Source: an uncultured bacterium
Lineage (GTDB): Bacteria; Verrucomicrobiota; Kiritimatiellia; RFP12; UBA1067
Assembly (NCBI GenBank): GCA_902801025.1
Contig: CADCGZ010000002.1
Span: 1-51,882, forward strand
Length of the DNA: 51,882 bases
Direction: 5' to 3'
The notes under the pieces were generated by a model, which was not told where the DNA came from, searched no databases, and worked only from the letters and a program-made list of their open reading frames with translations. Positions within the stretch are counted from its first letter, which is position 1, and the number at the start of each line of letters is the position of its first letter. A program made the position numbers and the translations under genes. Below are positions 1-51,882 of the stretch, in pieces.

Positions 1-144
1 CGCCTTCTTCGCGAACTTGAGCGCGTCGTTGCACTGGTAGTCGCCAAACTTCGGATCGGTCGCGGGCAGCACCCTGACGCCGCCGAAGTCCTCGCCGGGA
101 TACGCCTTCTCAAAGGCCGCCTTCACTATATCGCTGAGTTCCAT
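1..144 (-). CDS. argS: Arginyl-tRNA synthetase, N-terminal fragment
   Basis: Only the first 48 codons lie in the window; the gene runs off the left edge. It starts at the ATG at 144 and shows the add-1 (tRNA D-loop recognition) domain of ArgRS, with the typical GDYQCN stretch near residue 34. The enzyme charges tRNA-Arg in the cytoplasm. A TATAAT box lies 10 nt upstream and overlaps the stop codon of the HAD gene, so argS probably has its own promoter inside the end of its neighbour. The catalytic HIGH region is outside the window, so the call rests on the N-terminal motif only. Confidence 0.8.
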   Translation of the reverse strand, partial: MELSDIVKAAFEKAYPGEDFGGVRVLPATDPKFGDYQCNDALKFAKKA

Positions 145-154
145 AAGTTTTGAT

Positions 155-160
155 ATTATA
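155..160 (-). promoter_or_regulatory. -10 box of argS
   Basis: TATAAT on the minus strand, 10 nt before the argS ATG. It includes the TAA stop codon of the upstream HAD gene. No clear -35 hexamer is visible. Confidence 0.5.
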
Positions 161-851
161 CCAAAACGCCGCGCTCACTTGTGAAGCTCGGTTTCGCGGG
201 CGCATTCAGCGCGAGTTTAAGTGCGTCGACGAGCGTATCGCCGGTAGGCGCAACGGCGCGAAGACGCCATGCGGCATGGCTCCCCTGTGCGCAGAGGATG
301 CAGTCTATTCCAAGGGCGTCGGCTACTTCCTTGTCGTGCAGCGCGTCGCCGATTAGGATGAAGTGCGTGCCGCTTGGCACAGTCTCGCTTAGCGTCCGAA
401 GTAGAACGCGAGCGCGCTCGAGCTTCGAAGCGCCGTCAAGGTTGTCTGAGCCGCAGATGCGCTCAAAGTATTTCGTGACGCCGTTTCGAGCCATGTCCGC
501 CTCGAGGAGATCCTGCCTGAGCGCAGAAACTATCGACTGGCGGCACCCCGCCTCCTTCGCCATCTCAAGCGCGGTGACCGCGAGGGGGTTGAGTTTCTTC
601 GGCTGCCGCCCGTACACTTCATGGTATTCGTGCGCTATTCCGTTCCACTCGTCCTCATTATGGGCGACAATTCCTATCTTGTCGTAGAAAGGCCTCACTG
701 GAAACGCAAAATGGTCGCGATAGAACTCCATCCCTATCGGCTGCCCGCCGCGCACCGTAATCATCTCGTTGAGCGTCGCAAGCGCCGCCTCGGTATCATC
801 GAGGAGCGTTCCGTTCCAATCCCATAAAATGTAAGGTTTTGGACGCTGCAT
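156..851 (-). CDS. HAD-family hydrolase (phosphoglycolate phosphatase-like)
   Basis: 231 aa soluble enzyme of the haloacid dehalogenase superfamily. Motif I is DWNGTLLDD near residue 11, with the nucleophile and acid/base Asp. The motif II Ser (SALRQD) lies near residue 109. Motif IV is IGDALHDKEVA near residue 167, with the Mg-binding acids. An alpha-helical cap sits between motifs I and II, as in Gph/PpaX-type phosphatases. It likely dephosphorylates a small phosphometabolite; the substrate cannot be read from sequence. It begins 12 bases after cca and is probably co-transcribed with it. Confidence 0.8.
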   Translation of the reverse strand: MQRPKPYILWDWNGTLLDDTEAALATLNEMITVRGGQPIGMEFYRDHFAFPVRPFYDKIGIVAHNEDEWNGIAHEYHEVYGRQPKKLNPLAVTALEMAKEAGCRQSIVSALRQDLLEADMARNGVTKYFERICGSDNLDGASKLERARVLLRTLSETVPSGTHFILIGDALHDKEVADALGIDCILCAQGSHAAWRLRAVAPTGDTLVDALKLALNAPAKPSFTSERGVLV

Positions 852-857
852 GGTTTT

Positions 858-881
858 CAGGGGTCAGGGGCCAGGAGTCAG
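858..881. repeat. 7-bp micro-tandem repeat (CTGACTC type), short copy
   Basis: On the minus strand this reads as units of CTGACTC/CTGGCCC/CTGACCC. It encodes the last codons and stop region of cca and fills the gap before the HAD start. It is the same word family as the longer array between nth and proA. Confidence 0.6.
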
Positions 882-2231
882 TTGGAGATTGGCGTATTTC
901 AATCCTGAGTCAAGGTCGGAAAAGGCGCCATCGAGCTGCGCGTCGTATAGCGCAGCGAGAATCTTGCCCATCGCGGGTCCCGGCTTTATGCCATGGGCAA
1001 TCAAATCACGCCCCCTCACTATCGGCTTCGGCGCAGAATCCTCAACGGCAAGGCGCTTCGTCTGCTCTGCAAGCCATTTAAGCGGCTCTGGTTCCGACGG
1101 GAAAGGCGGCCTGCCAGCATCGTCAGCCGCTGCGACGCGCAAAAGCCGATCGATGCGAACGACTTTTGCAGCAAGGCGCCTTATCGCGCCATCCGAAGAC
1201 TTGTCCTTCCACATCGCGAAAGGCCGCATGTGAAGCCGCACAAGCGGAGGAATCTCCTTGAGAAGTCGCTCTTCGTACGTTAGACGCTTCAGGAACGTCA
1301 GCGTCGGCTCAACACCGCGTTCGTCGTGGCCGAGCGAGCGGATGCGCTTCTTCACTGGATCGTAGAAGGTGCAGTCGGGCTTGCCAAAGTCGTGGCAGAG
1401 GACGGCAAGCCCCACAAGCAAATCCTCTGCATCGTCGCCGATACGAGACGCGGCAAACGCGTCAAGGCAGCAGAGCGTGTGGTTCCACACATCGCCCTCG
1501 GGATGCCACTTTGGATCCTGCTTGCAGCCGATGAGGCGCTCGAGTTCCGGATAGTACTTCGTCCAGCCGACGGCGCGAAGGAACTCAAGACCCTTGGAAA
1601 TCTTGACGCCCTTCAGGATAAGCTTCGACCACTCGCCGAGAAGACGCTCGCTCGCAAGCCCCTCGGGAGTCATCGTCCTGCACACCTCAATAGTCTCTGG
1701 AGCGGGATCGAGATCGAAGCGGGCAACGAACTGCATGCCGCGAAGGACGCGCAGAGGGTCTTCGCAAAAATGGTCGGAGACATGGCGCAGTGTCCTGCGC
1801 TCAAGATCTGCGCGGCCATTCCACGGATCGACTATTTCGCCAGTGAGCGGATCGCTGTAAATGGCGTTGACGGTAAAGTCGCGGCGGGCAGAGGCGTCGC
1901 GAACCGTCAGCGTCGGGTCGTATTCCATCTCGAACGCACGGTGCCCGAGGCCGAGCTTAGTCTCGCGGCGAGGGATTGCGACGTCAACGTCGAGATGCGC
2001 GAGCTTTATGACGCCGAAGCTCGCGCCGACAAGATCGAGGTCGAATTTCTTTGCGAGAGCGGACTTGAGGTCGGCAGGTGCAATTCCAAAGCACTCGACG
2101 TCAAAATCCTTTGGATCACCGCCGAGAATGGAGTCGCGAACGCAGCCGCCGACGAGAAGCGCACGGCCACCCGCCGCCTTCACGATTTGCGCGACTTCGC
2201 GCACCGCCTCCATACCCGATGTCGTATCCAT
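864..2231 (-). CDS. cca: CCA-adding tRNA nucleotidyltransferase with HD domain
   Basis: About 455 aa. It adds or repairs the 3' CCA end of tRNAs. The head domain has the class II signature LVGGCVRD followed by the catalytic DFDVE, then the RRDFTVNAI motif. A C-terminal HD phosphohydrolase domain carries CHDFGK. The open frame extends upstream to 2351, but that part encodes low-complexity residues from a repeat (2265-2302), so the ATG at 2231 is chosen, directly ahead of the conserved domain. The extreme C-terminus (LTPGP) is encoded by a copy of a 7-bp repeat. It lies downstream of ybeY in the same direction. Confidence 0.88.
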   Translation of the reverse strand: MDTTSGMEAVREVAQIVKAAGGRALLVGGCVRDSILGGDPKDFDVECFGIAPADLKSALAKKFDLDLVGASFGVIKLAHLDVDVAIPRRETKLGLGHRAFEMEYDPTLTVRDASARRDFTVNAIYSDPLTGEIVDPWNGRADLERRTLRHVSDHFCEDPLRVLRGMQFVARFDLDPAPETIEVCRTMTPEGLASERLLGEWSKLILKGVKISKGLEFLRAVGWTKYYPELERLIGCKQDPKWHPEGDVWNHTLCCLDAFAASRIGDDAEDLLVGLAVLCHDFGKPDCTFYDPVKKRIRSLGHDERGVEPTLTFLKRLTYEERLLKEIPPLVRLHMRPFAMWKDKSSDGAIRRLAAKVVRIDRLLRVAAADDAGRPPFPSEPEPLKWLAEQTKRLAVEDSAPKPIVRGRDLIAHGIKPGPAMGKILAALYDAQLDGAFSDLDSGLKYANLQLTPGP

Positions 2232-2264
2232 ATCTAACCAAAATTTGTCAGCTGTAGCACTTTT

Positions 2265-2302
2265 CTCTGCGCACTTTGCACCTCTGCGTCTCTGCGTTAA
2301 AA
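2265..2302. repeat. 8-bp micro-tandem repeat (CTCTGCGT type), copy A
   Basis: Units of CTCTGCGT/CTCTGCGC/CTCTGCGTT on the plus strand, between ybeY and cca. A second copy is at 23494-23520. From memory this word is a dispersed repeat in many environmental genomes; that is not verified here. Confidence 0.7.
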
Positions 2303-2323
2303 TCTGAACTACCGTTTTTAGGT

Positions 2324-2779
2324 TTAGGGAACTGTCAAATCCTTTATCCAAGAAAGCTCGCGTCGGCGCATCGCCTGATAGTCCTTTGGCGAGAAATCGT
2401 CAGCACCGGAAAGATGGTCTATGCCGTGGGCAATATAAAGAAGAAGTTCTTTCGCGGGCGACCACCCCCTGCGTTTCGGCGCCGCCTTAAGCGCACGGTC
2501 GCAGTTTACATAGACTTCGCCGTACACGCCCTTCTCCTCGCCCGGCATCGGATCGTAGCCCTGCGTAATCGCGTCTGTAGGTCCTTCTGCACCGTTGACG
2601 GCGAGATGCACCTCTGCGGACGATGCGTCGTCCTGAAGTATAACCGTGACCTCGCGAAACGGGATTCCGCTGCGAGCCGACGAACGGGCGACGAAGTTCT
2701 CGGCCGCGCGTTTGAGCTCCTGCCGCGAAAGGCCGAACGCCTTCGGAAGACGGCCGTCTATCGCAACCCTCGGCTTCAC
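2324..2779 (-). CDS. ybeY: Endoribonuclease YbeY (16S rRNA maturation), altered zinc site
   Basis: About 151 aa. YbeY is a zinc-dependent RNase that works in 16S rRNA 3'-end processing and ribosome quality control. The conserved DAITQGYD stretch and the C-terminal histidine motif are present. The usual HGxLHLxGxDH appears here as HGIDHLSGADD: the first two His ligands are kept and the third is Asp. The frame is open to 2902, but the GTG at 2779 overlaps the nth stop as GTGA, which fits translational coupling and places the start right before the conserved core. Confidence 0.82.
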   Translation of the reverse strand: MKPRVAIDGRLPKAFGLSRQELKRAAENFVARSSARSGIPFREVTVILQDDASSAEVHLAVNGAEGPTDAITQGYDPMPGEEKGVYGEVYVNCDRALKAAPKRRGWSPAKELLLYIAHGIDHLSGADDFSPKDYQAMRRRELSWIKDLTVP

Positions 2780-3453
2780 TTCGCGGCCTTTCCGCCCTGC
2801 GCGTTCGGAACGCCGCAGAAGCGCGCTATCGGGCAGCCGTCGCACTTCGGGCGCAATGGCGCGCAGCGCGTCTGCCCGAACGAGACGAGATGGCTGTTCC
2901 ACGTCTTCCAGTATTTTACAGGAAGGATCTTGCGAAGCGTCATCTCCGTCTCGAGCGGAGTCTTTGTCTTGATAAGCCTGAGTCGATTGCAGATACGGTG
3001 TACATGGACGTCGACGCAGATTGCAGGAAGGTCAAAGCCGACGGCGACGGTGAGGTTCGCAGTCTTGCGCCCTACGCCGGGAAGTTCGCACAGCTCCTCG
3101 ACTGTATTTGGCAAGACGCCGTCGAATTTCTCCTTGAGAACTTTCGGAAGCGCCTTCAAATGCCTTGCCTTGTCGTGGTAGAAGCCGACGGGGAAGATCA
3201 GCTTTTCTATTTCCTTTGCCGTCAGCCGCTCAAGATCTTCAGGAGCAAAGCAAGCGCCCTTCGCCTTTGCAAAGAGCCGCCGCACCGCACCCGCTGTGCA
3301 GGCATCCTTCGTGCGAGCAGAGAGAATCGTTCCGACGAGGACGCAAAAAGGGTCATGCGTCTGCGCCTCGATCAACTCAATGATAGGCGCAGAATGCGCC
3401 TTGAACTCCTTCTTCAGCGCAAGGTCGACTTCTGGTATGTCACCAATCTTCAC
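2776..3453 (-). CDS. nth: Endonuclease III (DNA glycosylase/AP lyase)
   Basis: 225 aa base-excision repair enzyme that removes oxidised pyrimidines. The helix-hairpin-helix LPGVGRKTA contains the catalytic Lys, VDVHVHR contains the catalytic Asp, and a C-terminal C-x6-C-x2-C-x5-C motif binds a 4Fe-4S cluster. Length and domain order are normal for the family. The start is a GTG whose AGGAG ribosome site, 5 nt upstream, is supplied by the neighbouring 7-bp repeat array. Its stop overlaps the ybeY start by 4 bases. Confidence 0.92.
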   Translation of the reverse strand: MKIGDIPEVDLALKKEFKAHSAPIIELIEAQTHDPFCVLVGTILSARTKDACTAGAVRRLFAKAKGACFAPEDLERLTAKEIEKLIFPVGFYHDKARHLKALPKVLKEKFDGVLPNTVEELCELPGVGRKTANLTVAVGFDLPAICVDVHVHRICNRLRLIKTKTPLETEMTLRKILPVKYWKTWNSHLVSFGQTRCAPLRPKCDGCPIARFCGVPNAQGGKAAK

Positions 3454-3454
3454 A

Positions 3455-3530
3455 CTGACTCCTGACTACTGACCCCTAACCCCTGACTCCTGACCCCTAA
3501 CTACTGACCCCTGACTCCTAACTCCTAATC
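3455..3530. repeat. 7-bp micro-tandem array (CTGACTC/CTAACCC type)
   Basis: About ten imperfect 7-bp units (CTGACTC, CTGACTA, CTGACCC, CTAACCC and similar) fill the whole gap between proA and nth. On the minus strand the array encodes the last residues and TAG stop of proA, and supplies the AGGAG in front of the nth GTG. A short relative is at 858-881. Confidence 0.85.
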
Positions 3531-4711
3531 ACTCCATCACCAGTCACCGTGTACTTGTAGGTCGTAAGCTCCTCGAGGCCCATCGGACCGCGAGCATGGA
3601 GCTTGTCGGTGGAGATTCCGATCTCCGCGCCCATTCCAAACTCGCCGCCGTCTGTGAAACGCGTAGAGACGTTGTGGTAGACCGCGGCAGAATCGACATC
3701 GCGCAGGAACTCGGCCGCACGCGCCTCGTCATTCGTCACAATGCAGTCGGAGTGGTGCGAGGAGTGTTCGTTTATGAAGTCGATTGCCGCGCGGTAGTCG
3801 GCGACCGTCGCGACATTGATGTCGAGCGAAAGATACTCCGTCCCCGCCTCGTTTTCGTGGAGCGTCACACCCTTGTCCTTTGCCCAGGCCTCGACCATCG
3901 GCATAAAGAGCGGCGCAAGCTTCTCGTGGACGAGAAGACACTCGGCGGCGTTGCAGACGCCAGGACGCTGGGTCTTCGCGTTATCAAGGATCGAGAGCGC
4001 CATCGAAAGATCGGCCTTGTCGTCGACATAGATGTGGCATACGCCCTTGTAGTGCTTGAGGACGGGAACAAGCGCTGCCTCGCACATAGCGCGGATGAGC
4101 CGTTCTCCGCCGCGCGGAATCGCGACGTCGATAAGCCCGACGGCGCGGACGAGCTCTGTTACCGCCGAGTGGTCAAGCGTCTCAACAAGCTGCACGGCAT
4201 CGCCTACGCCAGCTTCGCGGACGGCGGCGGCGAGCGCCTTGTTCGACTCTATCGCCTCCTTGCCGCCGCGCAAGATCACGGCGTTGCCGGTCTTGAGGCA
4301 AAGCGCCGCCGTATCGATGAAGACGTTCGGGCGCGACTCGAAGACGACGGCGATCACGCCGAACGGCACACGCACCTTGCGAATCTTTATCCCGCTCGGG
4401 CGCTCGCGAGTCCAAATCGTCTCCCCTACGGGATCGGGCAGAGTCGCCACATGCCGAACGCCAGCGACCATCGCGTCGAACCGCGCTGGGGTTAGCGTAA
4501 GACGGTCGAGCATCGATGGAGAGATGCCCGCTTCCTTCGCATGCGCCAAGTCGATGTCGTTCGCGGCGACAATCGCCGCGCGGTTCTTCTCAAGGGAATC
4601 CGCTATGGCGAGAAGCGCGGCGTTTTTTTCGTCTGTCGTCTTCTTCGCAAGTCCGGCGGCGGCCGCACGGGCCTTCGTCGCCATTTCAAGTATAGTGTCG
4701 TGTACGTTCAT
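3518..4711 (-). CDS. proA: Gamma-glutamyl phosphate reductase
   Basis: 397 aa. It catalyses the NADPH-dependent reduction of gamma-glutamyl phosphate to glutamate semialdehyde, the second step of proline synthesis. The aldehyde-dehydrogenase fold is recognisable over the full length: the N-terminal helical region, the FESRPN segment, the active-site region around PGVCNAAEC and the C-terminal HARGPMGLEELTTYKY typical of ProA. proB is not in the window. Its ATG overlaps the upstream lipoprotein stop (ATGA). The final codons and stop lie in a 7-bp repeat array. Confidence 0.93.
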   Translation of the reverse strand: MNVHDTILEMATKARAAAAGLAKKTTDEKNAALLAIADSLEKNRAAIVAANDIDLAHAKEAGISPSMLDRLTLTPARFDAMVAGVRHVATLPDPVGETIWTRERPSGIKIRKVRVPFGVIAVVFESRPNVFIDTAALCLKTGNAVILRGGKEAIESNKALAAAVREAGVGDAVQLVETLDHSAVTELVRAVGLIDVAIPRGGERLIRAMCEAALVPVLKHYKGVCHIYVDDKADLSMALSILDNAKTQRPGVCNAAECLLVHEKLAPLFMPMVEAWAKDKGVTLHENEAGTEYLSLDINVATVADYRAAIDFINEHSSHHSDCIVTNDEARAAEFLRDVDSAAVYHNVSTRFTDGGEFGMGAEIGISTDKLHARGPMGLEELTTYKYTVTGDGVIRS

Positions 4712-5244
4712 TTGCGCGTGGGCCTCTCGAATTGCCTGATTGTGTCGAGGAGATACTCGGCGAGATCGGGATCTACCTCAAAAATATTGTCTCTCTCGGA
4801 ATAGGTGACGTTGTTGATGTTCGCCTTAACCGCTATGAAGCGCTTGTATTCCTTCTTGTTCTTCTCGGACTTACCCCACTTCTCGCGGTCGAGGACGCCG
4901 CGGTTAACAAGATCCTGGAAGATGTCGTTGATGTGATTGGGATCGATGTCCATGCGCTGCGTATGGATGTCGGCCCACTCGTCGTCCTTATACTTCTTCG
5001 CGAAGTCGTCGGATATCTGCGGGCTCGTCCCCTTCTTGATCTCGACATGCCCCGAACCCGCAAGCGACAGCGACACGCGACGAATCGGCTTGCGGTTCGT
5101 GTTGTAGTAATGAATCTCCATCCAGTTGAGATTGCTCTGCTCAACCGTGATATAGGGATTCACCCAGAACGGCCCGCAGCCGTCCACCGACAGCAACGCC
5201 ACGCACATGGCGAGCGCGCCAAGACAATGCCAGAGTTTCTTCAT
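4708..5244 (-). CDS. Lipoprotein of unknown function
   Basis: 178 aa, not recognised. It begins with a hydrophobic signal ending in a lipobox-like VDGC at about residue 23, so it is probably a lipidated envelope protein. The rest is hydrophilic, rich in Asp and Lys, with no visible repeats or catalytic motif. It starts behind a 30-nt leader with a GA-rich ribosome site and its own TATAAT at 5275-5280. Its stop overlaps the proA start, so the two are likely co-transcribed even though no functional link is apparent. Confidence 0.7.
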   Translation of the reverse strand: MKKLWHCLGALAMCVALLSVDGCGPFWVNPYITVEQSNLNWMEIHYYNTNRKPIRRVSLSLAGSGHVEIKKGTSPQISDDFAKKYKDDEWADIHTQRMDIDPNHINDIFQDLVNRGVLDREKWGKSEKNKKEYKRFIAVKANINNVTYSERDNIFEVDPDLAEYLLDTIRQFERPTRK

Positions 5245-5274
5245 GCCCTCGTCCTCTTTCGATTGACAAGGGTT

Positions 5275-5280
5275 ATTATA
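5275..5280 (-). promoter_or_regulatory. -10 box of the lipoprotein-proA operon
   Basis: GGTATAAT on the minus strand in the gap between the GH3 gene and the lipoprotein gene, about 30 nt before the ATG. No strong -35 hexamer was seen. Confidence 0.5.
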
Positions 5281-5298
5281 CCAAAAAGACGCCGCCCG

Positions 5299-7890
5299 CT
5301 AACAGTCTAGAACGTAAACCGAGTTCTTGACGAGGATCCTGGAGACCAGATTGCCGACGATGATTTCGTATTCGCCAGCGTCGACGCGCCACGAGTGCGT
5401 CACGACATCCCAATAGGCGAAGTCGCGGGGATCGAGCTCAAACTCGATCGTCGCCGCCTCGCCGGGAGCGAGAGCGACCTTGGCAAAATCCTTGAGCTCC
5501 TTGACGGGGCGCACGATCTTCGGGTTCACTGGAGCGACATAGAGCTGCACCGTCTCCTTGCCGGCCCTCTTGCCGGTGTTGGCGATTCCGACGTGCACCT
5601 TCACCGAGGGGCCGTCCGCGCACTCCAACACCGAGACCTCGGCCTTGTCATACGCGAACGTCGTATACGAGAGGCCGTAGCCGAACGGAAAGAGGGGCTT
5701 TATGCCCTTCGCGTCGTACCAGCGGTAGCCGACGAACACGCCCTCGTTGTACACGGAGCGCGCCGCGGTGTATGTGCCGCGCTGTTCGACAGGCGTATCA
5801 GCAAGCTTGCGCGGCCAAGTGCAGGGAAGGCGGCCCGACGGGTTAACGTCGCCGAAAAGAACTCTGGCAAACGCCCTTCCCGCTTCCTGTCCGAGATACG
5901 GCTGGTGGAGGATCGTCGCGGCGGCGTCCGCCCACGGCAACTCGAGCGGAGCGCCGGAGTGCGTGATGACGACGAGGTTGGGAATGTTCCACGAGAGGAG
6001 CGTAGCAATCGCCGCGTCATGTCCCTCGGGCAGCTTGAGGTTAGGCCTGTCGCCGCCCTCGCATTCAAGCGCCTGGCCGTGGCCGACTTCGGTGCCGGTG
6101 AAGACGAGAACGGCATCGGCTGTCTTCGCCGCCTCGCGCACATCCTCAAGACTTCCGGATTCGCTTGGGAGGCGCCAGCCGAACTTCATGCGGTGCACGC
6201 CGGTATCGCCCTCGTACGTAACAGAGAAATCGTAGACTTTGCCCGCCTCGAGGCGCTTCTGCGCCGTCACGGTGTCGCACTCGCTCGCCTTTCCAAGCAC
6301 TTCGCCGTCGAGGACAATCGTCGTTCCGCCACGATGGTCCATGTCGACGGAGAACGTGTAGTCGCCCGACTCGGGCGCCGCGAGGCGCGTATGCCAGCGG
6401 ACGGCGAAGTTGGCTGCATTCATTCCCTCGAAGGGCGCCGCTTCGCCGATGTCGAGGCCCGGCTGCCGCGCAAAGCCCGTCTTGACGGGCGTGCCGTCGG
6501 TCGACTTGGTGTTGTCGAAATAGGAGACTTCCCACGCGCGGACACTCATCCCGGCGTCCTTAGCGGAAGTGTCGAATGTGCCTATCGACGACTCGATCAC
6601 GTCATGCACGCGGTTCGCGTTGTCCGCGGCGACGAGCGGAAGCTGAACGATCTCGACGCCCCGCCCCTTCGCGAAATACTCCTTCAAGCCCGCGAGCGGC
6701 GTGATCTCATAGGGGGGATTGCCTTCGGCGCTCCAGCCCTTCAGCGTGGCGCGCGTGTCGGCAAGCTTCCCGACGACGACGATCTTCGCTGTCTTGTTCG
6801 GGTCGAGCGGCAGCACGCCATTGTCGTTCTTTAGGAGGACAATCGCCTCTTCGCCGATCTCGCGAGCTGTCTTCTGGTGCTCCGGCGTGTTGCAGCTTCC
6901 CTTCTCGCGCTCCTCCGGCCTGAAGAACTTCGTCTTCGCCATCGTCCACAGCGTATGCAGCGCCATTTCGTCAAGCACCGCCTCCGGCACCTCGCCCTTG
7001 CGCACCGCGTCGGCAAGTGGGTACGTCTTGGCCTTGGGGTTCGTGAAGTAGCGGATGTCCTGGCCGCGGTTCATCTCGACGCCTCCGCCGTTCAACGCGC
7101 TCTTCACGGTCGTGTGCGCCCCGCCCCAGTCCGTGACGATCATTCCCGGGAAATGCCAGCGGTCGCGCAGGATGCCGCGCTGGAGAAAAGCGTTCTCGCT
7201 GCACCAGTCGCCGTCCACCTTGTTGTACGCCGTCATCACGCACCAGGCGCCGGCGTCCACGACGGCGGCCTCGAAGGCGGGGAGGTAGATTTCGTTCAGC
7301 GTCCGCTCGTCGCAGATGGTGTCGACGTTGTTTCGGTCAAGCTCCTGGTTGTTGAGGCAGAAATGCTTGACGGTCGCGGCGACGCCGTGGCTCTGGATCG
7401 CCCTGATCTCGGGAACGATCAGCTTTGCCGCGAGGCACGGGTCCTCGGTGAGGTATTCCCAGTTGCGGCCACAGCGCGGATCACGCATGATGTTGACGCC
7501 GGGCCCGAGCATCTGGTCTTTGCCGCGCGCACGCGCCTCTTCGCCGATGACATGGCCGAAGGCGGCGGCAAGGTCGCGGTTCCAAGTCGCCGCGAGCGCG
7601 GAGAGCGTCGGAAGGACGGTCGCCGGATATCTCTTGCGCGTGTAGTCCCACGTCCAGCGCTCCATGTCCGTGCGGACAGTGTGCGAAGAATCAGAGAATA
7701 TCCATTCGCGGTCGCACTTCGGAACGGCCATCGACATCGTGCCGCTCCCGCCTGTCAGCATCGCCTTCTCCTCTATCGTGAGAGTGGCAAGAATCTTCCT
7801 CGCCTCGTCAAGCGCCGCATCGTCTGAGACGGTGTCCGCAAACACCACTGCGGCGAGAGATATCGCACAAACAAGAACTTCAATTTTCAT
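5299..7890 (-). CDS. Secreted GH3 beta-glucosidase with PA14 insert
   Basis: 863 aa. Residues 1-18 are a signal peptide. The GH3 N-terminal barrel has KHF at 175-177 and the nucleophile Asp near 254 in VTDWGG. The GH3 C-terminal domain is interrupted at about 440-600 by a PA14-like module, which in GH3 enzymes shapes substrate binding. A fibronectin-III-like domain ends the protein. It likely removes terminal glucose from beta-glucan oligosaccharides in the periplasm or outside the cell. The start has a GGAGAAAGGA ribosome site and a TATAAT at 7912-7917, so it may be expressed apart from the upstream GH81 operon as well as with it. Confidence 0.9.
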   Translation of the reverse strand: MKIEVLVCAISLAAVVFADTVSDDAALDEARKILATLTIEEKAMLTGGSGTMSMAVPKCDREWIFSDSSHTVRTDMERWTWDYTRKRYPATVLPTLSALAATWNRDLAAAFGHVIGEEARARGKDQMLGPGVNIMRDPRCGRNWEYLTEDPCLAAKLIVPEIRAIQSHGVAATVKHFCLNNQELDRNNVDTICDERTLNEIYLPAFEAAVVDAGAWCVMTAYNKVDGDWCSENAFLQRGILRDRWHFPGMIVTDWGGAHTTVKSALNGGGVEMNRGQDIRYFTNPKAKTYPLADAVRKGEVPEAVLDEMALHTLWTMAKTKFFRPEEREKGSCNTPEHQKTAREIGEEAIVLLKNDNGVLPLDPNKTAKIVVVGKLADTRATLKGWSAEGNPPYEITPLAGLKEYFAKGRGVEIVQLPLVAADNANRVHDVIESSIGTFDTSAKDAGMSVRAWEVSYFDNTKSTDGTPVKTGFARQPGLDIGEAAPFEGMNAANFAVRWHTRLAAPESGDYTFSVDMDHRGGTTIVLDGEVLGKASECDTVTAQKRLEAGKVYDFSVTYEGDTGVHRMKFGWRLPSESGSLEDVREAAKTADAVLVFTGTEVGHGQALECEGGDRPNLKLPEGHDAAIATLLSWNIPNLVVITHSGAPLELPWADAAATILHQPYLGQEAGRAFARVLFGDVNPSGRLPCTWPRKLADTPVEQRGTYTAARSVYNEGVFVGYRWYDAKGIKPLFPFGYGLSYTTFAYDKAEVSVLECADGPSVKVHVGIANTGKRAGKETVQLYVAPVNPKIVRPVKELKDFAKVALAPGEAATIEFELDPRDFAYWDVVTHSWRVDAGEYEIIVGNLVSRILVKNSVYVLDC

Positions 7891-7911
7891 CTGTCTATCC
7901 TTTCTCCGTAG

Positions 7912-7917
7912 ATTATA
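7912..7917 (-). promoter_or_regulatory. -10 box of the GH3 gene
   Basis: TGATATAAT on the minus strand, 21 nt before the GH3 ATG, with a Shine-Dalgarno sequence between. The -35 is weak. Confidence 0.5.
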
Positions 7918-7972
7918 TCACTTTTTTGCGACGCCGGCACCGCAGGTCAACAAGCCGCAGCCGCCCACCTGT

Positions 7973-9862
7973 TCAACGACGCTTCTTGTAGTAGTTCGGC
8001 GCAACGTCGGCCTTGCCGTCAGAGTAGCGGTAGACGCGCTGGATGGCGTAGCCGCCGCCCGAGCCCTTCCCTGTCTTGATGGCATGGCCCTGTCCGTTGA
8101 CAATCGCGTTAATGCCGACGAGCGGACCGTCTCCGTTCGCGATCTCGACGGTGCAGGCGTTCTCGATGACTACGCCGGGAGCGTCGGGCACCTCGATTGC
8201 ATCGTCAAGGAAGACGCTGTTCCCGTTCGTATTGATGAAGACATCGTAAACGCCAAGCCCGACCGCGTAGTGGCGCTTCACGCCCTCCGCGACCTTGTAG
8301 GCGGCATACCCCTTCTTCTTCCCACCGTGCGACATCCACGTCGCGTTGCCCGGCGGATCGTAGCATTTCTCGTTCTGCAGGAAGAAAACTTTGCCGTCCT
8401 CGCCGTTCCAGAGGACGTCATGCTCCTGGAAGTGCTCGACGAAAAGCCCGTAGCATGTCACGCCGTCGCCATTGACGACGATTCCGTTTTTCGACTTGTT
8501 GACCGTCCAGCCAGTATGGTCGCCATGGTCCGCGCGCCATATCCACGTGTGGTCAACGACGACGTCGTTCGCATTGACCTCGAGGCAGACATCCGTCTTG
8601 CCTGGTTTGCCAGTCCCGCCTACGCGGTAGACGAGATCGACGAGGAAGATCGGATCGTCGACATGACGCCGTTCGGACTTCTTCACCCCAACGACGACAA
8701 AGCGCTTCGACGCACGCTCCGCATCGAAGATGAGCCCCGCGATCACGATTCCGTCAGCGTCCGCGCATTTAAGCGCCGCATCGCCGTTCTCCGGAACTAT
8801 CGTCGCCTCGCCAATGCCAAGGACTATTGTGCCTGGCTTCGCCACCTTTATGGGTTCGGCGACGCGGTAGATGCCAGGAGTGAAGAGGACGTTCTTTCCT
8901 GCGGCAAGCGCGGCGTTTATCGTCTTCGCCGTGTCCTTGCCTTCCTTCGCCACATGGAAGTCGCTCGCAAGGTCGAGGACCTTTCCCTCGCCCATTCCGC
9001 CGTTCGCCTTGCCATCGCCCCAGCTCACGCCCTTCGCGCCACGGCGAATCGCCGGCACGAACACCTTGAACGCGTTGCCGTCCACAAAGAGAAACGGCTT
9101 TTCGCGGACGACAGGCGTTTCACCAACGACAGTCGTGCAGCCGCCTGCGCGCCAGTTCGAGGAAACGCCTTCCACGCCAGTCGGCGCGCACTCGGAGAGC
9201 ATCTTCCCGCCGTCCTTGCTCTTCGCGGCGAAATCACCCTCGCATCCAACGATCACCTGGTTCCAGTTGATGCCGTAGATTCCGTCTCCGAAGATGTTGT
9301 TGCGGTAGAAATACTGCTGCTGCGAGTAGGAACCAGCCGGCTTCTCGAACACGCAGTCCGCCATGAATCCGCCGGATGCCCAGCCGTAGTACCAGTCGAA
9401 CACCGACTTGCGGAAGACATGGAGACGCCGCGCGGGAGCCGCCTGCGAAACAGCCCACTGGAAGTTGAAGTACGGATCGGCGTTGTTGTCGGTGTCTGCG
9501 ATAGAGACGTTCTCGATCCCCACCCAGAAGTTGCACGTCGCGTTGTTCTTGTCGAGCGCGGCAGGCGTCTTGACGTTGGCGAGCTTCACCTCGTCTGGCG
9601 TACGCCCGAGCCCGAGAACCTGGGTGTAGTAGCCGACGTTGAGCGTGTCCGCCTTCGTGTAGTCTCCGGGAAGGAAGAGGAACGCCTGTCGCTCAGGCCC
9701 GAACTGGCGGTGATGCTGCCGCTTGAAGACCGTCTCGACCGTCTCGGCGACTTTCTTCATGTCGTCGTCCGGGGAGAAGACGCGCACATTCGGTCCCAGC
9801 GCGGAAGCCTGCGACGGAGCTGCCGCGAGAGCAGCGGAAAAAAGCAGCATGGCGGTTGTCAT
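7973..9862 (-). CDS. Secreted right-handed beta-helix protein, GH55-like
   Basis: 629 aa with an N-terminal signal peptide. Stretches such as RWAVSQAAPARR-like FQWAVSQAAP, VREKPFLFVD, FTPGIYRV, DHTWIWRADHGDHTGW and GLFVEHFQEHDVLWNG match, from memory, a family of secreted beta-helix proteins often annotated 'coagulation factor 5/8 type' in Streptomyces, with a fold like GH55 beta-1,3-glucanases. Several 'pectate-lyase-3' type turns are present. Its ATG overlaps the GH81 stop, so it is translated from the same message. The context argues for beta-1,3-glucan breakdown, but the catalytic activity is inferred. Confidence 0.7.
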   Translation of the reverse strand: MTTAMLLFSAALAAAPSQASALGPNVRVFSPDDDMKKVAETVETVFKRQHHRQFGPERQAFLFLPGDYTKADTLNVGYYTQVLGLGRTPDEVKLANVKTPAALDKNNATCNFWVGIENVSIADTDNNADPYFNFQWAVSQAAPARRLHVFRKSVFDWYYGWASGGFMADCVFEKPAGSYSQQQYFYRNNIFGDGIYGINWNQVIVGCEGDFAAKSKDGGKMLSECAPTGVEGVSSNWRAGGCTTVVGETPVVREKPFLFVDGNAFKVFVPAIRRGAKGVSWGDGKANGGMGEGKVLDLASDFHVAKEGKDTAKTINAALAAGKNVLFTPGIYRVAEPIKVAKPGTIVLGIGEATIVPENGDAALKCADADGIVIAGLIFDAERASKRFVVVGVKKSERRHVDDPIFLVDLVYRVGGTGKPGKTDVCLEVNANDVVVDHTWIWRADHGDHTGWTVNKSKNGIVVNGDGVTCYGLFVEHFQEHDVLWNGEDGKVFFLQNEKCYDPPGNATWMSHGGKKKGYAAYKVAEGVKRHYAVGLGVYDVFINTNGNSVFLDDAIEVPDAPGVVIENACTVEIANGDGPLVGINAIVNGQGHAIKTGKGSGGGYAIQRVYRYSDGKADVAPNYYKKRR

Positions 9863-12800
9863 TTTTTGTCAGGTTTGTTTTGCGAGCCGTATACGGAAAG
9901 GGAAAAGAGGGAGATGCCGTAGCCAGTGTTGCGGCGCAGCCCCTTCACGCGGAGCTTCCTCGCGGCGGAGGGCTTAAGCTCGACAGTCTCGGTTCCACCC
10001 TTCCCTTCGCGCACACTTGCAGCCGTCGTCCACGTTTCGCCGTCCGCACTCACCGCTATGTCGTAGTCAGTTGCACGGGCGTTCTCCCATACGAGAACCG
10101 CACGCGTCACAGTGTAGACATCGCCGAGGTCGACCTCGATCCACTCGCCGTCCTTGTGCGCGCTTCCCCAGCGCGTCTTAGGGTCTCCGTCGACTGCGTT
10201 TTCCGCGCCAAGCCCCGCGTTCTCCTGAGAGGACGCCCTTGCGGCACGGCCCAGCGCGAGATCGATCTCGGACAGAGGCTTTGCGGAAACACGCATCGTC
10301 GCCTCCTTGCCGCCAAGCGAAATCGCAAGCTCGCCCTCGCCTGCGGCATCCGCAAAAAGGAGCCCGCCCTTCTTCAGCGAACAGAACGCGGGCTTGCGAA
10401 CGAGCTTCACGCCCTTCACCGGCATAGCGCCGCCGAACTGGTCTTTTGCGGACGGAGTCAGCTTGAAGCTGTGTCCGACGGCAAGCTCGACCGACTTGGG
10501 GCCAAGAGAGAACGACACGACCTCAAGCTTCTCCTCTGGCGCAGGAGCGGACACGTTCTTCTTTGGAACGGCTGCCGCGTCCCACACAGGAAGCACCGGC
10601 ACCGTCTGGCGTGCGCGCCCGCTTACGGAAAGAACCCCCGGCGCGGCGTCAAGGATGAAGAGCGTTGCGCCCTTCCCGTCGAAGAACCTAACCTTGCGCG
10701 GCGCATTGCCCGCGTTCCACGCCATGTACGTGCGCTTGCCGTCCTTCACAAAAGCGCGCGCCGCCGGGAAGTCGGCGCGAACGGAGAAGTCGAGCTCGCC
10801 CCACGAAAGGTGGCTGTGCGTAGCCCAGTAGGTGAGATGTCCCGTGTCGGCGTTCTTCACGACGCCGCGCCCCTCGCGCTCGAGCTTGTCGAATATCGCT
10901 GCGGCCTGCTCGGGATCGCTGCGCTGGAGGTAGCTGAGCACGACGTTCCCTAAAGAGGCGTTGCCGAGCTCTCCGTCCCAGCCGGACACGTGCTTCGAGC
11001 CCCACATCGTGTCGTAGTCCCATTTCGCGAACTTGAGGTCTTCGCTCAGGTAGTCGAGCGCTGGCGAGTTGGGCAGCCACTGGATGGAGTGCATCCACAC
11101 TGGGTCGCCGCTGAAGTAAGTCCACCAGCCGACGCCATGGCAAGTGAGGTTGGAGTTGTAGGGCTTCGTGTACTTCGCGTAGTCGATGTTCTTCTTGTCG
11201 CGGTCGAACCAGTACTCCGCCGTGCCGCGAGCCTCGCTGACGTAGCCGAAGATGCCGGCGTCGCGCATGGAGTCGTCTCCAAGGGCGAGCCCGAGCAGGT
11301 AGAGCCCGCCCCAGCCCTGCATCGCCTCGCTCGAGGACTCCTGTCCGTTGCCCGCGCCGTCGCCGATCCCGCCGGCGAACGAATGGCCCGCCCAAGGGTC
11401 GAACGTGCGGAAGAGCGGGAAGCGCTTGTCTGTGCGGTCCCAGTTCGCATAGTCCTTCGCGATGAGCTTAAGCATTCCGCCAAAGCGAGACTTGAAGTCT
11501 TCGTCAACGAGGCAGAGCAGCGCGCCAGACCACGTGAAGTATCCGTAGTGGAAATGGTGGTCGTTGAACGCATCGGAGTCGTAGCTCGTGTTCTCACCGA
11601 CGAGTCCGCCCCAGCGGGGGATGTAGGAGAAGTAGAACTTGTCCTCGCCCGGAGTCCACGTGAGCCAGTCCTCGAACTGGGCGCGCAGCCTTTCGCGCGC
11701 CTTCGCGAACGTCGCCGCGTCGCCGATTTCGCGCGCGGCCATCATCGCGCCGGCCATCTGGAAAAGCCCCTTCCCGCCCCAGTACGTGTCGCCGCCGAAA
11801 TTGCCGCGCGCCGCGTAGTCGGCGAGCAGACGGCGGAAGAGATCGGCGCGGTAGGGTGACTTTGCGGAATCTCCCTCGCACGGTGCGGCCCAGCATGGCA
11901 TCAGACCGGGAAAGTCGTAGACTATTGAGAGCGAGTTGCCGACTGCGATGCGCTGCTCGCCGCGCGGCGTGAGCCATGAGATTCCGTCAAGTGTCTTGAA
12001 CTGCGGCTTCGTCCTGTGGAGATGGTGCGGCTGAAAGCCCTGGAGCGCAATGGGATTCTTCGCCTTCCCAGTCAGGTCTTCCGTCTTGACGTTCCAGGTC
12101 GTGGTCAGCTCTGCCGTCTTCTCGTCGTACTTCCAGTCGACTCTCGTGGAGCGAATGATTGCCGTTGCGTACGGCGCGAGACGGGAGAAGTCGGCGCGCG
12201 AAGGGAGAAGCCCGATCACAACGTAGGAGCGCCCGTCCTCCCACACGCCGTAATGGTCGTCGCCAACCTTGAGGACATAGCCGCCCGCGGATTTCTCGAC
12301 GACTTCGCCCGGACCGTTCTCAGGAGTCACCGCCACCTTGACGCCGGAATACTCGATCCAGGTGAACGGGGAACCGTGGACGAGCGTGGTGCGCATGATC
12401 TTTGCGCCGTCGCGCAGGACCATCTCGACATCCCAGTCGTGCCAGCTTTCCACGAGCGTCGCATCCGGGTTGAACGCGCCCTTCGCGCCAACGACGACGG
12501 CACTGCGTTCCTTAACCTCGGTGCCGTCGTCGATCCAGTATGTCGGGAACGCGACGCGCACGCCTGACGCGCCGATTACGACCTTGGCGGGATAGCTCCA
12601 GAGGTTGCCGGTCCAGCGGCTCACGAGCGCGTCCGTCCACCAGTCGTTCGTCGGGAGGGGAAACGATTTCTTGTCGACGAGGTAGAGCGGGCGGTTCTGC
12701 ATGATGCGGCTCTGGTCTCCGCGGCGCACGACCTTCCCGTCCGCGCCGAACGTCCGCGCCTTGCTCCACGGGGTGTACGAGGCGTAGCTCGCATCACCCT

Positions 12801-12879
12801 CGCGCAGTATCTCCTGTGCGTACCCCGCCCAGGCCGCGGCCGAAAACGCCGCGACAGCTGTCAGAAAACGCGTCTTCAT
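9859..12879 (-). CDS. Secreted GH81 endo-beta-1,3-glucanase with discoidin-type domain
   Basis: 1006 aa. A signal peptide (about 1-21) is followed by a GH81 catalytic region to about residue 730. The family signatures are NDHHFHYGY near 439-447, with the catalytic Asp near 440, and GNGQESSSEAM near 510-520, with the catalytic Glu residues. A linker with an Ig-like segment precedes a C-terminal F5/8 type C (discoidin, CBM32-like) domain at about 870-1000. GH81 enzymes hydrolyse internal beta-1,3 bonds of laminarin, callose, curdlan or yeast glucan. Its ATG overlaps the GH78 stop. The first 40 bases of the signal region nearly repeat those of the GH78 gene. Confidence 0.92.
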   Translation of the reverse strand: MKTRFLTAVAAFSAAAWAGYAQEILREGDASYASYTPWSKARTFGADGKVVRRGDQSRIMQNRPLYLVDKKSFPLPTNDWWTDALVSRWTGNLWSYPAKVVIGASGVRVAFPTYWIDDGTEVKERSAVVVGAKGAFNPDATLVESWHDWDVEMVLRDGAKIMRTTLVHGSPFTWIEYSGVKVAVTPENGPGEVVEKSAGGYVLKVGDDHYGVWEDGRSYVVIGLLPSRADFSRLAPYATAIIRSTRVDWKYDEKTAELTTTWNVKTEDLTGKAKNPIALQGFQPHHLHRTKPQFKTLDGISWLTPRGEQRIAVGNSLSIVYDFPGLMPCWAAPCEGDSAKSPYRADLFRRLLADYAARGNFGGDTYWGGKGLFQMAGAMMAAREIGDAATFAKARERLRAQFEDWLTWTPGEDKFYFSYIPRWGGLVGENTSYDSDAFNDHHFHYGYFTWSGALLCLVDEDFKSRFGGMLKLIAKDYANWDRTDKRFPLFRTFDPWAGHSFAGGIGDGAGNGQESSSEAMQGWGGLYLLGLALGDDSMRDAGIFGYVSEARGTAEYWFDRDKKNIDYAKYTKPYNSNLTCHGVGWWTYFSGDPVWMHSIQWLPNSPALDYLSEDLKFAKWDYDTMWGSKHVSGWDGELGNASLGNVVLSYLQRSDPEQAAAIFDKLEREGRGVVKNADTGHLTYWATHSHLSWGELDFSVRADFPAARAFVKDGKRTYMAWNAGNAPRKVRFFDGKGATLFILDAAPGVLSVSGRARQTVPVLPVWDAAAVPKKNVSAPAPEEKLEVVSFSLGPKSVELAVGHSFKLTPSAKDQFGGAMPVKGVKLVRKPAFCSLKKGGLLFADAAGEGELAISLGGKEATMRVSAKPLSEIDLALGRAARASSQENAGLGAENAVDGDPKTRWGSAHKDGEWIEVDLGDVYTVTRAVLVWENARATDYDIAVSADGETWTTAASVREGKGGTETVELKPSAARKLRVKGLRRNTGYGISLFSLSVYGSQNKPDKK
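12832..12871 (-). repeat. Signal-peptide coding block shared with the GH78 gene (copy 1)
   Basis: 40 bp in the GH81 signal region; 39 of 40 bases match 14958-14997 in the GH78 gene. The similarity stops after the signal peptide. Confidence 0.85.
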
Positions 12880-15002
12880 AGGCTTGCACTTCCTTCAGGC
12901 GGTATCTCCACCGTTTCTCCTTTCCAGCGGAGGACACCCCTGCCGACACGGTTGCCGCGCACGGTCGCACGTCCGTCGCGCACCGACACATGGATGCTGC
13001 CGGATGGCGTTGGCACATTCCCCTCCATCCACTCGAGTCCGCCGAGATCCGGCTTCACGACATACTCCGCGAAGCCGGGAGCCGTCGGCTCCACCCCGAG
13101 GTAATACCTGCCGAGCAGATAGACAGGACTCGCTCCCCAGGCGTGGCAGAGCGACTTCCCGAAGCGGCGTCCGTACATCGCATAGTGCGCGTCGCCCTTC
13201 TCGTCGGGGTTGTACAGCTCCCAGAAGCTCGTCGCGCCGAGCCTGAGCATTCCGCCCCAGTACGCCTTCATCTCCTTCAGGACCTCCTTCTGCATCCCAA
13301 GCGAGCAGAGTGCCTCAAGCTCGTAGAAGCGCATGTACGGCGTCTGTATCTTCATGACGCCGTCGTTCAGCATCACGTTCTTAACGACGCTCGCCTTCTG
13401 CGCCTCGTCGAAGTAGCCGTAGAAGAGTCCGAACATGTTCGGATACCTCGTCACCATCGGATCGACCCTTCCGTCGTTGTATATCATGTGCATCAGCGCG
13501 CCCTTCCCGGCGTTCCAGTAGCGCGGCACGATCTCCGCGCGCAGCCTCTTCGCGCGCTCGAGGTACGACGCCGCGTCGTCCTTCGCGCCCACCTCGCGCG
13601 CGACTCCCGCAGTCGCCTCGAGCGCGCGCACGAGGAGCATCTGCTCGAAGCTCGTCACGCCTCCGTAGTTCGGCAGGGTCTTAGGCGCCCAGTCGATGAA
13701 CATCCAGTCGCCTTCGCAGTCCGCCGGACGCCCCGCGCCGTCGAGGCGCGACAGCGCGAAGTCCATCAGCGACTTCATGCGCGGATACACCTGGCGCGCG
13801 AACACGGGATCGCCCGAGTAAAGGCGGTACTTCTCCACCGCGTCGAACCAGTAGAACGTGTAGTCCATGATCCGGTTGAGGTGGCACTTCACCGGGCCCT
13901 TCCCTCGCAGCGTCCACAGCGTGTCGCGGCATCCGTCGTAGTCTCCGAAAACGTAGTAGTCCATCAGGAAGCTCTGCACCGCGTCGCCGCTCCACACCCA
14001 GTGGTCGCGCTTCACGCCCTCGATGAACACCTCTCGGCACGTGAGGTCGAGCGTATGCACGGAAACGTCCCAGATGCGGTTGAGCTCCTCGTCGCTGCAG
14101 CGGAACGACCCGCGCACAGGCATCGCCTTCGTCTCGAAGTCCATCGCGATTGAGCCGATCGTGACGTCGCCGCTCGCGCGCACCACGCCGACGTAGCGGA
14201 ACCCGTGCGCGATCGAGCGCCGGTACTCCTTCGTCTCCGAAAGCTCGAGCATCTCCCATCCGTCAAGAGCGCCGCCGTTCGTGTTCGCGAGCTCGACCGC
14301 CCTGAGCTCCGCCTCGCTCTCGGCGTAGATCACCTTCACGGCGCCGCTGCCCTTCACGTCGAGGAACTTCACGTATCCGTAGGTCTCCTCGCCGAAGTCG
14401 GCGGCGGCTATAGAGCCCTCCACTCCGGCTACCGGATGACACCATGCCGGCATCCTCTCGCGCGTCGGGAGCTTCGTGAGGCCCGGAGGAGTCTCGGGGT
14501 CGGTGAAGCGCGCAGACGAGTCGCACGGAACGTCCTCCGCCTTGTCCCACGTCGTCGTCCAGCCGACGTTCCATGAGGAGTCAGAGACGAGATGCGGTCC
14601 CTTTACCCACACGGACGGCGGACGCGCGTTGTTCTGAATCTTGATCTCGATGGATGTCGCGTTCTTCGGCAGGGTGAACTTTCCAAGCAGTGCGGAGCTC
14701 TCGGTGTAGCCGCCTTTGTCGTCCCACCAGCACACCGCGGCGTTTCCGTCGCAGCGCACCTCTAAAGGCTCGTCCGCGTCGAGCTTCACGTCTTTCCTAA
14801 ACAGCACGCGTGAATGCGGCTCGTAAAGCGGCCAGAACGGCGTGAGGCGCGAGCCCCACTGGAGCCTCTCGCTCTGCAGCCTGTTGCCCCACCAGATGCC
14901 GTAGTCGCCCGGATACCAGATCCAGCGCGCGCCATCAGCGGCGGCAGCGGCAGAAATGGCCGCGGCCGAAAACGCCGCGACAACTGTCAGAAAACGCTTC
15001 AT
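12876..15002 (-). CDS. Secreted GH78-type (alpha-L-rhamnosidase-like) glycosidase
   Basis: About 708 aa from the ATG at 15002; the frame opens earlier but the signal peptide MKRFLTVVAAF starts here, 8 bases after the preceding stop. The order is an N-terminal beta-sandwich carbohydrate-binding region, an (alpha/alpha)6 barrel with FRCSDEELNRIWDV, EGVKRDHWVWSGDA and TSFWELYNP, and a C-terminal beta domain. These fit bacterial GH78. In this copy the usual C-P-x-R-E/D loop is VKRDHW, so substrate preference may differ. It is the second gene of the operon and is coupled by 4 bases to GH81. Rhamnosidase activity is inferred. Confidence 0.8.
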   Translation of the reverse strand: MKRFLTVVAAFSAAAISAAAAADGARWIWYPGDYGIWWGNRLQSERLQWGSRLTPFWPLYEPHSRVLFRKDVKLDADEPLEVRCDGNAAVCWWDDKGGYTESSALLGKFTLPKNATSIEIKIQNNARPPSVWVKGPHLVSDSSWNVGWTTTWDKAEDVPCDSSARFTDPETPPGLTKLPTRERMPAWCHPVAGVEGSIAAADFGEETYGYVKFLDVKGSGAVKVIYAESEAELRAVELANTNGGALDGWEMLELSETKEYRRSIAHGFRYVGVVRASGDVTIGSIAMDFETKAMPVRGSFRCSDEELNRIWDVSVHTLDLTCREVFIEGVKRDHWVWSGDAVQSFLMDYYVFGDYDGCRDTLWTLRGKGPVKCHLNRIMDYTFYWFDAVEKYRLYSGDPVFARQVYPRMKSLMDFALSRLDGAGRPADCEGDWMFIDWAPKTLPNYGGVTSFEQMLLVRALEATAGVAREVGAKDDAASYLERAKRLRAEIVPRYWNAGKGALMHMIYNDGRVDPMVTRYPNMFGLFYGYFDEAQKASVVKNVMLNDGVMKIQTPYMRFYELEALCSLGMQKEVLKEMKAYWGGMLRLGATSFWELYNPDEKGDAHYAMYGRRFGKSLCHAWGASPVYLLGRYYLGVEPTAPGFAEYVVKPDLGGLEWMEGNVPTPSGSIHVSVRDGRATVRGNRVGRGVLRWKGETVEIPPEGSASL
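14958..14997 (-). repeat. Signal-peptide coding block shared with the GH81 gene (copy 2)
   Basis: 40 bp within the GH78 signal peptide, one base different from 12832-12871. Confidence 0.85.
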
Positions 15003-15010
15003 ACCAACCG

Positions 15011-17623
15011 TTACCTGACGAAGACCGCGAATCCGCTTCCACCGACAGTTACAGAACCTTCGCCGTCCACCCAGCTGGAGGTCTTGGTGTATGTGCCGCA
15101 CATCCGCGTACCGTTGATATAAAGCACAGCCGTCTTCAAGTTGTGCCCGTCAGTATAAATCATCTGCGTGCCATCGTCAGTCGCAAGGCTGAGCGATGCG
15201 ATCTGAACATCGCGCGTCAGACGAATCGCTCCATGCCCCGAAAGCTCCCACTTCGTGCGCTTCAGAGCAGACAAGCTGTCGGCGTCCTGCATCGCCGGGA
15301 GATGTGTCGCAGGAGAAACGGACTCGCCCGTCGGAACGCGCCAAGTAGGAGTATTGGCGTAGCGAAATACACTGTCAACCTTGACAATTGGATCTGCGCC
15401 AGCAGTTACAAGGCAGACCGTACCCGCAGCTGCAGGGGAGACATCATAGGCCGCGGCGTCATTAGCGTTCTGCATGCCGCCACCATTTGCCTCAATCGTT
15501 CCCGTAAAAGCCGTAAAGTCCGAGCCCGAGCCGTTGAGAGCGACCTTTACGCGGCCACCGCTGCCGGGGCCGAAGCCGCCGTTAGAACCGCCATTAGCGT
15601 CAATGGAGCCAGCGCCCGCGAGCGAAGCGGCGGTGATGTTTACCGAACCGCCAGAGCCAGCCCCGCCGACAACCTCCGAACCCCAGATGGGATACCCGAA
15701 GCCGCGCGAGCAGATGACGCCGTCCACGGTCAGCTCGCCGCCGACGGCGAGCTTGATGATGCCGCCACCGCCGTATTTGGAATCGTCGCCGTGTCCGCCC
15801 GAGCCGTAGGAAAGCGGATTGAGGATCGATCCGTAGGAGACGAAGCCAGTCGTGTTGGTGATATGTCCACCCTCGCCAGCGAACGAGCCGCCCGCAGTGC
15901 GGAGATAGCCGGGGCCGTGGTCGGCCGTGTAGCCGCGCGGGGCACCGTCGTTGTCGTTGTAGTTCGCGCTGGTGCCTGCAACGATGCGGGCATTAGTGCC
16001 GACGGTCAGTGCGCCGCCAACGGAAACGTTAACCATCTGCGTCGGTTCGTTCGCAGGACCACCGTGAGTCCACGTGCCGGCGTCGAAAACCACATCACCA
16101 GTCACCGTGAGAGGAGCGGACGCAGTCGTGTGGAAGAAGACCTGGTGCTTCGGGTCGGCGAAATCGGCAAACTGCACCCAGCCCGCGACGGTGTCGGTGC
16201 CGGTTTCGGGATACCAGTCAAGGCGAACATTGTAGAAACGGTCAAAGACGAGCACCGTCTCGCTCGCGGTGGGAACGTGTCCAAGCGACCAGTTGCCGTC
16301 GACGCGCGAATCGGTCGAGACTGCACCAGTCCAAACGTTCGTCGGAGAGCCGGGCAGCATCATGGAATAGACAGTTGCCGGGGACGGGCTCGCCCAGACC
16401 GCATCGGTTTCATTCGTTGCGACAAGGCGGTAGTGATATAGCGCACCAGGGACAAGCGCAAGCGTCGCGGAAACGTCTCCAACCGTCGCCGCACCGAGGT
16501 CAAGGGTGTTCTCCCATCCAGTAAGAGAGCGGCCCTGGTCGGTGCGACCCCACACAGCTACAAGACCATAGTCGGAACTCCCTGCACTCTCGACAGTCGC
16601 GGAAAGCGTCGCCGTCGTGTCGGAAGTCAGCGTCGCCGTCGCGATACCGCCAGCAAAGGCGAACGCGTCAGCCGCCTTGGGCGTGAGGTAGAAGTCCGCG
16701 TAGTTGGAGTCGCCGTTGATCGCCTCGCCGTGATCTTCCACAGTGAAAAATTCGATAAATGTGTCCTTGTCGATGACTTCGCCGTTGTAGCGGAACTTCG
16801 GCGTCGTCGCGCTCGAGCCAAAGGTCTTGGCGTAGATGTCGTCGACGGTCTTGAAGCCGGACTTGATCGTGAACTTAGACGTCGAGCCTACGGGAACGTT
16901 GATGTAGGTTCCGCCCGACTGCCAGAAGCCGTCGAAGCCATCTGTCCTTAAGATGAGATTCGGACCGTTGAACGTGACGGCCGAATAGGCCTGCTGGGGC
17001 GAGAAGATGTTGGCGTTGATCGTGCCTGTGCCGGTGTAGACGTTGCCGTTTTTGGCCTGGAACTCGTTCCCAATGTAGAGCGTGCCGCCGGCCATCTCCT
17101 GGTACATGTCCGAGGCGTCGGCACTGACCGTGCCGGCGACCTCATAGGTGACGCCGGTCCCGATGACGACGCGGGCGCTGGCTGCTGACCTCGTTAGCTG
17201 GTTGCAGAGCAGCTGTCCGCCGTTGCGGAGGATGAGTGTGCCGTCCAGTCGGACCTGATCTGGATTGGCCGCGTTGTTCTTGTAGTCCATCGTGCCACCG
17301 TCGACAATGACCGTTCCATGGAAGAAAGGCCAGGCGCCGCCGTTCTGCAGGAGTGTCGCACCGCCGGAGACGGTGAGCGTGGTGCCTGCCTGCGTGATGA
17401 GGTCGCCGCCGGGGACATAGGTGACTACTACACCGCTGCCATCAATCACGACATTGTCGCCGTTGAGAGTATTACCGGGACTGGAAGTGGCTGCCGCGCC
17501 ATCATAGTTCCAGTTTCCTGCAGTGAACCAGAGACCATCTCCGTTCGCGCCGGTCCATGTATATGTACCGGCTATAAGATGTCCCGCCATTGCGGCGATT
17601 GCGATTGTGACGAGTTTTTTCAT
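15011..17623 (-). CDS. Large secreted Gly/Thr/Ser-rich surface protein
   Basis: 870 aa with a signal peptide of about 18 residues. It starts TYTWTGANGDGLWFTAGNWN, a pattern seen at the start of many PVC autotransporter-like proteins, and continues as beta-strand-rich, Gly/Asn/Thr-rich sequence with adhesin-like stretches (TVSGGATLLQNGG, GGAGSGGSVNI). Two Fn3-like segments lie in the middle (about 310-425). No autotransporter barrel is visible; the end SVTVGGSGFAVFVR may be a sorting or capping segment. It has a Shine-Dalgarno sequence and a TACAAT -10 box (17647-17652), and heads the operon that continues with GH78. Its role, perhaps polysaccharide capture or adhesion, is inferred. Confidence 0.65.
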   Translation of the reverse strand: MKKLVTIAIAAMAGHLIAGTYTWTGANGDGLWFTAGNWNYDGAAATSSPGNTLNGDNVVIDGSGVVVTYVPGGDLITQAGTTLTVSGGATLLQNGGAWPFFHGTVIVDGGTMDYKNNAANPDQVRLDGTLILRNGGQLLCNQLTRSAASARVVIGTGVTYEVAGTVSADASDMYQEMAGGTLYIGNEFQAKNGNVYTGTGTINANIFSPQQAYSAVTFNGPNLILRTDGFDGFWQSGGTYINVPVGSTSKFTIKSGFKTVDDIYAKTFGSSATTPKFRYNGEVIDKDTFIEFFTVEDHGEAINGDSNYADFYLTPKAADAFAFAGGIATATLTSDTTATLSATVESAGSSDYGLVAVWGRTDQGRSLTGWENTLDLGAATVGDVSATLALVPGALYHYRLVATNETDAVWASPSPATVYSMMLPGSPTNVWTGAVSTDSRVDGNWSLGHVPTASETVLVFDRFYNVRLDWYPETGTDTVAGWVQFADFADPKHQVFFHTTASAPLTVTGDVVFDAGTWTHGGPANEPTQMVNVSVGGALTVGTNARIVAGTSANYNDNDGAPRGYTADHGPGYLRTAGGSFAGEGGHITNTTGFVSYGSILNPLSYGSGGHGDDSKYGGGGIIKLAVGGELTVDGVICSRGFGYPIWGSEVVGGAGSGGSVNITAASLAGAGSIDANGGSNGGFGPGSGGRVKVALNGSGSDFTAFTGTIEANGGGMQNANDAAAYDVSPAAAGTVCLVTAGADPIVKVDSVFRYANTPTWRVPTGESVSPATHLPAMQDADSLSALKRTKWELSGHGAIRLTRDVQIASLSLATDDGTQMIYTDGHNLKTAVLYINGTRMCGTYTKTSSWVDGEGSVTVGGSGFAVFVR

Positions 17624-17646
17624 GGCTTTCCCTTTCTGGTGGCGCT

Positions 17647-17652
17647 ATTGTA
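17647..17652 (-). promoter_or_regulatory. -10 box of the surface protein-GH78-GH81 operon
   Basis: TACAAT on the minus strand, 23 nt before the ATG at 17623, with AAAGGGAAAG as ribosome site between. The -35 is unclear. Confidence 0.45.
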
Positions 17653-17711
17653 GCATAAACGACGGTTTTGCAGATATCTATTCAAGCACAAAAAATGTGC
17701 CTTTTTGCGTC

Positions 17712-17905
17712 GTGTGCTTCGGCCTAAAGGGCCTCGCACCAAGACGGCAGCAGGAGCCGCGCGACAAGACGACAACAGGGGCCTCACACCAAGACAATAG
17801 CGTTAAGGGCGGCCTCGCACCAAGACGGCGGCAGGGGCCTCGCACCAAGACGCCGAGATAGTGGCCGCGGGACAAGACGCCAGCATTAAGGGCCTCGTGC
17901 CAAGA
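17712..17905. repeat. RAYT-associated repeat array, left
   Basis: It opens with a 35-bp unit (17712-17746, GTGTGCTTCGGCCTAAAGG... CCAAGACG) containing a GGCC-TAAAG-GGCC hairpin. About seven imperfect units of 25-31 bp follow, each beginning GGCC. Two flavours alternate: GGCCTCGCACCAAGACG and GGCCGCGCGACAAGACG. The array ends just downstream of the RAYT stop codon. The same 35-bp unit recurs at 18947-18981 and inverted at 19149-19183. Confidence 0.85.
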
Positions 17906-17915
17906 ATTCTATCTT

Positions 17916-18914
17916 TCAATCCGAAACACAGCGGCTGAACCTAAAGTCTGTCGCCGACGTCGCGTAGAGCGACAGCCCACCTGTCGTGGAAGTAGCAAAA
18001 TTTGCGAGCGCGTCGTTGATGCCATGCCAGGCATCATAGCGCGATGAGCCTGGTGCGGCAACGCGGGAGAGAAGCAACAACCGCCCGTCGGCAAACTGCC
18101 GAGGCTCGTCGCCCTTGGGCCGGTAGACGAGCGCGAGCGGGTCGGGCACGGCCCTGATCATTGGCGCTCCGCGGGCAATGAGCGCCCGCGCCACTTCGCG
18201 CTCACATGGCGAAATAAAAGTTCCAGCAAGCACAAAACCCTTGTCGACGGCTGTCATCAGACGTTCCAATACAGTCGAATAGCCTTTCCCTGGAATTCGC
18301 CGAGAGAGCCTAATCGCGCAAATTTTTCTTTCAGGGGCCAAGAGCTCAATCGCGCCCGCCGCGCTCCACCACTCGTCGCCGGGGATGCGCGGAGATGAAA
18401 TAGGCTCAAGCACCTTAAGCGGCGGCGGATGGCCATGCATGAGATGCCATTTAAGAGGGTTGTTCTCGATATATTTGTCGGCAAGCTCGATTATCTCCCG
18501 GCTGAGACAGAGGCGGTCATGGTAGCCGCGTTCCCACTCGAATTCGACGCCGATTTTTGCGCTGCCGAATTTTGTCCAGCGCTTGAAGTTGTTGATAAAC
18601 TGCGCAAGCTTGGCGAGCGGACGATCCATGCCCGGCTTGATATAGAGCCTTAGATGCACATGGTCGGGCATGATCACCGATTTCTCCACAATGATGTCGT
18701 CTCTGCGGCGCTCTTCTATGGAGAGCGTCGACAGTGCCGCCATGCCGGCAGGAGAATATAGCAGTCTACCATTGTCGTCGACAGAACCAAAAACTTTGGC
18801 GCGCCTCGCGACCGCAAAGGTGATGAAAATCGCCGCACCACGCGAGTAGTCATAGCCCTTGAAGCGGCGATAATGACCGGCCCCGGCACAGCGAGATATT
18901 GTCTTTAAAGCCAT
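17916..18914 (-). CDS. REP-associated tyrosine transposase (RAYT, Y1_Tnp) with C-terminal extension
   Basis: 332 aa. The N-terminal half is an HUH single-strand transposase of the IS200/REP class: MPDHVHL near residue 83 (the HxH metal site) and DKYIENNPLKW near residue 150, whose Tyr is the likely nucleophile. These enzymes cut and join single strands at REP-type hairpins. About 120 C-terminal residues are not transposase; VLAGTFISPCEREVARALI and FADGRLLLLSRV resemble a SLOG/DprA-like nucleotide-binding fold (inference). It is flanked by two repeat arrays. The -10 box lies 6 nt before the ATG, implying a leaderless message. Confidence 0.85.
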   Translation of the reverse strand: MALKTISRCAGAGHYRRFKGYDYSRGAAIFITFAVARRAKVFGSVDDNGRLLYSPAGMAALSTLSIEERRRDDIIVEKSVIMPDHVHLRLYIKPGMDRPLAKLAQFINNFKRWTKFGSAKIGVEFEWERGYHDRLCLSREIIELADKYIENNPLKWHLMHGHPPPLKVLEPISSPRIPGDEWWSAAGAIELLAPERKICAIRLSRRIPGKGYSTVLERLMTAVDKGFVLAGTFISPCEREVARALIARGAPMIRAVPDPLALVYRPKGDEPRQFADGRLLLLSRVAAPGSSRYDAWHGINDALANFATSTTGGLSLYATSATDFRFSRCVSD

Positions 18915-18920
18915 GGGCAG

Positions 18921-18926
18921 ATTATA
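18921..18926 (-). promoter_or_regulatory. -10 box of the RAYT gene, 6 nt before its ATG
   Basis: GATATAAT on the minus strand with only CTGCCC between it and the ATG at 18914. It suggests a leaderless transcript; no good -35 is visible. Confidence 0.5.
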
Positions 18927-18946
18927 TCACAAACCAGGGGCCCTTG

Positions 18947-19183
18947 GTGTGCTTCGGCCTGAAGGGCCTCGCACCAAGACGACAGCAGCAAGGGCCTCGC
19001 ACCAAGACGATAGCGTTAAAGGCCGCGCGACAAGATGACAGTGTTAGTGACCGCGCGACAAGATAACAACAGTGGCCGCGCACGACATGGCGATAACTTT
19101 TAGAGGCCGCGCTACAAGGGCTGCTCAAAAGGCCAAAGCCTGTCACCCCGTCTTGGTGCGAGGCCCTTTAGGCCGAAGCACAC
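18947..19183. repeat. RAYT-associated repeat array, right, ending in an inverted unit
   Basis: It opens with the 35-bp unit at 18947-18981, followed by about six units starting at 18965, 18993, 19021, 19049, 19074 and 19105 (first spacings exactly 28 bp). It closes with the 35-bp unit in inverted orientation at 19149-19183, abutting the stop codon of the GH-A gene. The inverted unit, with its GGCC hairpin, could also act as that gene's 3' end structure. Confidence 0.85.
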
Positions 19184-19184
19184 C

Positions 19185-20966
19185 TTAGTCGGCGACGTAC
19201 TCGATATCGTCGAGATAGAAGGCAAACGGCTTCCCCTGGCCGCCGAAGTTAAAGCCAAAACCGGTCTTGATCTGAGAGAGATCCTCGCCGTCAAGCGTTA
19301 TGCGGTAGCGCGTCCACGACTTCTTCAGCACTACGTTCTCGAGCTTGCGGTTCGCCGTGTCGTGAAACGGCTTGTCCTTGCCGATGCCGCCCATGAAGAA
19401 GCTCACCTTCTCCCCGCCCTTCTCGCCACGCGCCCAGAAGACGAGCGTCGAGGCCTTCGAGAGATTCACGCCGCCCGGCTTGTCGCCCCAGTCGCCGGCC
19501 GGACTCTGCCAGAAGATTCCCGCCCAGTTGTCGTTCGCGGAATACTCGATCTTCATGCACGTCTCGCCGGAATGCGGCTTCTCCGCGCACTTGTCGTCGA
19601 CCTTCATCGCGCCAGTGTTGCCCATGTAGCCCGATACGTACCACGGGCCGGTCGCGCCGTCGCGGTACACTGGATACGGCATCGCCGCCGCCCTAAGTTC
19701 CTTCTTCGGCTTCGGGCCCTTCCCAATCATCGGCCAGTTCGCATACGCGGCGTTGCCCTTGCCGTCGAAGCAGTACGCATAGAGACGGTAATTGCCTCCG
19801 CCCGGAAGCTTCACCTTCACCTTGTTCGTCCCCTGCCCGGCGACGATCGACTCGTCCCACCCCTCGGGCATCGCGAGCCCAAGCCCGGCCTCGCCGTAGT
19901 ACGACGCCTCGTCGATAAGCGTCCACTGCCACTTCAGCTTGTCGCCGTCGAGATCCTTCGCGGCGACTGAAGCCTCGATCACCTCGCCCTCGGCCGGCGC
20001 GTCCTTCGAGACCTTCATCTCCTCAATTCGCGGGCAGCGGTTCGCAACCTTCCCGCCCCAGAACTTCGCGAGCGTCGCAACGACCTCGAGCTTCGTGCCG
20101 TCAGGGAGCATCGTGCCGAACCACGTCGGCGAAACCTCGTTCTTGTGACCCCAGGTGAAGACGTATCCGCCGAGGCACCACTTGCCCTTCTCGTCGAGGA
20201 TCGTCTTCTCGTATATCTCCCGGTACCAGTCGGCCTTGCGCGTGGAGGTCCATTCAAGAGGAAGTCCGTTCGGCGCCTTACCACACTCGCCCGCGCCCAT
20301 CGGCCCGTATTCCGTAAGGATGTAGGGTATCTTGCCGCCGAGTTCGCGCCAGCGCCTGCCGACGCTCGTCGCGCCGCCGTAGCTGTTGAGCCCCATGTAC
20401 TGGAGCTCCGGCGCATACTGGTTGATTGCGTCGGCCTTGTCCTTCCACATGTCCGCGACGACAGTCCCGACGGGATGGTTCGGATCTGCCTCCTTAACCT
20501 TCTTGGCGAGATGGTTGATGAATTGCCACATCTCCTTTGGGTTCGGTTCTCCGAGTTCCATCTCGTTGCCGAGCGAATAGCAGAGAAGCGCCGGATGGTT
20601 CTTTATCTTCGCGACGGTCTCGAGCACCTCGCGCTCGGTCTTTTCGAGCGCCGCCTTGTTAAGGTAGCTGAAACCGTGGTTGTGGTGGCCGAGCCAGAAG
20701 CCGAGCATCACGGTGTGGCCATACTTCTGCGCTTCGTCCAGCTCCACCTTCGCCTTGTCCGCGCCCCAGGTGCGGAAGGAATTCCCGCCGATCTCCTTCA
20801 GCAGCGCCTTAGAGCCACCGCCACCGCCGCCCTTTATGAAATAGGGCTTGCCGTTGAACGTGAGGTGCCAGGCCCCAGTCGAGCCCTCGATGCGGACAAC
20901 AGAGCCGGCTCCGTGTAGGGCGAGCGCCGCAAAAAGCGGGAGAAGTGCGACAAGTTGGGTTTTCAT
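19185..20966 (-). CDS. Secreted clan GH-A glycosidase (GH2/GH5/GH158-like) with C-terminal binding domain
   Basis: 593 aa; signal peptide about 1-20. A TIM-barrel hydrolase follows: GGNSFRTWG, WLGHHNHGF, the acid/base Glu near 135 in LGNEMELG and the nucleophile Glu near 219 in LTEYGPMG, the spacing expected of clan GH-A. Residues about 310-410 look like an Ig/PKD domain. Residues about 430-593 look like a beta-jelly-roll binding domain ending FYLDDIEYV. The exact family is unsure; a beta-glucanase fits the neighbours. It is divergent from the XylR-type regulator. TATAAT lies 6 nt before the ATG, so translation may be leaderless. Confidence 0.78.
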   Translation of the reverse strand: MKTQLVALLPLFAALALHGAGSVVRIEGSTGAWHLTFNGKPYFIKGGGGGGSKALLKEIGGNSFRTWGADKAKVELDEAQKYGHTVMLGFWLGHHNHGFSYLNKAALEKTEREVLETVAKIKNHPALLCYSLGNEMELGEPNPKEMWQFINHLAKKVKEADPNHPVGTVVADMWKDKADAINQYAPELQYMGLNSYGGATSVGRRWRELGGKIPYILTEYGPMGAGECGKAPNGLPLEWTSTRKADWYREIYEKTILDEKGKWCLGGYVFTWGHKNEVSPTWFGTMLPDGTKLEVVATLAKFWGGKVANRCPRIEEMKVSKDAPAEGEVIEASVAAKDLDGDKLKWQWTLIDEASYYGEAGLGLAMPEGWDESIVAGQGTNKVKVKLPGGGNYRLYAYCFDGKGNAAYANWPMIGKGPKPKKELRAAAMPYPVYRDGATGPWYVSGYMGNTGAMKVDDKCAEKPHSGETCMKIEYSANDNWAGIFWQSPAGDWGDKPGGVNLSKASTLVFWARGEKGGEKVSFFMGGIGKDKPFHDTANRKLENVVLKKSWTRYRITLDGEDLSQIKTGFGFNFGGQGKPFAFYLDDIEYVAD

Positions 20967-20972
20967 GCTCCC

Positions 20973-20978
20973 ATTATA
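20973..20978 (-). promoter_or_regulatory. -10 box of the GH-A gene, 6 nt before its ATG
   Basis: TATAAT on the minus strand followed by GGGAGC and the ATG at 20966. No clear -35. Confidence 0.5.
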
Positions 20979-21030
20979 CTATTTTACGGGCGAGCTCGCA
21001 CACTCTATTGCGTTACAAAAATATGCCCGA

Positions 21031-21059
21031 TTGCGTCATCGCCGGAATTCTGGTACAAT
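21031..21059 (+). promoter_or_regulatory. Promoter of the XylR-type regulator (TTGCGT-17-TACAAT)
   Basis: -35 TTGCGT at 21031-21036, 17-bp spacer, -10 TACAAT at 21054-21059, then 6 nt to the GTG start at 21066. Transcription would begin at or next to the start codon. Confidence 0.7.
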
Positions 21060-21065
21060 AGGGGC

Positions 21066-22214
21066 GTGGATACGGTCCTTTTCATCACCGACCTTCATGT
21101 CGGCTCACACGTTCAGGAGTTCGCAGGCGTCTACGAACGCGCAGCGGCACACCACTGGCGCGTCATCGAGCTTGAACTCTCGCGCTCCGTGCGGCCCTTG
21201 AGCGAACTTGTCGCACAGTGGAAACCAGCGGGCTGTATACTCGAGGGATGCACAGTCAAGGCCACGGAAGCGAAACGAGCGTTCAGGGGCATACCAGTCG
21301 TGAACCTCGACCCCGACGCGAAAACGGCTGCATCGGCGCGCCACACCGTCACGAGCGATCCAGGCACGATAGCGCAGTGGGCGGCGAAGGAGCTTCTGCG
21401 CACAAAGCCCGCCTCCTTCGCATACTTCGGCTGGTGCACGAAGACAGTTTGGAGCGTCGAGCGGGGGCGCCTGTTCAGAGAAGCCGTCAGGCGAGAGTCT
21501 CGCGCCCCGTTCGCGAACTTCGACGCCAACTGGGACATGGGCGACACGCTTGGCGTGCAAAAGAAGCTCGCGAAGTTCCTCGCGCCCCTTCCGAAGCCCG
21601 TCGCGATATTCGCAGTGAACGACTACGCGGCGGTGCAGGTGGCGGAGGCGTGCCGCCTGGCCGGACTTTCCTGCCCCGGCGATTTCACCCTCGTTGGTGT
21701 CGACAACGAGGAGATGCACTGCGAATGCGCAGACCCGACCATCACTTCGATAGAGCTGGACTTCCGAGAGGCAGGCCGCCTTGCCGCCGACCTCCTTGCA
21801 GAGCTGATTGTGAACCCGAAGCTTCCACCGCGCCATCTCAAGTTCGGGCCTGTGCGCCTCGTCCGCAGGCAGTCGACACGCGCGCTGAGATTCAATGACC
21901 CGCGCATTACACGAGCGGTAGAGAGGATACGGCGCGACGCCACCACAGGGCTCACGGCCGCCGACGTTCTTGCAGAGCTTCCCTTCTCACGGCGCGTAGC
22001 CGAGAAACGCTTCCGCGCGGCTACCGGCAAGACGATACTTGAAGAGATACAGGACGTCCGCTTCGAGAAGATCTGCGAGCTTCTGGCGACCGACATCCCA
22101 ATCGGGCATATCGCCGGGAGGTGCGGAATGCAGTCAGACTCGTTCCTTAAGCGTTTTTTCAAGGCGCGTACAGGAATGACCCTGCGCGAGTGGAGAAACG
22201 CCAGACGCGACTAA
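21066..22214 (+). CDS. XylR-type transcription regulator (LacI-like sensor plus AraC helix-turn-helix)
   Basis: About 382 aa from the GTG at 21066. The frame opens at 20955, but a promoter ends 6 nt before this GTG and homology begins with VLFITDLHVGSHVQEF. Residues about 3-270 form a periplasmic-binding-protein-like sugar sensor (VNDYAAVQVAEACRLAGLSCPGDFTLVGVDN). The last 100 form an AraC-family DNA-binding domain with two helix-turn-helices (FKARTGMTLREWR). Such proteins activate glycosidase operons on binding a sugar. It probably controls the divergent GH-A gene and perhaps the GH81 operon. Its last 81 bp overlap coaX on the other strand. Confidence 0.87.
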   Translation: MDTVLFITDLHVGSHVQEFAGVYERAAAHHWRVIELELSRSVRPLSELVAQWKPAGCILEGCTVKATEAKRAFRGIPVVNLDPDAKTAASARHTVTSDPGTIAQWAAKELLRTKPASFAYFGWCTKTVWSVERGRLFREAVRRESRAPFANFDANWDMGDTLGVQKKLAKFLAPLPKPVAIFAVNDYAAVQVAEACRLAGLSCPGDFTLVGVDNEEMHCECADPTITSIELDFREAGRLAADLLAELIVNPKLPPRHLKFGPVRLVRRQSTRALRFNDPRITRAVERIRRDATTGLTAADVLAELPFSRRVAEKRFRAATGKTILEEIQDVRFEKICELLATDIPIGHIAGRCGMQSDSFLKRFFKARTGMTLREWRNARRD

Positions 22215-22967
22215 CCCGGCACCATAGAGCGTGAGGGTCGGGTCGACGACAAAGGGAAGGTCGAGGTCCTTAAGGACCCACTTCGCAAAGCCGCCAGTCG
22301 CGACGAGGTGGAAGTCCGTCTTAAAGTTCTTTTTCAGCTCGGCTACGATCTCGCGCACCATGCCACGATAGCCGACGAGCGCACCAAAGCGCATCGCCTC
22401 CTCGGTAGAGCGGCCGATCTTTGGCGCGCGCCCTGAGCCAATCTTCATGCGGGGGAGTTTTGCCGTCCGCTCGAAAAGGTAGTCGCGCATCAGTGGGAAC
22501 CCAGGTGCAATCACGCCGCCGCGCCAGACGCGGTCGGAAGTGACAACGGCAGCGGTAAGCGCCGTTCCAAAGTCCATCACGAGAACTGGCGCGCCATAGC
22601 GCGACACCGCGCCGGCAGCGTCTGCAAGACGGTCAGCGCCAATAGTCTCCGGCTTCGGGTAGTCGATGGAGATTGAGGTGCTTGGTGCCTGGTGCGCCAT
22701 GTCAAAGCACTTGTACGTGACCTGGCGGAAGGCAAGGCCGTGCGACTTCGCGAACACGCGCCATGCGCGGTCGACTTTCGGCACGACCGAGACGTAGGCG
22801 AGAATGAGTGGGTGAGTGGAGGAGTGGGGGAGTCTTGCCAGCGACTCGACGACTCGAGATGCCTCGGCGAAGCCGCCGTCACAATGGGCCACATGACTCA
22901 CACGGCCGTCGGACCAGAGTCCCACGGCCGTGGAGGTGTTTCCTACGTCTACTACGATGAGCTTCAC
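22134..22967 (-). CDS. coaX: Type III pantothenate kinase
   Basis: 277 aa. It phosphorylates pantothenate, the first step of coenzyme A synthesis. Motifs: DVGNTSTAVGLW (phosphate loop), GADRLADAAGA and DFGTALTA. The usual length is about 255, so the C-terminal tail of about 20 residues is an extension read through the 3' end of the convergent regulator gene (81-bp overlap). Residues about 46-55 (LPHSSTHPL) are encoded by four 8-bp tandem units. The GTG start overlaps the upstream lipoprotein stop as GTGA. Confidence 0.9.
   Translation of the reverse strand: MKLIVVDVGNTSTAVGLWSDGRVSHVAHCDGGFAEASRVVESLARLPHSSTHPLILAYVSVVPKVDRAWRVFAKSHGLAFRQVTYKCFDMAHQAPSTSISIDYPKPETIGADRLADAAGAVSRYGAPVLVMDFGTALTAAVVTSDRVWRGGVIAPGFPLMRDYLFERTAKLPRMKIGSGRAPKIGRSTEEAMRFGALVGYRGMVREIVAELKKNFKTDFHLVATGGFAKWVLKDLDLPFVVDPTLTLYGAGLVASGVSPLAQGHSCTRLEKTLKERV
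22802..22833. repeat. 8-bp micro-tandem repeat inside coaX
   Basis: Four 8-bp units ending in AGT (GAATGAGT, GGGTGAGT, GGAGGAGT, GGGGGAGT) on the plus strand, in frame within coaX. Confidence 0.75.
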
Positions 22968-23458
22968 TTGCAGAGTCGAAGCTGCTGGTCGCAGAATGTC
23001 TTCACGTAGCCATCGTCAGACGCAGCTCTCGCGCGCTCGAGCGCGGCGACCCAGACCTTGCGGCAGGCAGGCGCCTTGGGGCACTTCGGGCACATGACGA
23101 GCTGCGTCACGGAGGCGATCTGTGTGAGCGCGATTGGGTCGCCGTCGTAGGACGTGCCGATCTTCGCCAAGAGCGCGTCGGCCGCGGCAGGCGTCTCGAC
23201 GAACTTCCTCAGCACCTCGGGCTTCGTCGCTTCCTCGACGGCCTTCGGATTCGCGCGCTGCCACTCGTAGGCCATCTGGTAGCCGTCGACATGCGCCATC
23301 GCGGCGCCATACGAGGCGTAGGCAGTCGCGTTGGGCTGGCCAAGTTCGCACTTGGGCTCGAACGCGCCGTACTTCGGCTCTGTCGCGCAACCGGCCGCAA
23401 GAAGAAGGACGAGCGACGCAAGACTCGCGACCCGAATCATTTTTCCCTTTGCAATCAT
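22964..23458 (-). CDS. Lipoprotein of unknown function
   Basis: 164 aa, not recognised. The N-terminal signal ends in the lipobox LAAGC near residue 24, so it is probably anchored in the membrane. The mature part is mostly helical, with a Cys-rich motif MCPKCPKAPAC near 137-147 and three further Cys near the C-terminus, which may form disulfides or bind a metal. AAAGGAG lies 6 nt before the ATG. Its stop overlaps the coaX GTG, so the two are co-transcribed. Confidence 0.7.
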   Translation of the reverse strand: MIAKGKMIRVASLASLVLLLAAGCATEPKYGAFEPKCELGQPNATAYASYGAAMAHVDGYQMAYEWQRANPKAVEEATKPEVLRKFVETPAAADALLAKIGTSYDGDPIALTQIASVTQLVMCPKCPKAPACRKVWVAALERARAASDDGYVKTFCDQQLRLCK

Positions 23459-23493
23459 CTTAAACTCCTTTCGTTTTGCAGTAGCGCTGACGA

Positions 23494-23520
23494 CTCTGCG
23501 TCTCTGCGCCTCTGCGTTAA
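23494..23520. repeat. 8-bp micro-tandem repeat (CTCTGCGT type), copy B
   Basis: CTCTGCGT-CTCTGCGC-CTCTGCGTT, between the oxidoreductase stop and the lipoprotein gene; the same words as 2265-2302. Confidence 0.75.
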
Positions 23521-23523
23521 GAA

Positions 23524-24849
<1,326 letters not shown>

Positions 24850-24870
24850 GTCTCTACCAATTCCCTTTTC

Positions 24871-24913
24871 GTGTATTTAGTGTATTTCGTGGTTTAAAAT
24901 GTATTTCGTGGTC
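24871..24913. repeat. 9-bp micro-tandem repeat (GTATTTCGT type)
   Basis: GTGTATTTA-GTGTATTTC-GTGGTTT followed by another GTATTTCGTGGT, between nadC and the oxidoreductase gene. Confidence 0.7.
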
Positions 24914-24928
24914 TTGCAATCGCCTGTA

Positions 24929-25819
24929 TCAGACCTTGCGCCATTCAAGCGAGAGGTCCACCGACCCCGCCGAGTGGGTTAGGCAGCCGAGCGAAATCGC
25001 GGTAACACCCGTCGCCGCGACTTCTTTCGCGCGCTCCAGCGTGATGCCGCCGGAGGCCTCGGTCTTCGAAATCCCCTTGCACATCTTCACGCACTTCTTC
25101 ATGTCGGCGCAGGACATGTTGTCGAGCATGATCCACTCTGGCTTCGCCTTGAGCGCGCTCGCGCACTCCCGCAAGCTTTCGACCTCGACCTCTACGGCGA
25201 GCTTCGGGAACTTCTTGCGCGCCGCAATAACGGCCTGGTCGAGCTCGTCGGGATTGCCGCCCTTCCAAAGACGGCGGTGGTTGTCCTTCATGAGGACGCG
25301 GTCGTACATTCCAAGCCGATGGTTCGTGCCGCCGCCGCAGAGGACGGCGTACTTCTCGAACACCCTGAGTCCCGGCGTCGTCTTGCGCGTGTCGAGGATA
25401 AGGGTACCGTAGCGCTTCGTCGCGTCGACGAACTTCCGCGCGAGTGTCGCCGTCGCGCACATGCGCTGCATGAAGTTGAGGGCCGTGCGCTCGGCGGCGA
25501 GAATCGACCGCGCCTTGCCGCGGAAGGAAAGGATCGGCTCCTTCGGCTTCACGACGGAACCGTCGGGCTTGTGGATTACGACCTTGATCTTCGGGTCCAC
25601 CGCCTTCATGACGGCCTTTGCGACAGTCGCGCCGGCGACCACGCAGCCAGCGCCCTTTGCATATATCTCGCCCGTCGCGACGGCCTTGGGGTCGACAAGC
25701 GCCTCGCTCGTCGCATCGCACCATTTCGACTTGCGCGCGTCGAGCGCGTCGGCAAGATCCTCGTCCAGCGCAAGCCGTACGGCTGCGCGGGCCCTTGTGG
25801 AAAGCATGACGTCCTTCAT
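24929..25819 (-). CDS. nadC: Nicotinate-nucleotide pyrophosphorylase (quinolinate phosphoribosyltransferase)
   Basis: 296 aa. It converts quinolinate and PRPP to nicotinate mononucleotide in de novo NAD synthesis. The landmarks LNFMQRMCATAT, DTRKTTPGLR, GGGTNHRLGMYDRVLMKDNH and the C-terminal ASGGITLE are diagnostic. nadA and nadB are not in the window. It follows a small membrane protein gene by 16 bases and has no strong ribosome site, so coupling to that message is likely. Confidence 0.93.
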   Translation of the reverse strand: MKDVMLSTRARAAVRLALDEDLADALDARKSKWCDATSEALVDPKAVATGEIYAKGAGCVVAGATVAKAVMKAVDPKIKVVIHKPDGSVVKPKEPILSFRGKARSILAAERTALNFMQRMCATATLARKFVDATKRYGTLILDTRKTTPGLRVFEKYAVLCGGGTNHRLGMYDRVLMKDNHRRLWKGGNPDELDQAVIAARKKFPKLAVEVEVESLRECASALKAKPEWIMLDNMSCADMKKCVKMCKGISKTEASGGITLERAKEVAATGVTAISLGCLTHSAGSVDLSLEWRKV

Positions 25820-25835
25820 GTGGAAGAGACGTCCC

Positions 25836-26069
25836 CTATGCAGGCATCAGGAATTCCCAATGCTTGTAGATCATCACCGTAAGCGTGACGGTGACCACAA
25901 AGGCAATGAGGCCGAAGACAAGCGCGGACATCGCCGCGTTCTTGCTGATGTAGCCGTTGCGCGGCGCGGTGGTGTCGACCGGCTCGAGCTTGAACCTGTC
26001 GGCAATCGCGGCCCCACCGGCGCTTTCGCCGCCGGGGGCCTTCATCGGCTTGGTCTTTTTGATTTTCAT
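25836..26069 (-). CDS. Small single-span membrane protein
   Basis: 77 aa, not recognised. A basic N-terminal region rich in Lys and Gly precedes one hydrophobic helix at about residues 48-70 (SALVFGLIAFVVTVTLTVMIY), with a short tail. The promoter is textbook (TTGACT-18-TATAAT) and its -10 is only 7 nt from the ATG, which supports both the start and a leaderless message. It lies ahead of nadC and probably forms an operon with it. Confidence 0.7.
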   Translation of the reverse strand: MKIKKTKPMKAPGGESAGGAAIADRFKLEPVDTTAPRNGYISKNAAMSALVFGLIAFVVTVTLTVMIYKHWEFLMPA

Positions 26070-26076
26070 GCCGACA

Positions 26077-26106
26077 ATTATACCTAAAACCCTCCCTAAA
26101 AGTCAA
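26077..26106 (-). promoter_or_regulatory. Promoter TTGACT-18-TATAAT, leaderless
   Basis: -35 at 26106-26101 and -10 at 26082-26077 on the minus strand, followed by 7 nt and the ATG at 26069. It drives the small membrane protein gene and probably nadC. Confidence 0.8.
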
Positions 26107-26139
26107 GTGCTGCGGCCAACGGCCCGTCGCAAAGCGAAA

Positions 26140-26171
26140 GAGCCGCGCATCCGAAGATGGATGCACGGCCC
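26140..26171 (-). terminator. Intrinsic terminator after rpsU
   Basis: Stem-loop with 13-base arms (GGGCCGTGCATCC / GGATGCGCGGCTC) and a 6-nt loop, about 30 bases after the rpsU stop, followed by TTTCGCTTT on the minus strand. On the plus strand it is followed by CCTTTTCTTT, so it may work in both directions. Confidence 0.75.
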
Positions 26172-26202
26172 TTTTCTTTCGCGTTTGATTCCGCGAGGAG
26201 CT

Positions 26203-26406
26203 TTAGTTGAGCTCCATGCGGCCGCGGCGCGAACGGTTGCGGATGCGGGCGCGCTGGGATTTCTTGCGCGCCTTGACGCACGGCTTCTCGAAGTAGCGCT
26301 GGTCGCGGATGGTCTTGAGAAGGCCCTCCTTGTCGAGGATCTTCTTCATGCGCTTCAGCCCGCGTTCAACGGACTCGCCCTTCTTGAGCTTGAGCACGAT
26401 AGCCAT
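26203..26406 (-). CDS. rpsU: 30S ribosomal protein S21
   Basis: 67 aa small basic protein of the 30S platform, needed for initiation on many mRNAs. The start at 26406 overlaps the rplQ stop by one base (TAATG) and is preceded by a perfect AAGGAGGTGA ribosome site. The sequence LKKGESVERGLKRMKKILDK and the Arg-rich C-terminus identify S21. Its place at the end of the alpha operon is less common. A terminator follows. Confidence 0.93.
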   Translation of the reverse strand: MAIVLKLKKGESVERGLKRMKKILDKEGLLKTIRDQRYFEKPCVKARKKSQRARIRNRSRRGRMELN

Positions 26407-26813
26407 TATTTCACCTCCTTCGCCTGCTCTTCGGTAGCGGCCGGGGCGGCGAGTTCCGCCGCACAGGTCCACTGGAGGATGCACATCTCAGCCGCGTCGC
26501 CCTTGCGGGTGCCGAGCTTGATGATGCGGGTGTAGCCGCCCTTGCGATCCTTCATCGCGGGGGCGATCTTGTCGAAGAGCTTCTTGACGGCCTTCGGCTG
26601 GAGGAGGCGGCTCGCGGCGAGGCGGCGGGCCGCGAGATCGCCCTTCTTGGCGATCGTCACGATCTTGTCCGCGTCCTTGCGGGCTTCCTTGGCCTTAGGC
26701 AGGGTCGTCTTGATCGACTCGACGAGGATAAGGTTGGTGACGAGACTCTTCATGAGCATCGCGCGATGCTCGGAGGAGCGTCCGAACTTCTTCATTACTC
26801 TCTGGTGACGCAT
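26406..26813 (-). CDS. rplQ: 50S ribosomal protein L17
   Basis: 135 aa. The N-terminus MRHQRVMKKFGRSSEHR and LVTNLILVESIKTTLPKAKE identify L17, which sits near the peptide exit tunnel. A C-terminal tail rich in Ala and Glu extends beyond the core. AGGAAGG lies upstream of the ATG. It is the usual gene after rpoA. Confidence 0.95.
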   Translation of the reverse strand: MRHQRVMKKFGRSSEHRAMLMKSLVTNLILVESIKTTLPKAKEARKDADKIVTIAKKGDLAARRLAASRLLQPKAVKKLFDKIAPAMKDRKGGYTRIIKLGTRKGDAAEMCILQWTCAAELAAPAATEEQAKEVK

Positions 26814-26831
26814 TTCTTTAAACCTTCCTGA

Positions 26832-27830
26832 TTACTTCTTGGACTCGAGGAGGTCGGCGTCGAACTTGTAGCCGAGGCTCAGGCCCAGCTGGACGAGCTT
26901 CTCCTTGATCTCCGTGAGCGACTTCTTGCCGAAGTTGCGGTACTTGAGCATGTCGGCCTCAGTCTTCGAGGCGAGCTCGCCGACGGTCGAGATGTTGGCG
27001 TTGTTGAGGCAGTTCGCCGCGCGGACGCTGAGTTCGATCTCGTTGACGGACATGTTGAGGAGCTTGCGGAGGCGTTCGCGCTCGTCGGCGTCCTTCTTCT
27101 CGGTATCCTCGAACTCGAGGGTCTCCTCGCCAGCGTAGTCGACGAACACGTCGAGGTGGCGGCGGAGGACGGCGCCAGCAGTCTTGAGGGCGTCCTCGGG
27201 GTCGATGCGACCATCGGTCCAGATGTCGAGCACGAGCTTTTCGTAGTCGGTACGCTGACCGACGCGGGTGTTCTCGACGAGGAAGTTGACGCGCGTGACC
27301 GGCGAGAAGATCGAGTCGATCGCGATCTTGCCGATCTCCTGGTCGGGCTTCTTGTTGCCGTCAGCAAGGCAGAAGCCGCGGCCCGTGCGGACGTCGCACT
27401 CCATCTCGATGGAACCGTCGACGTCGAGCGTGCAGATCTCCTGGCGGGGATTGAGCACCTGGACGTTGTTCTCGGTCGCGAAGTCGCCGGCGGTCACGGT
27501 GCAGGGCCCCTTGGCCTTGAGCGTGATGGTCTGGGCGTCGCGCGTATAGGTCTTGAGCAGGACGCGCTTGAGGTTGAGGACGATGTCGGTGACATCCTCG
27601 GCGCAACCCTTGATCGTGCTGAACTCGTGATCCACGCCCTTGATCTTGACCGCCGAAATGGCGGCGCCCTCGATGGACGAGAGCAGGACGCGGCGAAGCG
27701 AGTTGCCGATCGTGCGCGCATAGCCGATTTCGAAAGGTTCCGCCGTGAAACGGGTGTACGTCGCGGTCGCCGTGGATTCGTCCTTCTGGACGCCCTTCGG
27801 CATTTCGAAGCGGCTCAAACGGATAGGCAT
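26832..27830 (-). CDS. rpoA: RNA polymerase alpha subunit
   Basis: 332 aa. The N-terminal dimerisation domain (GYARTIGNSLRRVLLSSIEGAAI) starts core assembly. After a linker, the C-terminal domain (LNMSVNEIELSVRAANCLNNANI, FGKKSLTEIKEKL) binds UP elements and activators. Normal length. GGGAGGT precedes the ATG. It lies between rpsD and rplQ as in the classic alpha operon. Confidence 0.97.
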   Translation of the reverse strand: MPIRLSRFEMPKGVQKDESTATATYTRFTAEPFEIGYARTIGNSLRRVLLSSIEGAAISAVKIKGVDHEFSTIKGCAEDVTDIVLNLKRVLLKTYTRDAQTITLKAKGPCTVTAGDFATENNVQVLNPRQEICTLDVDGSIEMECDVRTGRGFCLADGNKKPDQEIGKIAIDSIFSPVTRVNFLVENTRVGQRTDYEKLVLDIWTDGRIDPEDALKTAGAVLRRHLDVFVDYAGEETLEFEDTEKKDADERERLRKLLNMSVNEIELSVRAANCLNNANISTVGELASKTEADMLKYRNFGKKSLTEIKEKLVQLGLSLGYKFDADLLESKK

Positions 27831-27865
27831 TGTTTACCTCCCTGTGAAGTGGTTGAAACGGACGA

Positions 27866-28495
27866 TTAGCGCGAGTAGAGTTCGACGATGGCCTGCTCGT
27901 CGACGATCGGAGCGATCTGCTCGCGAGTCGGGACGGCGAGGACCTCGGCCCTCAGGTTGGCCCTGTCAAACTGCATCCAAACGGGGAGCTGGGCCCCCGT
28001 AGCGGCCTCTACGGAACGATTCGCGGCGTCCTTGGACTTCGCGGAATCCTTGACCGAGACGAAATCGCCGACCTTGACGACCATCGACGGAACGGCCGCC
28101 TTGCGGTCGTTGACGAGGATGTGCCCGTGCAGCACGAACTGGCGCGCGGCGCGGCGGCTCGGCGCGAGGCCGAGGCGGTAGACGATGTTGTCGAGACGCA
28201 TCTCGAGCATCTGGAGGAGGATTTCACCCGTGATGCCCTCGCGGCGAAGCGCCTCTTCGAAGAAGCGGTGGAACTGGAGCTCGCCCATGCCGTACTGGCG
28301 GCGAAGCGCCTGCTTCTGGCGAAGCTGGGTTCCGTACTCGGACATCTTCTTGGCGCGGCGGCCGACGTGCATGCCGGGAGCGCCCGTGCCCTGTTCGATC
28401 GGGCACTTGGCCATGTAGCAACGAGCCCCCTTGAGGAAGAGCTTGCGCCCTTCGCGGCGGCACTGACGACAAACTGGACCTGTATAGCGACCCAT
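27866..28495 (-). CDS. rpsD: 30S ribosomal protein S4 (zinc-binding form)
   Basis: About 209 aa from the ATG at 28495, 2 bases after the rpsK stop. The N-terminus has C-x2-C-x13-C-x4-C (Cys 9, 12, 26, 31), the zinc-finger type of S4. The S4 RNA-binding domain carries RLDNIVYRLGLAPSRRAARQFVLHGHILVN. S4 nucleates 30S assembly, and in other bacteria it represses this operon; no regulatory pseudoknot could be confirmed here. Confidence 0.95.
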   Translation of the reverse strand: MGRYTGPVCRQCRREGRKLFLKGARCYMAKCPIEQGTGAPGMHVGRRAKKMSEYGTQLRQKQALRRQYGMGELQFHRFFEEALRREGITGEILLQMLEMRLDNIVYRLGLAPSRRAARQFVLHGHILVNDRKAAVPSMVVKVGDFVSVKDSAKSKDAANRSVEAATGAQLPVWMQFDRANLRAEVLAVPTREQIAPIVDEQAIVELYSR

Positions 28496-28497
28496 GA

Positions 28498-28947
28498 TTA
28501 GACCCTCCTGCGCTTGCGGGCACGGCAGCCGTTGTGGGGAACCGGCGTGGTGTCCGTGATCTGGGTTACGCGGATGCCTGCGGCCTGGATGGCGCGGACA
28601 GCGCTTTCGCGGCCGGCGCCCGCTCCCTGCATGCGGACTTCGCACTCGTGCATGCCCTTCGCGACCGCGACGCGGGCCGCGTCCTGCGCGACCATCGTGG
28701 CGGCAAACGCGGTGGACTTGCGGCTGCCCTTGAAGCCCGCCTTGCCAGCCGAGCTCCAGGAGATCACGCCGCCGCGCGCGTCGGCGATCGAAACCTGCGT
28801 GTTGTTGAAAGTGGAGCGGATAAACGCGATTCCCGCGGGAATCGACTTACCGCTCTTCTTGGCCTTGGCCTCGCCCTCCGCCGCGGGAGCCGCGGCGTCC
28901 GCGGCCGGAGCGGCCGGGGCGACCTCGTTCTTGACTTCTTCGCTCAT
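28498..28947 (-). CDS. rpsK: 30S ribosomal protein S11 with Ala/Pro-rich N-terminal extension
   Basis: 149 aa. The S11 core begins around residue 36 ([19 protein letters not shown]) and includes [19 protein letters not shown] and the basic tail. The first 35 residues are an unusual acidic, Ala/Pro-rich extension ([15 protein letters not shown]), probably disordered. A GGAGC ribosome site precedes the ATG at 28947, which supports the long form; no internal start with a good site was seen. Confidence 0.93.
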
Positions 28948-28960
28948 TTCTTAAAGCTCC

Positions 28961-29341
28961 TTAGCGGCCGGCCTGCTTGGGCATCGCGATCGAGATGCGC
29001 TTGCCGCCCTTGCGGGTGCGAGCGTTCGTCTTCGTGCGCTGTCCGCGAACGGGAAGACCCTTCTTGTGGCGAATACCGCGGTAGGACCCGATCTGAATCA
29101 GACGGCGGATGTTCTGCGAGACCTCGCGGCGAAGGTCGCCTTCGACGCGGTAGTGGTCTTGAATGAAAGTCGTGATCGCGTGGATCTCGTCTTGCGTTAC
29201 GTCGTCGGCCTTCTTCATCGGGTCGACCTTGACCGCCGCAAGCACGTCATCGGCGCGCTTGGGCCCAATACCGTGGATATACCTGAGGGCGAAGCGAATG
29301 TGCTTCTTGCCCGGGATATCCACACCCATCATTCTTGGCAT
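28961..29341 (-). CDS. rpsM: 30S ribosomal protein S13
   Basis: 126 aa. S13 lies in the head of the 30S and contacts tRNA and the 50S. PRMMGVDIPGKKHIRFALRYIHGIG and the basic tail RGQRTKTNARTRKG are diagnostic. Preceded by GAGGTAAAA. Second gene of the operon after rpmJ. Confidence 0.96.
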   Translation of the reverse strand: MPRMMGVDIPGKKHIRFALRYIHGIGPKRADDVLAAVKVDPMKKADDVTQDEIHAITTFIQDHYRVEGDLRREVSQNIRRLIQIGSYRGIRHKKGLPVRGQRTKTNARTRKGGKRISIAMPKQAGR

Positions 29342-29360
29342 ATGTGTTTTACCTCGTTTC

Positions 29361-29474
29361 TTAGCCCTGGCGCTGCTTGTGGCGCGGGTTCGTGCAGATC
29401 ACGCGCACGACGCCCTTACGGCGTATCACGCGACAGTTCTCGCAAATGCGACGAACAGAACTACGTACTTTCAT
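29361..29474 (-). CDS. rpmJ: 50S ribosomal protein L36 (zinc form)
   Basis: 37 aa, [14 protein letters not shown]... ending [11 protein letters not shown]. Cys 11, Cys 14, Cys 27 and His 32 form the zinc site of the C+ type. It opens the alpha operon behind a good promoter, 19 bases before rpsM. secY and infA, its usual upstream neighbours, are absent; hrpA diverges instead, so the operon has been cut off from the spc operon here. Confidence 0.95.
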
Positions 29475-29513
29475 TGTTGTTGTTTACTCTTTAGAGTGGT
29501 CGAATGAACGAAT

Positions 29514-29543
29514 ATTGTATCATATTTGGCCGTTACCGCGCAA
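29514..29543 (-). promoter_or_regulatory. Promoter of the alpha ribosomal operon (TTGCGC-18-TACAAT)
   Basis: -35 TTGCGC at 29543-29538 and -10 TACAAT at 29519-29514 on the minus strand, about 40 nt before rpmJ. A TATGAT overlaps upstream of the -10. Confidence 0.7.
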
Positions 29544-29614
29544 GGGGGTAAATTAAGAAAAATTTTGCCCCGTCAAGGCGGGTTCCGGGGTGGGCGAATC
29601 ACGCATATAAATGG

Positions 29615-29620
29615 TAAAAT
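29615..29620 (+). promoter_or_regulatory. -10 box of hrpA, 6 nt before its ATG
   Basis: TAAAAT followed by AGGGAC and the ATG at 29627. The -35 is poor. It fits the leaderless pattern seen at other genes in this window. Confidence 0.45.
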
Positions 29621-29626
29621 AGGGAC

Positions 29627-32600
29627 ATGGCGCAGACCAACGACTTCAACTACCCTAGGGAGCTCCCGATTTGCGAACATCGGGAGGAGATTCTTGCTCT
29701 CCTCGAGAAGAACCCCGTCGTAATCGTCTGCGGCGACACGGGCTCCGGCAAGACGACGCAGCTCCCGAAGATGGCGATGGAGCTCGGGCGGGGGAAGAAC
29801 GGCCGGCGCATCGCATGCACCCAGCCGCGCCGCCTCGCCGCCGTGACGGTCGCAGAGCGCGTCGCGGAGGAACTGAAGTCGCCCGTCGGCGGCATTGTCG
29901 GCTACCAGCACCGCTTCGGGAGAAAGGTCTCCGACTTGACGCGCGTCAAGTTCATGACCGACGGCGTCCTTCTCGCGGAGACTCGCTCCGACCCGCTTCT
30001 CCGTGCCTACGACACTATCATCGTCGACGAGGCGCACGAGCGTTCGCTTAACGTCGACTTCCTTCTCGGGATTCTCAAGCGCATCTTGGAGAAGCGACGC
30101 GACCTAAAGGTAATAGTCTCGTCCGCGACCTTGGACACCGAGCGCTTCTCGCAGTTCTTCGGCGGCGCGCCGACGCTTTCCATCCCCGGGCGCCTCTTCT
30201 CGATAGAGATACAGTACCGCGAACCGTCCGATGGCGAAGAAGCAGACCTCCCGCGCGAAATCTCCGCCGCGATACGAACGCTCCCGCCACATGACGACGT
30301 GCTCGTGTTCCTCCCGGGAGAGCGCGACATACGCGAGACGGCAGACTATCTCCAGCGAAGCCAGTTCCACCGCGACGACGAGACGATTCCACTTCTCGCG
30401 TCGCTTCCCGCAGCCGAACAGCAAAGAGCTTTCCGTCTCTCAGAGAAGCGCCGTGTGATACTCGCGACAAACGTAGCCGAGACTTCGGTGACGATTCCCG
30501 GCATCCGCGCCGTCGTCGACTCTGGGCTTGCACGAATCTCGCGCTATGTCCACAGGACGCAGGTGCAGCGACTCCAGATCGAACCCATCTCGCAGGCGTC
30601 GGCTAGGCAGCGCGCGGGGCGTTGCGGCCGTCTCGGACCTGGCACCTGCATACGGCTCTACTCCGAAAAGGACTTCGAATCGCGCGAAGCATACACGCCG
30701 CCAGAAGTGCTGCGGTCGTCGCTCGCAGGCGTGATACTTACTATGCTCGACCTGCGGCTCGGGAACATCGAGAACTTCCCCTTCATCAACCCGCCGAGGC
30801 CGACGATGATACGCGAGGGGCTAAGGGAACTTCTCGAACTCGGCGCGATACGCCACGACGCAGACCACGACATCGCGCTCACCGCGATAGGCCACAAGCT
30901 CGCGCGGATTCCGGTAGAGCCGCGCCTTGCGAGGATGCTGCTCGCCGCTTCGCAGTTCGCCACGCTTCCTTCGGCGCTCCCGATTGTCGCGGCAATGAGC
31001 TGCGACGACCCGAAGCGCCGCCCCGTCGACGAGAAGGAAAAGGCGGACCAGGCGCACGCGCAATTCCGCGTTCCCGGCTCGGACTTCCTCGGCACGCTGA
31101 AGCTCTGGAAGTGGTGGGACGAAAAGTCGAAGGAGCTTTCGCAGACGCAGCTGCGGAAACTCGCGCCAAAGACATACCTCTCGTATCCGAAGATGCGCGA
31201 ATGGCGCGATCTCGTGAGACAGCTCACGGATCTCTCGAAGCGCCTTGGCCTCGATATCGAAAGCGACAACGGCGGAGCGGACGCGCTGCACCGCGCGCTT
31301 CTAACTGGGCTTCTCGCACGCATCGGACATCTCGACCCCGAGACGAACGACTACCGAGGCGCACACGCGCTCAGATTCGCGCTCCACCCTTCCTCGGTCC
31401 TGGGAAAGAAAGGACATTGGGCGAGGGACACAAGACGCGAGATGGGCAAATCAAGCAATCAAACAATCAAACAATCAGGCAATTCCCCCGAGTGGATCGT
31501 TGCAGGCGAGCTCGTCGACACCTCGCGCCTCTTTGCACGAAACGCCGCCGAGATAGACGTCCGCTGGATAGAGCCGCTTGCAGGCGACATCGCTAAGCAC
31601 AGCTACCGCTCGCCCGAATGGGACGCGGAGAACGGCTTTGTCCGCGCGACCGAGCAAGTCACGCTCTACGGTCTCGTGATCGTTCCCGCAAGGCGCCGCG
31701 ACTACAGCCGCATCGATCCTGCACTGTCGCGGCATATGTTCCTTCTCCACGGGCTTGTGATGGGAGAGTTCCCGCACCCGCCGCCTTTAGTCCGCGAGAA
31801 CGCCGCGCTGATAGGCGAGATAAAGAAGCGCGCCGAACGGTTGCGCCGCCCAGAGCTTTTCGACGCAAACGCGCTCGCACACCACTTCGACGAGGCGATT
31901 CCGCACGAGATCGTATCGACGCGCGATCTCGCAAAGTGGCTTCGCGTGGCGACGGACGAGGAGAAGGCGCGCTTCCGTCTCGACAAGCGGCAGTGGCTTC
32001 CGAAGGTTGGCATCTCGTCCGCGGCGTTCCCCGACTCGATACGCATAGGCGGCGTCAGGCTTGCGCTGTCCTACCGTCACACGCCGGACGATCCGGAGCG
32101 CGACGGCATAACATGCACGGTCAGGAAGTCCGACGCGGCGGTGCTGAAACTCTGGAGCGCCGACTGGCTTGTGCCGGGGGCACTTCCAGAAAAACTCGCG
32201 TTCCTTCTCGGCGTCCTTCCGTCCTCGTTGCGGCGCGTCGTCTCGCCCATCTCCGACACGGTGGCAATAATAGCCCCGCTTCTCTCGCCGGGGGAAAAGC
32301 CGCTCGTCGACGCCGTGCGAGAAGTCCTGAAAGTCCACAACGGCATCGCGATTCCCGCGACCGCGTGGGAGAACGTGAAATATCCGCCGCATCTGCTCGT
32401 CCGATACCGCATCAAGGACGAGGACGGAAGAATCGTTGCGGAGACGCGCGACCTCGAAGCGGCCCTTGCCGCCGCGGGCGTCGGCGGGCGAGGCGCAAGC
32501 GCATCGTCACCGCAAGACGACGAGAAGCACGTCAGCTGGGACTTCGGAACTCTCGACGAAAGGCAGACTGCTTCGTCTGCGGGATGGACGCTCATCCACT

Positions 32601-33382
32601 ATCCCGCGCTTTCAGACGAGGGCGACGGCGTGAGAATCAAGCTCTTCAAGTCGGCGGATGATGCCGCGCGTGCGCACGAAGCGGGAGTAGTCCGTCTCTT
32701 CTTCCTGCGACTCACGCAGCATGCGCGTCCTTCTTTCGCGACGAACCGCCTGCCGCTTTCGGCAGGACTCTATCTCGGCACGATTGGCTACGAGCGATCG
32801 CGCATCGCAGACGACCTTCTCTGGGCGGCTATACACATGGGCGCAGTCGCGGGCTTCGCGCCGATACGCACGAAAGAAGATTTCGAAACGCGCTTGAAGG
32901 AGCGGCGCGGCGCAATCGACGCGGCAAAGGCGGAACTCTCAACCCTTTTCTCGTCCATCCTCGAATCGGCCGCGGAGTGCGCGGAGCGGCTTGAAACGGC
33001 CGCGCCCGCCGAGGACATCTATGACGCGGTGGAAACGCAGCTTGCATGGCTTGTGTTCCCGGGTTTTCTCAAAGCCGTTCCACCAGAACGGCTGAAGCAC
33101 TACGAACGCTACCTTCGCGGCGTTCGCGTCCGCATCGACCGCGCGAGGTCTAATCCATCGGGAGACAGGACGAAGGAATCACGCGTCGAGCCATACTGGG
33201 AGCGATACCACGAGGCGATCCTCGGCAAAGGGCCAAAGATCGCAAACCGCGACGCGCTCGCGGAGTATCGCTGGATGGTCGAGGAGTTTCGCGTCTCCGT
33301 CTTCGCGCCCGAGGTGCGCGCGGCAATCCCCGTAAGCGAAAAGCGCCTCGACGCAAAATGGGCCGAGGCGCTTGGCGAGTGA
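29627..33382 (+). CDS. hrpA: DEAH-box ATP-dependent RNA helicase HrpA
   Basis: 1251 aa. Motifs in order: GDTGSGKTTQLP (Walker A, near residue 38), DEAHERS, SSATLD, and QRAGRCGR (motif VI). The helicase-associated and OB-fold regions and the long C-terminal DUF3418-type domain of HrpA follow. HrpA rescues stalled ribosomes and remodels RNA. Residues about 608-620 (KSSNQTIKQSGN) come from four 8-bp tandem units inserted in frame just before EWIVAGELVDTSRLFA. It diverges from the alpha operon and ends 4 bases from the convergent nitroreductase. Confidence 0.95.
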   Translation: MAQTNDFNYPRELPICEHREEILALLEKNPVVIVCGDTGSGKTTQLPKMAMELGRGKNGRRIACTQPRRLAAVTVAERVAEELKSPVGGIVGYQHRFGRKVSDLTRVKFMTDGVLLAETRSDPLLRAYDTIIVDEAHERSLNVDFLLGILKRILEKRRDLKVIVSSATLDTERFSQFFGGAPTLSIPGRLFSIEIQYREPSDGEEADLPREISAAIRTLPPHDDVLVFLPGERDIRETADYLQRSQFHRDDETIPLLASLPAAEQQRAFRLSEKRRVILATNVAETSVTIPGIRAVVDSGLARISRYVHRTQVQRLQIEPISQASARQRAGRCGRLGPGTCIRLYSEKDFESREAYTPPEVLRSSLAGVILTMLDLRLGNIENFPFINPPRPTMIREGLRELLELGAIRHDADHDIALTAIGHKLARIPVEPRLARMLLAASQFATLPSALPIVAAMSCDDPKRRPVDEKEKADQAHAQFRVPGSDFLGTLKLWKWWDEKSKELSQTQLRKLAPKTYLSYPKMREWRDLVRQLTDLSKRLGLDIESDNGGADALHRALLTGLLARIGHLDPETNDYRGAHALRFALHPSSVLGKKGHWARDTRREMGKSSNQTIKQSGNSPEWIVAGELVDTSRLFARNAAEIDVRWIEPLAGDIAKHSYRSPEWDAENGFVRATEQVTLYGLVIVPARRRDYSRIDPALSRHMFLLHGLVMGEFPHPPPLVRENAALIGEIKKRAERLRRPELFDANALAHHFDEAIPHEIVSTRDLAKWLRVATDEEKARFRLDKRQWLPKVGISSAAFPDSIRIGGVRLALSYRHTPDDPERDGITCTVRKSDAAVLKLWSADWLVPGALPEKLAFLLGVLPSSLRRVVSPISDTVAIIAPLLSPGEKPLVDAVREVLKVHNGIAIPATAWENVKYPPHLLVRYRIKDEDGRIVAETRDLEAALAAAGVGGRGASASSPQDDEKHVSWDFGTLDERQTASSAGWTLIHYPALSDEGDGVRIKLFKSADDAARAHEAGVVRLFFLRLTQHARPSFATNRLPLSAGLYLGTIGYERSRIADDLLWAAIHMGAVAGFAPIRTKEDFETRLKERRGAIDAAKAELSTLFSSILESAAECAERLETAAPAEDIYDAVETQLAWLVFPGFLKAVPPERLKHYERYLRGVRVRIDRARSNPSGDRTKESRVEPYWERYHEAILGKGPKIANRDALAEYRWMVEEFRVSVFAPEVRAAIPVSEKRLDAKWAEALGE
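31449..31486. repeat. 8-bp micro-tandem repeat inside hrpA
   Basis: AATCAAGC-AATCAAAC-AATCAAAC-AATCAGGC-AATTCC, in frame within hrpA. It encodes a polar Ser/Asn/Gln/Lys loop. Confidence 0.85.
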
Positions 33383-33386
33383 CGGG

Positions 33387-34217
33387 CTACCGCCTGTAGA
33401 CTATGTTCGCGTAGCCGTCTCGCTGAACGCCGCGCGGATAGCTGACCGCCCCACGCCCGAAAAGAATCGCGTAGAACGGCGTAGTGCGACGAATCCCAAT
33501 CGTCACCTCAAGAAGCTCGGGGATCTCTTTCTGCACGAGCCCGAGGAACCCGCACCAGCAAGTCGAAATTCCGTTGGCGTTTGCAAGCAGCTCGAAGTGG
33601 GAGCAGGCGATAGTGACGTCCTCGCCCGGCGTGGTGACGCCGGGGCAAGTTTCGTCAGACGAAACGATGAGAAGCCCGGTCGCGCCGCGGAAGAACATGT
33701 CCTCTCCGCCGTTCCTGAGTTTGATCGCCGGCACTGCAAGCCAGCGCGGAAGAAGCTTCGTGCCGTCGCGGTGGTTCTCGATTGCCTTTATGAAGTCACC
33801 ACGAAAGCGATCCATCGCCGCGCGCGTTGGGATGCAGGTGAAAGTAAGGGCACGGGCGTTGCATCCGGTCGGAGAGTTGCCGAGGGCCTTCAGCACGCGA
33901 TCGAGCACTTCCTGGTCGACGTCATCGCTTGAGAATCGGCGGACGGAACGCCGCGTCCTGAGCCAGTTCTCGGTAGCCGCCGCGCTTGGAAGCTCAAGTC
34001 CTTTCGTGACTACAGATTCCTCTGCGCGTCGTCCGTCGAACGTCACGGCGCCTACGGGGCATACCGCGAGGCAGTGCTGACACTTCATGCACCTGTCTGG
34101 AAACGCCATCTTCGGCAGGCCGTCGGCCTCCGCGCGCAACGCGCGGAAGGCGCAGTCGCGCACGCAAGCCCCGCATTTCAGGCACTTCGCCGCATTGACT
34201 TCAAATAATTCGCTCAT
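33387..34217 (-). CDS. Ferredoxin-nitroreductase fusion
   Basis: 276 aa. Residues 1-60 hold two 4Fe-4S motifs (CLKCGACVRDC and CMKCQHCLAVCP). The rest is an FMN-dependent nitroreductase domain (RTRRSVRRFSSDDV, SPTGCNARA, WCGFLGLV). Such fusions occur in anaerobes and reduce nitro or enone compounds using ferredoxin electrons. A TTGACG-18-TATACT promoter ends 7 nt before the ATG. It converges on hrpA. The physiological substrate cannot be read from sequence. Confidence 0.88.
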   Translation of the reverse strand: MSELFEVNAAKCLKCGACVRDCAFRALRAEADGLPKMAFPDRCMKCQHCLAVCPVGAVTFDGRRAEESVVTKGLELPSAAATENWLRTRRSVRRFSSDDVDQEVLDRVLKALGNSPTGCNARALTFTCIPTRAAMDRFRGDFIKAIENHRDGTKLLPRWLAVPAIKLRNGGEDMFFRGATGLLIVSSDETCPGVTTPGEDVTIACSHFELLANANGISTCWCGFLGLVQKEIPELLEVTIGIRRTTPFYAILFGRGAVSYPRGVQRDGYANIVYRR

Positions 34218-34224
34218 GCAACAC

Positions 34225-34254
34225 AGTATATCTAAAAACCTCCGCCCCCGTCAA
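34225..34254 (-). promoter_or_regulatory. Promoter of the nitroreductase (TTGACG-18-TATACT), leaderless
   Basis: -35 at 34254-34249 and -10 at 34230-34225 on the minus strand, 7 nt before the ATG at 34217. Confidence 0.75.
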
Positions 34255-34268
34255 ACCACCGTTTTCGC

Positions 34269-36209
34269 CTATGGATCAATCAAACGGGGCGTGACGAAGA
34301 TAAAGACAAACCTGTCCTCGTCGCCTTTGCGCCTGTCAGCGCCGCCGCCAAAGACGTATGTCGCGCCTGGCCTCATGCTGACCTTCGCGTCGGTGGTCGC
34401 GCGAACAGGGAAGAACGGCTGTTCCATCGGAAGATCGTATGTCGCAGCGCCTTCCCACTTCGCCTTCGCGCCATAGTCCTTCCACTCGGGCTCGCCCACA
34501 AGCTGCGTGTTCAAATCGATATCGATAAAATTGCCGTCAGCCGTCAATGACGGTGTTATTTGCACGATCGTCCCTGTCTCGCGCATCGTAAACGACTGCG
34601 GCTCTGCGGCCGCGCCCGCGGAGTCGACTCCATAGACGGTGTTTGAGCCGTCCGTCTGGCTTGAGACTGCATGATTTACATAGTAGTCGGTCGGATAGAT
34701 GTATTCCATGACGCCCTTGCAAACCGTCTCCTCCCCTGGGCGCGTGACAAGGCGCGGCGACTCGAGAAGCTTGGCGCCGTCCTGCGCCATCAACCGATTC
34801 TGCAAGACCGCCGCATTGATACGGCTCGTGCCGAAGTAGCCGACTTCCGAAAGAGTCTTCCTGTCCGCCGACATATATCGAATGTCAAACTCGATATTTC
34901 TGCAATAGCCATCGTTATGGATATTCGTCCAGAATTTCGCAACCTTGGCAAGGTTCTCGGGTGTGTTCTTTATCCAGAGGCGATTGAGCGACCTGAGTTT
35001 GTGGAGAGACGAACCCTCCGGCCATTCGACGCCAGCGGCCTTAGTGAGCCATTCCTTAGTTTCGCGCTCGTCTTCTGCGACTTCGGCGGCCTTTTCCTCT
35101 TTCGTCTTTGGCTTTGCGTCTGGATCGGGATATGCACGCATCATGCAGCAATCAAATGACAGCCGATAGAAGAATGTCCACGACTCCATTCCGTCGGACT
35201 CAAACTTGCGACGAACCTCGGGGTCACTCAAGCGCCGACTCGACGGCACGAACTCGCTGTCAGCGCAATCAACAAGCCGCGCCGTGACAAAGACGAGGAC
35301 GAACTTGTCTTCGTTTGCCCTGCGGGAATCCGTCGCGCCGCCGAAGACGAGAGTGCGGCCAGGGCGGACGCTGACCTGCGTGTCGACGCTCGCCCTGACA
35401 GGGATTAACGGCTGTTCCATAGCGAGGTCATATGTCGCCGCGCCTTCCCACTTCGCCTTTGCGCCATAGTCCTTCCACTCGGGCTCGCCAACAAGGTCGA
35501 CACGAAATTCAAGATCGATCAAATCCGCCGTATCCGACACTGTCGGCGTCACCTGAACAATCGACCCGATCTCGCGCATAGTAAACGACTGCGGCTCTAC
35601 TGTAGCGGACAAAAGCGCCGCCGCGTTCGTTGAGGATGCTATATTATGCTTCAGCTGCACACCGAAGTCAGTCGGATAGATAATCTCCTTCACATGCTTG
35701 CCGACCACTTCTTCACCCGGACGCGTGACGACGCGAACAGACTCAAGGAGCTTGGCGTCTTGGCGCTCCATTAGCCGTTCCTGCAAGACCGCCGCGTCGA
35801 CGCGGTTTGTGTCGAAGTAGCCGACGGCCTCAAGCGCCGCGCGGCCAGTCTCGACAAAACGAGTGTCGATTTCGACATTAAATGACTTCAGCGCGAACTC
35901 ATCGAGAATCTTCTCGAACTTCGCGAGGTTATCGGGCGTGTTCCGCACGTTCAAAGTTCCCGCAGTCTTCACATAGACCATGCTTGAACCTTCCGGCCAG
36001 TCGACGCCCAGCACATTGAGTGCGCTTGCAAAGTAATCCTCGTAATCCCCCTTCTTAAGCCAGATCTCCGCATCATCATCCAGCGACATACGCTCGACAC
36101 AGGCAGGCACAACCGGATACACTCGCAGTTCCATCGGCTCGGCGGCCGACACTTCGCCAAGGCAGGTTATCCCCGCCACAAGCAACATCGCAAAACAGAT
36201 TTTCTTCAT
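34269..36209 (-). CDS. Secreted protein with two tandem secretin-like modules
   Basis: 646 aa with a signal peptide. Two halves of about 331 residues repeat each other. Each has an N1/STN-like domain (WPEGSS ... NTPDNLAK/NTPENLAK) and a secretin-core-like beta domain (LLES-RVVTRPGEE, IYPTD, EPQSFTMRE-GSIVQVTP, LVGEPEWKDYGAKAKWEGAATYD, ending FVTARL/FVTPRL). Secretins form outer-membrane pores of type II/III secretion and type IV pili, but the transmembrane portion is not evident. It may be a secretin relative with a structural or regulatory job. The DNA around the two WKDYGAKAKW segments, 993 bp apart, is still highly similar. Confidence 0.72.
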   Translation of the reverse strand: MKKICFAMLLVAGITCLGEVSAAEPMELRVYPVVPACVERMSLDDDAEIWLKKGDYEDYFASALNVLGVDWPEGSSMVYVKTAGTLNVRNTPDNLAKFEKILDEFALKSFNVEIDTRFVETGRAALEAVGYFDTNRVDAAVLQERLMERQDAKLLESVRVVTRPGEEVVGKHVKEIIYPTDFGVQLKHNIASSTNAAALLSATVEPQSFTMREIGSIVQVTPTVSDTADLIDLEFRVDLVGEPEWKDYGAKAKWEGAATYDLAMEQPLIPVRASVDTQVSVRPGRTLVFGGATDSRRANEDKFVLVFVTARLVDCADSEFVPSSRRLSDPEVRRKFESDGMESWTFFYRLSFDCCMMRAYPDPDAKPKTKEEKAAEVAEDERETKEWLTKAAGVEWPEGSSLHKLRSLNRLWIKNTPENLAKVAKFWTNIHNDGYCRNIEFDIRYMSADRKTLSEVGYFGTSRINAAVLQNRLMAQDGAKLLESPRLVTRPGEETVCKGVMEYIYPTDYYVNHAVSSQTDGSNTVYGVDSAGAAAEPQSFTMRETGTIVQITPSLTADGNFIDIDLNTQLVGEPEWKDYGAKAKWEGAATYDLPMEQPFFPVRATTDAKVSMRPGATYVFGGGADRRKGDEDRFVFIFVTPRLIDP

Positions 36210-36233
36210 ATGCTAATTCCTTTCACATCAAAT

Positions 36234-36261
36234 ATTATACCACACCCTCTACGACGATCAA
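36234..36261 (-). promoter_or_regulatory. Promoter of the secretin-like gene (TTGATC-16-TATAAT)
   Basis: -35 at 36261-36256 and -10 at 36239-36234 on the minus strand, with a 24-nt leader carrying AAGGAATT before the ATG. Confidence 0.65.
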
Positions 36262-36264
36262 CGA

Positions 36265-37272
36265 TCAGTTATGACGCGAGATTGATCCGTTGGCGAGAAG
36301 CGGGTCGGGGGCGGACGGCGAACCGAGGAAAACACGCGCCGCCTCGCGGCAGCCGCCCATGCACTTCGCCGCGCGCGCGCAGTCCGTGCACATCTCAGGC
36401 AGGTAGTCATGGCGAATGAAATGCATCCATTCCTCGCTCTCGGGAAGTCGCTCCCACTCGTTCCACCTGAGAATCTCGACAGGACTGTGGTTGCAGGCGC
36501 GGATCATTCCGTTCGGCCCTACCGTGAAGAACTCCGTTGCCGCGGAGCAGCCGGTCGAGACCTGGAGGAACTTGTACTTCTCCGCGTCTATCAGGCACTC
36601 TGGAAGTTCCGTTCCGAAATGTCCGTACCGCTTCGCGCGCGAAAGCACTTCCTCCGCAACATCGGCGACTTCGCGCACTTCCTCTGCCGTCAGCATCAGT
36701 TCGGGATGAGAAAGCCCGCGTCCGCCGGGCAGAAAGCGGTTCAAGAGCAGCGAGTCCGCGCCCGCGACGAGCGCGGCGGAAATCGTCTCGTAGAGTTCCG
36801 GCAAGTTGAGCTTCGTGACCGCGACCCCCACGGTCGTTCCGCAGCCAAGTTCGCGGGCGCGCGCGAACACGCCGAGAATGTGCTCGACAGGCGTGTCGCT
36901 GTCGGTGTTCTCCGCAAACGACTTTAGCCCCGGCATACTGACAGAAAGGCGAATCCCGCGCTCGGCGCAGAAGCGCAGCACATCGTCCGTCACGAGCCGT
37001 CCGTTCGAGAGCAAGTTCACAAGCGCCCGCTTCGACGCGAAGTCAACGAGATCGAGACACCCTTCCTTCATCAGCGCCTCGCCGCCGGTGAAGGAGAACT
37101 GGCGAACGCCGTTCGCGGCAAATTCATCGATCAGCCGCTTCCACTCGTCGACGGACATTTCGGCACTCGGCTTTATCATGCCCGCGAACCACGGACACGA
37201 GCAAAACCGACAGGCGTGGTTGCAGCGATAGGTCAGCTCCAGCGCCGCAACAGGCGGAAGAACGGTCGTCAC
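36265..37272 (-). CDS. Radical SAM/SPASM-domain protein
   Basis: 335 aa. CNHACRFC near residue 18 is the C-x3-C-x2-C motif of a radical SAM 4Fe-4S cluster; FTGGEAL binds SAM. The C-terminal SPASM region has GCSA, RACNHS and MCTDCARAAKCMGGC for auxiliary clusters. Relatives (PqqE, anSME, SCIFF maturases) modify peptides or proteins. The GTG start overlaps the stop of the upstream Cys-containing partner gene, implying matched expression. No short precursor peptide was found beside it. Confidence 0.88.
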   Translation of the reverse strand: MTTVLPPVAALELTYRCNHACRFCSCPWFAGMIKPSAEMSVDEWKRLIDEFAANGVRQFSFTGGEALMKEGCLDLVDFASKRALVNLLSNGRLVTDDVLRFCAERGIRLSVSMPGLKSFAENTDSDTPVEHILGVFARARELGCGTTVGVAVTKLNLPELYETISAALVAGADSLLLNRFLPGGRGLSHPELMLTAEEVREVADVAEEVLSRAKRYGHFGTELPECLIDAEKYKFLQVSTGCSAATEFFTVGPNGMIRACNHSPVEILRWNEWERLPESEEWMHFIRHDYLPEMCTDCARAAKCMGGCREAARVFLGSPSAPDPLLANGSISRHN

Positions 37273-38240
37273 TTCTTCGGCTCTCCCAGCAGCTCGCGCA
37301 GACGAGGGAGTTGCGACTTCATCGAGATTGAATCGCCATCAGATCCATCACGAAGATACACATTGCCCTTCATGAATTTCTCCAAAAGCTCGACGTCTGA
37401 CCTGTCGGCAAGGACACGCTTGCCGTTTATCACCCACGCCAGCGACTCTATGCGCTGAAGATGCGCGTCCTCGCCTTCTTCATACACACGGTTGCCAACC
37501 ATGGTCAATTCTACAGAATAGGCATTGGGCGAGCCCGTCAGGATCCTCAGCGGCGCTTCTACCCGCACCCAGCCCGCAGGATCGCCGGGCCTTGCGTCCA
37601 AACGAGTCAGCACATCGCCCTTCTTTGCAAAGAAGGCGCCACGACCCTTGACGAGCGGCAGATAGCGCACATTCACTTCGTCGCCCGTCACATGCCCGTC
37701 TTTGTCGATGAACTTTTCCGAAATCCAGTATTCAGGATCGCGAGGCAACACACTGCAATAACGGCGCCCCCATTCTTTCACCGTTACCGAATCTCCAACC
37801 TGAAGTCCGAAGCTCTCGTATACCCACTTGTTGTCCGGGGTTTTCCTCGGCTCGGCAACAATCACTCCAGCGGTCGGAATGCCCAAGTCTTTCAACGAGG
37901 CACAATGCCTACAAAGCGCCGACTCGTCAAGCTTGATGTCAAGCCCCATTCCCCGCAACTTCACGGCGCTGTCACGATAAAAGGCAAGCTGAGACTCCAA
38001 GCCCTCGCAGTTCTCAGGGTAATGCGTGCGCGTTCCGCACTTCTTGCAGAGATAGTCAAAAGACTTCCTTTCGGGAAGTGCCATTGAATAGCACATCGCT
38101 GTAGGCCCGTGCTTGACCTTCGGCTCTGGCGAGGCGGCGAGCTTGTCGAGCATTGCGTTAAGCTCGTCGCGGTCAAAGTTCTTGCCCTCGGCCGCAAGCG
38201 CCGACAGCACCGCGACCCCAACTTCTATCTGCGTCTTCAT
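37269..38240 (-). CDS. Uncharacterised Cys-motif protein coupled to the radical SAM gene
   Basis: About 323 aa from the ATG at 38240, not recognised. No signal peptide. A treble-clef-like metal site is suggested by YLCKKCGTRTHYPENC near residue 60 and LCRHC near residue 100. The C-terminal half is beta-rich (GDSVTVKEWGRRYC) and may be a small-barrel domain. TATAAT lies 6 nt before the ATG (leaderless). The GTGA overlap with the SPASM enzyme makes it a likely partner, substrate or scaffold; that is inference. Confidence 0.72.
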   Translation of the reverse strand: MKTQIEVGVAVLSALAAEGKNFDRDELNAMLDKLAASPEPKVKHGPTAMCYSMALPERKSFDYLCKKCGTRTHYPENCEGLESQLAFYRDSAVKLRGMGLDIKLDESALCRHCASLKDLGIPTAGVIVAEPRKTPDNKWVYESFGLQVGDSVTVKEWGRRYCSVLPRDPEYWISEKFIDKDGHVTGDEVNVRYLPLVKGRGAFFAKKGDVLTRLDARPGDPAGWVRVEAPLRILTGSPNAYSVELTMVGNRVYEEGEDAHLQRIESLAWVINGKRVLADRSDVELLEKFMKGNVYLRDGSDGDSISMKSQLPRLRELLGEPKK

Positions 38241-38246
38241 GCGGAC

Positions 38247-38252
38247 ATTATA
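38247..38252 (-). promoter_or_regulatory. -10 box of the Cys-motif/radical SAM operon, 6 nt before ATG
   Basis: GGTATAAT followed by GTCCGC and the ATG at 38240 on the minus strand. Confidence 0.55.
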
Positions 38253-38308
38253 CCACAACCGAAGACGGATTTCTGCAACTTCGCGCTCTTTAGAGCGGAT
38301 GGCACATT

Positions 38309-39628
38309 CTACGGCGACTTTTTCAGGCGGTCACGAAGGTCTTTGTCGCGCAGGTGCCGGTGGTAGGTGATCGCAAAGCGATGTGCCTCGTCGCGGAGCC
38401 GCGTGCAGACAAAGAGCGCCTCGGAATCGCGCGGCAAGAGAAGATTCTCACGCCCGTCGTCGAAGACGATTTCCTCCTGACGCTCGGCAAGCCCTACCGT
38501 AGGCACGTCGTCGATTCCAAGCTCCGCGAGCGCGGCGCGCGTCGCGCGAAGCTGCGTGATGCCGCCGTCGCAGATGAAGAGATCTGGCTTCTGGAGCCCG
38601 AGAGATTTTGCGCCCGGCGCGGCGTCGTGCGTAAAGCGGCGGCGAACGACCTCGGCCATCGAGCGCGGGTCGTCCGCGCCCTCTATCGTCTTTATGCGGA
38701 AATGGCGGTAGAGCCGCTTGTCAGGCATCCCGTCTCGCGCCACCACGAGCGAGGCGACGGAATGGGTCCCGAAGAGGTTTGAGATGTCGCAGCACTCAAT
38801 GAAGCGAGGTGGCGCCTTGAGCCCTATCGCCTCGGCGAGTTCTTTTAGCCCCTGCTCAACATTGCGCCGCCGCATCTCGGGCGGAGTCCTAACAAAGTGC
38901 GCCTTTGTCATCTCCTTTAAGGCGAAGAGCGTGTCCCTAAGCCGTGCAGCCGTTTCGTATCTCCCCTTCTCCGCCGATTCGCGCATCTCGGCCTCGACTT
39001 CCGAGAGAACGCCTGGACGATGTCCAGAAAGAAACTCGCACGCTTCCTCAAACCGCGCGCGGTACTCCGCGTTAGATATCCTACCGAGACACGGCGCAGA
39101 GCAAGTGCGTATCACGTCTGCAAGGCAGTGCTTGTGATCTTCCTCGCATGGGCATTCCGACTTGCACTCGCGAATGCCATACCGCTTCTCGACAAAGTCC
39201 TTCGCCGTCCGGACGACTGGGCTCGACGGGAAAGGACCGAAATACTTCGCGCCGTCGTCCTTCACCGTGCGCACGCACGAGAAGCGCGGCCATTCCGCGG
39301 CGGAATCGCCGCGGAGCGCAAGATACCGCTTGTCGTCGCGCATCAGTATGTTGAAATGCGGCTTATGGCGTTTGATTAGCTCGGCCTCGGTTAGCAGCGC
39401 CTCTGCGTCGTTCTTCACCGTCATCCACTCGAAGTCGAAGACGGTGTCGACCATGGAGCGGACCTTCGGCGCGTGGTTCGCGCGAGGGCGAAAGTAGGAC
39501 GAGACGCGCCGCCTCAAATCCTTCGCCTTGCCGACATAGATGATGACGCCCCGGCGATCTCGCATGAGATAACAGCCGGGGCGACTTGGGACTTCCTTGA
39601 GTCGCTCGCGTATCAGCTCGCTGACCAC
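38309..39628 (-). CDS. uvrC: Excinuclease ABC subunit C lacking the C-terminal (HhH)2 domain
   Basis: 439 aa versus about 600 usual. The N-terminal GIY-YIG nuclease (GCYLMRD ... IIYVGKAKDLRRRVSSYF), the Cys-rich middle, the UVR motif (EKGRYETAARLRDTL) and the RNase-H-like nuclease (CDISNLFGTHSVASLVV, LFICDGGITQL) are present. It stops right after RFAITYHRHLRD, where other UvrC proteins continue into the helix-hairpin-helix domain used for DNA binding. None of the three frames downstream shows that domain, so this is not a fresh frameshift. The GTG start directly follows the tatA stop. Confidence 0.88.
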   Translation of the reverse strand: MVSELIRERLKEVPSRPGCYLMRDRRGVIIYVGKAKDLRRRVSSYFRPRANHAPKVRSMVDTVFDFEWMTVKNDAEALLTEAELIKRHKPHFNILMRDDKRYLALRGDSAAEWPRFSCVRTVKDDGAKYFGPFPSSPVVRTAKDFVEKRYGIRECKSECPCEEDHKHCLADVIRTCSAPCLGRISNAEYRARFEEACEFLSGHRPGVLSEVEAEMRESAEKGRYETAARLRDTLFALKEMTKAHFVRTPPEMRRRNVEQGLKELAEAIGLKAPPRFIECCDISNLFGTHSVASLVVARDGMPDKRLYRHFRIKTIEGADDPRSMAEVVRRRFTHDAAPGAKSLGLQKPDLFICDGGITQLRATRAALAELGIDDVPTVGLAERQEEIVFDDGRENLLLPRDSEALFVCTRLRDEAHRFAITYHRHLRDKDLRDRLKKSP

Positions 39629-39838
39629 TTACACCTTCTCAAGCTCCTTGGCGGGCTTTCCCTCCGCCTCGGCCTCTTCCTTCTCGCCTTCCGCGAGACC
39701 CTTCTTGAACTCGCCCTTCGCCTTGCCGAGCGAACGCGCGAGCTCGGGGATCTTGCTGCCGCCGAAAAGCAGCGCTATGACCGCGACGACGATGAGCAGC
39801 TGCCACGGGCCGATGTTCTGAAGAAATCCGAATACCAT
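39629..39838 (-). CDS. tatA: Twin-arginine translocase subunit TatA/E
   Basis: 69 aa. One N-terminal membrane helix (WQLLIVVAVIALLFG), then the conserved GSKIPELARSLGKAKGEFKKG amphipathic helix and an acidic tail. TatA oligomers form the pore that exports folded proteins; the Gfo/Idh/MocA protein at 23.5 kb carries a fitting signal. GGAGTCA lies before the ATG, and the promoter is TTGATT-17-TATCCT. uvrC follows with no gap. Confidence 0.92.
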   Translation of the reverse strand: MVFGFLQNIGPWQLLIVVAVIALLFGGSKIPELARSLGKAKGEFKKGLAEGEKEEAEAEGKPAKELEKV

Positions 39839-39873
39839 GATTGACTCCTTTCCCTTTGCAATCTTTGCCTAAT

Positions 39874-39902
39874 AGGATACCGAATTTTCCCCGCGAAATC
39901 AA
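39874..39902 (-). promoter_or_regulatory. Promoter of tatA-uvrC (TTGATT-17-TATCCT)
   Basis: -35 at 39902-39897 and -10 at 39879-39874 on the minus strand, with a 35-nt leader containing GGGAAAGGAG. Confidence 0.6.
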
Positions 39903-40003
39903 GTGCCGCCGCCAAGATTCCGGGCACGCGCGCCGCGGCGGAATGACGCCTTATGCCATATCCGCGGCGGATGCGCCGCGCAATATGGTATACTGTCTGT
40001 GTC

Positions 40004-41443
40004 ATGGACGCACACAAATCACAAACCGACACAAACTCCCCTTCGCCAACGAAGGACGACGAGGAACGCTGCTCGCGCTGCGGCGCCATCCTGACTGGAA
40101 AGAATGTCGGTGACGAGGTTTGCTACTGCCCAAACTGCGGTGACTTCGTCGCGCCCCTCGATACCGGCGAAAAGCCCTGTCTTGAGGAGCGCGCAGACAT
40201 AATCGCGCATCCTCCGCGCGGCGTCTCGCTTGGCAGAGACGCAACAGGAAACATCGTTGTGCGCGACAGAATTCCGCGACGCTGGATCGTGGCGGCCATT
40301 GTCCTGCCGTTCGTGCTTGCGGCAGGAGCCTTCGTCGTTATCGACAACTTCAATTCACTGGACTCTGGCGGCAAAAGCATTGCGGAAGGTTTTTTCGGCG
40401 TCCTCGTCGGCAGCGTGGCGTTTTTTATCTGGTTTATCGCACTTTGCAGACTGACAGCCCGCCGACTTTCGCTGGGGCAGGCGGCAATCGTCGTCGACAC
40501 GCTTTGGCTCGGATTTATGAGAGTACGGCGCCGTCGCTTCGTGCCGCACGAAAACGCAACCGCCGGCTTAGAAAAGATATGCGACGACAAAGGACGCGTA
40601 AAGGCAATATCCGTCGGATTTGCCCTCGGCGTATATAGTCAGCTCCTGCAGCAGGTCATCTGGAGCGAACGAGGCAGGCGCAACGAAGCGCGAGCGGCCT
40701 TTGTCCACGCTGTGCTTGACGCGCACCTCGGCAGGGCTGAAGGCGGGACACCCTTCCTTTGCGCTAAATGCGGAGCGTCGATTCCGTCCGAGTGCATCGA
40801 CGCGAAGTCCGAATGCCTGACGTGCCCCAGCTGCAATTCCGAATGGTCGTGCCAATATGCTCATTACTACCGTGCACACGCCTACCAATCACAGCCAAAG
40901 TTCATGCCGCGGAGCGTGGAAGAGACGCGCAACGGCTTCATCTACCGCCCGAACGCATGGTGGAACGACGCCGCAAAAGACGCACTATGCAACCTTACAG
41001 CGTTCTGGGCCATTGGTTTCATTCCTTTGAAGTTGGCGAAACGGCTGGCGATCATCCCGAGCGTCGCCATCGCCTGCGCTGTTGCTGTGCTCGCCGCGGC
41101 TTCGGTACTTTATTTCATTCTCCGCATGCTATGGGGACGGTTCGCCATCCACCGCATCACCCTCGAAAACGGCAAAGGCGTCTATACATGCGGCTTCGGA
41201 AAGTTCGAGAAGAAGACTGAATTTGTATATGACCGAGAGACCTACCTCTCCATCCAGACTCGCCTCTTTAACAATCCGCCATCAGAATATCCCATTGCCA
41301 TTCTCATCGGGAACGACGCATCCGCCGAGGAACAGCCAAGTCCTCTCGCAATCTTCCGTCTGCTTCCAGGAGAATTCTATCCCTGGGCCATCGGACGCCT
41401 CTTCTGCGCTGCCGCCGAAATCGACCCGCCGGACAATGACTAA
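40004..41443 (+). CDS. Membrane protein with two zinc ribbons, unknown function
   Basis: About 479 aa from the ATG at 40004, not recognised. A TATACT box sits 9 nt upstream, so this start is preferred to 39953. Residues about 22-46 form a zinc ribbon (CSRCGAI ... CYCPNCG). Two membrane helices follow at about 90-150. A second ribbon lies near 260-290 (CAKCGAS ... CPSCNSEW). A second hydrophobic pair lies near 355-395. The C-terminal 90 residues are beta-rich. The pattern suggests a membrane-bound sensor or assembly factor, but no family is known to me. Confidence 0.65.
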   Translation: MDAHKSQTDTNSPSPTKDDEERCSRCGAILTGKNVGDEVCYCPNCGDFVAPLDTGEKPCLEERADIIAHPPRGVSLGRDATGNIVVRDRIPRRWIVAAIVLPFVLAAGAFVVIDNFNSLDSGGKSIAEGFFGVLVGSVAFFIWFIALCRLTARRLSLGQAAIVVDTLWLGFMRVRRRRFVPHENATAGLEKICDDKGRVKAISVGFALGVYSQLLQQVIWSERGRRNEARAAFVHAVLDAHLGRAEGGTPFLCAKCGASIPSECIDAKSECLTCPSCNSEWSCQYAHYYRAHAYQSQPKFMPRSVEETRNGFIYRPNAWWNDAAKDALCNLTAFWAIGFIPLKLAKRLAIIPSVAIACAVAVLAAASVLYFILRMLWGRFAIHRITLENGKGVYTCGFGKFEKKTEFVYDRETYLSIQTRLFNNPPSEYPIAILIGNDASAEEQPSPLAIFRLLPGEFYPWAIGRLFCAAAEIDPPDND

Positions 41444-41447
41444 ACCT

Positions 41448-41474
41448 CACCACGCGGCAAATGCGCCGCGGGTG
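41448..41474. terminator. Hairpin between two convergent genes
   Basis: CACC-A-CGCGGC, loop AAATGC, GCCGCG-GGTG fills the 31 bases between two facing stop codons. No long T run follows on either strand, so it is a terminator-like hairpin that could serve both genes. Confidence 0.5.
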
Positions 41475-42212
41475 TTAATTAGAGACGTTGGAATCGTCCG
41501 TGACAAGGATGAATCCGACGTCAGCGATTTCCCAGCGGCAGCCGGCGGCGTTGCAGATGAGCGTCAACGCATCGTAGAACGAAATGTCCGCGGCAGACAC
41601 CTGCGGCATACGCCTATAATGCGCCGACAAGGGTTCCTCCTTCACGCAAGCTTCATCCACACCATCTTCTGAATCGTCCTCTTCTCCCGAATTCGCGTCC
41701 TCCACCGGCCCTTTGTAGACAAAACTGATTCCACGACCCGGTGTTTCTTTAGACGCCTTTCTTAGGAATTCAAGGGCGTCGATTATTGTCGTATCAGGCC
41801 CTAGCGACAACCTTGGTATCGTGATGCTCTTCATGCGCGCAATCACCTGCGCGTCAATCTCGCGTCTGCGAACAATCTCCACTTCGTCCAGCGCGCTCTC
41901 CAGCTTGCGCAGATCTGCAATCAGTTTGTCAAGTTGCGCGCGCGCCGCGCGCGCGTCCTCCTCTACGCGCATGAACTCGTTGCTGACGCCGAGCCTGTCG
42001 CAGATTGCACGCGTTGCGGCATTGTCCGCCATGCGCGTGAAACGATCGGACAACCTGTCAGACCTGTCCCTGATTTGCTCCACCATCTTCTGCATCAGCT
42101 GAGTTTCTTGCTTGCGCGGCAGGCTGAACGACAACATGGGAATGTCGCAGTGCGCCCACGCGAATGCCGCTCTACACGCAATCATCACGGCAATGGCAAT
42201 GACAGACTTCAT
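41475..42212 (-). CDS. Secreted coiled-coil protein with STN-like C-terminal domain
   Basis: About 245 aa from the ATG at 42212, chosen because AAAGGGG lies about 8 nt upstream. Signal peptide of about 17 residues; a long helical region with heptad-like spacing (about 30-120: RVEEDARAARAQLDKLIADLRKLE type); then IPRLSLGPDTTIIDALEFL and FYDALTLICNAAGCRWEI. The last two resemble the STN/secretin N-terminal fold and echo the secretin-like gene at 34 kb. It may belong to the same envelope machinery; unproven. Confidence 0.62.
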   Translation of the reverse strand: MKSVIAIAVMIACRAAFAWAHCDIPMLSFSLPRKQETQLMQKMVEQIRDRSDRLSDRFTRMADNAATRAICDRLGVSNEFMRVEEDARAARAQLDKLIADLRKLESALDEVEIVRRREIDAQVIARMKSITIPRLSLGPDTTIIDALEFLRKASKETPGRGISFVYKGPVEDANSGEEDDSEDGVDEACVKEEPLSAHYRRMPQVSAADISFYDALTLICNAAGCRWEIADVGFILVTDDSNVSN

Positions 42213-42239
42213 GTTCATCACCCCTTTCTTTGTTTCAAC

Positions 42240-42245
42240 ATTATA
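42240..42245 (-). promoter_or_regulatory. -10 box of the coiled-coil/STN gene
   Basis: GGTATAAT on the minus strand, 27 nt before the ATG at 42212, with a Shine-Dalgarno sequence between. Confidence 0.5.
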
Positions 42246-42276
42246 CCAAATCCAAGGTAGATGCATGCATTCACAC

Positions 42277-43290
42277 TCAATACGGCGCCTGCACGCGCTC
42301 GTACTTCATATCGTTGAAGTCATGGAGTTTCTTTGGCTCGCCTTCGATCTTCTTATCGTGCAAATCGAAAATCGCACCGCCCTCGGCAAAGACCACTCGT
42401 TTGCGCGGCTTGTCGAAGTCCGCCCATGTCCAGTTTGCGCCGTCAACGACAGTCCTGCCGTCGGCGTCGCATATCTCATGGCTTTCCCAATAACATCCAT
42501 GGCCGGCCGCTGGCCGGCCACAGTGAAACTGCTTGCGAAGTGTCAGTCCGCGAGATAGCGTCTTCTCGAACACATCAAGCGCCGCCGACCGCGAAGTCCA
42601 CTTCCAACCGTCACGGACAAGGCGAGGGAAATATACCATTGCACACTCGCCCTTGCATTCTCCCCATCCTTCGCAGAGCTTCGGCGGAGCCACTTCGACA
42701 AATCGTCCGCCTGCGCGTTTCACGTCCTTCGTGTGCGGCAGATGGTTGATGGCCACGCGCTTGTTGTCGACGAACAGTCCGCCGCCGTTCCATCCACTGC
42801 CGTTGAACCAAAGGTCAAACGCCTTGAGATAGGGCACCCGCGATACGGCCGTCCAGCTGCAGTCGTAGTATTCGCCCGCGCGAACCTGCCGCTCAATTTC
42901 TTTGCTCGTCTTTGAATCAGCGGCAATCTCGTCGCGTCGGCGGAGATATCTTCTATATCTATCCAACGAGAAAGAGAGAGAGTCTATTTCGCCCATTTCC
43001 GCCGCAGCCCTTTCGGCGATGTATTTGTCTATCGAACTGCCTCTTCCGTATTTCGCGGCGAAATAGACGAGATGGCGTCCGTCAGGGGAGATGTCGCATC
43101 TATACGGATAGAGGCTCCCGTAGAACCACTGGCCAAGCTTGAACCTGTCGGTCTGCAAGTCCCATTCGAGGATTGCCGTCTTGCTCGACGGCCCTCGACG
43201 AAAGACGACCGCCTTGTCCGCCTCTCTCGCCAATATCGCGTGAAGCCGCGCCGGGATTTTATTCTCACTTGTCTGCATTTCTAATCTCAT
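42277..43290 (-). CDS. Uncharacterised protein with SPDGR-type beta-propeller-like motifs
   Basis: 337 aa without a signal peptide. Landmarks: VVFRRGPSSKTAILEWDLQTD, DISPDGRHLVYFAAK, YYDCSWTAVSRVPYLKAF, WNGGGLFVD and WTWADFDKPRKRVVFAEGG. I recall a widespread bacterial family with these words (SPDG, WTAISR, GGGLF) that has no known function. The WD40/TolB-like turns suggest a propeller. It follows the upstream lipoprotein gene by 10 bases and is probably co-transcribed. Confidence 0.65.
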   Translation of the reverse strand: MRLEMQTSENKIPARLHAILAREADKAVVFRRGPSSKTAILEWDLQTDRFKLGQWFYGSLYPYRCDISPDGRHLVYFAAKYGRGSSIDKYIAERAAAEMGEIDSLSFSLDRYRRYLRRRDEIAADSKTSKEIERQVRAGEYYDCSWTAVSRVPYLKAFDLWFNGSGWNGGGLFVDNKRVAINHLPHTKDVKRAGGRFVEVAPPKLCEGWGECKGECAMVYFPRLVRDGWKWTSRSAALDVFEKTLSRGLTLRKQFHCGRPAAGHGCYWESHEICDADGRTVVDGANWTWADFDKPRKRVVFAEGGAIFDLHDKKIEGEPKKLHDFNDMKYERVQAPY

Positions 43291-43300
43291 TGTTTATCCG

Positions 43301-44326
43301 TCATTCCCCTATCTCCACTTTCCCATTTCCCACCTCGAACTTGCAACCGACAGGTCGACCATTTCGATGCCGTCTCACGTCAAGCTGGTATTCCACGCCG
43401 CTTTCCGTTTCCACTTGATCACCACAAAAGCTGAGAGAGATATACTCTCCGGCACAGACCCATATGCGAAGTGCGTCTGTCTCACCCTTTAACATGACCC
43501 AACTGTCAGACGCACTCTCCACGACGAGATCGATACCACAGCTTTCGGCAAAATCGCGCCGGACCTCGTCTGTCCAGCGTTGAGCGCCGCATATGTCAAA
43601 CTCGCAAACGACCATGCGGTTGAAAACCATGGCATAGGCTTTTCTGCTATCGATGTCGCCGCGCACTTCCACTGTCTCAAACCCATGAAAAGGCTGTTTC
43701 AATTCAAGTTCCCGCGAGAGGAATAATCCGTCTTCACAAGAATCCATGATGCAATTCGTCCTTGAATTCCAGTCGATCTTGGAGTCGAAGTCAAAGCCCA
43801 TGAATGCAGCGCCAGTGGAATTCGTGCATGGTGTAAGCGCAAGAATAGGCATATCACGTGCCTCGTCCTTTATTTCCGCTATCATTTGATCAAGTAGTTC
43901 TATGTGTCGTTTCTTGCCCCGCGCCCTCTCTTTGGAAACATTAGCCCCTGCCAATTCATCCCGAAGCGCTGTCAGTGCCGGAAGTCTCCTCACCGCGATA
44001 TCCTTGGCCAGCTTATTGGCCTTGCGCCGATCATTCATTCTCGCACAATTGACCATTTCGTCACTGGTTTCGCGCCGTATTGAGCGCAGTCGCTCCGCCA
44101 GTTCCGGCTCGAATACATTCTCGGATAATTCCTCAAGGCATCCCCATTCCGCCTCGTTAACATTATTCGTATCTGGTGAATCATCCGTATAAACGCAGCC
44201 TGCCCCCGCGAGCGCGAGGAACAAGACGAGAATCAGCCTTCGCAAGGCTTCCACCTTCGCCAAGGCTACGGTGGATAAAACGGCGAATAAAACGGCGGAC
44301 AAGTTGATTCGTGCAAAGAGTTTCAT
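43301..44326 (-). CDS. Lipoprotein of unknown function with two tandem signal-like segments
   Basis: About 341 aa, not recognised. The ATG at 44326 has AAAGGA at good distance; the frame is open to 44392 with no better start. Residues 1-22 look like a cleavable signal (LSAVLFAVLSTVALA), and residues about 30-44 form a second one ending in a lipobox (LALAGAGC), an odd doubling. An internal GTG just before the second could give a simpler lipoprotein. The middle is helical and charged; the C-terminal part is beta-rich. It heads the operon with the SPDGR-type gene. Confidence 0.6.
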   Translation of the reverse strand: MKLFARINLSAVLFAVLSTVALAKVEALRRLILVLFLALAGAGCVYTDDSPDTNNVNEAEWGCLEELSENVFEPELAERLRSIRRETSDEMVNCARMNDRRKANKLAKDIAVRRLPALTALRDELAGANVSKERARGKKRHIELLDQMIAEIKDEARDMPILALTPCTNSTGAAFMGFDFDSKIDWNSRTNCIMDSCEDGLFLSRELELKQPFHGFETVEVRGDIDSRKAYAMVFNRMVVCEFDICGAQRWTDEVRRDFAESCGIDLVVESASDSWVMLKGETDALRIWVCAGEYISLSFCGDQVETESGVEYQLDVRRHRNGRPVGCKFEVGNGKVEIGE

Positions 44327-44403
44327 AGGTTGTTCCTTTCTGCAACACCTTCCTAAGTTTCTCCAGTTACTCGCATGACATCTTCTCCGCAATTTCTGCG
44401 CAT

Positions 44404-44409
44404 ATTATA
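44404..44409 (-). promoter_or_regulatory. -10 box of the tandem-signal lipoprotein operon
   Basis: GATATAAT on the minus strand, about 77 nt before the ATG at 44326. Confidence 0.45.
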
Positions 44410-44506
44410 TCATGTTTTCTCTGCAGGAATCACGCAGGAGAATTATCACCAAACATTTTCAAACGCCCTAGGCAATGAAACAAGCTTGTGCGCATAGATG
44501 TCTTCG

Positions 44507-44536
44507 CTAATCCACAATTTGCAAATTGTGGGTTAG
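44507..44536. repeat. Palindromic element, copy 1
   Basis: Core CCACAATTTGCAAATTGTGG at 44512-44531, extended to CTAAT...GTTAG with one mismatch, and flanked by GATGTC on the left and GACATC on the right. It lies downstream of the helicase gene. Confidence 0.9.
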
Positions 44537-44573
44537 ACATCACGTCATCAGGTCTGAAAGAGACAAATATGAA

Positions 44574-47321
44574 TCAGGCTGCAGTTCTGCGGGCACGTCT
44601 GAAGAGGATCCGCCTCAGCGCACGTCCATGGCAATCTGAAGGGTCAGACGAAAGAATCAGGCGGATTGAGGCCTCGTGCTCATCGTCCTTGACGGCAGAC
44701 AACCGCTCGAAATCGCGCTGCGCACCTGTGATCACTCCTATCCAACGTTTGTCGCCTCGTGCCGTGAGCACGGATGCAGCCTGCCGCCGAAGCTCACCCG
44801 ACGGACAATACAAGAAATCGCCAATCGCTGAAAGCGCGTATGCAGACATCTCAGTCGAAACCTCTGACGCCAAGTCAGACTGAAAGTACGCGAACGCTGC
44901 GCGACGCGCGCAGTCGATTTTCGTCTGAAGCGAGAACGTTCTAACGATACTCATCGTCTCGGCATCAAAATGCCCACGCTGTGCAAGACATGTCAACGCT
45001 GTATCAGCGCAAGACGATTTCAACGCCGACAACCAATGTGCACGCGCACGAGCAAAATCACGGTCATGCCGCAGCGTCTTAAGTGCAATGCGAATCTCCG
45101 GATCACTTCCAGACATCAGCGTCTTCTCGACAATCGCAGTCTGGCATTCCCGACGAGCGTTGCAATCGGCCAACCACTCCCAGCTTGCGAGCCAGTCCTC
45201 CGAAACGTTCTCGCCTAGATCCTTGCGCAGATAATAGCCACGATAACCTTGCTCAAAGCAGCGGATCCACCTTCCTCTCGCTCGCTCGGCAGGACAGCCG
45301 AAAAGCGACAAATGATGCTTCGCCCTGCTCATTGCCACGTACAGCAGACGCTTCGATTCGTCCGCATCGGGCGCATCGCATTTGTCAACGACCTCGGCAA
45401 CAGAAGGAACAATCACCGCGTCGAACTGACGTCCCTTTGCCTTGTGAATCGTAGAGATGACGACTTTCTCGTCCCCGACCAGGAGATCGGCCTCTTTCAG
45501 CTTGGACAGCTTGTCCCAGTCTTCCGCGAGGACTCGCTCGAGCGAACGCTTGTCATCCCGATAGACCACATCTGCGTAGCGGAGAAAAGTCTCAATCCGC
45601 TCAAAGGCATGCTTCAGCGCTAGTTCGTACGGAACCTTCGCAGCGGCATCCGGTACAAGGCGCGCTTCTGGCATCAGCGCACAAACCGAGTAGCGTGAAT
45701 TCTCCGCAGTAAGCGCGATGCCCGCGAACTCTTCAAACAGTGAACGGAAGGAGACGGGTATGCCCATCCGACGCCGAATCCTGTCATACGACGGCTTCAG
45801 CGTACTTCTAAGGGAGTTCAGCGCACTGCGATGGCTCCAAGCCCATCTATTGCCCTTCGAATGCGCGAAAGGCATTGCTGGAACGGGGTTTTTCTCCGCA
45901 AGGATCTGCATCGGCGACCATCGCGCGGCAAACATGCCACGGACGAAGTACCGCGCAGCGGAGCGGCTGAACACGCCCTTTGAAAACCGCCTGACTAGTG
46001 CGACCCAGGCCGTCGTCGGCGGTTTCGCGGCAAAGAGTGATACGAAGGCGAGAAAATCGCGCATTGGTTCATAGGAGAAGAGATCCACTCCTGAGACCTT
46101 GGCCATCCTGAAGCCGAGTTCGCCGACGATACGCTCGTATGCGTCTGCTGAAGCGTTGTCCCGAACAAGGATGGCCACGTTCTCCGCTATACCTTTCTGA
46201 AGCAAGTGACGAACTCTCTCCACCACAACATAAGGATTGCTGTCCCCCGACAACGTCACCTCGCCATTCTGACGCCGGACGTCAGCCGGAGCGGGAAGGA
46301 ACTCCCACTCCGAACGCAGCTCCTCGAGCGAAAACCGCATCAGTATCTCAAGAAGGAGCGGCGTGGCGCGGAAGTTGGTTTTGAAGTAGTGGCGCTCGCA
46401 TTCAGCAGTCTCCAGCGCGAAGTGCCCGGTGGAGGCTCCAAGGAAAGAAAAGATCGCTTGCTCGACGTCGCCGAAATAAACAACAGTTGCAGAAGCGGAG
46501 GCCAAGGCGCGGACGATGTACCACTGCAGCGGATTCAGATCCTGAACTTCGTCGATCTGTATCCAGTCATAGCGCTTCTCGTCTGGAAGCGAATGCTGGT
46601 TGAGAAACAGATACGCTTCGTCGAGCAGGTCGTCGAAGTCGACGCAACGGAATCTGCGCTTCAAACCCGAATATGCGCGTTCAATCGCCGAAGCGACGCC
46701 ATCGCCGACAAGCGCAAGAAGTCCAGGAGGCAATTGGCGCAGATAGCACGGCGGAATGCCGATGCGATGCTGATGGACAATCAGCGCCGCAGAAAGGAAG
46801 TCCACATACGGATTCTTCCCCTTCTCGAAATAATCAGCCAAGGTCGTTTCGAGAAGTCCGTGCAGCCGCACGCGCATCGGTTCGCACATGCCCTTGATCA
46901 ACCCCATAACGGCAACACCATGCGTTCGCTTGAGATCGGACGTCTCGCCCGTCTTCAGTTCCAGACGCAACACTTCGACGACCTCCCTGACGAAGTCCAT
47001 CTGTTCGAACTCGTCCAGCACATGAACGCCAGGATGGATTCTCCCAACGGAAAGTAGAAACCGATGGCAGAAATGATGGATGTTGCCGACGTCTGGCAAC
47101 GCCCGGCCATCTGCTACCGCCTCCATGCGATCCCGCATCTCAAATGCCGCACGGTTTGTAAATGTCGCGCATAGCATACGCTCCGGCGGCACGCCCTCCT
47201 CAAGCGCGCGAAGAATGCGCTGCGACAACATCTCCGTCTTGCCCGACCCTGGCGGAGCCAAGACCAAATGCTTCCCAGTCGAAAGCCCGACAACCTTTTC
47301 CTGATCCTGCGTCAATGTCAT
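44574..47321 (-). CDS. UvrD/Rep-type SF1 helicase with helical C-terminal extension
   Basis: 915 aa. Helicase motifs: APPGSGKTEM (Walker A, near residue 23), FTNRAAFEMRDR (Ia), DEVQDLNPLQW (II), GDVEQAIFSFLGA (III), TNFRAT (IV), ISTIHKAKGRQFD (V) and LLYVAMSRAKHH (VI). UvrD-class enzymes unwind DNA 3'-5' in repair or defence. The last 200 or so residues (from about 715) are Ala/Leu/Arg-rich helices resembling HEAT-like repeats and are not part of ordinary UvrD. It follows the winged-helix regulator gene by 57 bases that hold a palindrome. Confidence 0.87.
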   Translation of the reverse strand: MTLTQDQEKVVGLSTGKHLVLAPPGSGKTEMLSQRILRALEEGVPPERMLCATFTNRAAFEMRDRMEAVADGRALPDVGNIHHFCHRFLLSVGRIHPGVHVLDEFEQMDFVREVVEVLRLELKTGETSDLKRTHGVAVMGLIKGMCEPMRVRLHGLLETTLADYFEKGKNPYVDFLSAALIVHQHRIGIPPCYLRQLPPGLLALVGDGVASAIERAYSGLKRRFRCVDFDDLLDEAYLFLNQHSLPDEKRYDWIQIDEVQDLNPLQWYIVRALASASATVVYFGDVEQAIFSFLGASTGHFALETAECERHYFKTNFRATPLLLEILMRFSLEELRSEWEFLPAPADVRRQNGEVTLSGDSNPYVVVERVRHLLQKGIAENVAILVRDNASADAYERIVGELGFRMAKVSGVDLFSYEPMRDFLAFVSLFAAKPPTTAWVALVRRFSKGVFSRSAARYFVRGMFAARWSPMQILAEKNPVPAMPFAHSKGNRWAWSHRSALNSLRSTLKPSYDRIRRRMGIPVSFRSLFEEFAGIALTAENSRYSVCALMPEARLVPDAAAKVPYELALKHAFERIETFLRYADVVYRDDKRSLERVLAEDWDKLSKLKEADLLVGDEKVVISTIHKAKGRQFDAVIVPSVAEVVDKCDAPDADESKRLLYVAMSRAKHHLSLFGCPAERARGRWIRCFEQGYRGYYLRKDLGENVSEDWLASWEWLADCNARRECQTAIVEKTLMSGSDPEIRIALKTLRHDRDFARARAHWLSALKSSCADTALTCLAQRGHFDAETMSIVRTFSLQTKIDCARRAAFAYFQSDLASEVSTEMSAYALSAIGDFLYCPSGELRRQAASVLTARGDKRWIGVITGAQRDFERLSAVKDDEHEASIRLILSSDPSDCHGRALRRILFRRARRTAA

Positions 47322-47353
47322 AACATCTCTCCTTTAACCAGCATCCTCCCCAG

Positions 47354-47375
47354 CCCACAATTTGCAAATTGTGGG
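47354..47375. repeat. Palindromic element, copy 2
   Basis: 22-bp perfect palindrome with core CCACAATTTGCAAATTGTGG, in the gap between the regulator stop and the helicase start. Confidence 0.9.
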
Positions 47376-47378
47376 TTG

Positions 47379-47927
47379 TCAGGCGGCAAGTTCAATCACG
47401 CGGCGGATGACTGGATCCGTCGGAATACGCAATTCATACGATCCAACGTATTCCGTCAGCAAACCAGACTCGACCGCAGGCTGAAGATCCCTGGCGAGGT
47501 ATTTGCCAAGATGCCGAAACCTTTGGCATATATCCCGCTTGTCGGCATTGCCTCCGTTCAACAGGTAATGGCAGACCCGCGCCCTGAATGCATTCATCAG
47601 AGCTCTGAACATGCCTCGGTCGTCGTAAGAGCCGGACGCCATTATCTCAGAGCGAATTAGCGCGGCGACATCTCGGACATTGGCTGCTGCCTCTCTCATG
47701 TCGTCGTAATAGTTTACATATCGCCCGCACCGCTCGCGGCGCAGCAGACCTATACACTCAATCTGCTTGAGATATTGTGTAACGGCCGGCGCTTCCAGCT
47801 TTCCGTTCATGCATTCCACAAGCCACCCGACATTGCCTCCGCCTTCTCTGCTTTTGTATATTTCGGACAGCAGTGTCATCCGATGAGGATTCTCCAGTAC
47901 CTTGCAAAGATCCCAGACATTTTTCAT
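47379..47927 (-). CDS. ArsR-like regulator with two winged-helix domains
   Basis: About 182 aa from the ATG at 47927, with AAAGGG at good spacing. The longer frame runs through a palindrome and is not used. Residues about 1-75 form an ArsR-type winged helix (LCKVLENPHRMTLLSEIY ... VTQYLKQIECIGLLRRERCGRYVNYY). Residues about 110-175 look like a second winged helix (FRALMNAFRARVCHYLL ... GLLTEYVGSYEL). No metal-binding Cys pair stands out. It probably controls itself and the helicase downstream; the palindromes on either side are candidate operators. Confidence 0.75.
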   Translation of the reverse strand: MKNVWDLCKVLENPHRMTLLSEIYKSREGGGNVGWLVECMNGKLEAPAVTQYLKQIECIGLLRRERCGRYVNYYDDMREAAANVRDVAALIRSEIMASGSYDDRGMFRALMNAFRARVCHYLLNGGNADKRDICQRFRHLGKYLARDLQPAVESGLLTEYVGSYELRIPTDPVIRRVIELAA

Positions 47928-47948
47928 AACCATTTTCCCTTTCTTTTG

Positions 47949-47978
47949 CAACCCCACAATTTGCAAATTGTGGGGTTG
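47949..47978. repeat. Palindromic element, copy 3 (30 bp, perfect)
   Basis: CAACC...GGTTG around the same 20-bp core, a perfect 30-bp palindrome. It lies 22 bases before the regulator ATG, where an operator or leader element would sit. Confidence 0.9.
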
Positions 47979-48020
47979 GTGATGATTCATTAGTTATGCA
48001 GATTGTATTTATCGCGTATT

Positions 48021-49214
48021 TCAAATCCTTTCCGTGACGATTGGATTATACCGATGCTCCCTTGGACGCAATATAGGGAGTGGTTTCCACCTGACGAATT
48101 CCTTTAGCGAAGCGTATCGACTCCCTATTTCGGAAAGCCAAATCGACTCAAAGGCTCCATTGTGGCCGGCATAACGAGTGTCTCCTCCTCGCTCGACAAT
48201 TGCAAGATCGTCTTCAGCCAGCAGGGCTTTCCGTATATTCTCGTAGTCGTAGAGATCGACATGCATTCCATGCTCGTAGAATGCAACCGCCATTCTGGCC
48301 AAGTTGTAGGCAGTCCACGCAAACCACGCCGAGAGCGTTACCTTGTACTGCTCTTCTTCTTGCCCATGTGGCTTCTCCAAATGGACACTCAGATGGATGC
48401 GTCCTGGCCCAATCCAGAACTGGTGCCCGCCGTCATGCCACCCATACGGTTCTTCTTCATTTATCCACTTGCGGAACTCCTCGGGCGAATTCTTTGGGAC
48501 ATCGAAAATGCTCCCCGACGAGCGGTTGTATCCGTTCATCTTGTAATAGTCCTCGCCAGTCATCGGCCGATCCGCATGCCGTTCCGCATCCACGGTTGCC
48601 TCAAGACCGATTCTAACCAGCTCAAGATAGTCGCCGGCCGTCATCTCCTTGCGATAGAACCTGCCTTCCTTCTCGCAGACAGGCGAATAGTACTTGCCTT
48701 CGACCAGTTCGCAGAACTTGCGCACCGTCTCTTCCCCGGCGAGTTTATCCTGGCGCGGAAACTTCGGCACATAACGATGGACAACGGCACGCGGCACATA
48801 TCCGTTCCTTCGATCGTTCGGCCACTCCTTTTCTATTTTTCGATAAACGCGCATCCAGTCCTTTTCGGCAAGATCTAACCAAACAAGCATATCCTCCAAT
48901 TGCTCAACCCGGGGCCACGGATTGTGGTCGTGAGCACCATTGTCGTGCTCTCTGCAGAATTCGCCGGGCTTAATTTCCCATATCCAAAAATCCCGATAGC
49001 GGCTCTCGCCCCAATTCACGATGAAGTACACGCCTTCATAGTGGGAAATCTGAGTTTCGTACCATCTCCCCCGACGATCCTGCCAGCAGAAACGCCAGAT
49101 CGGATCACAGCGATCCCAATCGTTCTGAAAGTCTACTATGCGAACCACCAGTTTCTTGAACAGCTTCTCGAGCTGTTTAAGCAAAGCCTTCGCCTCTTCT
49201 CCAAGCCATATCAT
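48021..49214 (-). CDS. Uncharacterised 397-aa protein
   Basis: Not recognised. No signal peptide or membrane helix. It is rich in Trp, Tyr and charged residues (IVDFQNDWDRCDPIWRF, YFIVNWGESRYRDFWIW, YGWHDGGHQFWIGPGR, LSVHLEKPHG). The start at 49214 has AGGAG 8 nt upstream; GTG 49223 and ATG 49220 are too close to that site. It begins 5 bases after the ORF6N stop, so the two form one message. An effector or accessory role next to a DNA-binding gene is possible but unsupported. Confidence 0.65.
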   Translation of the reverse strand: MIWLGEEAKALLKQLEKLFKKLVVRIVDFQNDWDRCDPIWRFCWQDRRGRWYETQISHYEGVYFIVNWGESRYRDFWIWEIKPGEFCREHDNGAHDHNPWPRVEQLEDMLVWLDLAEKDWMRVYRKIEKEWPNDRRNGYVPRAVVHRYVPKFPRQDKLAGEETVRKFCELVEGKYYSPVCEKEGRFYRKEMTAGDYLELVRIGLEATVDAERHADRPMTGEDYYKMNGYNRSSGSIFDVPKNSPEEFRKWINEEEPYGWHDGGHQFWIGPGRIHLSVHLEKPHGQEEEQYKVTLSAWFAWTAYNLARMAVAFYEHGMHVDLYDYENIRKALLAEDDLAIVERGGDTRYAGHNGAFESIWLSEIGSRYASLKEFVRWKPLPILRPREHRYNPIVTERI

Positions 49215-49219
49215 AGCCA

Positions 49220-49810
49220 TCACTCCTTTCCCTGCTTGACTTCGTGGGTGATCTTGAGCAGCGCAAGATTCAGCTCGATCGTCGTCTTCCGCGACCGAGT
49301 GGAGAGGTTGTCGCCGATGAGGCTCGCGAGCTTATGCCCTGCCCGCGTGAGGAGATTCGCCTGCTCAGGGGAGCCCGCCTTCTCAGTCTGTATCGCCTCC
49401 ATGTCGCGCACCATCGACCGCACCTGCGCATAGGTGTTCACAATGGCGAGCGTTGCCCGCGTAGCCACATCGCCTTTCAGAATCGTCGCCAACATGTAAA
49501 GACCGCGTTCCGTCAGCGCATAAGGGGCACGGCGCATTCCCATCTTTACGACTGCGATCTCCCTTGCAGGCAAATTGGAGGTCAAAATTTTTGACTTCCA
49601 ATTTGCGAACTCTTGTTCATTCAATTGGAACACGAATCCCGCAGGGAACTTCCCTGGATTGTTTCGTATGGCCTGGTTGATTTCCTTTGTCTGCACTCCA
49701 TACAGCGCGGCGACATCGCGGTCGAGCAACACCTGCTGATTGCGGATTGTGAGCATGCGGGATTGAACGGCGGCGATGTCGATCGCCTTGACTTCGTCTG
49801 GCTTTTTCAT
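49220..49810 (-). CDS. ORF6N-domain DNA-binding protein
   Basis: About 196 aa from the ATG at 49810, behind AAAGGAATAGG. Residues about 12-100 form the ORF6N domain (VQSRMLTIRNQQVLLDRDVAALYGVQTKEINQAI, FPAGFVFQLNEQEF, PYALTERGLYMLATIL), related to KilA-N/Bro domains of phages. The C-terminal part is helical. These proteins are common in mobile or phage-derived regions. The preceding 340 bases are promoter-led and hairpin-rich, so the gene may be expressed as the tail of a structured RNA. Confidence 0.85.
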   Translation of the reverse strand: MKKPDEVKAIDIAAVQSRMLTIRNQQVLLDRDVAALYGVQTKEINQAIRNNPGKFPAGFVFQLNEQEFANWKSKILTSNLPAREIAVVKMGMRRAPYALTERGLYMLATILKGDVATRATLAIVNTYAQVRSMVRDMEAIQTEKAGSPEQANLLTRAGHKLASLIGDNLSTRSRKTTIELNLALLKITHEVKQGKE

Positions 49811-49814
49811 TTTC

Positions 49815-50151
49815 CTATTCCTTTCGGCGTTGTGTCGACGCATTGCGCGGCCGGACCACGGCCACTGGATACAATACGCCAACAGCGCATTTTCGGAATA
49901 GGCGATGCCTCGCCAGATGCCGACGACGCCTGGGCCGCGCATCTCGCGCTCAAGCCCGCGGAGGAAGCCTCCTCCTCACGTTCCAAATCGGCGGCCGCGG
50001 TTCCCGACATCAACGCCCCCTCCCGGATCGTCCGCCCCACCCTTCAGGCTTTTCGGTCCGTTCTCAGCGAGACTACTTCGGTTTCAACCCAACGGCTCTT
50101 CAAAGGCTCCCGTTCGTACCCCCGTTGCCACGGAGTTCAATCCCGGGGAGC
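49815..50151 (-). ncRNA. Candidate structured RNA / long structured leader of the ORF6N gene
   Basis: A good promoter places the RNA start near 50151, exactly at a closing stem GCTCCC (50151-50146) pairing with GGGAGC (50111-50106) around an inner hairpin (50135-50120). Further on are perfect small hairpins: GGAGGA/TCCTCC (49960-49975), GCGC-GAGAT-GCGC (49937-49949), GGCGA/TCGCC (49901-49914), GGCCG/CGGCC (49849-49863) and GCGT/ACGC (49827-49841). No protein family fits any frame. The class is unknown to me; it is not RNase P, tmRNA or SRP RNA by landmark sequences. Confidence 0.5.
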
Positions 50152-50157
50152 AGTTAA

Positions 50158-50187
50158 ATTATATCAAAATCATCTTTCTCACATCAA
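50158..50187 (-). promoter_or_regulatory. Promoter of the structured RNA/ORF6N unit (TTGATG-18-TATAAT)
   Basis: -35 at 50187-50182, 18-bp spacer, -10 at 50163-50158 on the minus strand; the predicted start is about 340 nt before the ORF6N ATG. Confidence 0.7.
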
Positions 50188-50251
50188 GCCGCCATTGCGC
50201 ATCAATTCAGATCCGCGAACCAATTCCTGGCGTGGGAATGTCTTCGTTGAC

Positions 50252-50271
50252 CCACAATTTGCAAATTGTGG
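50252..50271. repeat. Palindromic element, copy 4
   Basis: CCACAATTTGCAAATTGTGG, preceded by ATGTCTTCG as in copy 1. It lies between the lipoprotein gene and the structured-RNA promoter. The remaining bases 50188-50306 hold nothing else I can identify. Confidence 0.9.
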
Positions 50272-50306
50272 TCTTTGTGACCTAAGACTTCACGCCAACA
50301 TAGTAG

Positions 50307-51014
50307 CTACTCTACAGGATTCACCCCCATGTCCGTTCGAAAAACGTCAAGCATGACACTGCCATCGTAGCCTTCTTTGCTATCGTCATACCAAAGGGAG
50401 AGCCTTATTACCTGACAACCCTTTCGCCAAGTGTATTCATGGCAATATCTTCCGGACTTTGGCTTCTCGCTGACATTCGCCGACTTGTCGAGATATCTAT
50501 CGCCTGAGGCCGGGCCAAGAACTCCCTCAAGATATGTCTTCAGCCTGCCGCCGTTTTTCCTGACACAATCATCTTCATAACCTCTTCTGTAATGACGAGA
50601 TGAAAAAGGCATATGGCCATAGACTTCTAATATCATTCCAGTTGACTTGTCGGCTATCACTGACGCCATCCACCCGCTTTTCCCATCAAATGGCCCTCCA
50701 CGCCTTGGGTCCTCTACACCGTTGCATGCGGAAGCGTGATAATAATAGCCGCGGCAACAAAATCTTGATAGTTGAACATCATTAGTCTGCACATTATACC
50801 ACTCGATGGCATCCAACCACTCGCTGACATCGTCTGCACCGCCTCTGCCAAGATCGTTTAATTCGAGCTTTCCTCCCCATGGTTCGTCAAATTTCGCCCC
50901 AAACAATTCCCGAATGGGAAGCATTTCCGAGCAATCGTTATTCACGCAACCGCATGTCACCATCCCAACAATTGACACTAACGCTATTATTAGACACATT
51001 ATTTTCGAGTTCAT
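50307..51014 (-). CDS. Lipoprotein of unknown function
   Basis: 235 aa, not recognised. The signal ends with the lipobox VTCGC near residue 22. The mature part is soluble, with several Cys (FCCRGYYYHASAC) and a C-terminal beta-rich region (CQVIRLSLWYDDSKEGYDGSVMLDVF). AGGGGCAACGGA precedes the ATG, and a 9-bp repeat lies just upstream. No known domain or obvious link to neighbours. Confidence 0.65.
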   Translation of the reverse strand: MNSKIMCLIIALVSIVGMVTCGCVNNDCSEMLPIRELFGAKFDEPWGGKLELNDLGRGGADDVSEWLDAIEWYNVQTNDVQLSRFCCRGYYYHASACNGVEDPRRGGPFDGKSGWMASVIADKSTGMILEVYGHMPFSSRHYRRGYEDDCVRKNGGRLKTYLEGVLGPASGDRYLDKSANVSEKPKSGRYCHEYTWRKGCQVIRLSLWYDDSKEGYDGSVMLDVFRTDMGVNPVE

Positions 51015-51031
51015 TCCGTTGCCCCTCTCTT

Positions 51032-51059
51032 AATCCTGTCAATCTTGTTAATCCTGTCT
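51032..51059. repeat. 9-bp micro-tandem repeat (AATCCTGTC type)
   Basis: AATCCTGTC-AATCTTGTT-AATCCTGTC, between the lipoprotein start and the small helix-turn-helix gene. Confidence 0.75.
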
Positions 51060-51073
51060 AAAACTCCTATCCC

Positions 51074-51286
51074 TTACAGCGAATCGACAAAGGCGGGGAA
51101 GCGCGTGACGATTTCTGCGCGTTCGCGATGGAAGAGCAGATGCTCAACGTCGCGCCGCTTGATGTATCCCTTGCCAAGCCAAGTCGAGTAATTGCCCCTG
51201 TCGAAATCGGGAAACGCCGCCAATACCTGCTCGGTCGACATGCAGGCATAATCGTGGAAACGCTCTCTGAAAGTAATGTAGTTCAT
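51074..51286 (-). CDS. Small AbiEi-like winged-helix protein, probably truncated
   Basis: 70 aa. FRERFHDYACMSTEQVLAAFPDFDRGNYSTWLGKGYI resembles the N-terminal winged helix of AbiEi-type antitoxins (type IV toxin-antitoxin) and related transcription factors, which are normally about 200 aa or more. No toxin gene (AbiEii nucleotidyltransferase) is beside it, so this may be a remnant or a free-standing DNA-binding protein. TATAAT is at 51311-51316, 24 nt before the ATG. Confidence 0.5.
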   Translation of the reverse strand: MNYITFRERFHDYACMSTEQVLAAFPDFDRGNYSTWLGKGYIKRRDVEHLLFHRERAEIVTRFPAFVDSL

Positions 51287-51693
51287 TGACTTTGTTTCTT
51301 ATACGCGCATATTATACCGCATTTCAGAAACAAAAGCCAACCGCAGCGACCCGAGACATCCTCGCATTCTCTTTCGGCAACGATTCAACTTTCCGAAAAA
51401 ACTGCGATTATGGTGCGGACGAAACCGTTTTACTGGCCTACAAGTTCATACGTCAGTCGTTGCCCGTCGCATGTGACCTTGATATCGCGCAGTATCGTCG
51501 CCCATCTTCATTTCAACTCCATTTCATTTGATCTTCTTGAGGACAAAATCACTCGTCCTGCTTGACCGCGATGGGCTGAGCGGCGCGCTGATCGCCTTGC
51601 TTTGCATCGTCAATTCGGTCATTCCAGTCAAAATAGTAGCGCTCGACAAGATTTGAAGTGTTTGGAGCAGTCTTACAGTCCAGCCCCCCTTGG
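51287..51693. other. Gap without a supported gene
   Basis: About 400 bases. Apart from the -10 box at 51311-51316 for the small helix-turn-helix gene, I see no convincing gene. Short open frames on both strands lack ribosome sites and recognisable protein sequence. The part next to 51694 may hold the degraded 3' end of the partial gene at the right edge. Confidence 0.5.
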
Positions 51694-51882
51694 TCAATCA
51701 GCTGCGCCCTGCTTTGCCGGCTCCACGACGGCATCCTTGAGTTTCAACGAGCTGTCGAAGTCCGACTTTCGGATTGTGCCAGTCAGGCGCAGGGGATTCT
51801 CGTATAGGCTAAACGGAAAGTCCTCTTTTTTCATGATTCCCTTCAACCTCGCGGAAATGCGCAGAATCGGCATCTCGCGCGA
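51694..51882 (-). CDS. C-terminal fragment of an unrecognised protein
   Basis: 62 residues before a TGA stop; the gene enters from the right edge. The visible part (MPILRISARLKGI, DFPFSLYENPLRLTGTI, SDFDSSLKLKDAVV) is a mix of strands and charged residues and matches no family I know. A second frame downstream stays open to 51549, so a late frameshift that cut the protein short is possible. Confidence 0.45.
   Translation of the reverse strand, partial: SREMPILRISARLKGIMKKEDFPFSLYENPLRLTGTIRKSDFDSSLKLKDAVVEPAKQGAAD

Follow-up and report, generated by a model that had tools for sequence, protein, structure and literature searches.

An overlapping gene pair for a radical SAM/SPASM enzyme and an AMCY-motif protein: a candidate protein-maturation system

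The DNA analysed here, a stretch of 51,882 nt from an uncultured bacterium (hereafter the window), contains a gene for a radical SAM/SPASM enzyme that overlaps the gene for a second protein, and the question raised by this locus is what the second protein is to the enzyme. An initial annotation of the sequence had offered a substrate protein, a cluster carrier or part of a new modification pathway, and among these options the first is now the best supported. We consider it probable, at roughly 0.6, that the pair is a two-gene protein-maturation system in which, to judge from sequence comparisons, the enzyme would recognise a helix of its partner and modify the partner's A-x-C-Y motif.

The gene pair and its enzyme

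The positions of the two genes, and of the elements distinguished within the partner, are collected in Table 1. The partner gene lies upstream of the enzyme gene, and their 4-base overlap reads GTGA on the minus strand. The enzyme comprises 335 aa from a GTG start and the partner 323 aa as counted from its ATG, an alternative upstream start, the TTG at 38258, being possible. From the overlap, we infer that the two genes share one transcript. Six copies of the element TGGTATAAT lie in the window, where 0.05 would be expected, all of them on the minus strand (starting at 155, 5275, 36234, 38247, 42240 and 50793), and the position of the copy at 38247, only 6 nt from the start codon, suggests that mRNA leaders are very short or absent. 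Because overlapping or abutting enzyme and partner genes recur in several phyla, the pairing in the window exceeds what chance would be expected to give. At 34269-36209, also on the minus strand, lies a gene for a secretin-like protein with an internal duplication (Amuc_1098-like, below the cut-off); this gene likewise adjoins the pair in genome G030, and in genome G008 it sits between two partner genes.

Table 1. Features of the gene pair and their positions in the window
Feature	Partner residues	Position	Strand	Basis or remark
Radical SAM/SPASM enzyme gene, candidate maturase		36265..37272	minus	ORF list, Pfam, SPASM motif
AMCY-motif partner gene, candidate substrate		37269..38240	minus	ORF list, motif, alignment, model
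C-terminal D..LL..F..G...LPRLRELLG element	282-319	37284..37397	minus	common to family in other phyla
SH3-like region	120-254	37479..37883	minus	between ribbon and C-terminal element
Cys ribbon (CKKCG ... CRHC)	65-113	37902..38048	minus	
AMCY motif (GCG ATG TGC TAT), candidate modification site	48-51	38088..38099	minus	
Helix ELNAMLDKLAASPEPK, candidate recognition element	21-41	38118..38180	minus	most constrained segment
Putative signal-peptide-like hydrophobic segment	1-20	38181..38240	minus	inferred
TGGTATAAT, extended -10-like promoter element		38247..38255	minus	6 nt before partner ATG

The original description of a radical SAM/SPASM gene overlapping its neighbour by GTGA was borne out by the open reading frames, by the Pfam score (Radical_SAM, PF04055, 70.5 bits against a cut-off of 29.5) and by the SPASM cysteines. 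The CX3CX2C cluster motif is formed by C17, C21 and C24 in the sequence CNHACRFC, and the radical SAM core starts within the first dozen residues, so that an N-terminal RRE domain has no extension in which to lie. The window enzyme has the SPASM arrangement CX12GX4C-gap-CX2CX5CX3C, and the pattern CX9-15GX4C-gap-CX2CX5CX3C, for which we followed the motif definition given in PMC6231123, was present in 42/42 members of the enzyme family, the window enzyme included; TIGR04085 scored above its cut-off in two members (L104 and L115). No seventh SPASM Cys follows the CX3C of the window enzyme, and such a Cys occurs, at varying places, in 13 of the 42. What the enzyme matched in PADLOC and PHROGs was generic: pVip at 40.8 bits in the former and, at 43.3 bits in the latter, phrog_1802 (a radical SAM domain protein).

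PqqE, whose substrate is the short PqqA peptide, supplied the best NCBIfam profile for the window enzyme (TIGR02109) with a score of 85.6 bits, and its PDB entry 6c8v matches the enzyme over the full length, but this score lies far under the equivalog cut-off of 381.35 bits and the partner in the window is a protein of 323 aa. The C-terminus of the window enzyme contains a conserved Asp region, the Asp of which aligns with an Asp of PqqE; an Asp is described as a ligand at Aux II of PqqE in PMC6231123, and the aligned residue is presumably that same Asp. For the enzyme family, the best PDB profile match was SkfB (6efn, E 3.8e-22), which, according to PMC6231123, begins to form the thioether at Met12 of the peptide and possesses an N-terminal RRE and a Twitch domain. 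In contrast, the window enzyme has SPASM cysteines and no N-terminal extension, and its candidate substrate, unlike those of SkfB and the sactipeptide synthases, would be a folded protein. A weak match was also obtained to TIGR04133 (rSAM_w_lipo; 39.1 bits, under the cut-off of 425 bits), a SPASM enzyme named after a lipoprotein partner. That a SPASM enzyme can act on a Cys in a protein, and not in a short peptide, has precedents in the anaerobic sulfatase-maturating enzyme and QhpD; the PDB profile match of the sulfatase-maturating enzyme to the window enzyme family covers the core only, and we take the AMCY motif to be different from the sulfatase motif.

The partner protein and its relatives

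Neither Pfam nor NCBIfam contained a family that matched the window partner above cut-off, and PADLOC and PHROGs gave no match at E<=0.001. Its CxxC motifs are at residues 65-68 and 110-113. Pfam SH3_3 (PF08239) did not match the window partner; the paralog L053 scored 30.7 bits against a cut-off of 27, and L049 scored 20.8 bits. AlphaFold models of the window partner (mean pLDDT 85.8) and of a compact AMCY protein from locus L117 (mean pLDDT 86.6) both predict a helix followed by an AMCY-bearing loop and then by the strands of the ribbon. Residues 116-254 of the window partner model adopt an SH3 fold (highest Z 6.6, with an rmsd of 2.6-2.8 across 58-62 residues), and SH3 chains made up most of the top 50 rows of the fold search with this region. 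Solved structures offered no clear counterpart to the compact L117 core (highest Z 3.7, with an rmsd of 5.4 across 82 residues; best Foldseek E 0.4), a result that does not mark its fold as new.

Comparisons within the genus showed the helix before AMCY to be the most constrained segment of the partner, with a mean pN of 0.033 for residues 21-41, against 0.084 for the enzyme and 0.465 for the SH3 region. Synonymous differences in the helix segment were also low (0.28), and recent copying may therefore add to the apparent constraint. A reading of the AMCY Cys as that of a lipobox was rejected, as it lies far past the signal segment and several members carry a separate lipobox.

A scan of 84,980 species genomes with an enzyme profile returned 254 relatives, the best of which were kept as 79 loci. 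The family, at 39-98% identity over the full length, extends over about ten phyla, the titles naming Verrucomicrobia, Lentisphaerae, Planctomycetes, Omnitrophota, Bacteroidetes, Fermentibacteria, Edwardsbacteria, Riflebacteria, Clostridia, Actinobacteria and Proteobacteria, and since many of the genomes are MAGs, single phylum assignments may be misplaced. Named strains with the enzyme are Akkermansia glycaniphila Pyt, an isolate, and Succinivibrio dextrinosolvens DSM 3072; in the latter (L147, 2238-5750) a transposase-like gene splits the enzyme next to an AMCY protein. In most phyla, the enzyme adjoins one to four proteins in which an amphipathic helix and A-x-C-Y, usually as AMCY, are combined with a Cys ribbon and a common C-terminal element. 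The partner in the window consists of this core with the SH3-like region as an insert, for which the compact AMCY proteins of other phyla have no counterpart.

We searched for AMCY, ATCY or ACCY with a helix before and a ribbon after it, and found 72 such proteins at 54 of the 79 loci (the best 79 of the 254 relatives), all on the strand of the enzyme; because the pattern demands CY, this count alone cannot show that CY is invariant, as the profile searches described below can. One further locus, L131, has an AMCY protein beside the enzyme. The distant enzyme group, 11 of the 79 loci (L153-L155, L157-L161, L163-L165), has no AMCY near. In the remaining 68, AMCY is near in 55 and SCY in one (L108), seven loci are cut by a contig end or frameshifted (L091, L096, L098, L106, L119, L121 and L146), and five, all from Bacteroidales, are without AMCY near (L137, L140, L142, L144 and L145). 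For three of these five (L137, L142 and L145), an AMCY protein was found elsewhere in each genome (L225, L227 and L229), and these genomes had not contributed to the profile; the genome of L140 gave no AMCY match. Upstream of the enzyme in L137, L142 and L145 is a 160-aa protein of KIYRGTS-type repeats.

Full-length alignment of the AMCY proteins revealed a common ribbon half, LDE..FC..C, and a common C-terminal element, D..LL..FL.G...PL....RL..LLG, both of which are present in the window protein. Positions L17, A34, C36, Y37 and C51 of the alignment are invariant in 47 AMCY sequences. By a simple hydropathy test, 55 of the 72 proteins have a hydrophobic N-terminal segment, and 15 have a lipobox-like site; several from Bacteroidales have neither. 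Four AMCY proteins accompany the enzyme in genome G617 and, in a row, in A. glycaniphila Pyt. Among neighbours of at least 90 aa in the 54 loci, broad recurrence was confined to the enzyme, in 47 loci, and the AMCY proteins, in 42, and a third conserved gene was accordingly rejected for ORFs of that size. In L093 the partner and the enzyme seemed to be naturally fused, but this reading was dismissed as well, the cause being a frameshift near the end of the partner.

These observations bear on whether the partner could be a RiPP-like precursor, the AMCY motif of which would be modified before a protease frees a short peptide, with the rest of the protein as carrier. The nearest enzyme families do include the peptide-modifying SPASM enzymes PqqE and SkfB, and a conserved, leader-like helix precedes the motif. 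We nonetheless regard such a precursor as quite unlikely, given that the motif is predicted to lie inside a folded protein in which conservation extends to the ribbon and the C-terminal element, and that no peptidase or transporter recurred among neighbours of at least 90 aa in the 54 loci. The pair also differs from sactipeptide and other RiPP systems in that its partner is no short precursor, all aligned family members being at least 167 aa in length; the earlier view of the partner as a whole protein holds.

Partner homologs with and without the enzyme

The genome from which the window derives contains a second complete pair on contig C54, with 49% identity for the partner and 79% for the enzyme, a decayed pair on C113, in which the enzyme is cut after about 83 residues and the partner is open, and two enzyme-free paralogs of the partner, on C108 and C83. 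In this and related genomes, the enzyme-free paralogs pass from a signal-like N-terminus straight into the Cys ribbon and then into SH3-like sequence, and what they lack is a segment of about 33 residues with the helix and A-x-C-Y. Some paralogs (L046 and L053, with L047 and L060 by alignment) continue after the ribbon and SH3 regions into a C-terminal, amidase-like DUF1287 domain; the scores for this domain were E 1e-68 for C108 of the window genome and 5e-70 for C1 of G030, and the C83 and G006 copies align with these two across it.

In the genus, a profile of leader plus AMCY matched at E<1e-20 at 21 places in 10/61 genomes. Enzyme sequence was found beside 13 of the 19 strong loci examined, and the 6 without an adjacent enzyme belong to four genomes (G008, G065, G075 and G077), each of which has a pair elsewhere. 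At L152, the enzyme appears to be decaying through an internal deletion and the partner is still open.

The CxxC motifs, by which the initial annotation had described the partner, are not supported as its key feature: the ribbon is retained in enzyme-free paralogs, and in the Omnitrophota partners its second Cys is replaced by Asp with AMCY kept. The ribbon was therefore rejected as the enzyme-coupled feature. On sequence evidence, it is the segment before the ribbon, with the helix and AMCY, whose presence follows that of the enzyme; the initial annotation had made no mention of this segment. The same genomes also encode ribbon and SH3 proteins, some of them fused to DUF1287, that have no enzyme next to them, which is what one would see if the two genes were simply linked, the enzyme acting on something else and the partner being an exported SH3/ribbon protein of the ordinary kind. 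We hold this to be highly improbable, since exactly the helix-AMCY segment is missing from these paralogs and since pairing and co-occurrence extend across phyla.

Co-occurrence was examined by searching each set of genomes with two profiles, one for the enzyme and one for the AMCY segment, neither of which demands CY. In the Bacteroidales order of genome G375, the enzyme was found at E<1e-130 in 9/295 genomes, the next matches being near 1e-46, and the AMCY profile matched at E<1e-20 in the same nine; three of these (G365, G375 and G380, via L115, L129 and L136) had contributed sequences to the profiles and the other six none. In the Omnitrophota, the phylum of G361, both profiles matched strongly in the same 3/237 genomes. 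In the phylum of the window (288 genomes), the enzyme family proper occurs in G000, G010 and G193, a divergent form in G097, and fragments only in G344 and G062, and AMCY-profile matches at E<1e-15 occur in G000, G010, G193 and G211. Weak matches in G407 and G911 proved on inspection to be unrelated and were rejected. Of 40 genomes chosen for carrying the enzyme, 37 had an AMCY-profile match, a partly circular figure in that most of them contributed to the profile. Distances between enzymes and between AMCY proteins at 32 loci were correlated (r=0.70, 0/5000 permutations), although shared ancestry inflates both this correlation and the co-occurrence. The initial view of the two genes as a functional pair is supported.

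A full-length partner profile, applied to 78 genomes of one family of the window's phylum, detected six homologs. The one in G920 has AMCY and an adjacent enzyme (48.8% identity over the stretch in view). The other five (G211, G229, G182, G947 and G948) have no adjacent enzyme and no Cys at the AMCY place: G211 reads ATRY there and keeps the ribbon, and the remaining four have neither Cys nor Tyr and keep both the ribbon and the C-terminal element. Whole-genome searches in the phylum scan found no enzyme at E<=1e-30 in G182 and G229 and a sister-group enzyme match only in G211; in G947 and G948, the enzyme was looked for around the gene. Loss of the Cys and retention of the ribbon in these five homologs links the Cys of AMCY, and not the ribbon, to the enzyme. 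The condition named at the outset as refuting the coupling, a partner family widespread without the radical SAM gene, was examined and has to be divided: the AMCY form was found almost only with the enzyme, whereas the scaffold without Cys-Tyr does occur enzyme-free.

Contrary cases to the pairing are few. The exception for the AMCY form is genome G032, 85% complete, in which no enzyme was found at E<=1e-20 and which nevertheless carries an ACCY relic (L058) that lacks the helix and the C-terminus. The enzyme is present and no AMCY-profile match was found in G384 and G369, the L119 locus of the latter beginning at a contig start. The decaying enzymes beside open partners at L152 and on C113, described above, also count against the pairing. 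G360 also has no AMCY-profile match, but here the SCY protein of L108 adjoins the enzyme. In G097, the partner next to the divergent enzyme has no AMCY. In G062, G344 and G006, what was found of the enzyme amounts to 3' fragments, and none of the matches spans AMCY. At L168 (728-2409), a divergent enzyme overlaps a partner of 256 aa in which AMCY is missing and Cys motifs of other types occur; this partner may represent a variant substrate.

Proposed maturation of the partner

In the maturation system that we favour, the amphipathic helix near the N-terminus of the partner would dock on the enzyme, which would then alter the adjacent A-x-C-Y, the Cys being essential and the Tyr probably involved. 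Modification would take place in the cytoplasm, before export of those partners that have a signal or lipobox, and the modified motif would end up beside the Cys ribbon in an often secreted or membrane-anchored protein. The window partner is itself probably exported, and its SH3-like domain suggests that the partner in this lineage binds the cell wall. The kinship of the enzyme, together with the dependence of the Cys on it, points to sulfur chemistry, possibly a thioether or a Cys-Tyr bond. A more specific proposal, that the SPASM enzyme fuses the AMCY Cys to the Tyr or to a near residue and so produces a built-in cofactor or crosslink in exported ribbon proteins working at the envelope, is put forward tentatively, as a possibility with the odds against it.

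The AMCY protein might instead be a helper of the enzyme, that is, an electron donor, a metal or cluster donor, or the carrier of a small molecule; the Cys ribbon next to AMCY would suit such a function, and the strict co-occurrence in genomes is equally to be expected of a dedicated partner. This we find rather improbable. Up to four divergent AMCY proteins in tandem accompany one enzyme, and such multiplicity favours a substrate over a dedicated donor; the hydrophobic N-termini and lipobox-like sites counted above would make a poor place for a cytosolic donor; and no third gene that might serve a small molecule recurs among ORFs of at least 90 aa.

If the maturation reading is correct, the pair offers a compact, testable system for radical-SAM modification of whole proteins, in which comparative evidence has already singled out the likely modified residue, and extends a field that has focused on short peptides by a class of protein substrates. 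If the cofactor proposal is also true, there would be a new class of radical-SAM-made protein cofactor at the cell envelope in many anaerobic phyla. A SPASM enzyme with its substrate is a known kind of system; the candidate substrate family named here, its motif, its size and its pairing with the enzyme are absent from the libraries searched. Our search of the open-licence literature found no description of the AMCY motif or of the pair. PMC9062424 charts over 250 clusters for this class of enzyme, and the pair may lie among them unremarked.

A sister group of enzymes, 31-34% identical, was encountered in the same order (L031, L032, L033 and L039) and at L172. Its members carry the motif CPYCYCVWHE and, as with the window pair, directly follow the gene of an exported, wall-binding-like protein; they differ in that the enzyme is about 271 aa and the partner has neither AMCY nor the Cys ribbon. 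The sister-group partners are short, exported and marked by an N-region that is long and charged; LysM (Pfam) and an RGxPMP-like end are present in some of them, and the group looks like a second pairing of an enzyme with a wall-binding protein.
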